Assembly (NCBI GenBank): GCA_033762255.1
Contig: JANRLT010000021.1
Coordinates: forward strand, 62,001 to 126,000
Direction of reading: 5' to 3'
Length of the DNA stretch: 64,000 nt
DNA from: Pirellulales bacterium
Lineage (GTDB): Bacteria; Planctomycetota; Planctomycetia; Pirellulales; JALHPA01
Below, piece after piece: positions 1-64,000 of this stretch. The notes under the pieces were generated by a model. It was given only the letters and a program-made list of their open reading frames with translations. It did not search any database and was not told the DNA's origin. Each line of letters opens with the position of its first letter. Positions within the stretch are counted from its first letter, which is position 1. The position numbers and the translations under genes were made by a program.

Positions 1-1308
1 ATGGTCGGTGACGCGCTGTTCGCCGGGACGAATGGAGGGCAGTTCCGCCGGACGGGTATTACCCAGGTGGTCGTAAGTAGTGGGGGAGTCAAACTCCACC
101 GGCTGGCCATTGATCACCAGCCACAGCTGATCATCCACATTGGCAAACATGACTTGCTTGGTCGCGCTGCTCCATACGCGGGTGGTGGATTTAGGTTGAT
201 AATTCTCCACTCCGGGAATGCGCAAGCGGGCGATTCCCGAAGCCAAATCGATTTCGGCATGAAAAACCCGGCCTCCCTTGACCAGCTCTAACCGCAATAA
301 GCCTGTCTGTTCGGCGGTTTGCACCTCGCACATCAAGGCTAAATCTCCCACCCAATGGATACCATCGCGGGCATTGGGAAAGGGTGCATAATTATAGGGA
401 TAAAAATCGCGGATAAGTTGGGGGACGGGTTGCAACGAGGGTTGTGCCAGGGAGGCCTTTCCCCCGGGGGGGTCAACTTGGTCCCAGTTGTATTGATCCA
501 CCAGCAGATGCAGATATCGCAGCGATGTTAATTCCGTGGTTTTATCCAAAGTAAATACTTTTTGATCCGCGCTGGTCTTCCAGCCAGGTTGATTGGGCAT
601 GGCCCAATTTTGCCAGCGCGAGGGCCACCCCTTTGCCAGTAACTCTTCTGGCTGGTGGTCTTGGTCATGGACCGGCTGCAACATGGCGCGTAGTTTTGCC
701 AGGTTGGGCTTGCGGGCGATTTCCCATTGTGGACCGGTCCCTGCGGGCAGGTTCGCTCCTGACGGTGGCTTCAGCCAAATATCGCCATGCTCGATTTTCA
801 GGGTTTCCCCCGGCAGGCCAATGAGCCGTTTAATATAATTGGTCTTGGGATCCTCGGGATATTTAAAGACAATCACATCCCACCGTTCGGGCGGGTGAAA
901 ATCGTATATAAATTTATTTACAACAATGCGATCCCCTTCAAAGACTTGCTCATATTTGTCGGTCTCTGGCTGGACAGCCTGCACATATTGGCAATTGGGG
1001 CAGCAGGCGGCCGTGGTGGCGTTAAGACCAGCCCCCGGCGCGGCCGGGTTGCTGTCGCTATAACCTTTGCGAAAACTGGTGCCACATTGGGGACAAACCA
1101 AATCATAATGCTTCCCCTGCAACGTGGGAGCCATCGACCCCGTCGGAATAACAAACGGCTCCGCCAAAAAGTTTCGAAACATACAGGCCATCACAAAGGC
1201 AATCAGCACCGACTCTAGCGTTTCCCGCCAGACATTCCCCTCTGGCTCGGGAGGGACTGCGGGAGAAGAGGGGGCCTCGGTAGCCGCATTCTGGGGGGAT
1301 ATGGCCAT
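1..1308 (-). CDS. lepB: Signal peptidase I (S26 family), C-terminal end beyond the window
   Basis: Membrane serine protease that removes signal peptides from exported proteins. Reading leftwards from the ATG at 1308, the frame stays open for 436 codons to the window edge. After a short Pro-rich N-terminus comes one membrane segment (about residues 31-50), then PTGSMAPTL with the nucleophile Ser58, and YIKRLIGLPGE with the general-base Lys160. Between them lies a probable zinc ribbon with CPQC at 72-75 and CPNC at 103-106. After the Lys box there are at least 270 further residues without the GDN(S/R)xDSR box, which should lie past the edge, so a large extra domain is inserted. This insert has a strand-rich look (for example DDQLWLVINGQPVEF). 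The start is the first ATG before the membrane segment; no clear Shine-Dalgarno is seen. Family call is secure; the role of the insert is unknown. Confidence 0.9.
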   Translation of the reverse strand, partial: MAISPQNAATEAPSSPAVPPEPEGNVWRETLESVLIAFVMACMFRNFLAEPFVIPTGSMAPTLQGKHYDLVCPQCGTSFRKGYSDSNPAAPGAGLNATTAACCPNCQYVQAVQPETDKYEQVFEGDRIVVNKFIYDFHPPERWDVIVFKYPEDPKTNYIKRLIGLPGETLKIEHGDIWLKPPSGANLPAGTGPQWEIARKPNLAKLRAMLQPVHDQDHQPEELLAKGWPSRWQNWAMPNQPGWKTSADQKVFTLDKTTELTSLRYLHLLVDQYNWDQVDPPGGKASLAQPSLQPVPQLIRDFYPYNYAPFPNARDGIHWVGDLALMCEVQTAEQTGLLRLELVKGGRVFHAEIDLASGIARLRIPGVENYQPKSTTRVWSSATKQVMFANVDDQLWLVINGQPVEFDSPTTYDHLGNTRPAELPSIRPGEQRVTDH

Positions 1309-1798
1309 AAATCAAAAATAATAATTGAATGATCGAGGAAAGAAACCAACAAGCCAATTGCGTAAATATTACCAAAATTTATCCAATTCGGCTGGACCAG
1401 ACAGTATTCGGAATCGTACAAAAAATATTGGATTGCATCGTTGTGACATCTTAAAAGACGATAATTTAGGGCAAATGGCTTAAATGAGGGCTATGCAAAG
1501 CTAGGTGCCGCATTGGTGAATTCAGTGACAAACTGCGGCTTACCGCCGTTATAGTCGTTACAGTCGGGAATTATTAGCCATTATAACCAAATTATTGCAG
1601 AAAACTCATCGTTGTTTATAATGAACTTTTGAAACTGGATTTTGAGCCAGGTTCAATTCAACACGATTTTCACAACTTTGGACGGAATTTGGCTAATGAA
1701 AATTTGAAAACCTGTTCCTAAGCGGGAAATCTTGGGGATTGGGTAAATTTTCATGGCTGTTAACCTTGGGAGGCTCGGCAGATAATGCCGACAAGGTT
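1309..1798. other. Intergenic region between lepB and a sigma-54 activator
   Basis: AT-rich spacer between divergent genes, which must contain both promoters. No convincing open frame, RNA gene or sigma-54 (GG-N10-GC) site was found by eye. Confidence 0.6.
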
Positions 1799-2812
1799 AT
1801 GAAACGGCTATCAGCGATAGCTTGGGATCAAACGCGACGTTGGTCCCCGGAATTAGCATTGGAACATTGGATGCTGGGTCGAAATCCGCGCATGCGCAGG
1901 ATTTCACAGCATATTGAGCGCGCTGCCGATGTGCAGTGCACCGTGCTGATCACCGGCGAGACCGGCACCGGCAAGGAAGTTCTCGCGCGCCTCTTGCACG
2001 AGGTTGGCTCCCGCAATTCAGCCCCTTTTGTGCCGGTCAATTGCGCCGCCCTGACCACCACGCTAGCCGAAAGCCAACTCTTTGGCCACGAAAAAGGTGC
2101 CTTTACCGGTGCGGCCGGTAGTTCTTTAGGCGTGTTTCGCGCGGCAAGTTCCGGTGTGGTGTTTTTAGATGAAGTGGGCGAAATGCCATTAGAGCTGCAG
2201 CCCAAGTTGCTGCGTGTTCTGCAAGAGCAAGAGGTCACACCCGTGGGGTCGTCGATCCCCGTATCGATTAATGTGCAAATCGTCGCCGCGACCAATCGCA
2301 ATCTCGAGGCGGAAGTCGCCGCGGGCCGCTTTCGCGAGGATCTGTATTATCGGCTGAACATGGTCGAGCTGCGCGTCCCACCTCTCCGCGAGCGCAGCGA
2401 GGATATACCAGATTTTGTGGACTTTTTCTCCGAAAAATTTGCGTTACGTTATCAACGCCCGGTTTGGATTCCCACTCCCGCCATTTTACAAGAGTTCTGC
2501 GCGTACCACTGGCCGGGTAATATTCGCCAACTGGCCCATGTCATTGAACAAGCATATGTGCTAGAGACCGAGCCGATGCTGCCAGGCCGGGATTCCGCCA
2601 CGACCGGCGAAGAGTCCGGCCCCGCCGGGCGGCTCCCTTACCTAAATCTGGAAAAACTCCGCTATGAGGCTGTCCGCCAGGCTCTGGTGTTGACCCGCGG
2701 CCATAAAGGACAAGCGGCACAAATGCTGGGCGTACACGCCAACACCCTGACCCGGATGATCGCCGAATTTAAAATGTCTCCCAAACACTGGCAAGCAACG
2801 GTGCCCAATTAA
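1799..2812 (+). CDS. Sigma-54 interacting AAA+ activator with Fis-type HTH, no sensor domain
   Basis: Enhancer-binding ATPase expected to remodel sigma-54 RNA polymerase. From the ATG at 1799 it is 337 residues. The AAA+ domain begins almost at once: Walker A GETGTGKE near residue 52, the sigma-54 contact loop GAFTGA near 101, Walker B GVVFLDEVGEM, and an RxDLYYRLN segment. The C-terminus carries a Fis-like helix-turn-helix (GHKGQAAQMLGVHANTLTRMI). Upstream TTG codons (for example 1739) would only add a low-complexity stretch. There is no receiver, GAF or PAS domain, as in PspF, so activity must be set by a partner protein or by expression level. It is divergent from lepB and convergent with the DUF1559 operon; its targets are unknown. 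Confidence 0.88.
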   Translation: MKRLSAIAWDQTRRWSPELALEHWMLGRNPRMRRISQHIERAADVQCTVLITGETGTGKEVLARLLHEVGSRNSAPFVPVNCAALTTTLAESQLFGHEKGAFTGAAGSSLGVFRAASSGVVFLDEVGEMPLELQPKLLRVLQEQEVTPVGSSIPVSINVQIVAATNRNLEAEVAAGRFREDLYYRLNMVELRVPPLRERSEDIPDFVDFFSEKFALRYQRPVWIPTPAILQEFCAYHWPGNIRQLAHVIEQAYVLETEPMLPGRDSATTGEESGPAGRLPYLNLEKLRYEAVRQALVLTRGHKGQAAQMLGVHANTLTRMIAEFKMSPKHWQATVPN

Positions 2813-2883
2813 GCCCGGATAGCAACCGGTCCACGCGAGCGACACTCTTTTTAACCAGCCGCGGCATAAGCGACACCCCACTT

Positions 2884-2907
2884 AAAAAAAAACGGCCGAC
2901 GCGGCCG
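2884..2907 (-). terminator. Intrinsic terminator of the DUF1559 operon
   Basis: On the minus strand, 80 bases after the DUF1559 stop codon, a GC-only stem (CGGCC/GGCCG, loop of five) is followed directly by nine T residues. A second strong hairpin with arms GGGAAAG/CTTTCCC (2916-2932) lies just before it and may assist. Confidence 0.8.
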
Positions 2908-2987
2908 GTCGCCCCGGGAAAGAAACTTTCCCGCGGGCATGGCGGACGGGTCGGCCAATTGCGCTCTTTTACTCGAGCAGTCTCTTT

Positions 2988-3959
2988 TTAATTCACTTCA
3001 TTTGCCGTTTCGCCGCTGGCCCGGGTGACGAATTTAGCAAACTCACGGATGTTGATATCGCTATTGAGAAAGCGTACCGAGGAATCGCCAAAGACGATAT
3101 TCGCCCCGCTGGTGTGAAAGGAATAGGTTTCACTGCTTCCTTCCGAACCATAAAATGGATGGGGAAACGTGTTGCCAAAATCCTCGCCGTTGGTGCAATT
3201 CACGGCGCAGGGTCCGGGAAAGGATTTGCCGTCATAGCTTGATCCATCCACGCTGAAATCGCTGGCCGGACGGCACCACCCCCCCGCATTGACACGATTC
3301 GTGTTGATATCCGCGGCAAGTTGCATGCCCCCTTGGTAAACATAGGGACGTCCGGCTGATTCCGCATACAGGATCGTCTTGGACGTACCATCCGTCACAT
3401 CTTTGAACTTGGGATTCCCATTCTTGGGGAGCATGCCGGTACCGGCAAAATCAACTAAATTGGCGTCTTTCAATCGCTTATCGACGCTAATGGTGGGGGA
3501 ATAATCCGTGATTGCCACCAGGTTCCCCCGCCAACTGGGTTGCGGGTCGCCATCCAGCCGGTCGGCATCGGGCGAGGAAGGGCACAAAAACGTGGTGATG
3601 ATAGTGCTGGTCACCGGCAGATTCTTGACATGCGACCAATTCAGGGTTTTGTCGTAGCGCTTAAAGAGGTTGTCCTCCTCGATAAAGGGCAACAGTTGCA
3701 ACAGCCCGGCAATCCGCGGCAGGGGCGTCACACCCGCCGGTCGAATACTGGAAGGGAGTTTTTTGTAGGCATCGCTAAAGTTGTGCGCGGCGATGCCCAA
3801 CTGGCGGATGTTATTGGTGCACTGCCCGCGCAGGGCGGCTTGCCGGGCCGCCTGGATGGCGGGCAGCAATAACGCGACCAAAATGCCAATAATTGCGATT
3901 ACGACCAGCAGTTCCACAAGGGTGAAACCGCGTCGCGACAAAGGGGAAAACCGTAACAT
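2988..3959 (-). CDS. DUF1559 prepilin-like protein
   Basis: Predicted exported pseudopilin-like protein of the large planctomycete DUF1559 (SBP_bac_10) family; its molecular function is unknown. The 323-residue product starts with a short basic leader and the type IV prepilin motif [19 protein letters not shown], so a prepilin peptidase should cut before the Phe. The middle has the usual [13 protein letters not shown] segment after the helix. The C-terminal signature is His-X9-Asp-Ser ([12 protein letters not shown]), where most members have Asp-Gly. The ATG at 3959 has AGGAG eight bases upstream, which settles the start against in-frame codons further left. It is the last gene of an operon with the lipoprotein and transthyretin-like protein upstream and ends at an intrinsic terminator. 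Confidence 0.92.
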
Positions 3960-4051
3960 GAACGTACTCCTGGAAACAAAGTTGTAAGGTGTAATCTTTC
4001 TTGAAATCCGTCCGTCGGACCCAAGATAAAAATGGTGAAGGTGGTTGAAAT

Positions 4052-4531
4052 TCAACGAGTGATGTTTTTTGCCGGAATTTTGGTTGGTGCCTGGCCAACC
4101 GTCACTTTCCAATCCGTGGTGTTCGGGTCGGAGTATTTCGCGGGGAGTGAGTTCTCTCCCCGTTCATAGCTTTCGCCATTTTTTACCAATGGATAATGTT
4201 GCACGGTGATCTTGTACTCTCCCGTCGCGGCTCCATCTCCCGTTTCGTAGGTGGTGACGGTAAAATTTCCCTCCTTATCAGTTTGCGCCCGCGCCGCCAG
4301 CGCCGGAGAACCCGCGGCACTGGGATGCAGGATGATCTGGGCATGGGGCAAAGGCTGGTTATTCACCAGTAACCGCCCTTCCACCGGAAATGTCGCCAAT
4401 CGTTCTGGCTGGGATTTGCCGCAGCCAACAACCAATGGCAATGCACAGAACGCCAGCAACAGCCAAAAACCAGAGCCACGTCCCATAGGCGCGGGAAGCT
4501 CGCGATCCCGGCAATAAACTTCAATTCGCAT
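4052..4531 (-). CDS. Lipoprotein with transthyretin-like (carboxypeptidase regulatory) domain
   Basis: Predicted lipoprotein of 159 residues. A basic N-terminus leads into a hydrophobic segment ending in LPLVVGC, a good lipobox with the acylated Cys near residue 37. The mature part ([23 protein letters not shown], then [27 protein letters not shown]) has the pattern of the small beta-sandwich common in planctomycete lipoproteins next to DUF1559 genes. The ATG at 4531 has AGGA about ten bases upstream; an internal Met16 is a possible alternative start. It lies between the other two genes of the same operon. Surface or periplasmic location is likely; function is unknown. Confidence 0.85.
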
Positions 4532-4590
4532 GATGAAAATTCCTCAAAACAGTAGTGGTAAAAAATCCAGATAAATTCGCTCTCCCGGGA

Positions 4591-5055
4591 TCAATCCGCA
4601 CAGCAAATTTGCAGTGGTAGACTCCAATCAATCTCTGGTGATTTCGCGGGATCTATCCGTACCAACAACGGCGTTTGACGCCATTCCTGATAACGCCGCG
4701 GAAGTCGCTCCGGGCCGGGGATCAATGATTCATATTCATGAATTTTTGGCCGCCAACTGGCGGTGACGTGGTATTCCCCCGGCGAAAGATCGCGCCGGGA
4801 AATATAAAATTCACCTTCCGAGTTGGTTACCGTCGTGCATAACGAGGTGGCGCTCATTTGCTTATTGGCAAAAAAACGCAACACGACGCCCCCCGTCGGC
4901 AAGCCGTTCATACGCACATTTCCCGTAATCACCGGACGGTCGTATTGAGACGGCAATGTTTCACGAAGCGAATCCAGCCATTGCCAGCTAACCGTGCCAA
5001 TTAACAGCACGCCGGAAAACAAACGGGCCCACAAGGGGAACAATTCCAGACTCAT
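4591..5055 (-). CDS. Membrane-anchored transthyretin-like domain protein
   Basis: A 154-residue protein with one N-terminal hydrophobic segment (LWARLFSGVLLIGTVSWQWL) that is either an uncleaved anchor or a signal, followed by a beta-sandwich with the pattern VITGNVRMNGLPTGGVVLRFF ... NSEGEFYISRRDLSPGEYHVTA. This is the same fold type as the next gene, but without a lipobox. It is the first gene of the three-gene operon ending in DUF1559. The ATG at 5055 is used; a TTG two codons upstream is possible and no good Shine-Dalgarno is visible. The pairing of two such domains with a pseudopilin suggests a shared envelope job, which is inference. Confidence 0.78.
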   Translation of the reverse strand: MSLELFPLWARLFSGVLLIGTVSWQWLDSLRETLPSQYDRPVITGNVRMNGLPTGGVVLRFFANKQMSATSLCTTVTNSEGEFYISRRDLSPGEYHVTASWRPKIHEYESLIPGPERLPRRYQEWRQTPLLVRIDPAKSPEIDWSLPLQICCAD

Positions 5056-5165
5056 GACCAAAAGTCTTTACGAATAGGTCATGCTCGGGATCAATCCGTG
5101 GCAAACCTGAACTCAACTAGAGACCTCTTCCCCGCGGGAAGTCGGCAAACATGTTCAACGTATGA

Positions 5166-5221
5166 GATAGGGGGGGTCGGTGGAACGCATCTTAACGCCA
5201 AGATGCCGCCACGACCCTATC
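5166..5221 (-). terminator. Long imperfect hairpin overlapping the yezD stop codon
   Basis: Nested inverted repeats: outer GATAGGG/CCCTATC, middle GTCGGTGG against CCGCCACGAC, and inner GCATCTT/AAGATGC around a six-base loop. It overlaps the TAG of yezD and ends the sulfate operon. There is no T-tract after it on the minus strand, so it may act as a transcript-stabilising 3' structure or a partial terminator. The role is inferred. Confidence 0.55.
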
Positions 5222-5426
5222 GACAGCTTGAATTCTCGTTGGTAACGCCATTGCGGCGCGTGCGGCGTTTTTCCGTGCGATCAATTTGCACCACCACGCC
5301 ATCCTGCACGATCACATTGACCGATCCAAATCGTAGACCCCGCAGGGCGTCACGAATTTGCGCGATCTCTTGATCACGTTCGCCCATTCGCGCGGATGGA
5401 TTCGAGTTTTCGCTGGCGTCTGTCAT
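5217..5426 (-). CDS. yezD: YezD family protein (DUF2292)
   Basis: Small 69-residue protein with the DUF2292 core (RFGSVNVIVQDGVVVQIDRTEKRR), as in Bacillus YezD, a family often found next to sulfur-assimilation genes. The core is preceded by a polar region rich in charged residues. GGGAG lies nine to ten bases before the ATG. It is the last gene of the sulfate uptake operon, 57 bases after cysA, and its stop codon lies in a long hairpin. The position supports a function tied to sulfur supply, but the biochemical role of the family is not established. Confidence 0.85.
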   Translation of the reverse strand: MTDASENSNPSARMGERDQEIAQIRDALRGLRFGSVNVIVQDGVVVQIDRTEKRRTRRNGVTNENSSCR

Positions 5427-5483
5427 GGTATTGCTCCCGCCCGCGATTGGGCATCGGTCCTTCGATTTCGTGCGGTTTTTGGC

Positions 5484-6672
5484 TCAAATACTATAATCCG
5501 GCACAAACACGCGGATTTTTTTAGGTGACACAGACACCCATTCGCCTATCCTTAACTCGAGTTCCTCCAAGCGATCCAACGGCAGATCGACCAGGATTTC
5601 GTTTTCGTCGGCGTTTTTTAAGGCAATTTTGGCGATTGAACCGGCGGGATTAATACGCAAGATTTGTGCCAATATGCCTGATTCGGGCGCGGGCCCGCGT
5701 AAAATATCTAATTCATGGGGGCGAACATAAACATTGGCGGTGGTATGGCCTTCCGCCGACAAATGTGAAACATCGTGCGAGCCGCCGCGCCAGATTGCCC
5801 GTCCTTGTTCAATGCGTCCATGAAAGACATTGACCTGGCCTAAAAAGTCCATCACAAATTCCGAGGCGGGGTGATGAAAGACCTCCGCGGGAGTCCCCAC
5901 TTGTTCTATCTTGGCTCGATTCATGACAACCACCCGATCCGAAACTTCCAGGGCTTCTTCTTGATCGTGGGTGACTAAGATCGTTGTCATTTTTAGTTCT
6001 GTTTGCAGCCCCCGCAGCCAACTGCGCAAACCCTGGCGGACTTTGGCGTCGAGCGCGCCGAAGGGCTCGTCCAAGAGCAGAACTTGCGGTTCGATGGCCA
6101 AGGCCCGCGCCAGCGCCACCCGTTGCCGCTGTCCGCCTGAGAGCTGGCTGGGCAAACGGTTTTCAAACCCGGTCAATTGAATTAATCGCAGCAATTCCTG
6201 GACTTTTGCGGTAATTTTCGCGGCGGAAGGGCGTGTGGCGCGGGGCCGTACCCGCAGCCCAAAAGCGATATTTTCAAACACGCTCAGGTGCTTGAACAGG
6301 GCGTAATGCTGAAAGACAAAGCCTACTTTGCGATCAGCCACGCGGTTGCCGGTGACATCTTGATCATGAAATAAAATCGCCGTTTCCGAACGCTGATCGG
6401 GTATTTCCAGGCCAGCGATGATGCGCAACAACGTCGTCTTGCCCGACCCGGAAGGTCCCAACAGCGCGAGCAACTCCCCCTTGCGAATTTGCAAATTAAC
6501 ATCGTCGAGCGCGGTGTAATTGCCAAAAGTCTTGGTGACATGGCGTATCTCAATACTATTGGCCGCGGGTGTGGTGGCCGCGGGGGGGGGTCGTGATCGA
6601 GCGCGTGGGGCTGTTGACCAGCAGCGCGGCGCGGGAGGAGAATTGCGGCAAGGTGGTAACCAGTGTCAGCAT
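5484..6672 (-). CDS. cysA: Sulfate ABC transporter ATP-binding protein, start separated by an apparent frameshift
   Basis: ATPase of the sulfate/thiosulfate importer. The body shows [20 protein letters not shown], Walker [10 protein letters not shown], signature [16 protein letters not shown], Walker [14 protein letters not shown], the His switch TILVTHDQ and a C-terminal TOBE domain. The ABC frame has no ATG, GTG or TTG ahead of its first strand. The natural start, an ATG at 6672 two bases past the cysW stop with AGAGG before it, runs in another frame to a stop just upstream of SIEIR. With eight C instead of nine at 6582-6590 the two parts would join into about 395 residues. This could be a sequencing error, slippage-controlled expression, or damage. 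A TTG at 6494 would give a protein missing the first strands. Last transporter gene before yezD. Confidence 0.85.
6582..6590 (-). repeat. Nine-C homopolymer at the 5' end of cysA
   Basis: A run of nine G on the plus strand (nine C in the cysA mRNA) lies between the coupled ATG at 6672 and the conserved ABC domain. Eight C would restore a single frame. It is the only element separating the start from the domain, so its length decides whether full-length CysA is made by ordinary translation. Confidence 0.8.
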
Positions 6673-6674
6673 AT

Positions 6675-7547
6675 TCAGGCCTCTGCTGTCTTCAGCTCAA
6701 GTGGAGAGTGTTGTGGGCGTAACTTATGTTCAATCCATGATTTAATGACCAGGGTCGCCATGCCCGCCAGCGCTAAAACAGACGCCATGGCAAAGGCGGC
6801 CACAATCTTATAATCGTTGTAAAGATTTTCGATATGCAGCGTGATGGTGTTGGTTTTGCCCCGCACGTTGGCGGCGACCACCGCCACCGCTCCAAATTCG
6901 CCCAGCGCCCGCGCCGTGCACAAAATCACGCCGTACAGCAGACCCCAGCGAATATTCGGCAGCGTGATCCGCCAAAATGTTTGCCAGCCATTGGCCCCTA
7001 GGGAGATCGCCGCCTGCTCTTCGTCGCTCCCTTGTTCTTGCATCAAGGGTATCAATTCCCGCGCGACATAAGGAAACGTTACAAAAATTGTCGTTAGCAA
7101 AATCCCCGGCCAGGCAAAAATGATTTGGATGCCCCGTTCCATCAACCACGGCCCCAGCCAACTTTGGCTGCCAAACAGCATGACAAAGAGCATTCCCGAA
7201 ATAATCGGCGAAATGCCAAACGGCAGGTCGATCAGCGTGATAAGCAGGCTTTTACCGGGAAAATCAAACTTGGCAATCGCCCAGGCGGCGGCAATTCCAA
7301 AGACCATATTCAGGGGTACCGCCACCAGGGTCGTCACCACCGTCACCAGCATCGCCGTTTGCCCGGCGGGATCCTGAAAGCTTTTGAAATAGGCCAGCAC
7401 CCCCTGGGCCAATGCCTCGTAAAAAATAACGGCCAACGGCAGGATGAGCATGAGCACGCAATAGCCCACCGCCACCACGATCAGGGGCCACTTGATCAGT
7501 GGGGGAATATTTCGCCGACTAAAGTTCTGGACGGGGTTTGCGGACAT
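6675..7547 (-). CDS. cysW: Sulfate ABC transporter permease CysW
   Basis: Second permease of the sulfate importer, 290 residues. Six hydrophobic segments are visible, starting with WPLIVVAVGYCVLMLILPLAVIFYE. The ABC-interacting EAA-type loop is EEQAAISLGANGWQTFWRITLP, followed by ALGEFGAVAVV, typical of CysW. The ATG at 7547 shares its A with the TGA of cysT (TGATG), and GGGAGGGG lies just before it, so the two are translationally coupled. In-frame codons further upstream sit inside cysT. The C-terminus ends two bases before the ATG at 6672. Confidence 0.93.
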   Translation of the reverse strand: MSANPVQNFSRRNIPPLIKWPLIVVAVGYCVLMLILPLAVIFYEALAQGVLAYFKSFQDPAGQTAMLVTVVTTLVAVPLNMVFGIAAAWAIAKFDFPGKSLLITLIDLPFGISPIISGMLFVMLFGSQSWLGPWLMERGIQIIFAWPGILLTTIFVTFPYVARELIPLMQEQGSDEEQAAISLGANGWQTFWRITLPNIRWGLLYGVILCTARALGEFGAVAVVAANVRGKTNTITLHIENLYNDYKIVAAFAMASVLALAGMATLVIKSWIEHKLRPQHSPLELKTAEA

Positions 7548-8386
7548 CAGGCCCCTCCCTGCAAACGGCGGCCTGCCCACCATTGCAACAAATTGATGGA
7601 AAACAATAATACGAACGACGCGACAAGCATGGTGAGGGCGATGGCGGTCGCCTTTGCATATTGGTATTGCTCTAACTTTTCCAGGATGAGCGAAGCCGCG
7701 ATTTCCGTCTCCATAAATTTATTGCCCGAGATAAACACCACCGACCCGTATTCACCCAATCCGCGGGCAAAAGCGAGGGTAAAACCCGTCAGCCACGCGG
7801 GAAGCAGCGCGGGGAGGGTCACTTTGCACATCTTTTGCCAACGACTGGCACCCAGACTATCGGCGGCTTCCTCGGTCTCGACATCCAGTTCTTCGATCGC
7901 TGGTTGCAGTGTCCGCACCACAAAGGGGAGGCCAATAAACGTCATGGCGATCATGACCCCCAGGCTGGAATAAGCCGTGGGAATTCCCCAGGCAAAACAG
8001 TACCGACCCAGCCAACCGGTCGGACTATAAATGGTCGCCAGGGCCAATCCCGAGACCGCCGTGGGCAAGGCGAACGGCAAATCAATCAGCGAGTCCAAAA
8101 ATTTCCGGCCAAAGAACTCGTACCGCACCAGGACCCAACTGACCACAAAGCCAAAGACCGCGTTAACCGCGGCGGCAAAAAACGCTCCGCCAAAGGTTAA
8201 CCGTAACGAGGCCAGCACACGCGGATCGGTGACTGTCTGCCAAAACTCCGGCCAGGTGAGGGAATATGTCCTCACGACCAGCGTGGTCAGGGGCAAAAGC
8301 ACAATCAAACTCAGGTACAACACCGTGTACCCCAGCGTGATGCCAAAACCGGGCAAGATCGAGTGTTTTTTGCTCAGCCATCCCAT
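7547..8386 (-). CDS. cysT: Sulfate ABC transporter permease CysT (CysU)
   Basis: First permease of the sulfate importer, 279 residues. It has six membrane segments beginning with ITLGYTVLYLSLIVLLPLTTLV, the coupling loop ETEEAADSLGASRWQKMCKVTLP and the family segment FARGLGEYGSVVFISGN. The length matches CysT/CysU (about 275-280). The ATG at 8386 lies 21 bases after the sbp stop, and the stop overlaps the cysW start by one base. It forms the inner-membrane channel with CysW and is driven by CysA. Confidence 0.94.
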   Translation of the reverse strand: MGWLSKKHSILPGFGITLGYTVLYLSLIVLLPLTTLVVRTYSLTWPEFWQTVTDPRVLASLRLTFGGAFFAAAVNAVFGFVVSWVLVRYEFFGRKFLDSLIDLPFALPTAVSGLALATIYSPTGWLGRYCFAWGIPTAYSSLGVMIAMTFIGLPFVVRTLQPAIEELDVETEEAADSLGASRWQKMCKVTLPALLPAWLTGFTLAFARGLGEYGSVVFISGNKFMETEIAASLILEKLEQYQYAKATAIALTMLVASFVLLFSINLLQWWAGRRLQGGA

Positions 8387-8407
8387 GGCGCGATTTCCTA
8401 TGTGGTG

Positions 8408-9550
8408 TTATTCGCCGCGAGAGGCCTGAAGAATTCCGTCAAATTCACCACCGTCGTTAAAGTGCGCGGCTTGCGCCTTGGGCCAGCCCCCAAACACGTC
8501 GTCAATGGTAAATAGTTCCACTTTTGCGAACGCGTCACGTTGCTCCGCGGAAATTTGCTCCAAATTCACCGGGCGATAAAAGTGCTTTGCCGCCAGTTGC
8601 TGTCCCTGGGGGGAATACAAATGCCGCAAATATGCTTCTGCCACTTCTCGCGTGCCACGCTTGTCCACCACCTGATCAACAACCGCCACGGGGGGTTCGG
8701 CCAAAATGCTACTGCCGGGAACCACAATCTCGTATTTGTCCGGGCCAAAATTCTTTACCGCCAAAAACGCCTCGTTTTCCCAGCTAATCAGCACATCGCC
8801 GATTTCCCGCTGCACAAACGTATTGGTCGCGGCCCGCGCAGCGGGATCCATCACCGGGACGTGCTTGTACAATTGCACCATGTAATCGCGTGCCTTGGCC
8901 TGAGCGGACTTTACGGCTTCCGCCGCGGCGGGGTCGTGCAGTTTTTTTAAATCCCCCAACTCTTGTTTGAGAACAGCCCCCCAGGCGGCAAGATAGTTCC
9001 AGCGCGCTCCGCCGCCGGTCTTCGGATTGGCGGTAATGACTTGCACGTCCCCCTTGATCAAATCCGCCCAATCCTTGATCTGTTTAGGGTTCCCCTTCCG
9101 CACTAAAAATACAATCGTAGAGGTGTAAGGCGCGCTGTTTTTTGAAAGACCTTGTTGCCATTCGCTTTTAATAATTCCTTTGTCGGCAATCGCCTGGATG
9201 TCCTGGGCCAAGGCCAGCGTTACCACATCCGCCTGTAAACCATCGATCACGGCCCGGGCTTGTTTACCGGAACCGCCGTGGGACTGCTCGATGGTGACGG
9301 TCTGGCCTTTGCTCTTGGCCCAATAATCCGCAAAATTCGAATTGAACTCTTCGTAGAATTCGCGAGTGGGATCGTAGGAAACGTTAAGAATAGTCACCGG
9401 CGCGGCTTGACCAGGCTCCGTCGAGGGAGCGCCACCCGTGCAACCCGCGATCCCCAGAAACAACAGCACACCCCAACAGAGCGAGAATGCGAACAAATCA
9501 ACCTGAGTCGGAATTCGGCCAATCGGTTGGGTCTTGGTCCAAGTTTTCAT
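8408..9550 (-). CDS. sbp: Sulfate-binding lipoprotein
   Basis: Solute-binding component of the sulfate importer, 380 residues. A hydrophobic segment ends in the lipobox LGIAGC, so the protein is probably lipid-anchored rather than free in the periplasm. The mature part has the sulfate-family motifs VSYDPTREFYEEFN, HGGSGKQARAVIDGLQADVV and ANPKTGGGARWNYLAAWG. The ATG at 9550 is chosen because a possible TTG at 9616 lies within the sigma-54 promoter and would precede the predicted transcript start. First gene of sbp-cysT-cysW-cysA-yezD. Confidence 0.93.
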   Translation of the reverse strand: MKTWTKTQPIGRIPTQVDLFAFSLCWGVLLFLGIAGCTGGAPSTEPGQAAPVTILNVSYDPTREFYEEFNSNFADYWAKSKGQTVTIEQSHGGSGKQARAVIDGLQADVVTLALAQDIQAIADKGIIKSEWQQGLSKNSAPYTSTIVFLVRKGNPKQIKDWADLIKGDVQVITANPKTGGGARWNYLAAWGAVLKQELGDLKKLHDPAAAEAVKSAQAKARDYMVQLYKHVPVMDPAARAATNTFVQREIGDVLISWENEAFLAVKNFGPDKYEIVVPGSSILAEPPVAVVDQVVDKRGTREVAEAYLRHLYSPQGQQLAAKHFYRPVNLEQISAEQRDAFAKVELFTIDDVFGGWPKAQAAHFNDGGEFDGILQASRGE

Positions 9551-9597
9551 GCGTTGCTCTGAATAAGGGCAGGAAACTGCAAATTTACAATTATTTT

Positions 9598-9616
9598 GAA
9601 GCAATATGCGTGCCAA
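9598..9616 (-). promoter_or_regulatory. Sigma-54 (-24/-12) promoter of the sulfate operon
   Basis: On the minus strand the sequence TTGGCACGCATATTGCTTC matches the sigma-54 consensus TGGCACG-N4-TTGC closely, with the required GG-N10-GC spacing. It predicts a transcript start near 9590 and a leader of about 40 bases before the sbp ATG. A sigma-54 activator gene is divergent from it. Confidence 0.85.
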
Positions 9617-9710
9617 GCAATCAAATGAACAAAATAGGGAATATACGTAAATTATCGCTCGTAAAATAGTAAAAATGCCAGATAACCGTTAAATATGACA
9701 GAAATACACC

Positions 9711-9738
9711 TTGATATTTGCTAGTTTTCCGTTACAAT
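9711..9738 (+). promoter_or_regulatory. Sigma-70-like promoter of the divergent activator
   Basis: TTGATA and TACAAT are separated by 16 bases. The start site expected six to eight bases later falls on the activator ATG at 9745, suggesting a leaderless mRNA. The short inverted repeat GTTA-CAA-TAAC (9731-9741) overlaps the -10 box and could be an operator. Confidence 0.5.
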
Positions 9739-9744
9739 AACTAC

Positions 9745-11346
9745 ATGAATGAAGTCACTTTATTACAATTGTCCGTCTGGCGCGAAGTCTGTCGCCACCT
9801 CGAGATCGCCACTTCGACAGCCACGATTGCCGGCCTCTTGCGACCGCTGGTCCCTTTGGATTTGCTGTTTGTCAGACGCTTTTTACCCAATGGCAATTCA
9901 CTCCAAACAGTGGCCTATGGCAGCCATGACGGCAGTTCCATGCGCGAAATTGCTGACATACCCATTTCACCCACCCGCTACAAGCGTTTGTTAACCTGGG
10001 CAGCAAATGGTAAGCCACTCCAAAACCGATCACGGATTGCCGCCGGAGATATCGCCCTATTGGCAGGTCCAGTCGAGGGAGATTTGTTGGTGGGGCCGTT
10101 GGTCGGGGCAGAAGGACCAATCGGCATTTTGGGTTTGCACTGCGCTGCGTTTGGGATATTGACCCCGGAGCAAGTGGAAATTTTCAGTAGCTTGCTCGAG
10201 CCATTTTCCGCAGCGTTAGAGAACGACCAACGCTTGCATGAACTTGCCACCCTGCGGGAAGCCGCCGAGGCGGATCGCCGCTCACTTTTGACCCGCCTGG
10301 GCCGCACGGAAACTGGCGAAACCATCGTCGGGGCGGAGGTGGGTCTGCGGCACGTCATGGAACGTGTTGATTTAGTCTCGCAATCCGATGTGCCGGTCAT
10401 GATCCTGGGCGAGACTGGAACCGGTAAAGAAGTGGTTTCGCGCGCGATTCATAACCGATCTAAACGACATTCCGCACCGTTTATTCGGGTTAATTGTGGA
10501 GCGATTCCCGCGGAACTGATTGACTCGCAGTTATTTGGGCATGAACGAGGCAGCTTTACGGGAGCGGCTGATACGCGAAAAGGTTGGTTTGAGCGAGCCG
10601 ATGGAGGCACACTGTTTTTAGATGAGATAGGGGAATTACCCTTGCCTGCGCAAGTGCGTTTATTGCGGGTGTTGCAGGATGGCTTTATCGAACGCGTGGG
10701 AGGGCAACAACCGCTGCGGGTGGATGTGCGGATTATCGCGGCCACACATCGCGATTTGCCGGAAATGGTCAAAGAGGGGACCTTTCGAGAGGATTTGTGG
10801 TATCGAATTGCCGTATTCCCGATTTTGCTGCCACCTTTACGGGAACGCCGCGAGGATATCCCGCTGCTCGCGCGGCACTTTGCGGAGCGGGCCGCCAAGC
10901 GGTTTGGCTTGCCATTTGTCGAACCCAGCCCCCATGATCTTAACATACTGCGGCAGTACGTTTGGCCAGGGAACATTCGCGAATTAGGGGCGGTCATCGA
11001 CCGCGCCGCGATTCTTGGTGATGGCAAATCCCTGGAAGTGGCCAAGGCCCTGGGAAACGAGGCAACCCCATCCGGCGGTTCACGATCATTGTCGACGTTG
11101 AAAGAGCTACGGGAACCAAATCCCGTAACTTCCCTATCCACGGCTTACGAATCGGGCGGCGGTTTTGCCACGCTCGATCAAGCGCTGCGAAGCCATATCG
11201 AGCGCGCGTTGCAAGCGACCCGCGGCAAAATAGAAGGCCCGCATGGTGCCGCAAAATTGCTGGATATCAATCCCCACACCTTACGCGCTAAAATGCGAAA
11301 ATTAAAACTCAAATGGAGCGATTATCGTAGTCCGCAAATCAATTAA
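9745..11346 (+). CDS. GAF-domain sigma-54-dependent transcriptional activator, probable regulator of sulfate uptake
   Basis: A 533-residue FhlA/NorR-like activator. The N-terminal 190 residues look like a GAF sensor (for example EGDLLVGPLVGAEGPIGILG ... LTPEQVEIFSSLLEPFSAALEN), then a short helical linker. The AAA+ domain has Walker A GETGTGKE near 223, the sigma-54 loop written GSFTGA instead of GAFTGA, Walker B GGTLFLDEIGELP and REDLWYRIAVFP. The C-terminus is a Fis-type HTH (GAAKLLDINPHTLRAKMRKL). The ATG at 9745 is preferred over a TTG at 9718 that lies inside the promoter. It is divergent from a sigma-54 promoter 130 bases away, so the sulfate operon is the obvious target. The ligand sensed by the GAF domain is unknown. 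Confidence 0.88.
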   Translation: MNEVTLLQLSVWREVCRHLEIATSTATIAGLLRPLVPLDLLFVRRFLPNGNSLQTVAYGSHDGSSMREIADIPISPTRYKRLLTWAANGKPLQNRSRIAAGDIALLAGPVEGDLLVGPLVGAEGPIGILGLHCAAFGILTPEQVEIFSSLLEPFSAALENDQRLHELATLREAAEADRRSLLTRLGRTETGETIVGAEVGLRHVMERVDLVSQSDVPVMILGETGTGKEVVSRAIHNRSKRHSAPFIRVNCGAIPAELIDSQLFGHERGSFTGAADTRKGWFERADGGTLFLDEIGELPLPAQVRLLRVLQDGFIERVGGQQPLRVDVRIIAATHRDLPEMVKEGTFREDLWYRIAVFPILLPPLRERREDIPLLARHFAERAAKRFGLPFVEPSPHDLNILRQYVWPGNIRELGAVIDRAAILGDGKSLEVAKALGNEATPSGGSRSLSTLKELREPNPVTSLSTAYESGGGFATLDQALRSHIERALQATRGKIEGPHGAAKLLDINPHTLRAKMRKLKLKWSDYRSPQIN

Positions 11347-11397
11347 TTGACGGCGTGCAACCAATACAAGCAACCGGAATCGCCCTCACTTTGTCCC

Positions 11398-14300
11398 TTA
11401 CTGTCCCGGTGCCGCGCTAGTTGGCGTTCCCTGGCCAACAACTCGACGCGGACTGTGATACAGACCGACTTCGTCCCGACCGTCGCCGTCCCAATCAGCC
11501 GCGACTGGTTGGACGGACTGGCTGAACTGCGCGGCTGTCATTCCCGCCGGAACGCTAATCGACACGACTTCATCGCTCTCGTCCAGCACGCGATTATTAT
11601 TGGTGTCGAGGATAAAGCGATCCCCGCGATATACGCCCAACTGGTCGACGCCATCCCCATCCCAGTCGCCAACAATCGGCTGATCGCCGTTGGCTCCGTA
11701 GCTGGCCGCTAGATCGATGGGGCTAAATTTGCCATCGCCATCGACATCCAGCCGCCATTCGCCGTTATTATAGACGCCGATGCTATCCGACCCCTGGCCG
11801 GTCCAGTCTCCCGTGACGGGATGATCGATATTGGTGCCATAGTGGAAGACATGGTCGATCAGGTCCGCCCGCAGCTTGCCTGTGAGCGAACGTTTGAGCG
11901 TTCGTTCGCCCAGCGGTGCTTCATCCGGTAACGGAGGCATATTTTTGGCCTTGCCCGTCGGTGGATTCAGGGCAATCGGCAGACCCGGTTCGCGCAGGAT
12001 CGCTTCGGGATCGCGGGGCCAGGCAGGCCCATAAATGCCAATGTCGTCCTTGCCGTCGCCGTCCCAGTCTCCAACCACGGGCAGGTCTTCTTCGGTCCCC
12101 AGCTTCGCCCAGAGGTCGTCTTTGTCCCAACGGCCATTGGCGTTCAGATCAATAAACCATTCGCCGCGGATATAGACGCCCAGCTCGCTTTGCCCATCGC
12201 CGTTATAGTCCCCGGGAACGGGAATGGCGTTTTCATTGCCAAAGATCGGCGTGGCGACGGTTTGGCCGTCGCGGCGGTACAGACTCCATTGCGTCCGGCT
12301 CATCTCCACGCCGTTCCATGTTTGCAGATTGAGCTGACTGGCAAAGGCGATTTCCGGCTCTTTTTCCCGCTCGGTGCGGGGTTGGCCCGCGTCAATCACG
12401 CTTAGATGCCAGGTCTTGCCACGGACACCCGTCCCGTCAATATACAAACGGGCGATTTCCGGCGCGGGTATAAAGGGCAAAATCTTTTGCGGCGGAGTCG
12501 CGGGAGTGGCCGTAAACTGATACGTGGGCGGGGGGGGTATGCGTAAAATATCCGGCGGCGGCAGGATGGTTTCCACCACCACTTCGCTAAAATTGTTCTC
12601 GCGCGAGGTCACGCCCACCGGCACATTGATCCGGGCGATAAAGTCATAATTGGACAGCGGCACGTCGAATTCAAATTGCAACAGCGCAATGTTCACGCTG
12701 CGGTTGATCGCCAAGCCCGAAGTCGTCCCCGCGCGGTCAATATTGTCCAAAAAACCCTGCGGTTGAACCTGCCGCACGGTATACAGTTGCCCCCCCGTCA
12801 GGCCCGTAAATTCATAATACCCCTGGGCGTTGGTGGTAGTGGTCCGGGGGTTGCCATAAGCATCCAGGATCGAGTTTCCGCGGCTATCCCCTAGCAGCAA
12901 CTTAACGCCGGGAATAGGGATGCTATCCGCGCCGCGGATACCCGGGCGGCGACCATACACATCGGGCGATTGACCCGGCAAAACCACGATAGGAGGCCCA
13001 TCCTGGAACACATAACCCGACAGCGCCGCGGAGGGAAGTTCACAAAAGTCGTAGTTAACCGCGTGTTCGGCGGAATCGAGAACAATGCTTACAATCAGGT
13101 CGTCTTGCAGGACCACGCCGCCGGAACTGCCAGGAAGCGTTCCCCCTTGGAAGTAGCCGCTAGGCTGGCGTTCACGGATGGAATACAGTTTGCCCGGTTC
13201 GAGTCCGCCAAAGTGATATTCGCCGTTAGTATTCGTTAACGTGGTTTGTAGGACCGCGCCAAAGTTATCCAGCAATTCGATCGTGACTCCAGCGAGGGGT
13301 TGATCCCCTTCGTCATACACGCAATCCTCATCCGGATCAGCCCAGACCCGTCCGGCGAGACTGGCGGGAAGCAGTTCGCAAAAGTCATATTGCACGGCCG
13401 CGGTGCCAGAACCAATCGTGATTTGCCGGATCGTATCCTGAGCGGTAATGTTTCCCCCCGCCGAACCGATCATTTCCTGTCCATCAAAGTAGCCGGTCGG
13501 CTGCAGTTCGCGTACACCATAACTGCCGGGAGCCAAATTATCGAAGGAGTATTCACCCTGGGCATTGGTCAGTGTCGTGCGAATGACCGCGCCATTGGCA
13601 TCCAGTAGTTGCACCACCACGCCGCCAAGGGGGGTATCACTTGGCCCAAAAAAGCAATCATCTTGTGGGTCCGCCCAAACGCGACCCGCGATTCTGCCGG
13701 GGAGTAATTCGCAAAAATTGTTTTCGACCGACAATTCACCAGAGCCTAGATCAATCTGCGTGATCAAATCGGTCCCTTGCGACACACCACCCAAGCTGCC
13801 GGGGGTAGCGGCCCCTTGAAAATATCCCGCGGGCTGGATTTCGCGGACGGAATAAACGCCAGGGGGCAAATTTTCGAACGAATATTCCCCGTTGGCATTC
13901 GTCAAGGTCGATTGGATCACGTTGCCACTGGTGTCCAAGAGCTCGATCCGCACGCCCGCCAGCAAAATGTCATTAGGCCCAATGATGCAATCCCCTTCGG
14001 GATCCCCATGCACGCGGCCTCGAATACCGACGGGAATTTTTTCGCAGAAGTCGTAATTTTTCGCGTTTTCACCGCTCGAGAGGCTGATTTTTCCTAGATG
14101 GTCCGCGCCCAGGATCAAACCCCCGGCGGTGCCGATCATTTCCCCCCCGTGAAAGTAGCCTGCGGGCTGGATCTCGCGAATTCCATATTGTTGGTTGGGG
14201 GCCAGATTCAAAAATTCGTACTTGCCTTCGGCATCGGTAAACGTCGTGGCAATAACCGCGCCGCTGACATTGAGTAACTCTATTTTCACCCCGGACAGGG

Positions 14301-16806
14301 CAAAATCCTCGGGATCTTGAAAGCAGTCCCCATCACGGTCGGCAAAGACCTTGCCAGCGATGCTAGCGGGCAAAAATTCGCAAAAATCGTACTCGATGGC
14401 ATTGGTCCCCGAACCGAGCGCGATCTGGCCCAGGTGGTCCTGGCCTAGGACGCTGCCGCCGGCACTTCCTGGTTTTTGGCCCCCTTGATAGTAGCCAGCG
14501 GGTTGGATCTCGCGCACGCTGTAAGTGCCGGGAGCAAGATTTGCAAACTTATATTCCCCTTGGGCGTTGGTCGTGATCGTGTTGATAACTTCGCCCGAGG
14601 AATTGAGCAATTCGATCGTGACGCCACTCAGGCGTTGATCGGCGGTGGTCAAAATGCAATCTCCCTGCGGATCCGCCCAGACGCCACCGGCAATACTCGC
14701 GGGAAGCAACTCGCAAAAATCGTAATTTTCGCCGACGCCATTGCCCAATAGGACAATCCCGCCGATGTTATCGGCACCGGTGACCTGACCACCGGCGGTG
14801 CCCACCATTTGGTCCCCGTGATAGTAGCCGCTGGGTTGGGTTTCGCGCACGGCATAGATGCCGGGGGCTAAATCGGTAAAGGAATACCGCCCTTGGCTAT
14901 CGGTATAGGTGGTTTGGACGATTTGTCCGCCGCTATTGAGCAGATCGACGCGCACATTTGCCAGTGGCACATCACTCGTGGTGTAAACACAATCCCCCTG
15001 CGGATCGGCCCAGACGCGACCGCTCAGCCGGGCGGGCAGCAACTCGCAAAAATCGTAGTGAATGGCGTCGGCATTTGATCCCAGGACAATCTGACTGATG
15101 AGGTCCGTACTGGCCGTGCCTCCGGCACTGCCGACCATTTGCCCTCCTTGGTAATAACCCGCGGGTTGGATTTCCCGCACGCTATACACCCCGGGTGCCA
15201 AGTTGACAAATTCATATTGTCCCTGGCTATTGGTCGTGGTGGTCCCCACGACCTTTCCGCTGGAATTGAGTAATTCCACAGTCACGCCACCCAGCGCGAT
15301 ATCGTTGGGGCCATAAACGCAATCCCCCTGGGGATCGGCCCAGACGCGGCCGCTAAGCCGTGCGGGAATCAATTCGCAGAAATCATAATTCAATCCCTCC
15401 GCGCCTGAGCCCAGATTGATTCCTGTGATCAAATCCGTGGTCGCCACGCCTCCCGCGGTGCCAACCGTTTGTCCCCCTTGAAAGTAACCCACAGGCGTGT
15501 ATTCCCGCACGCTGTAGACGCCGGGGGGGAGGCCGGTAAATTCGTATTGGCCTTGCGCGTTGGTAAAGGCGGTTTGCAGCACCGATCCAACGGGGTTAAG
15601 TAATTCGACTTTAACATTTGCCAGCGGCAAATCGTTTGGCCCAAAGACACAATCGGCCTCGGGATCGGCAAAGACCCGCCCGGCCAACCGCACGGGCAGG
15701 ACCTCGCCAAAGTCGTAGCGCACGCCATCCTCACCCCCATCCAGAGTGATTTCGCACAGTTCATCGGCGGTAATAACCGTCCCCCGGATCGAGCCATTCA
15801 CGCTGCCCACTTTTGATCCGGTGCTGAACCAGCCGGTGGGCTGGGTTTCGACCACGCAATATTTTCCCGGTAATAGTCCGGTAAATTTGTATTCGCCGCT
15901 AGCGTTGGTGACAGCCGTTTGCCCCGTACTGACATACTGGCTGCCGTTCCATTGCATTAACGTCAAGCTGACATTCGCGATTCCCTCTTCGCCTGTCCCC
16001 TGGCTGATGGATTGATCCCGGTCATGAAAGACCACGCCCGACAAGGTAATCGGTTTTGGAACCTGGGTAAGAACTGTCACCGCCCCGGCGGTACGGTCGA
16101 TCCGGTCGATTGTGTCCGGCGGTATATAATCATCCGGCGGCAGATTTAGCGTCGAACCCGCCTGTGCGCGGGCGTTGGCAAAGTTTGTGTCAAAATAGTC
16201 ATAGTAAATCGCCTGGCCCGTGATGTCCTCGTAGTTGGGATTCGTAAAATAGCCGGTCAGGATAGAGCCTTCGAACTCGCCCCCTTCCGCCAGGGCGGTC
16301 GCGCTGAATAGCCCTTGTTCATCCACATCCAGGCTAAAGATCAGTTTTTCGCCCGCGTCCCAATCCACCAGATCAAACGTGATTAAGCTGGATCCATCCG
16401 CGACGCTGACATTACTAATGGAAAAACCCGTGGTGCTGACAATCGCCAAGGGGATAGAGTTGAACACGCCATGGCCCCCAGGCGCCGTGTCATAAAAAAT
16501 ATCCCCGAGGGTCAGGCCGCCATCCTGGAGCTTATCGCCGTCGATGGTAACGCGATTAAGCTTGGTCCCCGCCGCGCCGCCGGTAAAGGTGACTTCCAGG
16601 ATATCCGGTCGAGAATCGTCCCCGGAGGCTTCCTCGTAATAAACCGAGCCTAAATGCAGCGGAGCGACCGCCATCGCCCGGCGGGATTCCAGTTCTTCCA
16701 CGCCGCAAATTCGCAGTTGCGCCGCGCGCTCGACATGATCCGCCACGGGACCGCGAAAGAGGCTCAGGCGACTGGCCCAATGACGTACCTTGCGTAGCAT
16801 ACCCAT
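11398..16806 (-). CDS. Giant secreted protein with ten SdrD B-like modules and VCBS/FG-GAP repeats
   Basis: A 1,802-residue predicted surface or extracellular protein. The N-terminus (MGMLRKVRHWASRLSLF ... GVEELESRRAMA) resembles the planctomycete export signal around L-E-S/P-R. A region of about 230 residues of unknown fold follows. Then come ten tandem SdrD B/Cna-B-like modules of about 110 residues, each with a GRVWADPQGDC-like start, GQYEFxxLxPGxYSVRE and a YDFCELLP-like end. After a proline-rich spacer the C-terminal 400 residues carry four VCBS/FG-GAP-type blades (GDWDGDGKDDIGIY and relatives) with Asp-rich Ca-binding loops. GGAGG lies seven bases before the ATG at 16806. No sortase motif is seen. 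Adhesin or cell-wall role is inferred. Confidence 0.88.
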   Translation of the reverse strand: MGMLRKVRHWASRLSLFRGPVADHVERAAQLRICGVEELESRRAMAVAPLHLGSVYYEEASGDDSRPDILEVTFTGGAAGTKLNRVTIDGDKLQDGGLTLGDIFYDTAPGGHGVFNSIPLAIVSTTGFSISNVSVADGSSLITFDLVDWDAGEKLIFSLDVDEQGLFSATALAEGGEFEGSILTGYFTNPNYEDITGQAIYYDYFDTNFANARAQAGSTLNLPPDDYIPPDTIDRIDRTAGAVTVLTQVPKPITLSGVVFHDRDQSISQGTGEEGIANVSLTLMQWNGSQYVSTGQTAVTNASGEYKFTGLLPGKYCVVETQPTGWFSTGSKVGSVNGSIRGTVITADELCEITLDGGEDGVRYDFGEVLPVRLAGRVFADPEADCVFGPNDLPLANVKVELLNPVGSVLQTAFTNAQGQYEFTGLPPGVYSVREYTPVGYFQGGQTVGTAGGVATTDLITGINLGSGAEGLNYDFCELIPARLSGRVWADPQGDCVYGPNDIALGGVTVELLNSSGKVVGTTTTNSQGQYEFVNLAPGVYSVREIQPAGYYQGGQMVGSAGGTASTDLISQIVLGSNADAIHYDFCELLPARLSGRVWADPQGDCVYTTSDVPLANVRVDLLNSGGQIVQTTYTDSQGRYSFTDLAPGIYAVRETQPSGYYHGDQMVGTAGGQVTGADNIGGIVLLGNGVGENYDFCELLPASIAGGVWADPQGDCILTTADQRLSGVTIELLNSSGEVINTITTNAQGEYKFANLAPGTYSVREIQPAGYYQGGQKPGSAGGSVLGQDHLGQIALGSGTNAIEYDFCEFLPASIAGKVFADRDGDCFQDPEDFALSGVKIELLNVSGAVIATTFTDAEGKYEFLNLAPNQQYGIREIQPAGYFHGGEMIGTAGGLILGADHLGKISLSSGENAKNYDFCEKIPVGIRGRVHGDPEGDCIIGPNDILLAGVRIELLDTSGNVIQSTLTNANGEYSFENLPPGVYSVREIQPAGYFQGAATPGSLGGVSQGTDLITQIDLGSGELSVENNFCELLPGRIAGRVWADPQDDCFFGPSDTPLGGVVVQLLDANGAVIRTTLTNAQGEYSFDNLAPGSYGVRELQPTGYFDGQEMIGSAGGNITAQDTIRQITIGSGTAAVQYDFCELLPASLAGRVWADPDEDCVYDEGDQPLAGVTIELLDNFGAVLQTTLTNTNGEYHFGGLEPGKLYSIRERQPSGYFQGGTLPGSSGGVVLQDDLIVSIVLDSAEHAVNYDFCELPSAALSGYVFQDGPPIVVLPGQSPDVYGRRPGIRGADSIPIPGVKLLLGDSRGNSILDAYGNPRTTTTNAQGYYEFTGLTGGQLYTVRQVQPQGFLDNIDRAGTTSGLAINRSVNIALLQFEFDVPLSNYDFIARINVPVGVTSRENNFSEVVVETILPPPDILRIPPPPTYQFTATPATPPQKILPFIPAPEIARLYIDGTGVRGKTWHLSVIDAGQPRTEREKEPEIAFASQLNLQTWNGVEMSRTQWSLYRRDGQTVATPIFGNENAIPVPGDYNGDGQSELGVYIRGEWFIDLNANGRWDKDDLWAKLGTEEDLPVVGDWDGDGKDDIGIYGPAWPRDPEAILREPGLPIALNPPTGKAKNMPPLPDEAPLGERTLKRSLTGKLRADLIDHVFHYGTNIDHPVTGDWTGQGSDSIGVYNNGEWRLDVDGDGKFSPIDLAASYGANGDQPIVGDWDGDGVDQLGVYRGDRFILDTNNNRVLDESDEVVSISVPAGMTAAQFSQSVQPVAADWDGDGRDEVGLYHSPRRVVGQGTPTSAAPGQ
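13030..15710 (-). repeat. Eight tandem cysteine-paired SdrD B-like repeats (coding)
   Basis: Eight consecutive in-frame repeats of roughly 330 bases. Each encodes an Asp-Cys near its start and Phe-Cys-Glu at its end. The flanking first and last modules of the ten lack this Cys pair. The repeats have diverged in DNA but keep length and key residues. Confidence 0.85.
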
Positions 16807-16862
16807 CGTCGTACCTCCGTGCACGTCAATGTTTGATGAATTTGTTGGGGTTGCCCATCCTG

Positions 16863-16874
16863 GGAACCGGTTCC
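16863..16874. promoter_or_regulatory. Perfect 12-base palindrome upstream of the giant repeat protein
   Basis: GGAACCGGTTCC lies 57 bases before the ATG of the 1,802-residue protein, in the 152-base gap after the WD40 gene. The symmetry suggests a dimeric repressor site, but it is the only copy noticed. Confidence 0.4.
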
Positions 16875-16958
16875 ATTGTTTCTTAGCTATGCCATTGCGA
16901 TTTTTTAGGTCAATCGAAATGCGATAAGGAAACCAAGCGTATCTCTTCCGCCAGGGGT

Positions 16959-18203
16959 TTATTTATAAGCACTTGGCAAGCGCGACTGGCGCGGCGGTGT
17001 TTTTCCCTGGGAAGTCGCCGGAACCTCGGGAAAAGCCCCTTCCCCGGCGCCGGTATTCACTGGCGGAAAACTTGAATTGCCCGGCGGCAAGACACCTGTT
17101 GTCCCCGCGGGAGCTTCCAACGGGTCCACGATTGCGGGTCGGGGTGAGACCTGCGCGGTGGTGGAACCAGCCAGGATTTGATCCATATTCCACACCCGCG
17201 CGGTGGTGTCAAAACTGCCGGAAACCAGCAAACGGCCCGCGTCATCGGCGGCTAAGGCCGCAATCGTGCCGGTATGTCCGCGCAGGATTGCCAGCTCACT
17301 CTGGGTGGCGGTGTCAAATAGATGGATCAGGTTATCGCTCCCCCCAGCGGCGAGCGATTTTTCTCCGCACCAGGCTAGGGCCATGATTTTACTGCCGCGA
17401 ATGGTGATTTTTATCGGTTGGGGGTTGGCCTGCATTCCCGCGGCCAAGTTCCAAATTTGCAGTTGCTGATCGTCGCCGGCGGTGGCTAAATATGCCCCCG
17501 AAGGCGAAAATGCCATTGCCCGCAGACGCCGCGTGTGGGCGATAACCACCGGCCCCGGAGATGGCGGAGAAAGCCGCCACAATTGCAAGCGTCCGTCGCG
17601 ACCCCCGGCGGCCAACGTTGATCCATCGCGGGAAAAAGCCACCGCCCGCAGATCCTCGCTAGCGGCGGCAAATTGCTGATTCAGGTTGCCGGTGGTCACA
17701 TCATAAATGCGGACATCCTGGGCAAAACCGGCGGCGGCGAGTTCATTTCCGGCAGGGCAAAAACCCACGCTACGAATGGCCAGGGGATGCGCGGGCAATG
17801 TTTTTAACAGTTGGCCATCGTTTACTTGCCACAGGCGAACTTGGCGGTCGTCCCCGGCGGTGGCCAGGATTTGCCCAGCGGGGTGAAAGACCGTGCCCCG
17901 CACCCAATCGGTATGCGACTTTAACGTATGGTGCAGTTGCCCATCGGCCAGATTCCACAACCGGACAATATGATCATCGCCAGCCGTGGCCAAGGTTTGC
18001 AGATCGGGGGAAAGCGCCACACCCGTCACCACCGGCGCGCGGTCGGCGGGAAGTTCCGCCAGATGCTGGATCGTCAGGCGGGGCAGGACCTGGGGTAATG
18101 CCTGATCCGCGTGAACGGTGGACCAGACGCTGCCGCACTCCGCCACCAGACATGCCGCGGCACAGAGGCCCAGAAAATTTCCGCGAGTCATCCGTGACAT
18201 CAT
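16959..18203 (-). CDS. Secreted WD40-repeat beta-propeller protein
   Basis: A 414-residue protein. The signal peptide (MTRGNFLGLCAAACLVAECGSVWSTVHA) may be a lipobox type, since Cys residues occur in the hydrophobic stretch. Seven WD40 repeats of about 40 residues follow, with GDDHIVRLWNL, GDDRQVRLWQV, GRDGRLQLWRL, GDDQQLQIWNL and SFDTTARVWNM at the repeat ends, making one propeller. The last 70 residues are Pro/Gly-rich. Two ATGs at 18203 and 18200 have GGGAG upstream; either could start. It scaffolds protein contacts by family; the partner is unknown. Same strand as the giant repeat protein downstream. Confidence 0.88.
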   Translation of the reverse strand: MMSRMTRGNFLGLCAAACLVAECGSVWSTVHADQALPQVLPRLTIQHLAELPADRAPVVTGVALSPDLQTLATAGDDHIVRLWNLADGQLHHTLKSHTDWVRGTVFHPAGQILATAGDDRQVRLWQVNDGQLLKTLPAHPLAIRSVGFCPAGNELAAAGFAQDVRIYDVTTGNLNQQFAAASEDLRAVAFSRDGSTLAAGGRDGRLQLWRLSPPSPGPVVIAHTRRLRAMAFSPSGAYLATAGDDQQLQIWNLAAGMQANPQPIKITIRGSKIMALAWCGEKSLAAGGSDNLIHLFDTATQSELAILRGHTGTIAALAADDAGRLLVSGSFDTTARVWNMDQILAGSTTAQVSPRPAIVDPLEAPAGTTGVLPPGNSSFPPVNTGAGEGAFPEVPATSQGKTPPRQSRLPSAYK

Positions 18204-18654
18204 CGCCTACTCCCATCCTGGGAAAAGCCGGTTAGGGCAATTGCCGCTAGCAACCGGGCGGCAAAAAAGGTGCGCGCAGGCAGCCTGCCAACGCGCGGTC
18301 TCTAGTGTTATCGACTTAGAGCCTGGAAAGTCCGTAGTCGAAATATGGGATTTTGAGAAAGTTTAACGATTAGGGGGATTGTGTATGCCAGCAGGACGAG
18401 CTGTACCACTTACTATCAAATTTCCCGTGTTGTGCTCAGCTTTTTCATCGCCAAAAACAATTGAGGGCAAAAAGGCGTTTAATTCATTGCGGGCCAAAGG
18501 CCCGACCTATCCCCCAGCCTAGGGCAAGCGCAGCGTCGCCCTAGGTACATGGAAAGAAATAAATGGAAGGGCCAACGGCCCGATTCACCCACTGCGACAA
18601 CCAGATAAAAGCTAACATACCTCTGAGAGGTTGGGGCCGAAGCCCAAACTACGT
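18204..18654. repeat. Intergenic region with palindromic repeats
   Basis: Holds two copies of a GGGCC-N3-GGCCC hairpin (18491-18503, 18569-18581), a long palindrome CCTAGGGC/GCCCTAGG (18518-18545) around the core GCGCAGCGTC, and a TTGGGGC/GCCCAA pair near 18630. The structure resembles chromosomal REP/BIME elements. No gene is seen. Confidence 0.7.
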
Positions 18655-19851
18655 TTATTCCGCTTCAGCGGCGGCTGGTTTTGCCGGTAAAAACTCCACG
18701 GTCTGGCCATCGATTTTATATGCTAGGCCGCTTTCCGCCACCAAAGCCGCTAGCAACTCATCCAAAGTCGCTTCCTTGACCGCCAGCTTAACCGGCTTGT
18801 CCAAATTGATCCCCGCCTGACGCAATGCCGTCTTGTCCAACTTGGCGGTTAATTCCAAACGGGGTAAAAGTGTCTCGATCGCCGTGGCCAGGGGAAGTTC
18901 TAGCTTCAACGTGTAACGCTTTTGACCCTCCGCAACGCTGGTCACCTTGGCGGGTTTATTTGCCAGCAGGTTTTGTAGCAACTGGTGCTCCTCGGCGGTC
19001 CCCCGCAGCGTGATTTTTTTGCCAGCAATTTCCATCTCCCGCTTGACGCCCAGTTTCTCTAGCTTTTGGCGTAATTGCGCGGGATCGGCAAAGGTGTATT
19101 GGCGGCTGACAAGGATTTTTTCCAGTTCCGCGGGAATGGGAATCAACGTGATCGAACGGCCATCGGCGGACCATTCCCACGTTAGGCCAAACTGCGCTAA
19201 AAACAGCGTGGACCGTTGAATCGTGGTCAAAGGAGGCCAAGATTTTTCCGCCCAAAGATCGTGTGGCAGTTCCCGGGGGTTGGTCGGGGTGACGCCCGCG
19301 GCGGTGGTGATTTGAGCGAGCAACTTATCTACAGCAGTCGCCTCGGGCCAAGACCACGCTTGCGAGGTTGTCCAGGGTTTGCGTAGCGGCGCGGGTATGG
19401 TGGCGAGCCGCTCGGTTTGCCACAGCGCCAGCGTGTTAAGCTTGGCGGCTGTATCGGGGGGGCCCAGGTAGATGACGCTTTCACCAATGGAAACGCCCAA
19501 TTTTTTGGCGGAAGCCAGTTTCTTTAACAATAGCTCCAGCGGTTCGCTATTTGCCGTATACTCTACAAACTGCTCGGGATCGACCCGACGGTCGAGCACA
19601 ATGCAAATTTTGTGAACGTCACTGATACGGGCCAATACCTGCCGCAGGGGAATGCGCACCCAACTGCCATCAACCGGCAGGGCAAGCTGGCGCTCCAGCG
19701 CGGAGCCGGTCAGGTATTTGGGTTTGGGTAAGGCGGGAGCGGGGGGAGTAGCTTCCGGTTTAACGGCGGGCGGGGGTGTTTGGGCAGTGGCGACAGGAAA
19801 GTAGATGGGGAGAGTGGTTAATAAGATTATTATCGAGTTTGCGAATTTCAT
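18655..19851 (-). CDS. Exported protein with STN-like (secretin/TonB N-terminal) domains
   Basis: A 398-residue exported protein. The signal peptide is KFANSIIILLTTLPIYFPVATA, then a Pro-rich stretch. An STN-like unit follows near residues 60-120 (RIPLRQVLARISDVHKICIVLD ... NSEPLELLLKKLASA). A second is at the C-terminus (KPVKLAVKEATLDELLAALVAESGLAYKI). A YTFAD...LRQKLEKLGVK segment between them resembles secretin N-domains. The secretin pore domain is absent. The ATG at 19851 follows a weak GGTGG; a GTG three codons earlier is possible. It resembles the C-terminal parts of the two membrane proteins at 47.8-53.5 kb. Function is unknown; periplasmic location is likely. Confidence 0.7.
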   Translation of the reverse strand: MKFANSIIILLTTLPIYFPVATAQTPPPAVKPEATPPAPALPKPKYLTGSALERQLALPVDGSWVRIPLRQVLARISDVHKICIVLDRRVDPEQFVEYTANSEPLELLLKKLASAKKLGVSIGESVIYLGPPDTAAKLNTLALWQTERLATIPAPLRKPWTTSQAWSWPEATAVDKLLAQITTAAGVTPTNPRELPHDLWAEKSWPPLTTIQRSTLFLAQFGLTWEWSADGRSITLIPIPAELEKILVSRQYTFADPAQLRQKLEKLGVKREMEIAGKKITLRGTAEEHQLLQNLLANKPAKVTSVAEGQKRYTLKLELPLATAIETLLPRLELTAKLDKTALRQAGINLDKPVKLAVKEATLDELLAALVAESGLAYKIDGQTVEFLPAKPAAAEAE

Positions 19852-19885
19852 ACTTACCACCAGAGTTTGGGGAAATGCCGTATTT

Positions 19886-19978
19886 AACCGCGAAGCGGTT
19901 TCACTCTATAGCCCAGGGTCGCGCAGCGCACCCTGAGCGAGCAATTACCACACTATATCATAAACCCCTATGGGGTTT
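19886..19978. repeat. Composite palindromic repeat upstream of the STN gene
   Basis: Three hairpins in a row: AACCG-CGAAG-CGGTT (19886-19900), CAGGGT/ACCCTG around GCGCAGCG (19914-19935), and a perfect AAACCCC-TAT-GGGGTTT (19962-19978). The last lies just after the aldolase stop on the minus strand and could help end that transcript. Related units are at 26555 and 45315-45531. Confidence 0.75.
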
Positions 19979-20006
19979 CACGATGATAACCGGCGGTTGA
20001 ATCTGT

Positions 20007-21314
20007 TTACCCACCTAAAAACACCCGCCGCAATTCCTCGATCACCGTGTCACCCATGACCGTGACCGGGCCCAGCGCGCGGCTATGAATCAGGGCCTCG
20101 GCGGTGGTTTCCAAGACTTCCAGCCGGTCAAACGCATCCAACACACTCTTGCCTAGCACTAGAACGCCATCATTGTCGATAATCGCCGCGGGCTGTTGAG
20201 GGCCAACCACTTCGGCCACCGCGGTCCCCGCTCCAAAGTGCGGCCCATAGGCAATGCGCCGCACATCCCGCAAAAAAATATAGCTTTCCGGGATGGTCCG
20301 CGCATCTAGCGCTTCATGGGTGACCGAATAAGCCGTCGCATGCACGGGATGGGCCAGCACGATGGCCCGCACCTCCGCATGCTGGCGATAAATACTTTGA
20401 TGCAGTCGGCTAGCGCGGCTGGGATATTGTCCCGCCGCGGCGGTGTTTCCGCGCACTAGCACTAAATCCGCGGGCTGCAACTCATATCGGTCGCGCTGCG
20501 AAGGAGTGATGACAAAGCGTTCTTCATCCAATCGCGCCGAAAAGCTCCCTTCCGTGCTAATGAGCAGTCGTTGCCGCACTCCGCGCCGCGTAAATTCACA
20601 CAACTCCCGCCGCAATTCCAACTCCTCCGCGCCGGGAGGTGGAAAATTCGCCGGGCAAAAGTCGCTTCGTCGCGCCGCGGACTCCGCCAGTTGGGTCGCC
20701 GTTAAATGATGCATCGTACCCAGTTGGCGGGCCTGAATGATCGTCTTGGCCGCGAACTCCAACGCCTCAAATCGTTCAAACGCTTGCGCCAGGGTACTGC
20801 CACCCACGACCACGCCATGATTTTCTAACACGACGCAAGTAGGCAGCGTCTGATCGGCGGTCGCGGTCATAAATGCGTGCGCGATGTTTTGGCCCAGTTG
20901 CCGACTCCCCGGCAAGCCATACGGAGCAAAGCCAGGCTGGCCACAGACCTGATGCGCCTGGGGAAACAACCGCGTGTCCGGCGTTTGGCGGGTCATGCTA
21001 AACGCGACCAGGGACGTGGGATGGGCGTGAACAATTGCCCGCAAGTCCGGTCGCGCGGCGTAGATCGCCTGATGAAAAGGCAATTCGGACGACGGCGGAT
21101 GCAGACCGATTGATTCGCCGCCGGGCCGCACACAAACCATGTCGGTCCGCCGCAGGCTCCCTTTATCCACCCGGGCGGGAGTAATCCAGATCTGCCCCGT
21201 ATCATCCACGACAGAGAGATTTCCCCCCGACGTGGTGGTCATGCGAAACTGGTAAATCCGCTGCATGACGGATAAAAGCTGATCGCACGGGGGAAGCCAC
21301 TGGGTTGCGTGCAT
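20007..21314 (-). CDS. Tandem class II aldolase/adducin protein, second half metal-site degenerate
   Basis: A 435-residue fusion of two class II aldolase/adducin domains (as in fuculose- or ribulose-phosphate aldolases, normally about 210-230 residues). The first half (residues 1-200) keeps the catalytic Glu in SSELPFHQ, the two zinc His of IVHAHP and the third His in LENHG, so it should bind metal. The second half (about 220-435) aligns throughout, but the Glu is Ala in SRASRLHQ, the first His is Leu in IVLAHP and the third is Asp in IDNDG. Only one half is likely to be an enzyme. Neighbours give no clear substrate. Confidence 0.85.
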   Translation of the reverse strand: MHATQWLPPCDQLLSVMQRIYQFRMTTTSGGNLSVVDDTGQIWITPARVDKGSLRRTDMVCVRPGGESIGLHPPSSELPFHQAIYAARPDLRAIVHAHPTSLVAFSMTRQTPDTRLFPQAHQVCGQPGFAPYGLPGSRQLGQNIAHAFMTATADQTLPTCVVLENHGVVVGGSTLAQAFERFEALEFAAKTIIQARQLGTMHHLTATQLAESAARRSDFCPANFPPPGAEELELRRELCEFTRRGVRQRLLISTEGSFSARLDEERFVITPSQRDRYELQPADLVLVRGNTAAAGQYPSRASRLHQSIYRQHAEVRAIVLAHPVHATAYSVTHEALDARTIPESYIFLRDVRRIAYGPHFGAGTAVAEVVGPQQPAAIIDNDGVLVLGKSVLDAFDRLEVLETTAEALIHSRALGPVTVMGDTVIEELRRVFLGG

Positions 21315-21508
21315 GGGGAAGCAAAAAATTCCGGGACTTTATCCAAAGTAGCCTATTCTGTGTGCCACTCTGGCGCAAACTGCACAGAGTTTTTCACGGA
21401 GAAGACTGGGGGAACGGGTTACATCTCTTTCGCATCTCTCCTAATTGAATCTCGCTGTGTGAATATCCCGGCGACCTCCACCAATTCTGTGGCCGGATTC
21501 GATGCGGT

Positions 21509-23125
21509 TCACTGGCTGACCCGGCGGCGAATTTCGTCAACCACGTCGTCGGCCTTGACACGCCATTGTTCCAGGGAATCGCGGTCGCGAATGGTCACGG
21601 TGTTATCCGTGAGGGTTTGGCCATCCACCGTGATGCAGTACGGCGTGCCAGCTTCGTCCTGGCGGCGATAGCGGCGGCCCACCGCCCCCTTTTCGTCATA
21701 AAAGGCGACCATCTGTTTTTTTAGCCCGCGATAGATGGCCTGCGCGATCTCCGGCATGCCGTCTTTTTTGACCAGGGGGAATACCGCCGCTTTGATCGGA
21801 GCCAGGCGGGGATGAAACTTCATCACCACGCGGGTTTGCATTTCTCCTTTTTCGTCCGGGGCCTGATCCTCGTGATAGGCCTCGCATAAAAACGCCAATG
21901 TGCCGCGGTCCGCCCCAGCGGATGGTTCAATCACATGCGGTATGAACCGTTCATTCGTCAGATCATCGCGATAGCTCAGGTCCTTGCCGCTGCCGCGATG
22001 TTTGGGCTTGCCGTCGGGACCTGGCTCGACCTTTAATTCCGGTTTAGAGTTGGGATCGAGCTTCCCCTCCATGTGGCTGCGCAGGTCAAAGTCTCCCCGA
22101 TGGGCGATCCCCTCCAACTCGCCAAATTCCCCCGGGGCCAAAAATGGAAACGCGTATTCAATGTCCGCCGTTCCGCAGGAATAATGGCTTAGTTCATCCG
22201 TGTGATGCTCGCGCATTTGCAGTCGCTCGGGCGACAATCCCAAATCCAAATACCACTGAAACCGGCGATCCCGCCAGTATTGGTACCATTCGCGCGAGGA
22301 GTTGGGATGGCAAAAAAACTCGATCTCCATCTGCTCAAACTCGCGCGAGCGAAATGTAAAATTTCGCGGAGTAATCTCGTTGCGAAAGCTTTTGCCGATT
22401 TGCGCGATACCCACCGGCACGCGCACCCGCGAGCTATCAATCACGTTCTTAAAATTGACGAAAATCCCTTGCGCGGTTTCGGGACGCAGAAAGGCCACGT
22501 CGTCCTCACCCCCCAGGGCGCCGATGAATGTCTTGAACATCAGGTTAAATTCGCGCGGGTCGGTCAAGGTGCCGAGTGTCTTGGCATCCACGCCCAGGAC
22601 GTCGCTCTTGGCGGCCTGCAACTGAGAGTACCGCACGACATCCCCTTCCCACTGCAACTCGCCGGCGTCTTTATTTCGCAGATTAAAAAATTTGAGGGCT
22701 TTTTGCTGCAATTCCTCGGCCTCTTTTTCCGGCTCGGCCATGGTCGTGACAAAGATGCGCTTATCTGCATAACGGACCCAGCGCCCGCGGATATGGTCGT
22801 GGCGATAGCGCTTTTTAGACTCTGTGCAATCGACCATAAAGTCATGAAACAGATCATAATGCCCCGAACACTTCCAAACCTGCGGATGCATGATGATCGA
22901 ACAATCCAGGCCGCACATGTCAAACGGTTCGGGCGCGCCGGGGGGGGCGGTCAACTCGTCATGGCCGCTAACCATGTCCCGCCACCATGCTTCCTTAATG
23001 TTTCGCTTGAGCTCCACGCCCAAGGGGCCGTAATCCCAAAATCCGTTCAGGCCACCATAGATTTCGCTGGATTGAAAGATAAACCCCCGGCGTTTGCACA
23101 GCGAAACCAGCTTGTCCATGTCCAT
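21509..23125 (-). CDS. glyS: Glycyl-tRNA synthetase, alpha2 class II type
   Basis: Charges tRNA-Gly with glycine. The 538-residue protein is the eukaryote/archaea-like dimeric form, not the bacterial alpha/beta pair. It has the N-terminal SSEIYGGLNGFWDYGPLG, motif 2 region RNEITPRNFTFRSREFEQME, the glycine-binding REHHTDELSHYS segment, and a C-terminal anticodon-binding domain (MKFHPRLAPIKAAVFPLVKK ... KKQMVAFYDEKGAVGRRYRRQDEAGTPYCITVD). The ATG at 23125 is used; another is two codons on. tRNA-Leu lies 57 bases upstream on the same strand. Confidence 0.96.
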   Translation of the reverse strand: MDMDKLVSLCKRRGFIFQSSEIYGGLNGFWDYGPLGVELKRNIKEAWWRDMVSGHDELTAPPGAPEPFDMCGLDCSIIMHPQVWKCSGHYDLFHDFMVDCTESKKRYRHDHIRGRWVRYADKRIFVTTMAEPEKEAEELQQKALKFFNLRNKDAGELQWEGDVVRYSQLQAAKSDVLGVDAKTLGTLTDPREFNLMFKTFIGALGGEDDVAFLRPETAQGIFVNFKNVIDSSRVRVPVGIAQIGKSFRNEITPRNFTFRSREFEQMEIEFFCHPNSSREWYQYWRDRRFQWYLDLGLSPERLQMREHHTDELSHYSCGTADIEYAFPFLAPGEFGELEGIAHRGDFDLRSHMEGKLDPNSKPELKVEPGPDGKPKHRGSGKDLSYRDDLTNERFIPHVIEPSAGADRGTLAFLCEAYHEDQAPDEKGEMQTRVVMKFHPRLAPIKAAVFPLVKKDGMPEIAQAIYRGLKKQMVAFYDEKGAVGRRYRRQDEAGTPYCITVDGQTLTDNTVTIRDRDSLEQWRVKADDVVDEIRRRVSQ

Positions 23126-23181
23126 AAATGTGGGAAGCGGTCAAAAAAAGTGATGAAGTCAATGAGAAAATCCGAAAAAAC

Positions 23182-23266
23182 TCCGGGTGGCGAGACTCGA
23201 ACTCGCACGGGCGTTACCGCCCAAGGGATTTTAAGTCCCTAGTGTCTGCCATTCCACCACACCCGG
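23182..23266 (-). tRNA. tRNA-Leu (anticodon UAA)
   Basis: An 85-base class II tRNA. The acceptor arms CCGGGTG/CACCCGG pair over seven bases, with discriminator A. The anticodon stem AGGGA/TCCCT encloses CTTAAAA, giving anticodon UAA. A long variable arm (GGGCGG/CGCCCG region) and a T arm GCGAG-TTCGAGT-CTCGC are present. CCA is not encoded; a run of six T follows almost at once and may terminate the transcript. Confidence 0.95.
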
Positions 23267-23546
23267 GTAAGAACTGGGCAAGTACCTATGATTCGGAGGA
23301 ATCAGGTGACAATTATCCCATCCATGTGTTACGCCCATCTAGTGAAGGATTTGCGGAGGATTGCGGTAAAATAATAGCGTTCCGACGGTCGCGTATCCTG
23401 CCATTCCCCCAAATTCGCCCAGCGGCTAAAATTCTGGCACCAGTTTAAACAAATCGGGATGTTTTTAATAGGCATCCTCCCGGACCACTTTTTCCAAGAT
23501 CATTCCCTGTCCCGATTGGTTCGCACATACACGACCATCCAGTTTT

Positions 23547-24026
23547 ATGCCCGGTTTTTTGCAATATTTGTTTCCCACCCGTGCATCATTGATGCTGGAT
23601 GTGGTGTTTTTGGCTATGTTTTTAGTCGTGCCAACCCTGGCCGTCAGTATTCAACTGGCCAAGCGCAAACAATACACCCTGCACAAAATTACCCAAACCG
23701 TTTTAGGGGCGGTGCTGCTGGTGGCGGTTTTGGCGTTTGAGATTGATATGCGATTTTACACCCAATGGCGGGCCTTGGCCGAGCCGTCCCCTTACTACGC
23801 CAATGGGTTGGTCAGCCAAAGTTTAATGTTGCATCTGTGCTTTGCGGTCCCCACGCTTGTATTATGGATTTTGGTAACTGCGCGGGCGTTAATGAATTAT
23901 CCCAATCCCCCCCGCCCCGCCGCCGAAAGCAAATTTCATTTATTTTGGGGGAAAGTCGCGGGCCTGGGCATGGTGGGGACGGCCGTGACGGGCTGGTTGT
24001 TTTATTATTTGGCGTTTGTGGCGTGA
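23547..24026 (+). CDS. DUF420 membrane protein
   Basis: A 159-residue integral membrane protein with four hydrophobic segments (LMLDVVFLAMFLVVPTLAVS, TVLGAVLLVAVLAFEID, LHLCFAVPTLVLWILVTARA and GLGMVGTAVTGWLFYYLAF). Conserved His residues sit near the membrane faces (LHKITQ, LHLCF, FHLFWGK), as in DUF420/YozB-like proteins often linked to heme-copper oxidase assembly. No oxidase genes are in the window, so the role here is open. The ATG at 23547 is the first in frame. Confidence 0.8.
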   Translation: MPGFLQYLFPTRASLMLDVVFLAMFLVVPTLAVSIQLAKRKQYTLHKITQTVLGAVLLVAVLAFEIDMRFYTQWRALAEPSPYYANGLVSQSLMLHLCFAVPTLVLWILVTARALMNYPNPPRPAAESKFHLFWGKVAGLGMVGTAVTGWLFYYLAFVA

Positions 24027-24125
24027 GTTGGAGAAGTGAAGGAGTAGAGGCTGGAGGAGTGGAGCAGTTTTTGCGCGTTAACATAATTCCTCCATTACTC
24101 CACTACTTCAAACTCCTTCCCCCCG

Positions 24126-25187
24126 CTACAACTCCACGCCCAACCGCGCCATGACGACTTTCATATCTTCCCACACGTCTTTCTTGGCGGCGGGGTTACG
24201 CAGCAAATACGAGGGATGGTACGTGCAGTACAGGGGTATCCCGCGATAGTCGTGCCACTTTTTGCGCAGTTTGCCAATCGAGATCTGGCTATTCAACAGG
24301 CACTGTGCCGCGGTCGTTCCCAAACAAACAATCACCCGCGGGTGCACAATCTCTAACTGCCGTTCCAGGTAGCCGCGGCAATTGGCCACTTCCACCGCTT
24401 CCGGGGGACGATTTCCCGGTGGCCTGCATTTGAGCACATTGCAAATGTAAACCTGCTCCCGCGTCAATTGGCATGCCTCGATAATCTTGGTCAGCAACTG
24501 CCCTGCCCGACCCACAAACGGCACGCCGGTCTCGTCCTCGTCCGCGCCGGGGGCTTCCCCCACCAGGCACAGCTCCGCCGTGCAACTTCCGTCGTGAAAC
24601 ACCGTCTGCGTCCGGGTGCTGGCTAACTCGGCGCAGCGCGGGCAGCCAGCGACTTCCCGGGCAATCACTTCCAGCCGCATGGGCCGCTCTGCCGCGGGGA
24701 CCACCTCGGTTATGGGATTATTTTTTAAGGTTGGTTGGGTTGACATATTTTCCGCCGAAATCGCGGTAAACGGTGGTTTTAGGGGGGGAATTTCCAGCTT
24801 GCCCAAATTGTTAGCGGGAGGGAATGTTGGCTTCGCCATAACTGGGCTAGCCGGGAGGGGCATCATGGCTGGATTAGACTGCGGAGCCGGTACCCCAGTG
24901 ATAGCACGACCCGGGCCTGACGCGGGGGGCGCGGCCGGTTTTTTTATAGCGGGGGGGGGAACCGCCGGATCATCTTTTATTCGTGGGGAAACCGCCTTAT
25001 CCGCACTTTTATGCGACTGAACCAGCGCTAATGATTCTGCTTCGGCGACACCCATGACTTGCAAGGTTTGCAGCATATCACGTACCGCTTGTTCCCGCGG
25101 ACGCATCAGATCCTGCAGGCCGGCCCGCTCCCAACTTTGCACTAATTGCAGCAGGGCGGTTTGCATATTGATTATATCCGTGGGCAT
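24126..25187 (-). CDS. Type 4/5-like uracil-DNA glycosylase with long proline-rich N-terminus
   Basis: Base-excision repair enzyme that removes uracil from DNA. The C-terminal 190 residues carry the iron-sulfur family motifs: GCPRC, motif A GEAPGADEDETGVPFVGRAG, the later Cys pair in YICNVLKCRPPGNR, VCLGTTAAQ and motif B HPSYLLR. The N-terminal 150 residues are low-complexity Pro/Ala-rich and have no recognised fold; ordinary members are about 200-230 residues in total. AGGAG six bases before the ATG at 25187 fixes the start, so the extension is translated. It is divergent from the OsmC gene. Confidence 0.9.
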   Translation of the reverse strand: MPTDIINMQTALLQLVQSWERAGLQDLMRPREQAVRDMLQTLQVMGVAEAESLALVQSHKSADKAVSPRIKDDPAVPPPAIKKPAAPPASGPGRAITGVPAPQSNPAMMPLPASPVMAKPTFPPANNLGKLEIPPLKPPFTAISAENMSTQPTLKNNPITEVVPAAERPMRLEVIAREVAGCPRCAELASTRTQTVFHDGSCTAELCLVGEAPGADEDETGVPFVGRAGQLLTKIIEACQLTREQVYICNVLKCRPPGNRPPEAVEVANCRGYLERQLEIVHPRVIVCLGTTAAQCLLNSQISIGKLRKKWHDYRGIPLYCTYHPSYLLRNPAAKKDVWEDMKVVMARLGVEL

Positions 25188-25367
25188 GGCGCTCCTTGGC
25201 GATCTACTCGTATGAAAAACTTGAATTCAACAGAAATTCCGCACAGTACATAAAAAGTGACGGAAGTGGGGTTAGCCGCGCTGGTTGCCTTTGCAAAACA
25301 GCGGTCTACAATGGGTTGGCCTGACGGCAAATGCCGCAATAAAATCAATTCTAAACACTGGAATGGA

Positions 25368-25784
25368 ATGATGTCCACGACCACCGTTACTTATCGCGGA
25401 TCCCTGCGGACCGAAGCGCGGCATCATGAAAGCGGCGGCACTCTGTTGACCGATGTCCCCACGGAAATTGGCGGCACAAACAGCGCCCCTTCCCCCAGCG
25501 ACCTGCTGGCCGCGGCGCTTGGCGGGTGTTTGCTGGTCACGATGGCCATGCTGGCCGAAAAACGCGGGATCAACCTAACAGGGGCGACGGCGCTGGTACG
25601 GAAAGAAACTTCCACGGATTCGCCCAAACGGATCATCAGCCTACAATCTGTCTTGACCATACCCGGCGGGGCGCAACTGACCGCCGAACAGCGCGAAATC
25701 CTGGCCAAAGCGGAAAAATACTGCTTGGTGCATAATAGCCTCCACCCGGATATTTCTGCCCCGGTCGAAATTATTTGGGCGTAG
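25368..25784 (+). CDS. OsmC family protein
   Basis: A 138-residue member of the OsmC/Ohr fold, thiol-dependent peroxidases in characterised cases. It has the family segment SPSDLLAAALGGCLLVTMAMLAEKRG, where the Cys of GGC is in the usual reactive position. The second reactive Cys is in AEKYCLVHNSL. The start is one of the two adjacent ATGs at 25368/25371; upstream in-frame codons would add a non-conserved tail. It is followed after 50 bases by a nitroreductase on the same strand, so a redox or detoxification pair is plausible. Confidence 0.88.
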   Translation: MMSTTTVTYRGSLRTEARHHESGGTLLTDVPTEIGGTNSAPSPSDLLAAALGGCLLVTMAMLAEKRGINLTGATALVRKETSTDSPKRIISLQSVLTIPGGAQLTAEQREILAKAEKYCLVHNSLHPDISAPVEIIWA

Positions 25785-25834
25785 TCATTAATCTATGAAG
25801 TTACCCATTTTTTCCCACATTTTTTTCCTGAACT

Positions 25835-26488
25835 ATGTCGCTCATGTCTCCCTCCGCGCTGTTGGAACAACTGCAATGGCGCTACGCCACCAAAAAATTT
25901 GACCCCGCGCGTCAAATTCCCGCCGATGTCTGGCATGTGTTGGAACAGTCGCTGGTGCTGGCCCCCAGTTCGTTTGGCCTGCAACCGTGGAAGTTTATCG
26001 TGGTGACCAATCCCGACATCAAGGAAAAACTGGTCGCCGCCAGTTGGGGTCAAACCCAAACCCGCGACGCCAGTCATACCGTGGTCTTTGCCGAAAAGCT
26101 GGAAATGCGGATGGAAGACGTGGATCGCCACCTGGCCCGGCATGCGGCCGTGCGGGGGACCACCATCGAATCGCTGGCTGGATTTCGCAAAATTATCGAG
26201 GGCTTTTTTAGCCGCCCCCCCGCGGAATTTGACGTGAATCACTGGTCCGCCCTGCAGGTCTATCTGGCGCTGGGACAGTTTATGACCGCCGCGGCGGTGG
26301 TGGGGGTCGATACCTGCCCGATGGAGGGGATCATTCCCGCCCAATATGACGAAATCCTGGGCCTGACCGGGACGGGCTATACCACAAATGTGGTGGCGAC
26401 GGCTGGGTACCGCGCGGCGGACGACAGATACGCGACGCTGCCGAAGGTGCGGTTTGAGACGAAGGATGTGGTGGAGTACCGGCTGTAG
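25835..26488 (+). CDS. Nitroreductase family NAD(P)H-dependent oxidoreductase
   Basis: A 217-residue flavin enzyme of the NfsB/YdgI-like group. The FMN-binding N-terminus is RYATKKFDPARQIP, then LAPSSFGLQPWKFIVV, and the C-terminal part has VGVDTCPMEGIIPAQYDEILGL and the final Arg in VVEYRL. It probably reduces quinones or nitro compounds using NAD(P)H; the natural substrate cannot be told. The ATG at 25835 is followed by another three codons on. It is likely co-transcribed with the OsmC gene. Confidence 0.9.
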   Translation: MSLMSPSALLEQLQWRYATKKFDPARQIPADVWHVLEQSLVLAPSSFGLQPWKFIVVTNPDIKEKLVAASWGQTQTRDASHTVVFAEKLEMRMEDVDRHLARHAAVRGTTIESLAGFRKIIEGFFSRPPAEFDVNHWSALQVYLALGQFMTAAAVVGVDTCPMEGIIPAQYDEILGLTGTGYTTNVVATAGYRAADDRYATLPKVRFETKDVVEYRL

Positions 26489-26817
26489 GAGGCGACTCCG
26501 TCGCCGAACTGGTTTTTGGTTGTTGGTTTTTGGTGTTTGATTGAATGACTTTTTGCCACGAAGCGGTTGCATCCCTTAGCCCAAGATCGCGCAGCGCATC
26601 GTCGGTAAGCAAACCTCATCCCCCTGTTTAGCCGCGACGCGCAGCGGAGCGCGGCCCGGCTGGAACCAGAAATGCTTTTTTCACGAAGGAAAGCAAGAGG
26701 CACGGAGCAGGCAACCTGTAGGAGGCAACTCCGTTGCCGATTCTCCTCTTAGTGGCGAGGTCCACTTGCCGACACCGCTTCTCGGTGAAGTAGCATAACC
26801 GTAGGTGTCACTTTCCC
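26489..26817. repeat. Intergenic region with covarying hairpin repeats
   Basis: Two copies of a 23-base unit (26485-26507 and 26718-26740) form stems GGCGAC-TCC-GTCGCC and GGCAAC-TCC-GTTGCC; they differ only at two paired positions. A looser third stem, GGCGAG/CTTGCC, follows near 26754. A weak copy of the AGCGGTT/GCGCAGCGC repeat lies at 26560-26605. No gene is seen. Confidence 0.7.
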
Positions 26818-27291
26818 TCATCCCGCCCCCTTTCCCCCTTCGGCTACTTGGCGCAGCTTGTCCCAGGATTGTCGCATGACGCGTTGCAGTTGCCAGCGCG
26901 TTAAGGGGGAGTACACCCACACGAACCAGCGCAGCATCGTCGAAAAGAGCGAATAATCGACGAGTTGCCGGTATTCCAGGTTAGTGCGATAACCATTGCG
27001 CCGCAGCGTGTAGGCGACTTCGATGGGGAGGGGAAATTTCCCTTGGTAATCCAGACGCAAGCGTAACTCGCGCGGTGGATCAACCACCAGATATTCTCCC
27101 GGACTGGTGATCAGCCGCCCCCTTTCCCGCAGATCGATTTCAAACCTTGAACCCGGCATGGGGGGTCCAGGATCTATGTCCCGCTGTGCCACGATTTGCG
27201 TCCTCCATTGGCGTTGAAGATCCGGCTCGGTCAGACACGCCCAGACGCGTTCGACCGAAGCGACGATATCCACAGTGGAGGTAAATTCCAT
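26818..27291 (-). CDS. SRPBCC-superfamily protein
   Basis: A 157-residue member of the START/Bet v1-like SRPBCC fold, which has a deep hydrophobic ligand cavity. The typical opening is MEFTSTVDIVASVERVWACLTEPDLQRQW, followed by strands such as GSRFEIDL and GEYLVVDPPRELRLRLDY and a long C-terminal helix (LQRVMRQSWDKLRQV). The ATG at 27291 fits the family start; a TTG three codons earlier is possible. The ligand is unknown. Neighbouring regions are repeat-rich on both sides. Confidence 0.75.
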   Translation of the reverse strand: MEFTSTVDIVASVERVWACLTEPDLQRQWRTQIVAQRDIDPGPPMPGSRFEIDLRERGRLITSPGEYLVVDPPRELRLRLDYQGKFPLPIEVAYTLRRNGYRTNLEYRQLVDYSLFSTMLRWFVWVYSPLTRWQLQRVMRQSWDKLRQVAEGGKGAG

Positions 27292-27507
27292 ACGGCACAA
27301 CGCGGTTAAGGGGAAAAATCGCCTGGAATTCGCGCCATGATAGCAGAGTGCCGCCTAGGAGGCCAGTTAGTAGCTCATAACTGGTAGCCACGTCGGTGGG
27401 GTGATGATCTTACAAAAGGGCAGCGCGTCATATCCCGCCACGGATGAAGGGGCTGTGCGGAAACGCCTGTGTCGATGGCGGAACACTACGATTTCTCGTC
27501 ACGCCCT

Positions 27508-27611
27508 ACGGTTTCTATCGCACGATGGCGGAACACGTTCCGCCCTACGATTCTCACCTCGCCCCACGGTTTCTATCGCACGATGGCGGATCAACGTTCC
27601 GCCCTACGATT
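27508..27611. repeat. Two direct copies of a 45-base palindrome-bearing repeat
   Basis: Copies at 27508-27552 and 27566-27611 share ACGGTTTCTATCGCACGATG followed by GGCGGA and CGTTCCGCCCTACGATT. The first forms a GGCGGAAC/GTTCCGCC stem. A degenerate third unit precedes at 27470-27507. They fill most of the 344-base gap between the SRPBCC and kinase genes. Confidence 0.8.
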
Positions 27612-27635
27612 ACGATGGAACTTCTTTAGCGGCTT

Positions 27636-29372
27636 CTAGATCGCCGATTCCGCGATTTGCCGCGCCTCTTGGCACGCCGTGTCGGTATGCGTGGCGCAGT
27701 GGGCCTGCCACCAGCGCTCGGCCGCATCGCGGCTCCAACGGCGATTCAGGTCCAACCCCACCAGCGCCTGCCACAACTCCCGGGTACTGCCATAGCGGTC
27801 CTGAGGGGATTTTTCTAAACATCGCAGTACGATTGCTTCCAATTCCGCGGGTAATTCCGGGCGATGTTTGCTGGGTGGAACCACCGGTTGGCTGGCATGG
27901 GCCAGGAGCACCTTAATAGGGTTATCCGCCTGGAACGGGGAACGCCCCGTCAGTAAGTAGTACATCACCGCCCCCAGCGAGTAAATATCGCTACGGGCGT
28001 CCGGCTCGGACTCGCCCGTGGCTTGTTCGGGGGACATATATAGGGGCGAACCGGTTATAGCCCCCTGTACCGTCAGTTCCAGGTTATCTTCCTTGTTCAT
28101 GAGCGGCTTGGCCAAGCCAAAGTCCAGCAGCTTGGCCACGTCATAGACACCCCCGCGATGGGCCGAAAAAATATTTCCCGGCTTTAAGTCGCGGTGAATC
28201 AGGCCCAGCTCGTGCGCTTCGCCCAGGGCCTCGCAGACCTGCTGGATTAGATACACGACCCGTTCCGGCGGCAAGGGTCCGTAGCGTTCAACCATATCGG
28301 CCAGGTTCATCCCCGGCAGGTATTCCATGACGTAATAAAACGTGCCGTCATCCGTGCGGCCATAGTCAAAAATTTCGATCGAATTCCAATGGGAAAGTTT
28401 GGCCGTGGCCCGTACTTCCCGTTCAAAACGAAGCAGCGCCTGGGGATCATGGGTTTTGCCGGGACGGATGAGCTTTAAGGCGACGGGGCGCTTCATGAGT
28501 TGATGTTCGGCCAGGTAGACCTCTCCCATGCCCCCCGAACCGATCAAGCGTTTGAGTTTGTACTGACCCAGTTGTTTGGCCTCGTAAACTTCGGCGCGAA
28601 GGGAGTTGATCGTGGCGACGCCAAAAATGCCGGTCCCAGCGACCAGCAATAATTGCAGAACGTTTCCGCTAAAAGTATCGATATTATTAACCGGGCAGTT
28701 TTTGCCAATGCACACGGAAAGCAACGTGACAGAGCCAAATAACAAGATCGGGACGCTGACCATGACGCCAATCACCACCGCCGCCCGCCGCCATGTATTG
28801 GGAATAAAGATTGCATAATTAAAAACCAGCAAAAACCACGGCGCGATCGGATTTTGGGCGTAAGCGGGATCCTGCGTCGCTTGCCAGCGATTGATATACA
28901 ACACGTTATATAACAGAAAAAACAAGGCGGGCAGGCCAAAGATCGCCAGTTCCATCATCCGCAGCTTGCCCAGGCTGTGCGCGCATTTGCGGCATAAACT
29001 AAACGCGCACACCGCCAGCACCGCCGCCACCATGCCGTTGATCCCCCACAGCAAGAGCGCGTCCCATTGATCCAGCCCATAAATAAAGAAATTACGAATA
29101 AAAAACAGCGTAAAGCCCGTGCATAACACCAGAGCCGCGCTGCGCAAGCGGTCCCGCAAGAGGGTGGTTAGCTCGCTGCTAAGCCCCGGCTTGCTACCCT
29201 CTACTAATTGGATGGGGATGGGCCTTTGAATATTTTGGCTGGATGGATCGGATGTACCCCCTGGTCCCAGGCTCACGGCGCCACCTAGGTAACCCCGTGG
29301 CAAGTCCCCGGCGGTTGCGTCCAATGTCCGATCCAGGGGAGGGGGAGTCTGTACCAGGGGGGAACTTGCCAT
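27636..29372 (-). CDS. Ser/Thr protein kinase with N-terminal multi-pass membrane domain
   Basis: A 578-residue kinase with reversed layout compared with PknB. An N-terminal 75-residue Pro-rich tail is followed by about six membrane segments (residues 75-270). The kinase domain comes last (about 280-560). Catalytic motifs are intact: IGSGGMGEVYLAEH, Lys in VALKLI, HRDLKPGN, LLDFGLAKPL, and the APE-equivalent SPEQA. It should phosphorylate cytoplasmic Ser/Thr targets under control of the membrane part. The ATG at 29372 starts the frame after a GGGGGGAACTTG segment. No operon partner; the upstream gap holds its promoter. Confidence 0.92.
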   Translation of the reverse strand: MASSPLVQTPPPLDRTLDATAGDLPRGYLGGAVSLGPGGTSDPSSQNIQRPIPIQLVEGSKPGLSSELTTLLRDRLRSAALVLCTGFTLFFIRNFFIYGLDQWDALLLWGINGMVAAVLAVCAFSLCRKCAHSLGKLRMMELAIFGLPALFFLLYNVLYINRWQATQDPAYAQNPIAPWFLLVFNYAIFIPNTWRRAAVVIGVMVSVPILLFGSVTLLSVCIGKNCPVNNIDTFSGNVLQLLLVAGTGIFGVATINSLRAEVYEAKQLGQYKLKRLIGSGGMGEVYLAEHQLMKRPVALKLIRPGKTHDPQALLRFEREVRATAKLSHWNSIEIFDYGRTDDGTFYYVMEYLPGMNLADMVERYGPLPPERVVYLIQQVCEALGEAHELGLIHRDLKPGNIFSAHRGGVYDVAKLLDFGLAKPLMNKEDNLELTVQGAITGSPLYMSPEQATGESEPDARSDIYSLGAVMYYLLTGRSPFQADNPIKVLLAHASQPVVPPSKHRPELPAELEAIVLRCLEKSPQDRYGSTRELWQALVGLDLNRRWSRDAAERWWQAHCATHTDTACQEARQIAESAI

Positions 29373-29741
29373 ATATGCTGTTCACTTTCAAAAATGTAAC
29401 AACCGCGCCCCGGCGGCCATCACCGACTTCATGTGAAATTAATCTGTATTCTATGCTAATCAGCCCGGGTCGCCCAATCTTTGTCTTCGTGGCAAACTGA
29501 CTATTGGATGCTAGTCTTTGTATTCGGGTTACTAAGATCAATCGCAAGTATTGACAGGGAAAGCCGTTATGGCAAGGACACCTTATACCTGCCGAGAGCT
29601 AAACCGCGCCAAATTCCCGCGCGCAGTGCTTGTGAAAATTTAGCGGATACTGGAAACTAAGTCGTGTCCCCAGACACAAAGGCCGCGGATCCCCCGTCGA
29701 GGCAGGATTTTCGTAGTTATTCCACACATTTTAATTAACAA
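29373..29741. other. Divergent intergenic region between kinase and leuS
   Basis: 369 bases with both promoters. A TTGACA at about 29553 is a possible -35 box for leuS, but no matching -10 was found. No gene is seen. Confidence 0.4.
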
Positions 29742-32609
29742 ATGCCCCGCTACAATCCCGCAGAAATTGAACCAAAATGGCAGGCATATTGGGAAGCGCA
29801 CCGCACTTTTGCCACGCCCCGACTTCCCCCCGGAGAAAAACGGTATTATCTGGATATGTTTCCCTATCCCAGCGGTGACGGGCTGCATGTCGGCCATCCC
29901 GAAGGCTACACCGCCACGGATATCCTTTCCCGGTTTGAGCGGATGCGCGGCAGGACCGTCCTGCACCCGATGGGCTTTGACGCGTTTGGCCTTCCCGCCG
30001 AAGAGAACGCCATCAAAAACGGCATTCCTCCGCGCGTCTCAACCGAAAAAAACATCGCCAATTTTGTCCGCCAGCTAAAGGCGCTCGGTTTTAGCTACGA
30101 TTGGCAGCGGCAGCTAAGCACGACCGATTTGGACTATGTCCGTTGGACGCAATGGATTTTTTTGGTGTTGTTTGATACCTGGTTTGACAGTGACCAGCAG
30201 CGGGGAAGGCCGATTAGCGAACTGCCCATTCCCCCTAGTGTGACGGCTGAGGGTCCAACCGCCGTGGCAAAATACCAAGACGAGCATCGCTTAGCGTACA
30301 TTAGCGAGGCGCCGGTGAATTGGTGCCCGGCGCTCGGCACGGTCCTGGCCAATGAAGAAGTTATTGGCGGGTTGAGCGAGCGCGGCAGGCATCCCGTGGT
30401 GCGGATTCCCTTAAGGCAATGGATGTTGCGCATCACCGCCTACGCGGACAGGCTGGAACAGGGTTTAGCGAATCTGCACTGGCCGGAAAGCATCAAAAAG
30501 CTGCAACGGGATTGGATTGGCAGAAGTACCGGAGCAGAAGTGGACTTTTACATTGGCCCCGCCGGGGAGTTTGAATCGTGGAAGGCCTCCCGCCAACAGT
30601 CGGGTTGGCCTGCCAAGCCCGGCGCGGATGTCCTGCGCATTTACACGACCCGCCCGGATACGCTGTATGGGGCGACATATATGGTCATTGCCCCGGAACA
30701 CGCGGCCGTCGCGCGATTGACCACGCCCGACAACTCCGCAGCGGTAAAAGCCTACTGCGATCAAGCCGCAACCAAAAGCGACTTGGACCGAACCGAACTG
30801 GCCAAGGTCAAAACCGGCGTTTTTACCGGCAGTTACGCCCTCAACCCGGTCAATGGGGCGAAAATGCCGATCTGGATTGCCGATTACGTTCTGGCCACTT
30901 ATGGCACCGGCGCGATCATGGCCGTCCCCGCCCATGATGAGCGCGATTTTGAATTTGCCCAGGTTTTTGGCCTGCCGATTATTCCGGTGGTAGATCCGGG
31001 AGAGGCCGCGGGAGTGGAACGTAACTCGCTATTGGCGTGTGAAAAATCCTTTGTGGCGGATGGTGCGGCGATTAACTCGGGCAAATACAACGGCACTCCC
31101 AGTGCGCAGTTTAAGCCGCTCATCACGCGCGATCTGGCGGCGTCTGGCCTGGCCCGCGCGGCGGTCAATTACAAGCTGCGGGATTGGCTGTTTAGTCGGC
31201 AGCGTTTTTGGGGAGAGCCGTTCCCGATCTTGCACGAACTGGACGACCAGGGGCAATTTACCGGCCGCTACCGCGCGGTCCCCGTGGAGCAACTGCCGGT
31301 TCCGCTACCGCACTTGGATGACTACAAACCACTTGGCCGGCCCGAGCCCCCCCTCGAAAAAGCCGCCGCCGACTGGCTCTATGTCACGCTCGATGGCGAG
31401 CGCTATAAACGCGAAACCAATACCATGCCGCAATGGGCGGGCTCTTGCTGGTATTACTTGCGTTTTATCGACCCCAAAAACGAGACCGCACTCATTGACC
31501 CCGCTTTGGAAGCCGCTTGGATGCCGGTCGATCTGTATATCGGCGGGGCGGAACATGCCGTGCTGCACCTGTTGTACTCGCGCTTTTGGCACATGGTCCT
31601 CTTTGATCGGGGACATGTCCGCGCGCCCGAGCCATTCACTCGGCTGGTCAATCAAGGAATGATCCTGGGCGAGGCGGAATATCACATCACTCCCGCAATG
31701 TACGCCTTACATGAGTCGGGGATTCATGCGAGCGGCGTTACAACCGTGCATTTACCCGCCAAGGAAGCCGGCGGCAAGGAAAGTTACGTTCTCAAAGTCG
31801 CGGACGAAATGGGCAAGCTGGGCAATTTAACGGAGGAACTTGTCGAGAAACGCCAGGGAAAGGCATTTTTGCGCGGCACGCCGGTCGAAATGACCAGCCT
31901 GAGCGAAAAAATGTCAAAGTCGCGCGGGAACGTGGTCAACCCCGACCATATCGTCCAGGAATTTGGCGCGGACTCGTTGCGGCTGTATGAAATGTTCATG
32001 GGCCCGCTGGAGGCAACCAAGCCGTGGAGCACGACCGGTGTTAATGGCGTGCGGGGATTTTTGGACCGGGCCTGGCGATTGATCGTTAACGAAAAAGCGG
32101 AAGTCCTGGAACTCCACCCCGCCGTGGTTGATCAGCCCCCGACGGAGGAACAACTGCGCATCCTGCACAAAACAATCGCGGGGGTCACCGCCGATTTGGA
32201 AGCGCTCAGCTTTAACACGGCGATCGCAAAAATGATGGAATTTACCAACGCATTTACCAAGTTGGAGCAACGCTCCAGACTTATTTTAGAGCAATTTGTC
32301 CTGCTGCTAGCCCCCTTTGCGCCGCATTTGGCCGAGGAACTGTGGCAAATTTTGGGCAAGTCAAAAACACTGGCGTATGAGCCTTGGCCACGGGCGGAAG
32401 AGCGCTATTTGACCGAAAACGAGCTGGAAATTCCGGTGCAGATCTTAGGCAAATTACGCGGGCGGATCGTCGTGCCCGCCGAAAGCACGGCGGACCAGCA
32501 AGAAGCCGCCGCCCGCGCGGATTCGCGGATTGCCGAATTGCTGGCGGGTAAAACGATTGTTAAAGTGATAGTAGTTCCGGGGAAGCTGGTGAATTTTGTG
32601 GTCAAGTGA
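29742..32609 (+). CDS. leuS: Leucyl-tRNA synthetase
   Basis: Charges tRNA-Leu. The 955-residue class I enzyme has the HIGH-type motif in [22 protein letters not shown], the editing (CP1) domain with [14 protein letters not shown] and the specificity segment [15 protein letters not shown]. The KMSKS motif appears as [14 protein letters not shown], and a C-terminal anticodon domain and small C-terminal domain end in [16 protein letters not shown]. The length is somewhat above the usual 860. The ATG at 29742 gives the expected [14 protein letters not shown] start. The tRNA-Leu gene lies 6.5 kb upstream on the other strand. Confidence 0.97.
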
Positions 32610-32717
32610 GCGGGGGCGGCATGGGGGCATCGTCCGCGCCATTCGTTTGATCAGGGTTGCTCCCGGGATTCGCTGATTCTCCTTAATCCCTTTCTCTCAT
32701 TAATTTAATTTATTTCC

Positions 32718-34004
32718 ATGCGAAATGTTTTGGCGTTGGTACTGGGTGGGGGACGGGGCACACGGTTGTACCCATTGACCAAATTCCGCTCCAAGCCCGC
32801 GGTCCCATTGGCGGGTAAATACCGCCTGATCGATATCCCGCTGTCGAACTGTATCAATAGCGGAGTGAGCCGCATTTATGTGTTGACGCAGTTTAACAGC
32901 GTCAGCTTGCACCGGCATATTCGACGAACGTATCAGTTTGACGCTTATAGCGGGGGCTTTGTCGAGATTTTGGCCGCGCAGCAGACCAACGACACCAGCG
33001 AGTGGTACCAGGGAACCGCGGACGCCGTGAGGCAGCATGTGCGCTATATTCAGCAGGCGGATATTCAATATGTGCTGATCCTCAGTGGCGACCAACTTTA
33101 CCGGATGGATTACTCCGACATGCTGCGGACGCATCTGGCCAGCAAGGCGGATGTGACGATCGGGGCCATGCCGGTTACCCGCGAGGCGGCTCCTGGATTT
33201 GGCATTATGCGCGGGGATGATAATGGCCGGGTGGAGGGCTTTTTGGAAAAGCCCAAGACCGAGGCCGAAATGAACATGGTCATGACCCCGTCGCACGTGA
33301 TCGACGCGCGGGGAATACCCAGCCGGGGGCGGGATCTGTTAGCCAGCATGGGGATATACCTGTTTAACCGCGACACACTGGTGGACGTGCTCACCAAGAC
33401 CGATTATCACGACTTTGGCAAGGAAGTCTTTCCGGCCAGCATTCGCACCCGCAAGGTGCAGATGCATCTGTTTGACGGTTATTGGGAGGACATCGGCACG
33501 ATCAAATCGTTTTACGAGTGCAATTTGGACCTGGCCAAAATTAATCCCCCGTTCCAGTTGGCCAGCGCGGAAGCCCCCATTTACACCCGCGCGCGGTTTT
33601 TGCCTCCGTCGCAAATTCATGACGCGACCATTCGCAACAGCATGATCGGCGACGGCTGCGTCATCGAAAATGGGGTGGTCATCGAAAACAGCGTCATCGG
33701 CAATCGCACGCGCATTGGCAAGAATGTTACTATCCGCGACACGGTGGTGATGGGGGCGGACGAATATCAAACCGCCGCGCAAATCCAGCAAAATATGAGC
33801 CAAGGCCTACCACTCCTGGGGATTGGCGAAGGGACCGTGATCGAACGCGCGATCATCGACAAAAATGTGCATATCGGCCGCCATGTGCGGATCGTCAATG
33901 AACGCAACTTGCAAACCAGCGAGGAAACCGCCGAGGCGATGATCTGCGACGGCATCGCCATCATTCAAAAAGAGGCGTACCTGCCGGATGGCTGGAAGCT
34001 ATAA
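32718..34004 (+). CDS. glgC: Glucose-1-phosphate adenylyltransferase
   Basis: Makes ADP-glucose for glycogen synthesis from glucose-1-phosphate and ATP. The 428-residue protein has the nucleotide site VLGGGRGTRLYPLTKFRSKPAVPLAGKYRLIDIPLSN, the YQGTADAVRQ segment, the sugar-phosphate site (VEGFLEKP), and a C-terminal left-handed helix of hexapeptides (GDGCVIENGVVIENSVIGNRTRIG) ending in DGIAIIQKEAYLPDGWKL. The N-terminal part resembles plant and cyanobacterial large families. It starts at the ATG at 32718 with no clear Shine-Dalgarno. No other glg gene is adjacent; a TCGGG/CCCGA hairpin follows at 34037-34056. Confidence 0.95.
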   Translation: MRNVLALVLGGGRGTRLYPLTKFRSKPAVPLAGKYRLIDIPLSNCINSGVSRIYVLTQFNSVSLHRHIRRTYQFDAYSGGFVEILAAQQTNDTSEWYQGTADAVRQHVRYIQQADIQYVLILSGDQLYRMDYSDMLRTHLASKADVTIGAMPVTREAAPGFGIMRGDDNGRVEGFLEKPKTEAEMNMVMTPSHVIDARGIPSRGRDLLASMGIYLFNRDTLVDVLTKTDYHDFGKEVFPASIRTRKVQMHLFDGYWEDIGTIKSFYECNLDLAKINPPFQLASAEAPIYTRARFLPPSQIHDATIRNSMIGDGCVIENGVVIENSVIGNRTRIGKNVTIRDTVVMGADEYQTAAQIQQNMSQGLPLLGIGEGTVIERAIIDKNVHIGRHVRIVNERNLQTSEETAEAMICDGIAIIQKEAYLPDGWKL

Positions 34005-34111
34005 TTTAGTAGTGCTGGCTTTAGCTAATAACTATATCGGGTGTGCTTTAGCCCGAAATACATAATGTGTAAATGACCAGATTGTCTGGCAATGATGCCA
34101 AGAGAAATGCC

Positions 34112-34669
34112 ATGTCCAAAACAGCGAACTTGATCACGGCGGATGAATTATTGCGCATGCCGGATGTCGGCTGGCGGTACGAACTGTTGCAAGGGGAACT
34201 GCGAAAAATGGCTCCAGCTGGACATGAACATGGTGGCTCAGCACATGATTTTGCGTTAGTCCTAGGCAATTTTGTTAAACAGTATAAGCTTGGAAAGGTC
34301 TATGCAGCCGAAACAGGTTTTCTTCTTTCTAAAAACCCCGATACGGTCCTAGCTCCCGACTGTGCCTTTGTCCGCAAGGAACGCTTGGCAAAGGCCAATA
34401 AAGTCAGCGGCTATTTTCCTGGTCCACCCGATCTGGCGGTGGAGGTCGTCTCCCCCTCGGACCGACCCGCCGAAGTGCGGCAAAAGGCCCTCGCTTGGCT
34501 GGCGGCGGTAACTTTGGCGGTGGTTGTGATTGATCCTGCGCCGCATACCATGACCGTCTATCGAGCGCCCGATAACGTTGTTAACTTACAGGAATCAGAT
34601 GTATTAGATCTCTCGGACGTGGTTCAGGATTTTCTGATGCCAGTGAGCGAACTTTTCGATGTGACTTAA
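34112..34669 (+). CDS. Uma2 family (DUF820) restriction-endonuclease-fold protein
   Basis: A 185-residue member of the Uma2/DUF820 family, a PD-(D/E)XK nuclease fold that is highly expanded in cyanobacteria and planctomycetes. The pattern includes TADELLRMPDVGWRYELLQGELRKMAPAG, the catalytic-site-like APDCAFVRKERL with PPDLAVEVVSPSDRP, and the AWLAAVTLAVVVIDP strand. The acidic pair (Asp in APDC, Glu in VEVVSP) is kept, so the active site could work. The ATG at 34112 is preferred to one 13 codons upstream. Physiological role of the family is unknown. Confidence 0.85.
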   Translation: MSKTANLITADELLRMPDVGWRYELLQGELRKMAPAGHEHGGSAHDFALVLGNFVKQYKLGKVYAAETGFLLSKNPDTVLAPDCAFVRKERLAKANKVSGYFPGPPDLAVEVVSPSDRPAEVRQKALAWLAAVTLAVVVIDPAPHTMTVYRAPDNVVNLQESDVLDLSDVVQDFLMPVSELFDVT

Positions 34670-34750
34670 CTCAAACCCCTACCCCCTCTTCTCGAGCGCG
34701 TACCGGCGGACTAACGTCCATCGCACGCTACCTCAAGCCACCCGTCTCCC

Positions 34751-34786
34751 CTCGCACCAGTTCCGTCGGGCGGACGGAACCTACTC
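34751..34786. repeat. Palindromic repeat immediately before the PIG-L gene
   Basis: A TCGCACCAG-led unit with the stem GTTCCGTC/GGACGGAAC, ending three bases before the ATG at 34790. A second copy (39556-39590) has GTCCCGTC/GGACGGGAC, where the stem changes are compensatory. Its closeness to the start codon could affect translation. Confidence 0.7.
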
Positions 34787-34789
34787 CCC

Positions 34790-35686
34790 ATGTCTGTCGC
34801 GCTCGCTATTTTTGCCCATCCCGATGATATCGAGTTTGTCGCGGCGGGGACGCTATTATTGCTTAAGAAAGCCGGTTGGGAACTGCATTATTGCAACCTT
34901 TGCCGGGGAAATTGCGGTTCGCAAACGACCGATGGACCGACCACCGCCGCGATCCGCCAGACTGAGGCCCTGACCGCAGCTACACTGCTGGGGGCGACCT
35001 GGCATCCACCGCTGACGGATGATTTGGAGCTAATGTATGACGTGCCCACGCTCCGGCGGGTCGCGGCCCTGGTAAGAGAGGTCCAGCCGCGGATTGTGCT
35101 CACCCACGCGCTGGTTGATTATATGGAAGACCACATGGCGGCCAGCCGGTTGGCGGTGACGTCTGCCTTTGCCCGGGGAATGCCAAATTTTGCCACCTCC
35201 CCCGCGACCGATACTTATTCCGCCGATGTGACTGTGTATCACGCCCTGCCCCATGGCCTGCGCGATCCGCTGGGCCAGCCGGCCAGTGCCAGTTTGTATA
35301 TCGACACCACGTCCGTGCATTCCAGCAAAAGGGGGGCCTTGGCGGCGCATGTTTCGCAAAAGGCGTGGTTGGATGTCAGCCAGGGGATGGATTCGTATCT
35401 GGCCGCGATGGATGAAATGTCGCATGCGGCCGCCACGTTGGCGCGGAAAGCATTGGCTACTCTTGGTCAAAGCGACAAGACTCAGTCCTTTCCAGAGAAA
35501 AAATCAGGAAAATCAGCCGCACAGCCAGATATTTCCCACGACCCGCGACCCCCATCCCCTCCAGCGAATGAGTCTCCTTGGCAATTTGCCGAGGGATGGC
35601 GACGGCATCTGCACCTGGGTTTTTCCGCCACGGATGACGACCCCTTGGCGGCGGCACTTGCGGAATATGCGCTGTTGGTCACATAA
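34790..35686 (+). CDS. PIG-L/LmbE family deacetylase
   Basis: Zinc-dependent N-acetylglucosaminyl deacetylase family member, 298 residues. The metal site is AHPDD near the N-terminus (His9, Asp11, Asp12) with the third His in YMEDHMAASRL. The core continues through LRRVAALVREVQPRIVLTHALVDY. The C-terminal 60 residues are less conserved. It removes acetyl groups from amino sugars in studied cases. The next gene is a glucosamine-6-phosphate isomerase-like protein on the same strand, which supports an amino-sugar substrate. Confidence 0.88.
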   Translation: MSVALAIFAHPDDIEFVAAGTLLLLKKAGWELHYCNLCRGNCGSQTTDGPTTAAIRQTEALTAATLLGATWHPPLTDDLELMYDVPTLRRVAALVREVQPRIVLTHALVDYMEDHMAASRLAVTSAFARGMPNFATSPATDTYSADVTVYHALPHGLRDPLGQPASASLYIDTTSVHSSKRGALAAHVSQKAWLDVSQGMDSYLAAMDEMSHAAATLARKALATLGQSDKTQSFPEKKSGKSAAQPDISHDPRPPSPPANESPWQFAEGWRRHLHLGFSATDDDPLAAALAEYALLVT

Positions 35687-35835
35687 ATGGTAATTAGCAC
35701 GCGGAGACGCAGTATTTCCGAAAGTAAGGAAGTGAACAGCGGATTTTAGAACTAATGATGTGTAAAGTTAATAAAGTATTGCAGTAACCCACCCCTGCTC
35801 CTCCGCACCCCCTCGTCCCTCACCCCCTGTCCCCC

Positions 35836-36765
35836 ATGCCCCGCAAGTTATCACATATCGCCCCCGACTGGTGGGATTACACCACGCTGGATGAAGCTCT
35901 GATTAACGACGCCGCGCGGCTGACCGCCGCCGACCTGGCGCAGCTTTCACGTCCGGGATTTCAGGTGATCATGCATGACACGCTGGAGGATTTTTATCTG
36001 GCCGAGGCGCTTGAGTATATTCACGCCTGGCGGGCCGCCACGCCGGACAATCCCGCGGGAATTTGCGGGCCGATCGGGCCGACCGAGCAACTCCCCCTGG
36101 TCGCCAGACTGGTGAACGAGCTGGAGCTGGATTTGCGACACGCCCACTTTTGGGGGATGGATGAATGGTACGCGGAGGGGCGGGCGGTCCCCACATCGCA
36201 TCCGCTCAGTTTTGAACGGGCCGACCGCGAGCTCTGTTTTGACCGCATTCGGCCAGATCTCGTCATGCCGGGGGAAAATTTGCATTTTCCCACAGCCGAT
36301 CTGCCCACCTATATCAATTCGTGGAACGGCGTCCGCTGTGTCGTCATGCAGGGGGGGCAGGGAGACATCAAGCACTGGGCGTTTAATGACCCCGTGCGCC
36401 GCACGGGGCCGTATGCCGACCAGCCCCCCGCGCCCGAGGAATACCTGGCGCTTTCCACCCGGGTGGTTGAGTTGCATCCCGTCACGCTGGCCCAGAATGC
36501 GCGGACATCCGGCGGGGGAAATTTAACCCTCGTGCCGCAGCGGGCAATCACCGTCGGGCCGGTGCAAACTTGGCAAGCGGAGAAAGTGTCAATCTGGCAG
36601 GCGGGGGCGCATGATAATCCGCTGGGCCAGCGGCTGACGGCGCTGATGATCAGCAAACACCTAGCCGATAGTGCTGTCCCGATGTCGCTTTTAGGACTGC
36701 ACCCCCACGTGGAGTTTCATTACTACCGCGGCGGTGTGGGGAGCTGCGCGGTGGAGATGCATTAG
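35836..36765 (+). CDS. Glucosamine-6-phosphate isomerase/deaminase-like protein
   Basis: A 309-residue member of the NagB/RpiA/6-phosphogluconolactonase fold. It shows [20 protein letters not shown] (phosphate loop), the catalytic-region [10 protein letters not shown] and [17 protein letters not shown] with [14 protein letters not shown]. NagB converts glucosamine-6-phosphate to fructose-6-phosphate and ammonia; the divergence from canonical NagB means the exact sugar is uncertain. It sits 150 bases after the PIG-L gene, with CT-rich spacer between them. Deacetylation then deamination/isomerisation would make a short amino-sugar route, which is inference. Confidence 0.82.
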
Positions 36766-36800
36766 GAGCGAAGAGTGGAACGACTTGCAATGCCAATCAA

Positions 36801-38921
36801 TTAGATTGCCAGCACATCCCAGCTTACATCTAGTTCGGCGAATAACTCACCCAGCGATTTCTCTTCCGTGGGTAGATCGACTAAAGGATTATTGTTCGCA
36901 ATTTCCGCTGTCCAGCCCGGTAGGAAAGAGACGACAGTCCCGTCAAACAATGCTTGACCCGCGGTGGAGTTCATCCCTAAACCGCTAACATTCCCATTTG
37001 TAAGCGGGTTAGCAAAGTTGTCGTTTGTCGAACTCAGTCCCAATTCACCAGGGGTGATGGCAACCAGCAAAGGCTGTTCAGTTGGGGGAGAATCCGGTGG
37101 CAAGATGCCGCTAATCAGCGGGCCGGAATTATGGGTGATGACCACATCTTTCAAATTAAAGCCTGTGGTATACCCTGGCCAATAGTCGTTATCAATTAGA
37201 ATCACCCCCGTGCCGGGATTAAAAACTGGCCAAGTCATGATGGGCTGCCACGGCACGTCAATCAAAACGGGATTCGGCGAAGTGACCAAATCAAAGGGGG
37301 GCTGGGTATCGCCTGGAAATGCAATGCCCGGCAAATTGATGACTACCGGCTCAATTGGCAGCAAAATCGGTGTGCTCACATCGATTGGCATGGGAAAATA
37401 TATAGGACCATCAACCGGAGGCAAGGTGTCTACCGGCGGCAAAGTGTCTACCGGAGGAATCTCTGGTGTGGGTGGTGGAATCACTTCGATAGTCGGCGGT
37501 AAGTCATGTATCTCGATAGAATCGTCCGGTGAAATGATAATAGGTTCTGGCGGACGTGGTAGTGCCGAGCGATCCGCAAACGCCTGCAGGAAGTTTCCCT
37601 CCGCGTCAAACAAATGCACGGCAGCTACGCCGCCCAATTGATAAGGATTTACTCTCAAAGAAGCAGGCTGGTAGCTGGTGATCGCCAGCAAATTCCCCGC
37701 GCTCTGCATATAATATCCAAATTTTTCCTCTACGAGTTCGTCAGGACGCTCCAATGTCCTGAACCAGACGCCGTCCTCGGCGTGGTACAGGTACACCGCG
37801 CCAGCTACAAGACCAAAAGTGTCGTCATTATGGGCACCTATGGCCAACGTATCCCCGGCAAATGCCAGACTGCAACCAAAAACGCTCCGATTCAATGGCG
37901 TAGGATTGATCAAGGAATACAATAAATTTCCGGTCGCAATGTCAAATACTTGAATCGGAATTTCTGGCGAACTGCCGTACATACTGATGGCAATCTTTGT
38001 ATCGGAAATGGCCAGCGTATGACCAAACCGCTCGTCGCGCGTATTGGGATTAATAATTTCTCTCAGTAACTCGCCAGTGGAGACGCGGTAGAGACTAACT
38101 CGTCCACGAAATTGAGAATCTGACAATGGCTCATCTACCCGGCGGTTAGAAATGGCCAAAATATCGCCCGAAACCGCGATGGTGCCACCAAAAGTCCAAG
38201 GATCGCCAGTTGTGCTGGATATCGTCCGTTGCAATGCGCCATTTCTCGCATCGTATATCTTTACGCAGCCAAGTTGATTGCCAAATTTCCCAGACTTACC
38301 GCCATCCGTGCCAACAATCAGTGAATCGCCACTTATCGCGATACCAGTACCACTATCACCGGAATCGAGCAAGCCCGTCAAATGCGTTGTTAACACTCCG
38401 TATTCCAAGTCGTAAACCATAACTTGGCTTACATCCTGGATATAATTGTGAAAACTAATTGCCAAATACTTATCGGTCATGATCATGTGCATTGACCGAA
38501 TGTTGAAATAAAAAGTTCCAATCGTTGGCAATTCGAGGCGGCTGGCGAGTTGGCCCGTGGAATTGTCGAATAGTTGAATGCTATGTCTTCCAGAAAAAGC
38601 AGTATAATAGACTGGTTGATCCTCACCTGCCCAAAGATCATGATTTTCATCCGCTTGGATGACACTATTTGTGGCGCTAAACACGGCCGTAAATTGCGAA
38701 TTCACGGCGACTACATTTCCAATTCCCCTATCGAATTGCGCATACTGCAGGACATCGGTGCCTGGTCCAACGTCCTGCCATTCGGTTTCCACCAGACCGG
38801 TACCATCATAAACCGTGCGTGTTTCCAATGATTCAAACCGCAATATGCGAATTCCGGCGAGTTTGTTCCTCCGCTGGGAAACTTTACCCTGACCAATCAA
38901 GCGGGATAAAAAACTTGCCAT
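36801..38921 (-). CDS. Secreted beta-propeller (FG-GAP-like) protein
   Basis: A 706-residue exported protein. The N-terminus (MASFLSRLIGQGKVSQRRNKLAGIRILRFESLETRTVYDG) is the planctomycete export signal type with FESLETR. Residues about 60-460 form repeated blades of the FG-GAP/PQQ-like kind (LAISNRRVDEP, FGHTLAISDTKIAISMYG, FGCSLAFAGDTLAIGAHND, VYLYHAEDG), probably one seven-bladed propeller. After that comes a proline-rich tail with tandem TLPPVD repeats and an unrecognised C-terminal domain ending in SWDVLAI. GGAG is eight bases before the ATG. Like the larger repeat protein at 11.4 kb it is likely a surface protein. Confidence 0.8.
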   Translation of the reverse strand: MASFLSRLIGQGKVSQRRNKLAGIRILRFESLETRTVYDGTGLVETEWQDVGPGTDVLQYAQFDRGIGNVVAVNSQFTAVFSATNSVIQADENHDLWAGEDQPVYYTAFSGRHSIQLFDNSTGQLASRLELPTIGTFYFNIRSMHMIMTDKYLAISFHNYIQDVSQVMVYDLEYGVLTTHLTGLLDSGDSGTGIAISGDSLIVGTDGGKSGKFGNQLGCVKIYDARNGALQRTISSTTGDPWTFGGTIAVSGDILAISNRRVDEPLSDSQFRGRVSLYRVSTGELLREIINPNTRDERFGHTLAISDTKIAISMYGSSPEIPIQVFDIATGNLLYSLINPTPLNRSVFGCSLAFAGDTLAIGAHNDDTFGLVAGAVYLYHAEDGVWFRTLERPDELVEEKFGYYMQSAGNLLAITSYQPASLRVNPYQLGGVAAVHLFDAEGNFLQAFADRSALPRPPEPIIISPDDSIEIHDLPPTIEVIPPPTPEIPPVDTLPPVDTLPPVDGPIYFPMPIDVSTPILLPIEPVVINLPGIAFPGDTQPPFDLVTSPNPVLIDVPWQPIMTWPVFNPGTGVILIDNDYWPGYTTGFNLKDVVITHNSGPLISGILPPDSPPTEQPLLVAITPGELGLSSTNDNFANPLTNGNVSGLGMNSTAGQALFDGTVVSFLPGWTAEIANNNPLVDLPTEEKSLGELFAELDVSWDVLAI

Positions 38922-39596
38922 GATACTGCTCCGTGTTTTGATATTGCCCCGTTTGCCCTGAGTGCGTCGCGCCTCTTACAAACAAGAACCGCGTAAAGAA
39001 ATCCGCCCCGACGCCAGAAACCGCCAAACCGCATAAGACGACTAGCAATTAACCTGTAATGTATCGCCGGGCGAGGTTAGCGTCAAGGTTTTTGGCGAAA
39101 AAAATAGAAAGCTGGCGATTCTAACCAAATTCTCGCAAATCGAATTCAAGGAATCTAGAATGTTTTACGCTAAGGTTTAGCAGCATCGACACCCTTCTCC
39201 GTGATCCACCGTGTCTTCTCGGCCGCTCAGTAGTTCATAGCTCTCAATATCCGAATCGCACTGCGCGCCTAATTACAGATAACTCACGAATTAAAAAATC
39301 AAAAATTATAAATAAACTTGCTGTCAGAGTACCTAAAGCAAATTTGCTGCATACTTTGTAACCACCCTCTCGCATCGTGCTGCGCGTCGCGGCTAAACGA
39401 TTTTAGAGCCACCCCACCTCCCGCCTCTCACCTCCCGCCTCTCACCTCCCGGCTCTCACCTCCCGTCTCTCACCTCCCGTCTCTCACCTCCCGTCTCTCA
39501 CCTCCCGTCTCCCACCTCCCGTCTCTCACCTCCCGTCTCCCACCTCCCACCTCCCGTCGCACCAGTCCCGTCCGGCGGACGGGACCTACCCGCCTG
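38922..39596. repeat. Intergenic region with a 14-base minisatellite
   Basis: From 39415, nine full copies of a CACCTCCCG[C/G/T]CTC[T/C] unit run head to tail to 39540, then decay into a palindromic repeat with GTCCCGTC/GGACGGGAC (39556-39590). The rest (38922-39414) holds the promoter of the propeller gene and no gene. Confidence 0.85.
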
Positions 39597-41471
39597 CTAG
39601 ATCCCCCGCAACACATCATCAATCAGCGCATCGTCGTTATCCCACAGATCGGCCAGGTTGCGGCGGATGCGGGTCTCGGCTAGCTCCAGGGCATACCTTC
39701 CCGCGGCCAGTTGCCCGCTGATCGTCTTTCCAGGGTCAGATGGCTTTTCCTCCTGTCCATTCGCCCCATTCGCTCCGTGGGTTGGCTGGCCCATGCCAGC
39801 TTGCCCAACGGGAACATCCCTTGCCACCAAGATCGCATCCATCCGCCGCAGTACGCACGCACTGACGTATAGATCGATCGCGGCGTCGGCGATGCGTCCC
39901 GCCTGTAACTGCTGGTCGACAATTTCTTCGCGATATTTGGCCAGCGCTTTTTCCACTTGACCGCCAAAGTATGCGGTCAACCGGCCCAAGCGTTCCGCCT
40001 GCGGATGCAACTCCGCCGCTTGCACGCGGACCTCGGGCGTGCGAAAGTAGCTCTCCAGCCGCTCGCCGGCAAATTGGCTCAGTCGGCTCAGGTTCTTCCA
40101 CGGGCTTTGCACCGCCTGCAATATTCCCTGCAATTCCAATCCAACATCCCGCATTCCCACCAACGCCACAAACGCCCGCAGGACATCATTGGCCCCTTCG
40201 CCAATCATATTGATCCGCGCGTCGCGGAGCATCCGCTCGAACGGCTCGTCGGTAAAGTACGCCTTGCCCCCGTAGATTTGGATCGTGTCGTTGATGATCC
40301 GCCACAGCGTTTCCGTGGCAAAGACCTTCAGCATCGCCGTTTCCAGCATGTAATCTTCTTCGCCGGCGTCGATCAAGGCCGCGGTCTGGTAGGTGCACGC
40401 CTCCATGGCAAACACCCCCGCCGCCATCCAGGCCAGCTTTTCCCGCACCATGCCAAAGCTGGCCAGCGGTTGACCAAACTGCACCCGCGTCTGGGCGTGC
40501 CGCACGGCGTGCTCCACGCAAAATTTGGCCGCGCCGGTACAACTGGCGCCAAAGGTCGTCCGTCCAAAATCCAACACAGTCAGGGCGATCTTTAGCCCTT
40601 TACCCACCGCGCCTAGCACGTTTTCCGCCGGGACATACATATTTTCAAAGGCCAGCCGCCCCGTCGCCGTCCCGCGCACGCCACACTTGGGCATGCGCTC
40701 TTCGAGAACCCGAAATCCCGGCATGTCGGGCGTGACAATAAAGGCCGTGGGGACCAGCTTTGTCGGGGGGTAAGTTTGATTTCCCGTAGCGGAAGCGGGG
40801 GTAGCCTTATCCCCCATGGGAACCGGCACTTTGGCAATGACCGTCAGCACCTGGGCGATGCCGCCATTGGTGATCCAGCGTTTGGTGCCATTCAGGATGT
40901 AGCCCCGGCCATCTGGCGTGGGGGTGGCAATGGTTTGCACGTTGGCCGCGTCGCTGCCGGCCTCGGGCTCGGTCAGGGCAAAGGCGCTAATCCACTCGCC
41001 ACTGGCGAGTTTTGGCAGGTATTTTTCTTGCTGTGCGGGCGTGCCAAACAGGACCAACGCGCGTGGGCCGATGGAATGATGCGCATTGACGAACAGCGCG
41101 GTGCTGGCACAGTGACCCCCCAAAATTTCCAGCAGTCGGCAATACTCGGTTTGGGTTAGACCATGCCCGCCGCAAGTCGTGGGCAGGCACGCCCCCAAAA
41201 CGCCAATTCCCCCCAAGCCGACAATGACACTTTCGGGAATCCGCTCGGCGCGGTCGATTTCCACGGGATCAACAGAATTTTGTAAAAACTTACGCAGGTT
41301 CGCCAGCATGGCGGTGGTTTGTGGTCCCGGCAATTGAGCCGGATAGCGGGGGAGTTTTTCCGCTAGATATTTGCCAAAATACAGCCCCCGCACAAAGCCC
41401 AGTTTTTGTAGCCGATCGCCCAGCAACTCTTCGGCTTGGGCGATTTGTTCTTCCCGTTGCATGGTTCCCAT
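39597..41471 (-). CDS. Acyl-CoA dehydrogenase, VLCAD-like with C-terminal extension
   Basis: FAD enzyme for the first step of fatty-acid beta-oxidation, 624 residues. The FAD and substrate motifs are AFALTEPEAGSDAANVQT, RWITNGGIAQVLTV, MPKCGVRGTATGRLAFENMYVP and YGGKAYFTDEPFERMLRDARI. The catalytic Glu is probably in GEGANDVLR, the position used by long-chain types. The 180 residues after the core form the extra helical domain of VLCAD/ACAD9, which serves membrane binding or dimerisation; a Gly/Asn-rich linker interrupts it. AGGA before the ATG at 41471 fixes the start. No other beta-oxidation gene is adjacent. Confidence 0.93.
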   Translation of the reverse strand: MGTMQREEQIAQAEELLGDRLQKLGFVRGLYFGKYLAEKLPRYPAQLPGPQTTAMLANLRKFLQNSVDPVEIDRAERIPESVIVGLGGIGVLGACLPTTCGGHGLTQTEYCRLLEILGGHCASTALFVNAHHSIGPRALVLFGTPAQQEKYLPKLASGEWISAFALTEPEAGSDAANVQTIATPTPDGRGYILNGTKRWITNGGIAQVLTVIAKVPVPMGDKATPASATGNQTYPPTKLVPTAFIVTPDMPGFRVLEERMPKCGVRGTATGRLAFENMYVPAENVLGAVGKGLKIALTVLDFGRTTFGASCTGAAKFCVEHAVRHAQTRVQFGQPLASFGMVREKLAWMAAGVFAMEACTYQTAALIDAGEEDYMLETAMLKVFATETLWRIINDTIQIYGGKAYFTDEPFERMLRDARINMIGEGANDVLRAFVALVGMRDVGLELQGILQAVQSPWKNLSRLSQFAGERLESYFRTPEVRVQAAELHPQAERLGRLTAYFGGQVEKALAKYREEIVDQQLQAGRIADAAIDLYVSACVLRRMDAILVARDVPVGQAGMGQPTHGANGANGQEEKPSDPGKTISGQLAAGRYALELAETRIRRNLADLWDNDDALIDDVLRGI

Positions 41472-42097
41472 AAGTGATCCTGTAAATCTCCCTCTTCCGG
41501 CGCACCATAAGAGGTTGGGGGAGGAGGGAACAGCGCGACTTCCGATGGAATCTCCGCACCGCCGCCAGCATCCAATTTTACGCAACTTTTGCCACTAAGA
41601 CGAATAGCAGTTAGGCAAGGCGATCTAGTTTTGGGTTGCCTGCCATCAAAACCCCATCAACCAGGTGTCCCTTTTTAAAGAGAATTGCGGGCAATTCGCG
41701 GAAGAATGCCAAATCTAGGCATTCACCTTTTGCGAACCTATCGTCGGGGATTCACTCTGTCCCCCACAGGGGTTTTTGATTAAAATAAGGTGGTGGAATT
41801 TATCCAGCTTAGCTAACTTGTTGCTAGTTGGTTTAACGATTGTGTCAGGTGAGAAGACAGCTTTACTTTTCCGTCTTGTTTTTGCGGGATTCGGGTGGGA
41901 TACTTCCGCGGCAACAAACGAAAAATCCCCAAAATACCGCGTGAAATTTTTTTACTCCATAACTTTTTCGATTCTGAAAAGAGATCCATTCTGAGGTGGC
42001 GGGCTAAGTGTCAACCAACTTCAGGGGTAATGAACGTTGACGGCGGCGTGAAGCAAGGCGGACTTTTATTAGGAATTTTGGTAAAGGAAGTGACATC
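41472..42097. other. Divergent intergenic region, acyl-CoA dehydrogenase / UVR-motif gene
   Basis: 626 bases with no persuasive coding frame; a short open stretch at 41776-41994 has no ribosome site or family features. No palindromic repeat of the types seen elsewhere. Confidence 0.5.
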
Positions 42098-42841
42098 ATG
42101 GCCAAACGACGTGATTTGGACACTTTGTTACGAGATTGGAATTACCGGCCCGACGACATCGTGGCGCGGGTGTTAAAGGGGTCCGATGGGCGGCCCATTT
42201 TGCAAATGCGGGTGGATTTGGGAATTTTGCAAATGGAAACCAAGGATCGTCCCGACGGCCAGCGTCCCCATGGCGAACGGACCTATTATGACTATCTCAT
42301 TCGTGAATCCCTGGATGAGGAAAACCAGGACTTTACCATGACCGCCGAGCAATGCTCCCTGGCGGATCAAGAATTTTCACAGTTTTACCATCGACGGGTA
42401 TGCTGGCTGAGCCTGCGGGAATATCGCCGGGCGGTGGAGGACGCGGACCACACGTTGTCATTTATGGACTTTGTGCGGGACCATTCACCCAACGAAGACT
42501 GGACGATCAGCCACGAACAATACCGCCCGTTTGTGCTGTTTCATCGGGTGCAAGCGGCGGTGCTGGCCGAACTAGAGGAAAACGGTCCCGAGTCCGCCAT
42601 TGCCGAACTCAATCGGGGCCTGAATCGCTTTAAACAGCTTTATGTGGACTACGAGGCCGAGGACAAATACAGCGAAGATGAATTTGTTCAGCGGCTAAAT
42701 GACCTCAAAACCAGCCTCAAAACCCACTTTAAGATTGGCCGCAGCGCCGAAGACTTGCTGGCGGAAGCAATCGAAAAAGAAGACTACGAAACCGCGGCTA
42801 AGCTGCGGGACGAATTGGCCCGTAACAAGCGCAAAAATTAA
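42098..42841 (+). CDS. UVR-motif protein
   Basis: A 247-residue acidic protein. The only recognised part is the C-terminal UvrB/UvrC motif (DLLAEAIEKEDYETAAKLRDELAR), a helical hairpin that mediates protein contacts in UvrB-UvrC and in McsA. The middle (ECSLADQEFSQFYHRRVCWLSLREYRRAVEDADHTLSFMDFV ... FVLFHRVQAAVLAELEENGPESAIAELNRGLNRF) resembles TPR-like helices. No endonuclease or helicase domain is present. AAGGAAG lies nine bases before the ATG. Function unknown; an adaptor role is inferred. The TPR gene follows on the same strand after 217 bases. Confidence 0.8.
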   Translation: MAKRRDLDTLLRDWNYRPDDIVARVLKGSDGRPILQMRVDLGILQMETKDRPDGQRPHGERTYYDYLIRESLDEENQDFTMTAEQCSLADQEFSQFYHRRVCWLSLREYRRAVEDADHTLSFMDFVRDHSPNEDWTISHEQYRPFVLFHRVQAAVLAELEENGPESAIAELNRGLNRFKQLYVDYEAEDKYSEDEFVQRLNDLKTSLKTHFKIGRSAEDLLAEAIEKEDYETAAKLRDELARNKRKN

Positions 42842-43058
42842 CGGCGGCCCGGGAGTGGTGGTTACCAGTCGGTGGCGATTTGCCGACGGGAACGACCTCG
42901 CTCCCCGTTAGGTCTCTGGTGTCAGCAGGTTGGGGCAATTTCTGGGGATTCTCTACGCCTAATCCTCAAAATTCACTTGTCCGGGCATGCCCTGACGCGC
43001 CATAATCAGTGTTTGAGGGATGGCCTGCGACAATTTCACACATTTTTCACATAAATTC

Positions 43059-44867
43059 ATGACAATGCACAAACCAAATATCACGAAATCGTGGCGATTG
43101 GAACAACTCCCCGGCATGGCGCTTTTGGTCCTGGGACTACTGGTTTTTTCCTCCAGCACGTTGTTTGCCGCCAATGAGGGCCAAGCCAGCCTGGATGAAG
43201 CGACGGAGAAAAAGCTCGACGCCGATTCGGTGAAGGATCTGTCGGAGGTGATCAAACTGGCGGAGCGGGCCATAGAAGAGGGTTTGGACGAAACCAACAC
43301 CCAATTCGCCAAAAGCCTATTGACCAGCACTTATGCCCAGCGCGGGCTGATCCTGGCGGAAGCCGCCGTCGAGCAATTTCAGCAAAATCAGCAACAAGGG
43401 ACCTGGAATCAGATACGCGGCATGGCCCTGCAGGACCTGGAAAAAGTGCTCAAGGAAGACGACCAGACCGCGGAAATTTACTTTATGATCGCCAAGCTCA
43501 ATTCCCTTCCCGCGGGAAAGACCGAGCGCGCCAAACAAACCATCGATAAGGCGGTCGAACTGAGCCAGGATAACGCCTCGCTGCAGGCCCAGGCGTTGGT
43601 GCTGCGGGCCGATATGGAAACCAACCCCGCCGCCATGCAAGCCGATCTGGACAAAGCGGTCAAGCTAGCCCCCAAGTCGATGGAAATCCACCGCGCGCGG
43701 GGGTTGTTTCATCTATTAAAGAATAACAAGCCCGAACTGGCGCTGGCGGATTTTGACAAGGCAGCCGAGATCGAACCCGCCAACCCTGGCTTGCAACACG
43801 CGCGGGGTTTGGCCTACATGGCGCTGAATAAGCCCGAGGAAGCAATTGAGGCCTACGATCGGGTGGTGGAATTGTCTAACGGCAACCCCTTAGCGCTTTT
43901 ACAGCGGGCGCGGGCCAAAGTCACCCTCAAAAAGTTTGATGCCGCGATCGAGGATTTGAACACCGCCCTGGAACAAGAACCGGGCAATAACACCATTTTG
44001 TTGCTGCGGGCCCGCGTTTACCAGATGCAAAACAAAACCGAACTCGCCCAGGCGGACATCACCGAAGCCCTTAAAAAACGGCCCGGGCTGCCCGCCGCGA
44101 TCGAATTACGGGGCTTGATTGCGGCCGATAGCGGCGATTTTTCGAAGGCGATTGAGGATTTTGAAGAGCTGTTAAAGCTAGACCCCAAAAATGTGGAATT
44201 GATGCTGCAAATTGGAATTTTGCGGGTCGCGGGCAAACAGCCCCGCAAGGCAATCGAGAAATTCACCGCCGCCCTCGAGCAACAACCAGATAACTTTTTT
44301 GCCCTGCGGACACGCGCGGACGCTTATCTGAGTGTCGGTAAACATGCCGAGGCAATTGCCGACTACGAAAAAGCCCTCACGCTCAAGCCCAAAGATTCGG
44401 GCGTGCTCAATAATCTCGCCTGGGTGCTGGCCACTTCCCCGGAAGATAGCCTGCGAAATGGCAAACGCTCTATCGAATTGGGGACGCAGGCGTGTGAAGT
44501 CACCGATTATAAGGAGGCCCATATTCTAAGCACGTTGGCTGCGGGCTATGCCGAGTCAAATGATTGGGAAAACGCCGAAAAGTGGATTACCAAAGCGGTG
44601 GAGGCGGGGGCGGACACCGAACACAAAGAGCAAATCGTCAAGGAACAAGCCAGCTATCGGGAAAAAAAGGCCTGGCGTGAATTGCAAAACGAGCCCGACG
44701 CCGAAACCCCGCAAAGCCGGGTAAAATCAGAGAGCGAAGATTCCGCAACTCCGAAATCTCCCCAGGAGAATTCGGCCACACCGGGGAACGATGCGCCAGC
44801 CGAACCGGCGAAGGAGCCAGAGGCCGAAAATCCCGGCCCGAAGGTGGAATCATCGCCCGAGAAATAA
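43059..44867 (+). CDS. Exported tetratricopeptide-repeat protein
   Basis: A 602-residue protein. The signal sequence is WRLEQLPGMALLVLGLLVFSSSTLFAA, preceded by a basic segment. The rest contains about a dozen TPR units (for example PGLQHARGLAYMALNKPEEAIEAYDRVVEL, NIL-type repeats at 320-470), forming a superhelical scaffold. After the last repeat comes a 75-residue polar, Glu/Pro/Ser-rich tail (EPAKEPEAENPGPK). The ATG at 43059 is preferred to one 13 codons upstream because it places the signal peptide correctly. It probably acts in the periplasm or cell compartment as a protein scaffold; no partner is indicated. Confidence 0.88.
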   Translation: MTMHKPNITKSWRLEQLPGMALLVLGLLVFSSSTLFAANEGQASLDEATEKKLDADSVKDLSEVIKLAERAIEEGLDETNTQFAKSLLTSTYAQRGLILAEAAVEQFQQNQQQGTWNQIRGMALQDLEKVLKEDDQTAEIYFMIAKLNSLPAGKTERAKQTIDKAVELSQDNASLQAQALVLRADMETNPAAMQADLDKAVKLAPKSMEIHRARGLFHLLKNNKPELALADFDKAAEIEPANPGLQHARGLAYMALNKPEEAIEAYDRVVELSNGNPLALLQRARAKVTLKKFDAAIEDLNTALEQEPGNNTILLLRARVYQMQNKTELAQADITEALKKRPGLPAAIELRGLIAADSGDFSKAIEDFEELLKLDPKNVELMLQIGILRVAGKQPRKAIEKFTAALEQQPDNFFALRTRADAYLSVGKHAEAIADYEKALTLKPKDSGVLNNLAWVLATSPEDSLRNGKRSIELGTQACEVTDYKEAHILSTLAAGYAESNDWENAEKWITKAVEAGADTEHKEQIVKEQASYREKKAWRELQNEPDAETPQSRVKSESEDSATPKSPQENSATPGNDAPAEPAKEPEAENPGPKVESSPEK

Positions 44868-45677
44868 TGGTCCATCCGGGATTCGCCTGGGTTGGCAGCC
44901 TATTAAAGATGCCCTGATTGACACAATTTATTTTTCGGTTTGGGCGAACTAAAAACTACCATTAGCCGAGTATGAAGGCTAATTTTCAATTCTAGTGTAG
45001 TCCCCGGCGAATGATTGGTTCAGCTCGAATCGGTAATTTTGATACTGTACTTATTGCAATGGGTTAAACTAAAAAAGCATTTGAACCACTTATCAGTACT
45101 GATCTTCACTCATCCAGCCAAGGTTTTCCGGCTAGCATACCGTTAAATTGTTTGCGACGGTAAAATTGAACTCTGGCTTCGTGTTGAAAAGCGAAGATGA
45201 GTGTTTTCAAATTTCTTCCTCAAGAAATCTTTATTACACGCTTTCTAGCTAAACGTAGCGCGGCTAGCAATTTATGAAGGCATGCAGTATTACTGGGTTA
45301 TTTCCGGATGACGCAACCGCGTTTCGGTAGAATCCCTCACCCCGGCCCTCTCCCAGAGGGAGAGGGTGTATTCCCAGGGTAGCCGCTACGCGGCAACCCT
45401 GGGCTGAGTTATATAACCGCGTTTCGGTAGAATCCCTCACCCCGGCCCTCTCCCAGAGGGAGAGGGGGTACCGCGAAGCGGTTTCGGAATATAGCCCAGT
45501 GGTTGGAGCGCAGCGAACAACCCTGGGAAAAGATCAAAACCAGTGAACTCCTACTCCAACGGAGTTGCGGAATCCTTTGGTAAATTGGTTAAAAACCGCG
45601 CTATTATTAGTTGTGATTAGTATTACTTGCTCGCTAAAAATCTTGCTAGCGAGGCATTCGGCTGAAATGGCGCGACG
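44868..45677. repeat. Intergenic region with a 100-base tandem duplication of palindromic elements
   Basis: A 52-base block is repeated exactly 100 bases apart (45315-45366 and 45415-45466). It contains the stem CCCTCTCCCAGAGGGAGAGGG. Between and after the copies are CCCAGGGT/ACCCTGGG stems and ACCGCGAAGCGGT (45470-45482), ending in a CCCAGTGG...CAACCCTGGG unit near 45531. The first 440 bases hold no gene. Confidence 0.85.
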
Positions 45678-45881
45678 TTAACGCCACGCCAGCCAAAGTA
45701 AAAACAAGAGCCACACGCCAAAAAAGAGCGCCGCCCAATAAAAATGAGTGTATTCGGCACTGGTGCTCGTCGTTGGCAGGGGAGCCTGCCACGTCAATGG
45801 GGAATCAGTCTGTACCGGTCCCGCCCCCACGGCGGGGGAAGATTGTTCCGGAGTCGCCTGGCGGGATTGAGAGGGGGTCAT
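45678..45881 (-). CDS. Small predicted membrane protein
   Basis: A 67-residue product: 40 polar, Pro/Thr/Ser-rich residues and then one strong C-terminal membrane segment (FYWAALFFGVWLLFLLWLAWR) ending in Arg. It starts 17 bases after the Minf_1886 stop on the same strand, consistent with co-transcription. No ribosome site is evident and no family is recognised, so it may be spurious. The tail-anchored layout and the Trp-rich segment are the arguments for a real gene. Confidence 0.5.
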   Translation of the reverse strand: MTPSQSRQATPEQSSPAVGAGPVQTDSPLTWQAPLPTTSTSAEYTHFYWAALFFGVWLLFLLWLAWR

Positions 45882-45898
45882 CAGGGCAGGCTAGAAAG

Positions 45899-46405
45899 CT
45901 ATTGGTCGGTAATTTTAAATTCGCGGACGAACGCCTGGTCAAAGTCATAAACATTGTCAAAATCTTCGCGGCGGTCATGGCGCGTTTTGCGCATTTGGCG
46001 AATTGCGATCAGATTGAACACGATCTCGCCAAAATCAGCCGTCTGCCGGAGACCCCAGCTATTCAGCACGCATTTGGCCATTAATCCAAATTGCTCAAGC
46101 GCATAAATGCGAATGGCCTGGCACAGTTCTTGTCCGCTGAGATGCCGTTCGGTTTTGAGCTTGGTCGTCTCGGAAGTATTTTCCGCGGACATGTGTTCGG
46201 CGGGTTCCGCCGCATGGGTCACCCGTTCCGAGGCTGAATATTCTTCCGCCCCCTCCGCTTCGGTTTCTTCCCGGTAATAATCCGTCCCCATGTTCAATTT
46301 GTCATGGGCATAAGAAAGAGCCTCAAACACAAAGGCGTACGCTTCAAAGCGATAGCGCTTGTCTTTTTTGAGCAAGGTGATAAGGGCGTGCCGTGGGTCT
46401 TCCAT
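45899..46405 (-). CDS. Minf_1886 family protein
   Basis: A 168-residue member of the Minf_1886 family, found in Planctomycetes, Verrucomicrobia and related bacteria. It has the family opening DPRHALITLLKKDKRYRFEAYAFVFEALSYA and the C-terminal core HLSGQELCQAIRIYALEQFGLMAKCVLNSWGLRQTADFGEIVFNLI. Between them is a 45-residue acidic insert. Function is unknown. The ATG at 46405 is used; a TTG two codons upstream is possible. It follows the RicT-like gene by 164 bases on the same strand. Confidence 0.88.
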   Translation of the reverse strand: MEDPRHALITLLKKDKRYRFEAYAFVFEALSYAHDKLNMGTDYYREETEAEGAEEYSASERVTHAAEPAEHMSAENTSETTKLKTERHLSGQELCQAIRIYALEQFGLMAKCVLNSWGLRQTADFGEIVFNLIAIRQMRKTRHDRREDFDNVYDFDQAFVREFKITDQ

Positions 46406-46568
46406 AGTCAAATTACCCCAGGGATATTTTTCTAAAAGTATTTTAACATGAAATCACGGATGTTCCACCACTCTCGTGGCGGCGACTTGATCAAATTCGT
46501 TGATTCCCCCGGATGGGGCGGAAAATCAGGGTGATTTAGGATGGCAAACGCTCGACTGTGACCATAGG

Positions 46569-47489
46569 TTAATCCGCGGCAGGATTCCCACCGCGATTTT
46601 TGTCCGTTGGGGGCCTGCGCCGGGAATCCTGTTCCGGGGAATCGCTTTCCGTCGTATTCCGCGAGGCTCCACCGCCTGCGGAGCGCGAAAGCACTGTCAG
46701 AACCTCGGTCGCGGGCAAAAGCACCCGGCGGCGATCTTCCATTTCCACCAGCAACTGTTGGGAAAGGATTTCCTGGGCCAGCACCCGCGCGCGTCCCCGG
46801 CCGGTCACAATATCAGCGCCCACGGGGGGCAAATCCCGCTGCAACTCCTCGTAAGTGTCGTACTCATAGCGCAAGCAGCACTTTAACCGCCCGCAACGGC
46901 CGGAGATTTTGGTCGGGTCCAGCGTCGCCTTTTGCAGTTTAGCCATTTTCATGGAAACCGGGGGCATATCAATCAGATGCGTGTTGCAGCAGACCGGTTT
47001 GCCGCAATCGCCATAATCGGCGAGAAGTTTAGCCTCGTCCCGACTGCCAATCTGCCGCATTTCGATCCGGGTTTGCAGTTCTCCCGCCAATTGCTTGACC
47101 AAATCGCGAAAGTCGATCCGGTTTTCGGACAAATAATAAATCACCACCCGCTCGCCGCCAAACAATTGCTCCACATCCACCAGCTGCATGTCCAGCCCGG
47201 ATTGGGCGATAATCCGCTCCACGATCGCAAACTCGTCCCGCTGCCGGGCTAATATTTTAGATAACTCGAGCGAGTCCGCCGGTGTCATTTCGCGTTGAAT
47301 TTGCCCTTGGCCGGGATTGGTTAGTTGGGCCACGGCCTGGGGCGTGGCCTCGCACAGGACCACACCCGCCTCCAGGCCCCGTTCGGTCCGGGCAATCACC
47401 TGCGTTCCGCGGGATAACATGGTCCCTTCACGGGCACCCATGATCGCGATGGCCCGCATGACGCCGTGCCGGACAATGTATTTGGGCAT
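46569..47489 (-). CDS. PSP1/RicT family protein
   Basis: A 306-residue PSP1 C-terminal domain protein, related to Bacillus YaaT/RicT, which in that organism forms an iron-sulfur Y-complex acting on RNase Y. The core keeps both Cys clusters: GDCGKPVCCNTHL and GRCGRLKCCLRYEYDTYEEL. A long polar C-terminal tail (NTTESDSPEQDSRRRPPTDKNRGG) is typical of planctomycete members. The ATG at 47489 matches the MPKYIVRHGVM family start. It lies next to the Minf_1886 gene. Whether it works in RNA processing here is inference. Confidence 0.9.
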   Translation of the reverse strand: MPKYIVRHGVMRAIAIMGAREGTMLSRGTQVIARTERGLEAGVVLCEATPQAVAQLTNPGQGQIQREMTPADSLELSKILARQRDEFAIVERIIAQSGLDMQLVDVEQLFGGERVVIYYLSENRIDFRDLVKQLAGELQTRIEMRQIGSRDEAKLLADYGDCGKPVCCNTHLIDMPPVSMKMAKLQKATLDPTKISGRCGRLKCCLRYEYDTYEELQRDLPPVGADIVTGRGRARVLAQEILSQQLLVEMEDRRRVLLPATEVLTVLSRSAGGGASRNTTESDSPEQDSRRRPPTDKNRGGNPAAD

Positions 47490-47786
47490 AAGGGCGGCAG
47501 CGGGAATAGAGGCAAAAAAAGTTATGGACGCGCGATTGAGTCGTTATGGTCAAATTATAAAGGTTTTGGCCACGTGCGCAAAGGATAGCGCGGGCCGCTT
47601 GGTGCGACGAAAAAAACCCCGAATATCCATTCCCCCCGCCTATCCCCGCAAGTTAGGATAAAAATAGAGCAGAGACTGCCCAAGCGGCGGTGTGGGAACC
47701 AACGGTTGAGCCGCTGCCAGAGCAGATAAAAGTTCTTTGTGGATTTCTTCAACAAGCTTTGGCAAGCTCGCGGGAACAAGCAGTAT

Positions 47787-50700
47787 ATGTCGGTGACGAT
47801 AGCGGATTTTTGGCATCAACTGGAACAAAGCCGTTTAATCAGCGGCGAGCATTGCCGCCAATTGGCAGAACAATTTGGCGAGTTAAAGGGGGTCGCGCGC
47901 CAGGGAAACGCCACCGTCCTGGCCGAATGGCTGGTCAATCAGCAAGCACTGACCCGCTACCAGGCAAAAATCCTCCTGCGGGGCAAGTCCGGTCCCTTCT
48001 TTTTTGGAGAGTATGTCCTCTTTGAAAAAATCTCCGCCGGTCGTTTAGAAGGTCTTTACCGGGCGTTGCACTTGCAGTCGCGGCATCCGGTCCTGTTGGA
48101 ATTTTTAGAGCCGGGCAATTTTGCCGAACCCCAGCAACGCGCCGCCCTGGCGGAATACACCCAGTTCGCCGCCAACTGGCTGGGACATCCCCATTTGCTG
48201 GATCTGTATCAACTGGCGCGCGCGGAACGGCGGGCATTTGTCGTATATGCCGACTGCGCGGGAGACACCCTTGATCAAGTATTGCAAAAGTCCGGCCCCC
48301 TCCCCTCCGCGGAAGCTTGCCGACTGGTGCGGGGCGCGCTGTTAGGCTTGGCGGTGCAGCATCAACTAGGCCTGGTGCATGGGGCCATTCGACCCGCGAA
48401 TTTGCTCTTGGCACACGGTGGGCTGGTCCCGACTTTGCTCGTCCCTCCCCTGGCCCGGGACACTTGGCCCGACCCCGCAAAGGCGGATCTTAGCGCTTTT
48501 ACGCCGGAGCAATTCACCAACCAAGTCGATTACATGGCCCCCGAACTGGCCCGCCCCGGCCAAACCGCCAATATCCTGACCGATATTTACGCCTGCGGTT
48601 GCTTGCTGTATCACAGCTTGGCCGGTAGGCCCCCCTTTGCTGGCGGCGACTTGGGCACCAAATTTGTACGGCATGCCTCGGAGCCGGTCCAACCCCTGGA
48701 ACCACTGGGCGTGCCGCCGCAACTGGCCCAAGTCGTGGCGTATGCCATGGCCAAGGACCCTGGCTTGCGTTACACGCAGGCTGGCCAGCTTGCCGAGGCA
48801 TTATCCTACTTTGTTGATCCCCGGGCATTGCAGATACCGTTACCCGCGGCCCCCGCCAGTCGAGTAGCATATTTGAGTTGGCTGGGCCAGCAACCTCGCG
48901 TTGATAGCGGCTTTGTGGGTGCGCGGGTGGGAGGATCAGGCAATGATAATTCCAGCGCCGGGGGCGCGCTCGCAACGCTGCCTAACCTTTCGCCCCAGTT
49001 GGACTTTGGCGCCGCCATGGCCGCCGTGACAAATAAGCAATCTCCCCCTGGCGCGCCCGGCGTTCCCTTAGGAGACCCTGCTTCCGCCGGTCCGAGCATC
49101 TTTGAGCAGCAAACGGCACGCCGGGAACAAGCGTTTCGCAAGCAACTGTTTATTGCCGGGGGCATCCTGGGGCTAGTTATAATCACCACGATGATTGTGT
49201 TGTCCCTCAACCGGGATCAACCAACGGATACGCCAACGGAGAAAAATCCTTCCACAATATCCCAACAAAAAACCCAGCCAGAGCCTGCCCCCACCGTTAG
49301 CCCGACCACGCAGTCACCCATGATTGCGACGACCGGTCAAGATCCGCTTTCCGGCGATCCGGGAACCGCCACGCCCCCCGCGACTTCCCCCCCCGTGAAT
49401 ACGACTCCGCCTGTCCAAAATACGTCCGTTATCCCCGGTGAACCGGATCGTCCGCTGGAAATCTCGTCCCCCCCGACCAATGTGGCGGACGATGGAAACT
49501 CACTTTGGGCGTCTCCCACCAATGGAACGCCGCTAAATTTTTCTCAGTTACCCGCGGGAGCGCAACTCTTTTTTTCTTGTCGTCCGGCGTTTTTGTTAAG
49601 GCAAACGCGCGTCGGGCCAAAAATGGTGGCCGCCGCGGGGCCGCTGGTGGCGGCGGGGCTGGAGGAATTGCGTCAAATTACGGCAGTACCGGTGGATGAA
49701 TTGCAGTTAGTGCAGATTGCCTGGGTGGACGGGGGAAATCGCCTGCTGCCGGTCGTCTATGCCCGCGCGGCCGAGTCCATGACCAAAGAGAAATGGCTGG
49801 CGGCCCTGCGTAACCCCGCGGCGGGGATGGAGGGAAGCGAACAAGTTTATCACGGCCCAGCCTGGAGTTATCATTTTCCCTTGGTGGATGGTGGAAAAAA
49901 AATCATTATCGCGCCGGTCGCGCAACTGCGGGAATTATTGACGGCTCCCGCGTTACCCTTGCCAAAGATGGAGCGGTTGTTAAAGACCAGTGACGCCGAG
50001 CGGGGGGTCAATCTATTGTTTGCCCCGAACTTGCTTTTCAGCGAGGGGGCCAGGTTTTTTCCCGGCCAGGAACCTTTACTCAAATTTTTTGCCGACGTTT
50101 TAGGTTATGACACCGAAGCCCTCGGGCTTAGCCTGCATGTGGCGGGGACTGATTTTTTTGTGGAGGCCAAATTTCGCCCCAGCGCGGGTCAATCCGCGGC
50201 TCAAGGGGCGCTACTCTATCGCGAAAAAATTAGAAACTGGCAAAGCGCCGCGACGGCCTTTATCAATACCGTTCTGCCTAAAAATCCGCAGCAATACGCT
50301 TTTGCGCTCCTGATGAAATTTCCCGAGCGCGTCGGCATGTTTAGCCGCTTTACCCGCACGGGGGAAGAAAACGGGCTGATCGTGGTGCGGACTTATCTCA
50401 ATAGCGACGCGGCCGAGCACATGGTTTACGGCAGCGAACTGTCCATGGCGTACGCGGGCCTTTTACCAACGATGACAACCGGGGGAACCTCCTCCGCCAC
50501 TCAACCCGGCACGACCGGCGCGAATGTTCCCGTCGGGAATACCGCCGCGGCCAAGTTGCAAAAAGTGATCACGCTCAACTTTGCCCGCGATACGCTGGAA
50601 AAGTCGATGGAAATGTTGTCGACGGAAATTGGCGTACCGATTGAAATTCTGGGGGCGGATTTGCAGCTTGAGGGGATTACCAAGAATCAATCCTTTGGAC

Positions 50701-50915
50701 TGGATGAAAAAGACAAAACCGCCGAGCAGATTTTGCTGACAATTTTCTTAAAGGCCAATCCCGATGGCAAATTGGTCTATGTGATCAAAACCAAGGAACC
50801 AGGGGGAGTCGAGACAATCTTTATCACCACCCGCGCCGCCGCGGCCAAACGCCAGGAGAAACTTCCCGCCGCATTGGACCAACCGGCTAAGAATTCGGCT
50901 AAAAAAGGGAAGTAG
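47787..50915 (+). CDS. Pseudokinase-TM protein with C-terminal STN-like domain
   Basis: A membrane protein of about 1,042 residues. The N-terminal 330 residues have the protein-kinase fold, but every catalytic motif is altered. The Gly loop reads KISAGRLEGLYRA, the VAIK Lys is Glu (VLLEFLEP), HRDLKPxN is HGAIRPANLL, and DFG is absent (VPPLARD). The structural YMAPE and TDIYACGCLLYHSLAGRPPF parts remain. One membrane segment (LFIAGGILGLVIITTMIVLSL, about residues 450-470), a Pro/Thr-rich linker and an unrecognised 330-residue domain follow. The last 100 residues (VITLNFARDTLEKSMEMLSTEIGVPIEILG) are STN-like. The start could also be a GTG at 47739; ATG 47787 fits better. It probably scaffolds or senses across the inner membrane. 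Confidence 0.82.
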   Translation: MSVTIADFWHQLEQSRLISGEHCRQLAEQFGELKGVARQGNATVLAEWLVNQQALTRYQAKILLRGKSGPFFFGEYVLFEKISAGRLEGLYRALHLQSRHPVLLEFLEPGNFAEPQQRAALAEYTQFAANWLGHPHLLDLYQLARAERRAFVVYADCAGDTLDQVLQKSGPLPSAEACRLVRGALLGLAVQHQLGLVHGAIRPANLLLAHGGLVPTLLVPPLARDTWPDPAKADLSAFTPEQFTNQVDYMAPELARPGQTANILTDIYACGCLLYHSLAGRPPFAGGDLGTKFVRHASEPVQPLEPLGVPPQLAQVVAYAMAKDPGLRYTQAGQLAEALSYFVDPRALQIPLPAAPASRVAYLSWLGQQPRVDSGFVGARVGGSGNDNSSAGGALATLPNLSPQLDFGAAMAAVTNKQSPPGAPGVPLGDPASAGPSIFEQQTARREQAFRKQLFIAGGILGLVIITTMIVLSLNRDQPTDTPTEKNPSTISQQKTQPEPAPTVSPTTQSPMIATTGQDPLSGDPGTATPPATSPPVNTTPPVQNTSVIPGEPDRPLEISSPPTNVADDGNSLWASPTNGTPLNFSQLPAGAQLFFSCRPAFLLRQTRVGPKMVAAAGPLVAAGLEELRQITAVPVDELQLVQIAWVDGGNRLLPVVYARAAESMTKEKWLAALRNPAAGMEGSEQVYHGPAWSYHFPLVDGGKKIIIAPVAQLRELLTAPALPLPKMERLLKTSDAERGVNLLFAPNLLFSEGARFFPGQEPLLKFFADVLGYDTEALGLSLHVAGTDFFVEAKFRPSAGQSAAQGALLYREKIRNWQSAATAFINTVLPKNPQQYAFALLMKFPERVGMFSRFTRTGEENGLIVVRTYLNSDAAEHMVYGSELSMAYAGLLPTMTTGGTSSATQPGTTGANVPVGNTAAAKLQKVITLNFARDTLEKSMEMLSTEIGVPIEILGADLQLEGITKNQSFGLDEKDKTAEQILLTIFLKANPDGKLVYVIKTKEPGGVETIFITTRAAAAKRQEKLPAALDQPAKNSAKKGK

Positions 50916-51094
50916 CCGCTCTCGGTAACATTTGTCGCGATTTATCCTAGGAATTTTCGGCAGAATCCACATTTTTGACAGAATTGGCCAAATCTTGGCC
51001 GCTTGGCCCTGTTTTGTTCGCTATGATAAAGGGACGCCCGCGCAGCCTGGGCCTCCGCGTTTTGTCAAAGCGAGCGAGGCGAAAGGGCGGATCA

Positions 51095-51122
51095 ACCACC
51101 GGGCGTTCGCCTGTGGTTTTTT
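51095..51122 (+). terminator. Intrinsic terminator after the pseudokinase gene
   Basis: The stem ACCAcCGGGC/GCCTGTGGT, with one bulged C and a GTTC loop, is followed by six T. It lies 180 bases after the stop codon. Confidence 0.65.
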
Positions 51123-51216
51123 GCCGTTCCAACCGTGGGCGAGCACCCGACGGTTGAGCCAAAAAACTATGCTTTGACGGGGCATCAGGAACTTTGATTT
51201 TCAATTACCCGCTTAT

Positions 51217-53496
51217 TTGGCTCCATTCGTGCAGCCCTACGCCATCCATTGCCAGACATGCCAAGCCGCGCTCGTGGTTAACAAGCCCGAGGCGATCGGT
51301 CTGATATTGGCATGCCCCCGCTGCAGTAGCATGGTGGAGGTAACGCCCCCGCCGCAACCGCTGGAATCTACCTCACCCGCCGCTTTACAAAGCTCAAAAC
51401 GCCCTCCCTCACCAGCCCCGGCCAGTGTTCCCGCCACGGCAAATGGTTCCCGCGGAACCACCGTCCCAAATCACAACCCTAGCCAGGTGGAACCACCAAA
51501 GGTCGCAGGTCATCAGCCAGTGGGCGCGCTCCCGGCTAGCAATTTGTCCTTGACTGCTGATCCCACGACAACGGCTGCCGGTTCCGGAATGGCTGATGGT
51601 GGGTTGAGCTTCCCCACGCTCTGTCTTGTGGGAGGAGCGGGTATTTTACTGACCGGGGGAATATCCTTTGGTTTGTGGAGTCTCTTACGGGCCGAACCAG
51701 CCACCGTCACATCCAACCCTCCTGCGATAGCCGCACTCGGAAATACCGACAGTCAGAACAATGACAGTAACCTGGATAGTACTGTCGGTTCCACTCCATC
51801 AATTCCTCCTACGTCCACCGAATCCCAGCCGACGCTTTTAACACCGCGGGATAAACAGCCGGTTCCTCCCGCCACAGCGGCAAATCCCGTCCCGTTGCCA
51901 AATGATGACAGTTCAGTGGTAACTGCACCGTCGGCGGAGGCCCCCAACGCAAAGGGGTCCGCTATCGGAAATAATTCCATTATCGCAAAGAATTCCCCGC
52001 CCGCGTCGGCTCTCCAGCCTCCCCCGCCCGATACCCCCATTACAGAAGCCAACGCTCCTGCGACAGGCGCCCCACAATTGCCGGATGCCGCTGCACCCTC
52101 AGGGACAGTCCCCGCGGGGGTACCCATGGCGGAAAAAGACCCACTGGCCACAAAAACCCTCAAGCTGGATCCCGCCCCTCCGGGGGACACCATTGTGGCG
52201 GCCGACGCCCCCCAAATTCCCCGGGCTAATCAGCCCTTGCCCTCGCCGATCCCCCAAAGCGTCCCTCCCGCGGAAGCGGCGAACAACTCGGCCGGCAATC
52301 GCTCGGAAGGGGCCAACCCCGTCGCGGTAAAAAATCCAGCCGAGACCAAACCCGCCACGGTAAGCATCGAGCGGTTCCCCCCGGGAAAGCTTCCTCCGGA
52401 TAGCCTGGATTTACGGCTGAATTTGGTTAATTACGACCAAGTCCCCTTATGGCGGATGGCGCGGGAGATCTCGACTCTGACGGGCGCCCCGGTGCAACTA
52501 AACCCCTTGGTGCTAGAAACGACCGGTTGGCGGTGTCAAACACCAGTGACGGTGCGGCTCGAGTTGTGCACCGCGCGCGAAGCATTGGCGGCGGCGGCCC
52601 TGCAAGCCGGCCTGGAACTGCTCGAGCGTGAAACCTATTGGGAACTCGCTCTTCCCGGCGAAATGAGTCCGCGCGCCCGTTATCAGGTGGATGACCTGGC
52701 CACTCCTGACAATGCCATCGAAGCGGAGATTGCCGCCCCGATTCGGCGTTTGATTGAACCCGCCAGTTGGGGTGTAACCGGAAAGTTGGAGGCGCGGGAT
52801 GGAGCTCTTTTGGTGGACCAATCCGCCGCCGCGCAAGATCAAATCATCGTCTTTTGTGAAAAGCTCCGCCAAGCCCGCGGACTAAAGCTGCGGACAAAAT
52901 ACGACCCGCGCGAATCCCGTTTGCGCCGGTTTGATCCAGCGCGGTTTGCCCTCACGACCCGTCGCGCCGCGGCGGCGCCGTTGTTGGCCAAGCAGGTCAA
53001 GCTGTATGCTCCGCGGGGGGAATCGCTGCAATCCTTGATCAATCAACTTGAACAACAAACCGGCGCGGTAATCCAGTGGGACTGGGGCGCGCTTACCTTG
53101 GCCCAGGCAGCGCCGGGTAGCCGTGTGACCGCGGATTCGCGGCCTGAAAATTTGTCCGAGGCCCTCGCCCGGATGCTTACACCTTTACGGCTTACAGCGA
53201 TTCCCATTGATCACCAGACACTGTGGATCACCTCGGAAGATCCCTCCCGCCAATCCAGACTGCTCGAGTGGTATCAACCCCGCGTGACCGGCGAGCATGA
53301 TCCCGTGGCGGAACTGCTAACCCAGTATCAAACGCTGGCAACTACCGCGGGCCTGCGACAACCCCTGGCGGCGGCGGATTGCCACTGGGATTTGCCTAGC
53401 CAGACGTTGATTGTGCGCGGCACGGCGGCCCAGCACGAAATATGCTATCAACTGTGGGTTGCCTCTTCACCGCCCGCTCCCCAAACCGTCGATTAA
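51217..53496 (+). CDS. Zinc ribbon-TM protein with C-terminal STN-like domains
   Basis: A 759-residue protein. The N-terminus has a small zinc ribbon (CQTC ... CPRC, residues 12-40). After a Pro/Ser-rich linker comes one membrane segment (LCLVGGAGILLTGGISFGLWSLL, about 135-160), then about 230 residues of Pro/Ala/Ser low complexity. The C-terminal 370 residues carry an STN-like unit (LNLVNYDQVPLWRMAREISTLTGAPVQLNPLVLETTGW...VRLELCTAREALAAAAL). A second such unit follows (YAPRGESLQSLINQLEQQTGAVIQWD...AWARMLTPLRLTA type). The start is a TTG at 51217 or a GTG at 51229; neither has a good ribosome site. It follows the pseudokinase gene and ends at a bidirectional terminator. Function unknown; the two share the STN end. 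Confidence 0.78.
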   Translation: MAPFVQPYAIHCQTCQAALVVNKPEAIGLILACPRCSSMVEVTPPPQPLESTSPAALQSSKRPPSPAPASVPATANGSRGTTVPNHNPSQVEPPKVAGHQPVGALPASNLSLTADPTTTAAGSGMADGGLSFPTLCLVGGAGILLTGGISFGLWSLLRAEPATVTSNPPAIAALGNTDSQNNDSNLDSTVGSTPSIPPTSTESQPTLLTPRDKQPVPPATAANPVPLPNDDSSVVTAPSAEAPNAKGSAIGNNSIIAKNSPPASALQPPPPDTPITEANAPATGAPQLPDAAAPSGTVPAGVPMAEKDPLATKTLKLDPAPPGDTIVAADAPQIPRANQPLPSPIPQSVPPAEAANNSAGNRSEGANPVAVKNPAETKPATVSIERFPPGKLPPDSLDLRLNLVNYDQVPLWRMAREISTLTGAPVQLNPLVLETTGWRCQTPVTVRLELCTAREALAAAALQAGLELLERETYWELALPGEMSPRARYQVDDLATPDNAIEAEIAAPIRRLIEPASWGVTGKLEARDGALLVDQSAAAQDQIIVFCEKLRQARGLKLRTKYDPRESRLRRFDPARFALTTRRAAAAPLLAKQVKLYAPRGESLQSLINQLEQQTGAVIQWDWGALTLAQAAPGSRVTADSRPENLSEALARMLTPLRLTAIPIDHQTLWITSEDPSRQSRLLEWYQPRVTGEHDPVAELLTQYQTLATTAGLRQPLAAADCHWDLPSQTLIVRGTAAQHEICYQLWVASSPPAPQTVD

Positions 53497-53570
53497 TCCT
53501 TTCCTCCCGGGCAATCAAAGTAGCGATTCGACCATCGCCTTAGGAATCCATTTTTTACCCTGCCAAAAAG

Positions 53571-53604
53571 ACAAGCCCCCGGAATCTTCCAGGGGCTTGT
53601 TTAT
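53571..53604. terminator. Bidirectional intrinsic terminator between convergent genes
   Basis: A nine-pair stem ACAAGCCCC/GGGGCTTGT is followed by TTATT on the plus strand and by CTTTTTGG on the minus strand, so it can end both the zinc ribbon gene and the TPR-NPF gene. Confidence 0.85.
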
Positions 53605-53639
53605 TGCGCTGCTTATTGCCTGTGGAATAGCAAACAACT

Positions 53640-55052
53640 CTACATATCAAAGGGGTTGGCCTCGGCCGGGGGCGCGGGAGTATTGTCAAATGGATTCGAT
53701 TCCGACGGCGCTGGCGTTGGCGAAACGGGAGGAGTACCTGCATCAAAAGGATTCGCCTCTTCGGATGGAGCGGCCGCGGAATTATCGTCAAATGGATTAG
53801 GTTCGGTGGCGGGAGCGGGAGTGGGTGCCCCGGCAGGAGGAGTCTCCACAACGGGGGCGTCAAAAATATTTTCTTCCACTGTGACTTCTGGCGCGTTGGC
53901 CATGGGCGTGGCCGCCGGGGGATTGGCTGATGGCGGAGGGACTAAAGTAGCAGGATTGGGAATTGCCGCTTGGGCATCCTGCACTGTATTTCCCACGGCC
54001 TTACCCAATACATTTCCCAGCGCCCTCCCAACGCTAGCCAAACGCCCCGGCGCGCGGGATGTATTACTAGCTATACGAGGCTCGGAAGGAATCGCCAACT
54101 GGTTGCTGGCAGGGGGAGTTGCGGGAGCGCTGGCGGAACTATCGAAAGGATTATCGTCGGTCGCTGGTGGTGTGGCGGGTGCCGGGGTGGCGGGAACATC
54201 GGTAGTCGGTGCGGCCGCTTCTGGTTCGCCAAATGGGTTATCAGCGGCGGGGGGCGTGGCGGGAGCGGGTGTCGCCGGAGCCGGGGTGGCGGGAACTTCG
54301 GTAGCGGGAGCCGCGGCTTCTGGTTCGCCAAATGGGTTATCAGCGGCGGGGGGCGTGGCCGGTGCGGGTGTCGCCGGAGCCGGTGTGGCGGGTGCTTCGG
54401 CGGCGGGTGTGCCAAAGGGGTCTTCCGCCATGGGTGTTGTTGTCGCAGGTTCTGCGGCTGGAGAGCCAAATGGATCGCTTGCCATAGGAGTCGCGGGAAC
54501 CACGGCCGCCGGAGCCGCAGCCTGATCCGCCCCCTTCGGGATCGCCACTAACGGAGTTGGTGCAACCGTTGCCGAGCGTTCCTTGGCTAAGGGAGTGTTC
54601 CGTAATACAGCCGCTTCATTGCCACGGGCAACTTCGTACCGTTGGTTGCGCGCTTCTTGTGCTTTTTGATACAACGCCACCCGGGCCGCAGCGCGATATT
54701 TTTCTAATTGCAGCCGGCGCGAACCCTGCACACGTTCCAGGCTGCGGCCCACTTGATAAAAACCAGTGGAATCAAGAGCCTCTAGTTCGGCCCCTTTTTT
54801 AAAGTCGGCAATCGCTTCATTTTCGCTGCCAAGATTCAGCAAACTCAATCCACGAAAATAAAACGCGCGAGGGTCTTCGCTCCCCCCGGTAATCGCGGCG
54901 TTGAGGTCCTCATGCGCGGCCAGATAATTCCCCGCGTTGTAATGATGCACGCCGGTGCCATAATACTGGCCCAATATCGCAAGATCCGCCCCGCACAACG
55001 GAGCGGCAAACAACGACGCACCAAACAACAGCGCGGCTAAATTCCTACGCAT
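53640..55052 (-). CDS. Exported TPR protein with repeated NPF motifs
   Basis: A 470-residue protein. Signal peptide RRNLAALLFGASLFAAPLCG is followed by TPR units (residues 25-125). Two thirds of the chain is a low-complexity Pro/Ala/Thr region containing ten [DN]PF[GD]-like motifs, seven of them NPF, spaced 15-40 residues apart, the last forming the C-terminus (ANPFDM). A 39-residue unit with NPFGEPEAAAP is repeated in tandem. A short ordered stretch (GRLASVGRALGNVLGKAVGNTVQDA) interrupts. GGGAGC lies before the ATG at 55052, excluding earlier starts. No family for the NPF region is recognised. Confidence 0.8.
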   Translation of the reverse strand: MRRNLAALLFGASLFAAPLCGADLAILGQYYGTGVHHYNAGNYLAAHEDLNAAITGGSEDPRAFYFRGLSLLNLGSENEAIADFKKGAELEALDSTGFYQVGRSLERVQGSRRLQLEKYRAAARVALYQKAQEARNQRYEVARGNEAAVLRNTPLAKERSATVAPTPLVAIPKGADQAAAPAAVVPATPMASDPFGSPAAEPATTTPMAEDPFGTPAAEAPATPAPATPAPATPPAADNPFGEPEAAAPATEVPATPAPATPAPATPPAADNPFGEPEAAAPTTDVPATPAPATPPATDDNPFDSSASAPATPPASNQLAIPSEPRIASNTSRAPGRLASVGRALGNVLGKAVGNTVQDAQAAIPNPATLVPPPSANPPAATPMANAPEVTVEENIFDAPVVETPPAGAPTPAPATEPNPFDDNSAAAPSEEANPFDAGTPPVSPTPAPSESNPFDNTPAPPAEANPFDM

Positions 55053-55745
55053 GATCAAAGCTCCCATTCTGTGAAAAGTGTTTCCTTCACCAGCGCGTGG
55101 GCGAGACCACAAAAAAAGTGATTTCCTGGAAAGACCACCCAGGCACCACTCCCGCTTGAAAAGTATTTATCATGTACCTTATTTGTCGCCAACAAATGTC
55201 CTGGCCGGGTAATTACACATCCCTACACAAACATGCACCTAGGGACCACGGCATACCGACACATTTGGACGATTGTAACGTCTGGCAAGTTCCCCGCTAA
55301 CCGAAACAAGCTACAATCCTATTATATTAACCGTACAAATTCTTGAATTCAACGCGCTACGGGGAAAAAGTGCCGTGCTGTAACTACATATTTAATTTAC
55401 ACTTAGGACAATGTTGTCGAATTGGTATAATTGCTATAGCCCATTTTCCCAGACTCCCGTCACGAATGTCGCCGCGACCATCGAAAGCAAGACCCATATG
55501 CAGATGTAAAAAATCATAATATCAAATCAGCTTTTTTCACTGGTAGCGTACTCGATGCGCTCTTGTGAAACTGGCATAATTGCCTAAAATTATCGAGAAA
55601 AAAGCTACCCATCGAATAGATGGCAAGGAACTGCCGCAATGTATAAAATACCATAATAGATTGCCAAATTTCCACGAGGGCCGGACAGGAAAACAGTGGC
55701 AAGTCGAACCAGATATCATCGCTAACTTATTTTAGGCGGCATTTT
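55053..55745. other. Intergenic region between TPR-NPF and cytochrome genes
   Basis: About 690 AT-rich bases with both divergent promoters. A 62-codon frame at 55514-55702 on the minus strand lacks a ribosome site and family features and is not called. No repeat of the types seen elsewhere. Confidence 0.5.
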
Positions 55746-57572
55746 ATGGCTAAGAGACCCGGGTGGAATGATGGCTGGTTGCGCGGCCTAGCTGCCAAAC
55801 TGGCATTGATGGCTCTGGGCGGTCTTCATCTCTTTTCGTCCGCGCTGCATGTGCGGGGAGAAGAAAGTTTTGACCCGACCGCCGTGGTGGACCTACTCGA
55901 AATCATGCTCGAGCAACAAGCCGAAGAGCCGGACACTGTGATCAAATGCCTGGATGTCTTGTCTCAAAAAATCGAAACCCGCGAAGTAACTCCCGCCGCC
56001 GCCGCGGAATTGCGCCCCCGTCTGCAAGAACCCTTGCAAAAAATCCTGGCCGGACCTAGCCATATCCCGCTTTTTTCAGCGGCCGCGCGTTTAGCCGCCG
56101 GATTGGGTGATCCTGCTGGCCGAAGAGCCATGCGTCAAGTCTTGGCTGATGCAAAATCACCCGTCAACATGCAACTAGCGGCCCTATCGGCGGTAGTGGC
56201 CGAACCGGACGATACCCTGTTCAATTTTTTGCGGCGAGTTTTCCCCGCGAAAATAAACCCGGCGGACGCACCACGGCCCGAATATTCAGAAGCCCAACTA
56301 ATATCAATACTTCAAACCTTGGATCGGAGCGAGGCGACGGAAATTGCCGAAATTTTGTTGGCCGGCTATCCGCACGTCTCCGCCACGCTGCAGCCTCAGG
56401 TTCTGGAGCTGTTAACGCATCGCGCCGCTTGGTCTAGGGCGTTACTGGCGAGCATCGAGAAAAAAGAACTTCCCGCGACGATCCTCAATACCAACCAAAT
56501 CCGCCGGATGCTAACCGGTAATGACGCGGAACTCAGCGGGCAAATCAAAAATATCTATGGGACCATTCGGACCGACCGCAATCCCCAGCGCGAACAGGTT
56601 CTCTTGGCCATGCGAGACGCCATCCGCCGCCATCCCCCGGGAAACGCGCTGACGGGGGAAAAAGTCTTTCAACGGGTCTGCGGCCAATGCCACAAACTAC
56701 ATGGCGTCGGACAAGATGTGGGCCCGGATATCACGCTCAACGGCCGAAATTCGTTTGAGCAACTCTTGTCAAATGTCTTTGACCCGAGTCTGGTCATCGG
56801 GGCCGCTTACCAGGCCCAGATTGTCGAGACCACAGACGGGCTGACGCTGACGGGATTAGTGGCCGAAGATAACGACCAGCGGCTGGTCCTAAAGCTGCAA
56901 GGGGGAAAGCTGGAGATTATCCCGCGTCAGAATATTGCCGCCTCCTTTACCAGTCCGCTATCCTTGATGCCCGAAGAACTGGAAAAACAATTTAGCGAGC
57001 AAGAATTACGGGACTTGTTTGCCTATTTGACGTTGGATAAACATCCGTCCGACCCCGCGGCGGTCCGCTTGCCGGGGGTTTATCCACCGCAAAATCGCAC
57101 TGCCAAAACCGCCGCCGCGTATCCCGAATTGGTCAATTACATCGCCGCTGGTTTCCAACTCAATGGTTGCGGCGAAGGGGGATTAGTGCTTTTAGAAAAA
57201 TTTCGCGACCAGCCCGATATCTTACAAACCCACCCCCTCGGCCCGGAGCAGCCCGCGATTATGGCAGGGGAGTTTGCCATTCCCGCCTATGTCCAAGCCA
57301 TGCTAAAACTGGCGGTCACCCATCACCCCGATGGCGACTGGCGGCTGGTCGTGCGGGGGAATGGCCAAGTCTTGCTGGACCGGATTATTGGTCCCACCAC
57401 CAGCGCCGATCCGTGGCATCATTTGGCCGTCGATTTAAGCCAATTCGCGGGGGGCAAAGTTCAACTCGAATTGGAAAATTCGGCCAACAATTGGGCGTGG
57501 GAGTTTGGTTATTGGCGGGAAGTGCGACTGGAATTTCAACCAAAACCCGCCAGCGACGCGCCAAAGCCGTAG
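55746..57572 (+). CDS. Secreted c-type cytochrome of the Pirellula/Verrucomicrobium heme-binding type
   Basis: A 608-residue exported protein. The signal segment is AKLALMALGGLHLFSSALHVRG. Residues 45-260 look like helical (HEAT-like) repeats. The heme domain has one CxxCH (VCGQCHKLHGVGQDVGPDI, about residues 316-335), with the family continuation NVFDPSLVIGAAYQAQIVETTDGLTLTGLV and ELRDLFAYLTLDK. The C-terminal 150 residues form a strand-rich domain. Such proteins carry electrons in the periplasm and in planctomycetes often act with DUF1501/DUF1549 or dehydrogenase proteins; none are in this window. The ATG at 55746 is used. Confidence 0.9.
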   Translation: MAKRPGWNDGWLRGLAAKLALMALGGLHLFSSALHVRGEESFDPTAVVDLLEIMLEQQAEEPDTVIKCLDVLSQKIETREVTPAAAAELRPRLQEPLQKILAGPSHIPLFSAAARLAAGLGDPAGRRAMRQVLADAKSPVNMQLAALSAVVAEPDDTLFNFLRRVFPAKINPADAPRPEYSEAQLISILQTLDRSEATEIAEILLAGYPHVSATLQPQVLELLTHRAAWSRALLASIEKKELPATILNTNQIRRMLTGNDAELSGQIKNIYGTIRTDRNPQREQVLLAMRDAIRRHPPGNALTGEKVFQRVCGQCHKLHGVGQDVGPDITLNGRNSFEQLLSNVFDPSLVIGAAYQAQIVETTDGLTLTGLVAEDNDQRLVLKLQGGKLEIIPRQNIAASFTSPLSLMPEELEKQFSEQELRDLFAYLTLDKHPSDPAAVRLPGVYPPQNRTAKTAAAYPELVNYIAAGFQLNGCGEGGLVLLEKFRDQPDILQTHPLGPEQPAIMAGEFAIPAYVQAMLKLAVTHHPDGDWRLVVRGNGQVLLDRIIGPTTSADPWHHLAVDLSQFAGGKVQLELENSANNWAWEFGYWREVRLEFQPKPASDAPKP

Positions 57573-57788
57573 CCGTTTTTGGTCTCTTAGCGCCTCGATA
57601 AATTTTGCCAGCCGAACAGGTGAATGGTTTGCTCGCCTGAACGGAGGGGAAAAAAATATCCCAAATTCATCGCGACAGCTCCACTCTCCGTTGGCTAGAC
57701 TTATGACTGTTTATTTGCCCTAGCGATTCCCACTTTATGCGGCGCGACGCGGTCGACCACCGCGCCTGGTCGCTCCCCTTTTTGCAAA

Positions 57789-58391
57789 TTGCCCGTGGCG
57801 TCGATCTTATTGACCGCGTTTCAACCGTATGATCGCTGGACGAGCAATTCCAGTTGGTTGACGTTGGTGGAATTGACGCGGCAACTGCCCGTGGATTTGC
57901 AAGTGACCACGCGCCTCTACCCGGTCGACTATGACGCGGCGCGTGAAGCGGTGCTGGCCGATCTACGGGATAACTATGATGTGGCATTGCATTTAGGCCA
58001 GGCCCCGGGAATCAATCGGATTCATCTGGAGGCGCTGGCGATCAATGTGCGGCAGCAACCGGGCCAGCCCGCGATTCCACTACTCAGCGACGGTCCGTTG
58101 GCGTACCAGTCGACGCTTCCCTTGGCGAGGTGGGGGTCTGAACTGGTGGCCCGGGGATTTCCGGCGGCGGTCAGTTGGCACGCGGGAACCTATCTGTGCA
58201 ATGCGCTACTGTATTACTCGCTACACTCCGCGCATGTGCTGGGGCTAAAGACCGCGGCCTGCTTTGTCCATGTGCCGCTGGATGTTTCGCAAATCATGAC
58301 CGAACCCGCGGGAACACCCAGTCTGCCGGTGGCGTACTCCGCCGCGGCGATCCATTGCCTATTAGGAGAAATCGAACGCGGGGAATATTAA
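57789..58391 (+). CDS. pcp: Pyroglutamyl-peptidase I (peptidase C15)
   Basis: Cysteine peptidase that removes N-terminal pyroglutamate. The 200-residue protein has the catalytic triad of the family: Glu in RIHLEALAIN, Cys in WHAGTYLCNALLYYSLH and His in CFVHVPLD. The opening is ILLTAFQPYDRWTSNSSW, as in GFEPFGG-type starts with the first Gly changed. The start is a TTG at 57789 or a GTG at 57795; no strong ribosome site. The length (about 200) is as expected. No functional link to the neighbours is visible. Confidence 0.9.
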   Translation: MPVASILLTAFQPYDRWTSNSSWLTLVELTRQLPVDLQVTTRLYPVDYDAAREAVLADLRDNYDVALHLGQAPGINRIHLEALAINVRQQPGQPAIPLLSDGPLAYQSTLPLARWGSELVARGFPAAVSWHAGTYLCNALLYYSLHSAHVLGLKTAACFVHVPLDVSQIMTEPAGTPSLPVAYSAAAIHCLLGEIERGEY

Positions 58392-58462
58392 GCATCGCCA
58401 CCCTCTCCCCACTTTCCACTACCCACTGCTCACTTTCCTCCACCCACCCCCTATCCCCCACC

Positions 58463-60151
58463 TCATTTCCTCGGCGGGATCAGGACCACGCGAAATCCCA
58501 AAATATTATCCACGTAATCGGGTTTATCACGTACCCGCATGGAGGAGCGGCAGGTTAATGGAAAGCTGTCCCAGCCGCCGCCGCGATTGACGCGAAATTC
58601 CCCGCGTGCCGCTCCCACGGGATCTTTTCCCCCCGCCAGTTTGTCGTCATACCAGTCGCCGCACCATTCCCAGACATTGCCATGCATATCATACAGCCCC
58701 CAGGCGTTGGGCTTTTTTTGTCCCACAACCTGCGGCGCTTGCCACCCCTGGTCCCAGGTGTTTTCCATATACCAGGCATAGTCCTTTAACTTGCGTACAT
58801 CCGCGCCAAAATAAAACGCGGTCTTGCTCCCCGCGCGGCAGGCGTATTCCCATTCCGCTTCTGTCGGCAAGCGATACGTTTTACCTTCTTTCACGCCCAG
58901 CTTTTTGCAAAAGGCGTTGGCGTCGGTCCAACTGATATAAGTCGCCGGATAGTTCGCCCCTTCTTCGACAAATTTTTTGCCTTTCCAGGGTTTGGTTCCC
59001 ATGACTTTTATCCACTCTCCCTGGGTGACTTCATGCGCCCCTAGATAAAACGCCTTGGTGATTTCGACATTGACTTGCTTTTCGTTGAGTTGGCGAAACC
59101 CATCGTGACCCAATTCCGTGGGGGGACTGCTCATCACAAATTTTCCGGCGGGAATGGCCCTTAACTGCATCCCGATGGAATTGGTGATATTTTGCCGCAG
59201 AACATCCTCGACCCGGCCCAGGGTCCAACTGCCAACCTTGCCATACGGGACGGGAATTTGATCCTGTTTGTCCTTATTCCAGACGTAATCCTTGGTTTCG
59301 CGGCTGACATAATTCAGCATTTCCGGTAACGCGAGTTCTCCCTTGGGATACCAGACCTCGGCGGCGTCCCCGCGCAAATACTTGAGCATCTGCGCTGTAA
59401 ACGCGCCGTGACCGCGACCGTCGACCAGCGCCGGATACTCATGGCTTTTTTCGCCGGCCGAGCAACTAAAAAACGCGACCATGCCGGTTGGCACGGTGCG
59501 GATTTTTTTCCCCACGGGTTCAAGCTCTACCTCCTTGGAGCGGGTCTTGTTTTTTGGCTGGGGATTATTGCGGCAGGCATCCACGATCAGTAATTTGCGC
59601 CCCGCTTTGGATTCCTGCAAAAGGGCGTACACCTTTTCTAGTGATAATAGGGTGTCACGGTCATCGAGCTGCGCCTCGGCGGGGCAAAAATAAAGTTCCT
59701 GCGTTTCAGACTCTTCCCCCATCCCTTTATCGATGGCAAATTGGACACCATGACCCATAAAACCAAAGATAAGCGTGTCATTTTCTGTCAGGCCCTGCGC
59801 GCGATTATTTAAAACTTTTTCAATTTTTGCCGGCGTATTGGGGTGCAACTGCGGATTTTCCACGGCCAAGGTCATCAACGTGACGTCAAATCCTAATTGC
59901 TTGAACTGCTTGGCCAATTCTTCGGCGTCGGCCACCGTATAATTCAGCCGATTGAGTTGAGAGGGATCATATTTATCCACGCCCACCAGCACGGCATATT
60001 TTTTGCCTATATTTTGGGCCGCCACCTGAGTGGAACTGGCCGGAAAAAGCCCCAGACACAACATCCAGAGAAGCCAGCGGGTAAACCGCCAATGGTTAAG
60101 AAACGCTTGACCGGAGACAAGGCGAGATCGACGCTGGGTGCTGGGGGACAT
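58463..60151 (-). CDS. Exported caspase-like peptidase fused to a formylglycine-generating-enzyme-type domain
   Basis: A 562-residue protein with signal peptide (WLLWMLCLGLFPASSTQVAAQ). Residues 50-300 form a peptidase C14 caspase-like domain: KYAVLVGVDKY, the catalytic His in GFMGHG and Cys in IVDACRNN, both intact. Residues 320-560 are a SUMF1/FGE-like domain (IPAGKFVMSSPP, HEVTQGEWIKVMG, YRLPTEAEWEYACRAGSK, WGLYDMHGNVWEWCGDWY, RGGGWDSFPLTCRSS). FGE domains of this kind often serve as C-type-lectin-like binding modules rather than enzymes. The combination is known in planctomycetes and cyanobacteria. Substrate unknown. It lies between pcp and aconitase on the opposite strand. Confidence 0.92.
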   Translation of the reverse strand: MSPSTQRRSRLVSGQAFLNHWRFTRWLLWMLCLGLFPASSTQVAAQNIGKKYAVLVGVDKYDPSQLNRLNYTVADAEELAKQFKQLGFDVTLMTLAVENPQLHPNTPAKIEKVLNNRAQGLTENDTLIFGFMGHGVQFAIDKGMGEESETQELYFCPAEAQLDDRDTLLSLEKVYALLQESKAGRKLLIVDACRNNPQPKNKTRSKEVELEPVGKKIRTVPTGMVAFFSCSAGEKSHEYPALVDGRGHGAFTAQMLKYLRGDAAEVWYPKGELALPEMLNYVSRETKDYVWNKDKQDQIPVPYGKVGSWTLGRVEDVLRQNITNSIGMQLRAIPAGKFVMSSPPTELGHDGFRQLNEKQVNVEITKAFYLGAHEVTQGEWIKVMGTKPWKGKKFVEEGANYPATYISWTDANAFCKKLGVKEGKTYRLPTEAEWEYACRAGSKTAFYFGADVRKLKDYAWYMENTWDQGWQAPQVVGQKKPNAWGLYDMHGNVWEWCGDWYDDKLAGGKDPVGAARGEFRVNRGGGWDSFPLTCRSSMRVRDKPDYVDNILGFRVVLIPPRK

Positions 60152-60609
60152 GGCGGTTATTCCCTAGAAAAACAAGCGCGATGGCATTTTTGTTACTATA
60201 CTTACCCGTCAGCCCGACACAATCCCGCCCCGGACTGGCCGAACATCAACCAGCCAGGTCAGGGGTAAAAATCATCCCGGCGGTACTGTTTTGAACTGGC
60301 TGCTAGCGGGAAGTTTTACTGGTCAACGAATCCACGGCTAAAATCTTCCCCCGGGGGGGATGTAACGGTGGACACCGTTAAAACTTATCGCAGTTTCAAT
60401 GAATTATTTTAAATATTAGCATTCTCTCTAACCGGACGCCAACCAAACAGGGTGCGTCCTTACTGACAACCGAGATGGGATTTGTTACATTGAAATTGCG
60501 TCGTTCGATGGCGGCTAGTTAGCGGGGCTAGGCCATGTTGGAGACATGACCCAGTCAACCCCTTTTTTGTTTATTTTGGAACTTGGCGGTTTTTTGTGGA
60601 GTGGCACTG
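60152..60609. other. Divergent intergenic region, caspase-FGE / aconitase
   Basis: 458 bases; no gene or repeat family copy seen. A sigma-54-like TGGCAC at about 60602 has no matching GC element at the proper distance. Confidence 0.5.
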
Positions 60610-63387
<2,778 letters not shown>

Positions 63388-63423
63388 CGTGGCTGTCGCC
63401 CCCTCGCCCGCGGATTAAAATTT

Positions 63424-64000
63424 ATGTCAGGAACGGTAATAAAAATGCCTAGTTACGCTGATAATTGGCCGATCGATTTTAGTTTTTTAGAATTGCGGCC
63501 GGCGAATGTCACGTTGCAAATCTGGTTAAAAAACTCCCTCGAACAGCGGATCGTCTCCGCCACGTTGATCGGTCCCCAATCGCGTTATTCCCAAACGCTC
63601 TCCACGCGCTATAACTTTCGCGTGGCGCGACAGGTCCGGGTGATGCCTGACGCCTGGCAAGTCACTTGTCCGGATCCTTGCTACTGGACGCCAAACCTGC
63701 CATTTTTTTACGAAATTCACCTGGATGTGCGAGACGCGAGGCAACCCGAGGGGCCTATTACCAGTTACCGTCTGCCCCTGGCACTCAAACGGCTGTCGAT
63801 CGGCAAGCAGTCGTTGTACTGCGACGGAGAACGGACCGTCTTGCGCGGCATTACCCTCAAACTAGCCGAACTGGCGGACGAGCTTTGGCCTGAATTACGG
63901 AGAAAACGGGTTACCGTGCTTAGCGACGCGCCGACCGAGGAAATTTTGCGCAATTGCGGGGATCACGGCATACCCATTATTTGGGATTGCCGCAGTCAAT
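63424..64000 (+). CDS. Possible glycoside hydrolase family 2-like protein, C-terminal end beyond the window
   Basis: An open frame of at least 192 codons cut by the right edge. The first 90 residues are a strand-rich domain (NVTLQIWLKNSLEQRIVSATLIGP, FFYEIHLDVRDARQPEGP). The following KRLSIGKQSLYCDGERTVLRGITLK resembles the entry to the TIM barrel of GH2-type enzymes (G-x-x-L-x-x-N-G-x-x-x-x-L-R-G). This is only a pattern resemblance. The start is the ATG at 63424 or the one at 63445. It follows acnA by 36 bases on the same strand. Confidence 0.55.
   Translation, partial: MSGTVIKMPSYADNWPIDFSFLELRPANVTLQIWLKNSLEQRIVSATLIGPQSRYSQTLSTRYNFRVARQVRVMPDAWQVTCPDPCYWTPNLPFFYEIHLDVRDARQPEGPITSYRLPLALKRLSIGKQSLYCDGERTVLRGITLKLAELADELWPELRRKRVTVLSDAPTEEILRNCGDHGIPIIWDCRSQ

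Follow-up and report, generated by a model that had tools for sequence, protein, structure and literature searches.

Introduction

Active sites shared by identical subunits have a textbook example in the class II aldolases. In Escherichia coli FucA (PDB 1fua series), Glu73 works in cis and the neighbour contributes Tyr113′, which acts on the C4 hydroxyl and completes the site, and the active site of AfPOD is a cleft formed with the adjacent subunit (both from the excerpted text of PMC11841055). Among other described systems, DrdA is an aldolase of 5-deoxyribose salvage (PMC6079011, in excerpt), and RhaEW (YuxG), which serves in L-rhamnose use, is a two-domain protein that joins a class II aldolase domain to a short-chain dehydrogenase as its second domain (PMC3870299, in excerpt). 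The aldolase domain of adducin/Hts keeps the class II fold without metal ligands or catalysis (PMC12599920, in excerpt).

Here we describe a protein in which two class II aldolase domains are fused. It is encoded in a stretch of 64,000 nucleotides from a Pirellulales bacterium (contig JANRLT010000021.1, positions 62,001 to 126,000), the whole of which we call the window. Among PubMed Central papers, judged by title or the start of the abstract and with subscription papers mostly outside, we found none that describes such a tandem class II aldolase. An earlier note on this DNA had read the active site of the second domain as decayed, and had suggested that this domain may be a regulatory or oligomerisation pseudoenzyme or may bind a different ligand.

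Results and discussion

Domain structure of the tandem aldolase

The tandem class II aldolase gene lies at 20007-21314 on the minus strand (as do all features within it given below), starts with ATG and has an open reading frame of 435 aa (protein P0001). The protein passed the curated cut-off of PF00596, the class II aldolase/adducin superfamily, which matched it in two stretches (246.6 bits versus a cut-off of 22.2, E 2e-73), and its two halves matched each other with 29% identity (82.8 bits). That one domain was misread as two is ruled out by the two PF00596 stretches together with this mutual match. We refer to residues 1-222 (20649-21314) as domain 1 (D1) and to residues 225-435 (20010-20642) as domain 2 (D2).

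The full-length AlphaFold2 model, built from the window protein and 68 homologues, had a pLDDT of 94.0 and a pTM of 0.92, and D2 folded alone reached a pLDDT of 90.7. The D1 model matched the FucA mutant 1dzz (Z 23.4, rmsd 2.4, 202 aligned) and, with the same Z of 23.4, the DHAP-bound Bacillus thuringiensis aldolase 6btg. The D2-alone model matched 1dzz with a Z of 26.9 (rmsd 2.0, 202 aligned). In the predicted models the FucA-type fold is present in both halves; this comparison, together with the conserved residues described below, bears out the earlier proposal that D2 keeps the pattern of the fold. The 50 PDB matches listed for the whole-chain query were all to single-domain folds (TM-score by query at most 0.42), and none was a solved structure spanning both domains. 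Residues 355-364 of D2 averaged a pLDDT of 70 in the domain alone, versus 92-93 for residues 351-370 in the full chain, which is weakly consistent with this region packing on D1.

The protein did not fit the narrower families it was compared with. It scored under the cut-offs of the L-fuculose/L-rhamnulose-1-phosphate aldolase models TIGR01086 (77.9 versus 400.25) and PRK08087 (88.6 versus 264) as a whole protein, and D1 scored under that of TIGR02624 (34.6 versus 400.95), so that filing it as FucA or RhaD was rejected. The best NCBIfam model for each half was that of OtnC/YgbL (3-oxo-tetronate 4-phosphate decarboxylase, NF043034), a single-domain enzyme, and was discarded at 172.4 versus an equivalog cut-off of 250, as was MtnB methylthioribulose-1-phosphate dehydratase (TIGR03328, 124.2 versus 137.05; whole protein, both domains). 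RhaEW was set aside since the C-terminal half of the window protein is a class II aldolase domain. D2 resembles the adducin/Hts domain in its non-catalytic fold, but the latter is a eukaryotic protein-binding domain, and we know of no adducin/Hts aldolase domain fused to an intact aldolase.

Active-site residues in the two halves

In the alignment with E. coli FucA, the numbering of which was verified on the K-12 gene, FucA E73/H92/H94/H155 correspond to E77/H96/H98/H166 in D1 and to A301/L320/H322/D382 in D2. The Glu and three-His metal site of L-fuculose/L-rhamnulose-1-phosphate aldolase is found in D1 and is mostly gone from D2, as the earlier note had stated of the two domains. In D1, Glu77 (21084-21086) aligns with the catalytic base, His96-Ala-His98 (21021-21029) with the first two metal ligands and His166 (20817-20819) with the third. 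In D2, Ala301 (20412-20414) replaces the catalytic Glu, Leu320-Ala-His322 (20349-20357) the His-x-His pair and Asp382 (20169-20171) the third metal His. The three substitutions reported for D2 (Glu→Ala, His→Leu, His→Asp) were thus all correct, leaving it one His of three.

D1 also has the phosphate-site residues Asn32, Thr45, Ser75 and Ser76, and the phosphate-binding positions of D2 are altered, with Phe258 at the equivalent of Asn29 and Arg300 at that of Ser72. Like FucA in the fold of both halves and in the cis catalytic, metal and phosphate residues of D1, the window protein nonetheless consists of two unequal fused halves with the metal site in one, whereas FucA is one domain in a homotetramer. 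D1 of the window protein further carries an insert of six residues (153-158; 20841-20858, minus strand) that is absent from the remaining 83 of 84 class homologues, which are gapped there.

A fixed loss in domain 2

Some match to the window protein was present in 344 of 397 genomes of the same class. The tandem occurred in at least 83 of the class genomes, once in two copies, giving 84 sequences taken from the listed places and their frames. The resulting class alignment excludes L087 (G061:C1:3003481-3003813), a 291-aa frame whose similarity (59% identity) covers just residues 8-118 of D1, and which is a partial or rearranged copy. Searching family-level genomes covered two, with a match in one, the window's own. 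When the most divergent member from the class was used as the query across the phylum, 17 of 382 genomes gave matches with E values no higher than 1e-50, and 8 of these 17 belong to other classes.

Scanning genome contigs with the window protein as the single query confirmed zero relatives. The same kind of scan with an alignment of 58 sequences (the window's and 57 class homologues) yielded 581 tblastn-confirmed places, and 80 of them were retained as named loci. The tandem was present in 80 of these 80, a count that took in all named loci and the window; smaller sets entered the alignments A3 (68 named loci and the window; 11 loci missed by the overlap filter, and L160, were left out) and A4 (64 named loci and the window). 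The 80 loci come from records titled Planctomycetes, Verrucomicrobia and Acidobacteria, and isolates with the locus include Pyrinomonas methylaliphatogenes K22, Spartobacteria bacterium LR76 and several Rhodopirellula. Some titles of metagenome-assembled genomes (for example Akkermansia and Kuenenia) seem to be loose labels and were given little weight. At L086 and L160 the tandem copy sits in a 643-aa frame with a long stretch preceding D1.

For residue counts, 182 sequences passed and were reduced to 145 distinct tandem proteins including the window's, duplicates being judged on residues 31-330 of each sequence after trimming; 10 single-domain rows were skipped, and only frames of at least 330 aa were considered, which leaves out the partial L087 among others. 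Identity to the window protein went down to 41%. In D1, the cis Glu was found in 144 of the 145 and each of the three His in 145. The single exception, L211, has Lys at the Glu77 position (1/145), either a real loss or a sequence error. In D2, Glu was found in 0, the first His in 1, the second in 90 and the third in 0. The Glu position is held by Ala (123), Ser (20) or Val (2), and the third His position by Asp (138), Asn (5) or Tyr (2). The first His position is mostly Phe (83) or Asn (46), and the second, where not His, often Tyr (31).

Because the Glu and the third His are lost in all 145 proteins and the first His in 144, the pseudo-site of D2 is a fixed loss, neither due to chance nor limited to a strain. 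Two observations had been named in advance as speaking against such a loss, orthologues with two intact sites and restriction to this strain. Neither was found: strain-specific decay is rejected by losses common to 145 distinct proteins, and none of these has two intact sites, in a sample drawn by similarity to the window's tandem family that could miss remoter members. The class member least identical to the window protein (L085, 4058-5359, minus strand; 43% identity) keeps the His-x-His pair in D2 without the Glu and third His, and is a possible intermediate in which these two would have gone before the His pair.

D2 is somewhat less conserved than D1 (mean pairwise identity 0.599 versus 0.677), a faster pace that could suggest neutral decay of a redundant second domain. 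This explanation is contradicted by the conservation of D2, which is open and full length and has many invariant residues in proteins down to 41% identity to the window's; Asp275, Asp396, Glu399 and Val400 are each present in 145 of 145, and Arg261 and Asn381 in 144. We therefore regard neutral decay as highly improbable, and D2 is probably a fixed working part.

The replaced metal positions could instead mark a new metal site or chemistry built from Asp382, His322 and their neighbours. The near fixation of Asp382 would fit this, as would the joint variation of positions 320 and 322, mainly as the pairs Phe/His (83 of 145) and Asn/Tyr (28). However, the only His that is often kept is missing in 55 of the 145, and Asn/Tyr and the other pairs give no consistent metal site. 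Judged from these residues, D2 is unlikely to have formed a new metal site, and a gain of other metal or chemistry as the role of the domain is very doubtful.

Complementary conservation of the trans loop

The loop that in FucA enters the active site of the neighbouring subunit shows the opposite distribution. In D2 it reads Ile341-Pro342-Glu343-Ser344-Tyr345 (20280-20294), aligned with FucA Tyr113 and the next four residues, and these are conserved in 144, 145, 145, 143 and 138 of the 145 tandem proteins, with Pro-Glu-Ser at its core. In D1 the corresponding loop is Phe117-Pro118-Gln119 (20958-20966), and the Glu of relatives is replaced: position 119 is Gln in 128 of 145 and Glu in 2. We compared 22 single-domain relatives, 20 picked by hand from the class-genome matches and two from the window's own genome. 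All 22 have the cis EHHH residues, and 21 the trans Glu, mostly as Pro-Glu, the exception being the MtnB-like L003. Planctomycetal microcompartment (PVM-type) aldolases, such as L002 of the same genome, share the trans Pro-Glu of D2 and the cis EHHH of D1, but in a single domain bearing both. Since D1 keeps the cis residues and has lost the trans Glu, and D2 the reverse, the loss read from these alignments is complementary, each half being without what the other half keeps.

Two features of the alignment speak against a catalytic role of the D2 loop in trans. FucA Tyr113 itself aligns with Ile341 in D2 and Phe117 in D1, and not with Glu343 or Tyr345; the trans Tyr is therefore absent from both halves, and a catalytic group in the D2 loop would have moved two or four positions along the chain. 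In the column of Glu343, E. coli FucA, AraD, YgbL and RhaD have Ile, His, Tyr and Cys, so the Glu marks the nearest relatives and not the superfamily.

We consider it fairly probable, from these patterns of residues, that the protein is a fused asymmetric half-site enzyme in which D1 holds the metal and phosphate and D2 completes the D1 site in trans. In this model, D1 would keep the metal ligands, catalytic Glu and phosphate site, and D2 would have given up all three while retaining the loop. The protein would probably assemble as a (D1-D2)2 pseudo-tetramer, a ring in which D1 and D2 may alternate and each D1 site would be completed by a D2 loop, with Glu343, and perhaps Tyr345, playing the part of FucA Tyr113′. 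The D2 sites would be dead on both counts, leaving one working site per chain.

D2 might alternatively be only a scaffold that stands in for two subunits of the tetramer and sets oligomeric state or stability without any catalytic part. The fold is fully retained in the model, and the aldolase domains of adducin, non-catalytic and tetramer-forming, offer a precedent (PMC12599920, in excerpt). A scaffold would, however, have no need for Pro342-Glu343, which all 145 proteins keep although D1 differs at the matching positions, and we think this role rather improbable.

The main rival to a half-site partner acting in trans is regulation through the old D2 pocket, a less probable reading that deserves some weight and is compatible with the one we favour: the former active site would bind a ligand such as a phosphorylated effector and control D1. 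It draws on pocket-side residues that are nearly invariant though catalysis in D2 is impossible (Ser259 in 143, Arg261 in 144, Asp275 in 145, Arg276 in 142, Ser299 in 143 and Asn381 in 144 of 145), and on Arg300 (123/145) and Asp382 (138/145), which are new and specific to D2. Yet D1 conserves some of these positions just as strongly (Ser75 and Asp50, for instance) and they may be structural, the change of the phosphate-site Asn to Phe in 133 of 145 should fill the site, and the loss of the trans Glu in D1 is left unexplained. We prefer the trans-acting half-site partner because it accounts for more of the conservation pattern than a regulatory or oligomerisation role. Of the earlier suggestion, the fixed pseudo-site on a kept fold stands; what it overlooked is the conserved trans loop, lost in D1.

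Origin of the two halves

Trees were built from 18 tandem proteins, each split into its two halves, together with 22 single-domain proteins and 4 E. coli enzymes. Each half formed one clade (100/99), and the D1 and D2 clades were sisters (91/81), with support of 98/86 after removal of three long rows (EcRhaD, EcAraD and L003). Placing D2 or D1 with the single-domain proteins instead gave trees that were not rejected (p-AU 0.149 and 0.284). An internal duplication as the origin of D1 and D2 is favoured by these sequences but not decisively; a pair of duplicated FucA-fold subunits would then have been fused and have specialised asymmetrically.

Gene neighbourhoods and candidate substrate

The neighbours of the gene in the window are uninformative: a class II tRNA synthetase (Pfam tRNA-synt_2b and HGTP_anticodon), which we take to be glycyl, and, directly downstream of the aldolase, a 401-aa protein with a sub-threshold STN match (18655-19860, minus strand). 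Farther off, at 11398-16824 (minus strand), lies a gene for a 1808-aa protein in which SdrD_B matched 10 stretches and FG-GAP matched weakly.

We searched the 80 named loci (1.07 Mb) with E. coli proteins by tblastn. RhaA was found at 4, a RhaB-type kinase at 7, FucI at 4 and an AldA-type dehydrogenase at 9, in 8 of the 9 no more than 325 bases upstream and on the same strand; no locus gave FucO, FucU or RhaM. At least one tested sugar gene was present at 17 of the 80 loci (one weak and on the other strand) and none at 63, and eight control proteins gave 2 places in total. Of the putative operon mates, 67 of 83 entered alignment A2, and NCBIfam counts were swamped by overlapping aldehyde dehydrogenase models.

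The fullest neighbourhood is that of Rhodopirellula maiorica (L100), where an L-fucose isomerase (1020.6 bits versus an equivalog cut-off of 775), a 252-aa gene, a rhamnulokinase-like kinase (505.8, just under its cut-off of 527.95), an aldehyde dehydrogenase (best model far under its own cut-off) and the tandem aldolase follow on one strand. The 252-aa gene between isomerase and kinase (3940-4695, plus strand) had no NCBIfam match at 1e-60, and a gene of about 252 aa likewise lies upstream of the kinase at L144 and L130.

In the class set, clear RhaA was present in 27 of 83 tandem genomes versus 63 of 314 others (Fisher p 0.019), leaving aside G075, G372 and G385, where the match was weak (E 2e-4 to 4e-4 or 3e-6); including them gives 28/83 and 65/314, again with p 0.019. 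In 9 of the 27, RhaA lay at most 16 kb from the tandem gene, for which the binomial chance is about 3e-14 (20 kb either side, assumed genome of 7 Mb), a significance overstated by the relatedness of the genomes. Strong full-size PF02952 matches occurred in 18 genomes, 7 of them with the tandem, and lay near it in G227 alone (about 2 kb).

The window's own genome gave no RhaA and no PF02952 match. Elsewhere it has a RhaB-like kinase (42% identity), an aldehyde dehydrogenase relative and the MtnB-like L003, as well as L002, a second, single-domain aldolase of microcompartment type, the locus of which is presumably a planctomycetal microcompartment locus. Near the single-domain aldolase is a 437-aa gene (L201, 10243-11553, plus strand) with no Pfam match at 0.001. 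As predicted from the gene context of relatives, the substrate is most likely L-fuculose-1-phosphate and/or L-rhamnulose-1-phosphate (yielding DHAP and L-lactaldehyde), and this prediction is uncertain for the window organism.

Significance

If the half-site reading is true, such a natural fusion, with each copy retaining its own half of the site, would give a clean and testable case of complementary degeneration in an enzyme. More speculatively, these proteins may be an ancient fused hetero-ring aldolase family in which the Glu(-Ser-Tyr) of the pseudo-domain serves as acid/base in place of Tyr113′ and the dead D2 pocket as a second, regulatory site; as tentatively, that family might span Planctomycetota and the records titled Acidobacteria and Verrucomicrobia. 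In such a family, catalysis would be divided over two halves of one chain unable to work alone, their pairing fixed by gene fusion. The half-site reading would make a defined family of genes that probably number in the hundreds and can as yet be recognised just as "class II aldolase/adducin", and it suggests a second L-fucose/L-rhamnose route outside the microcompartment, in bacteria thought to degrade algal and plant sugars.
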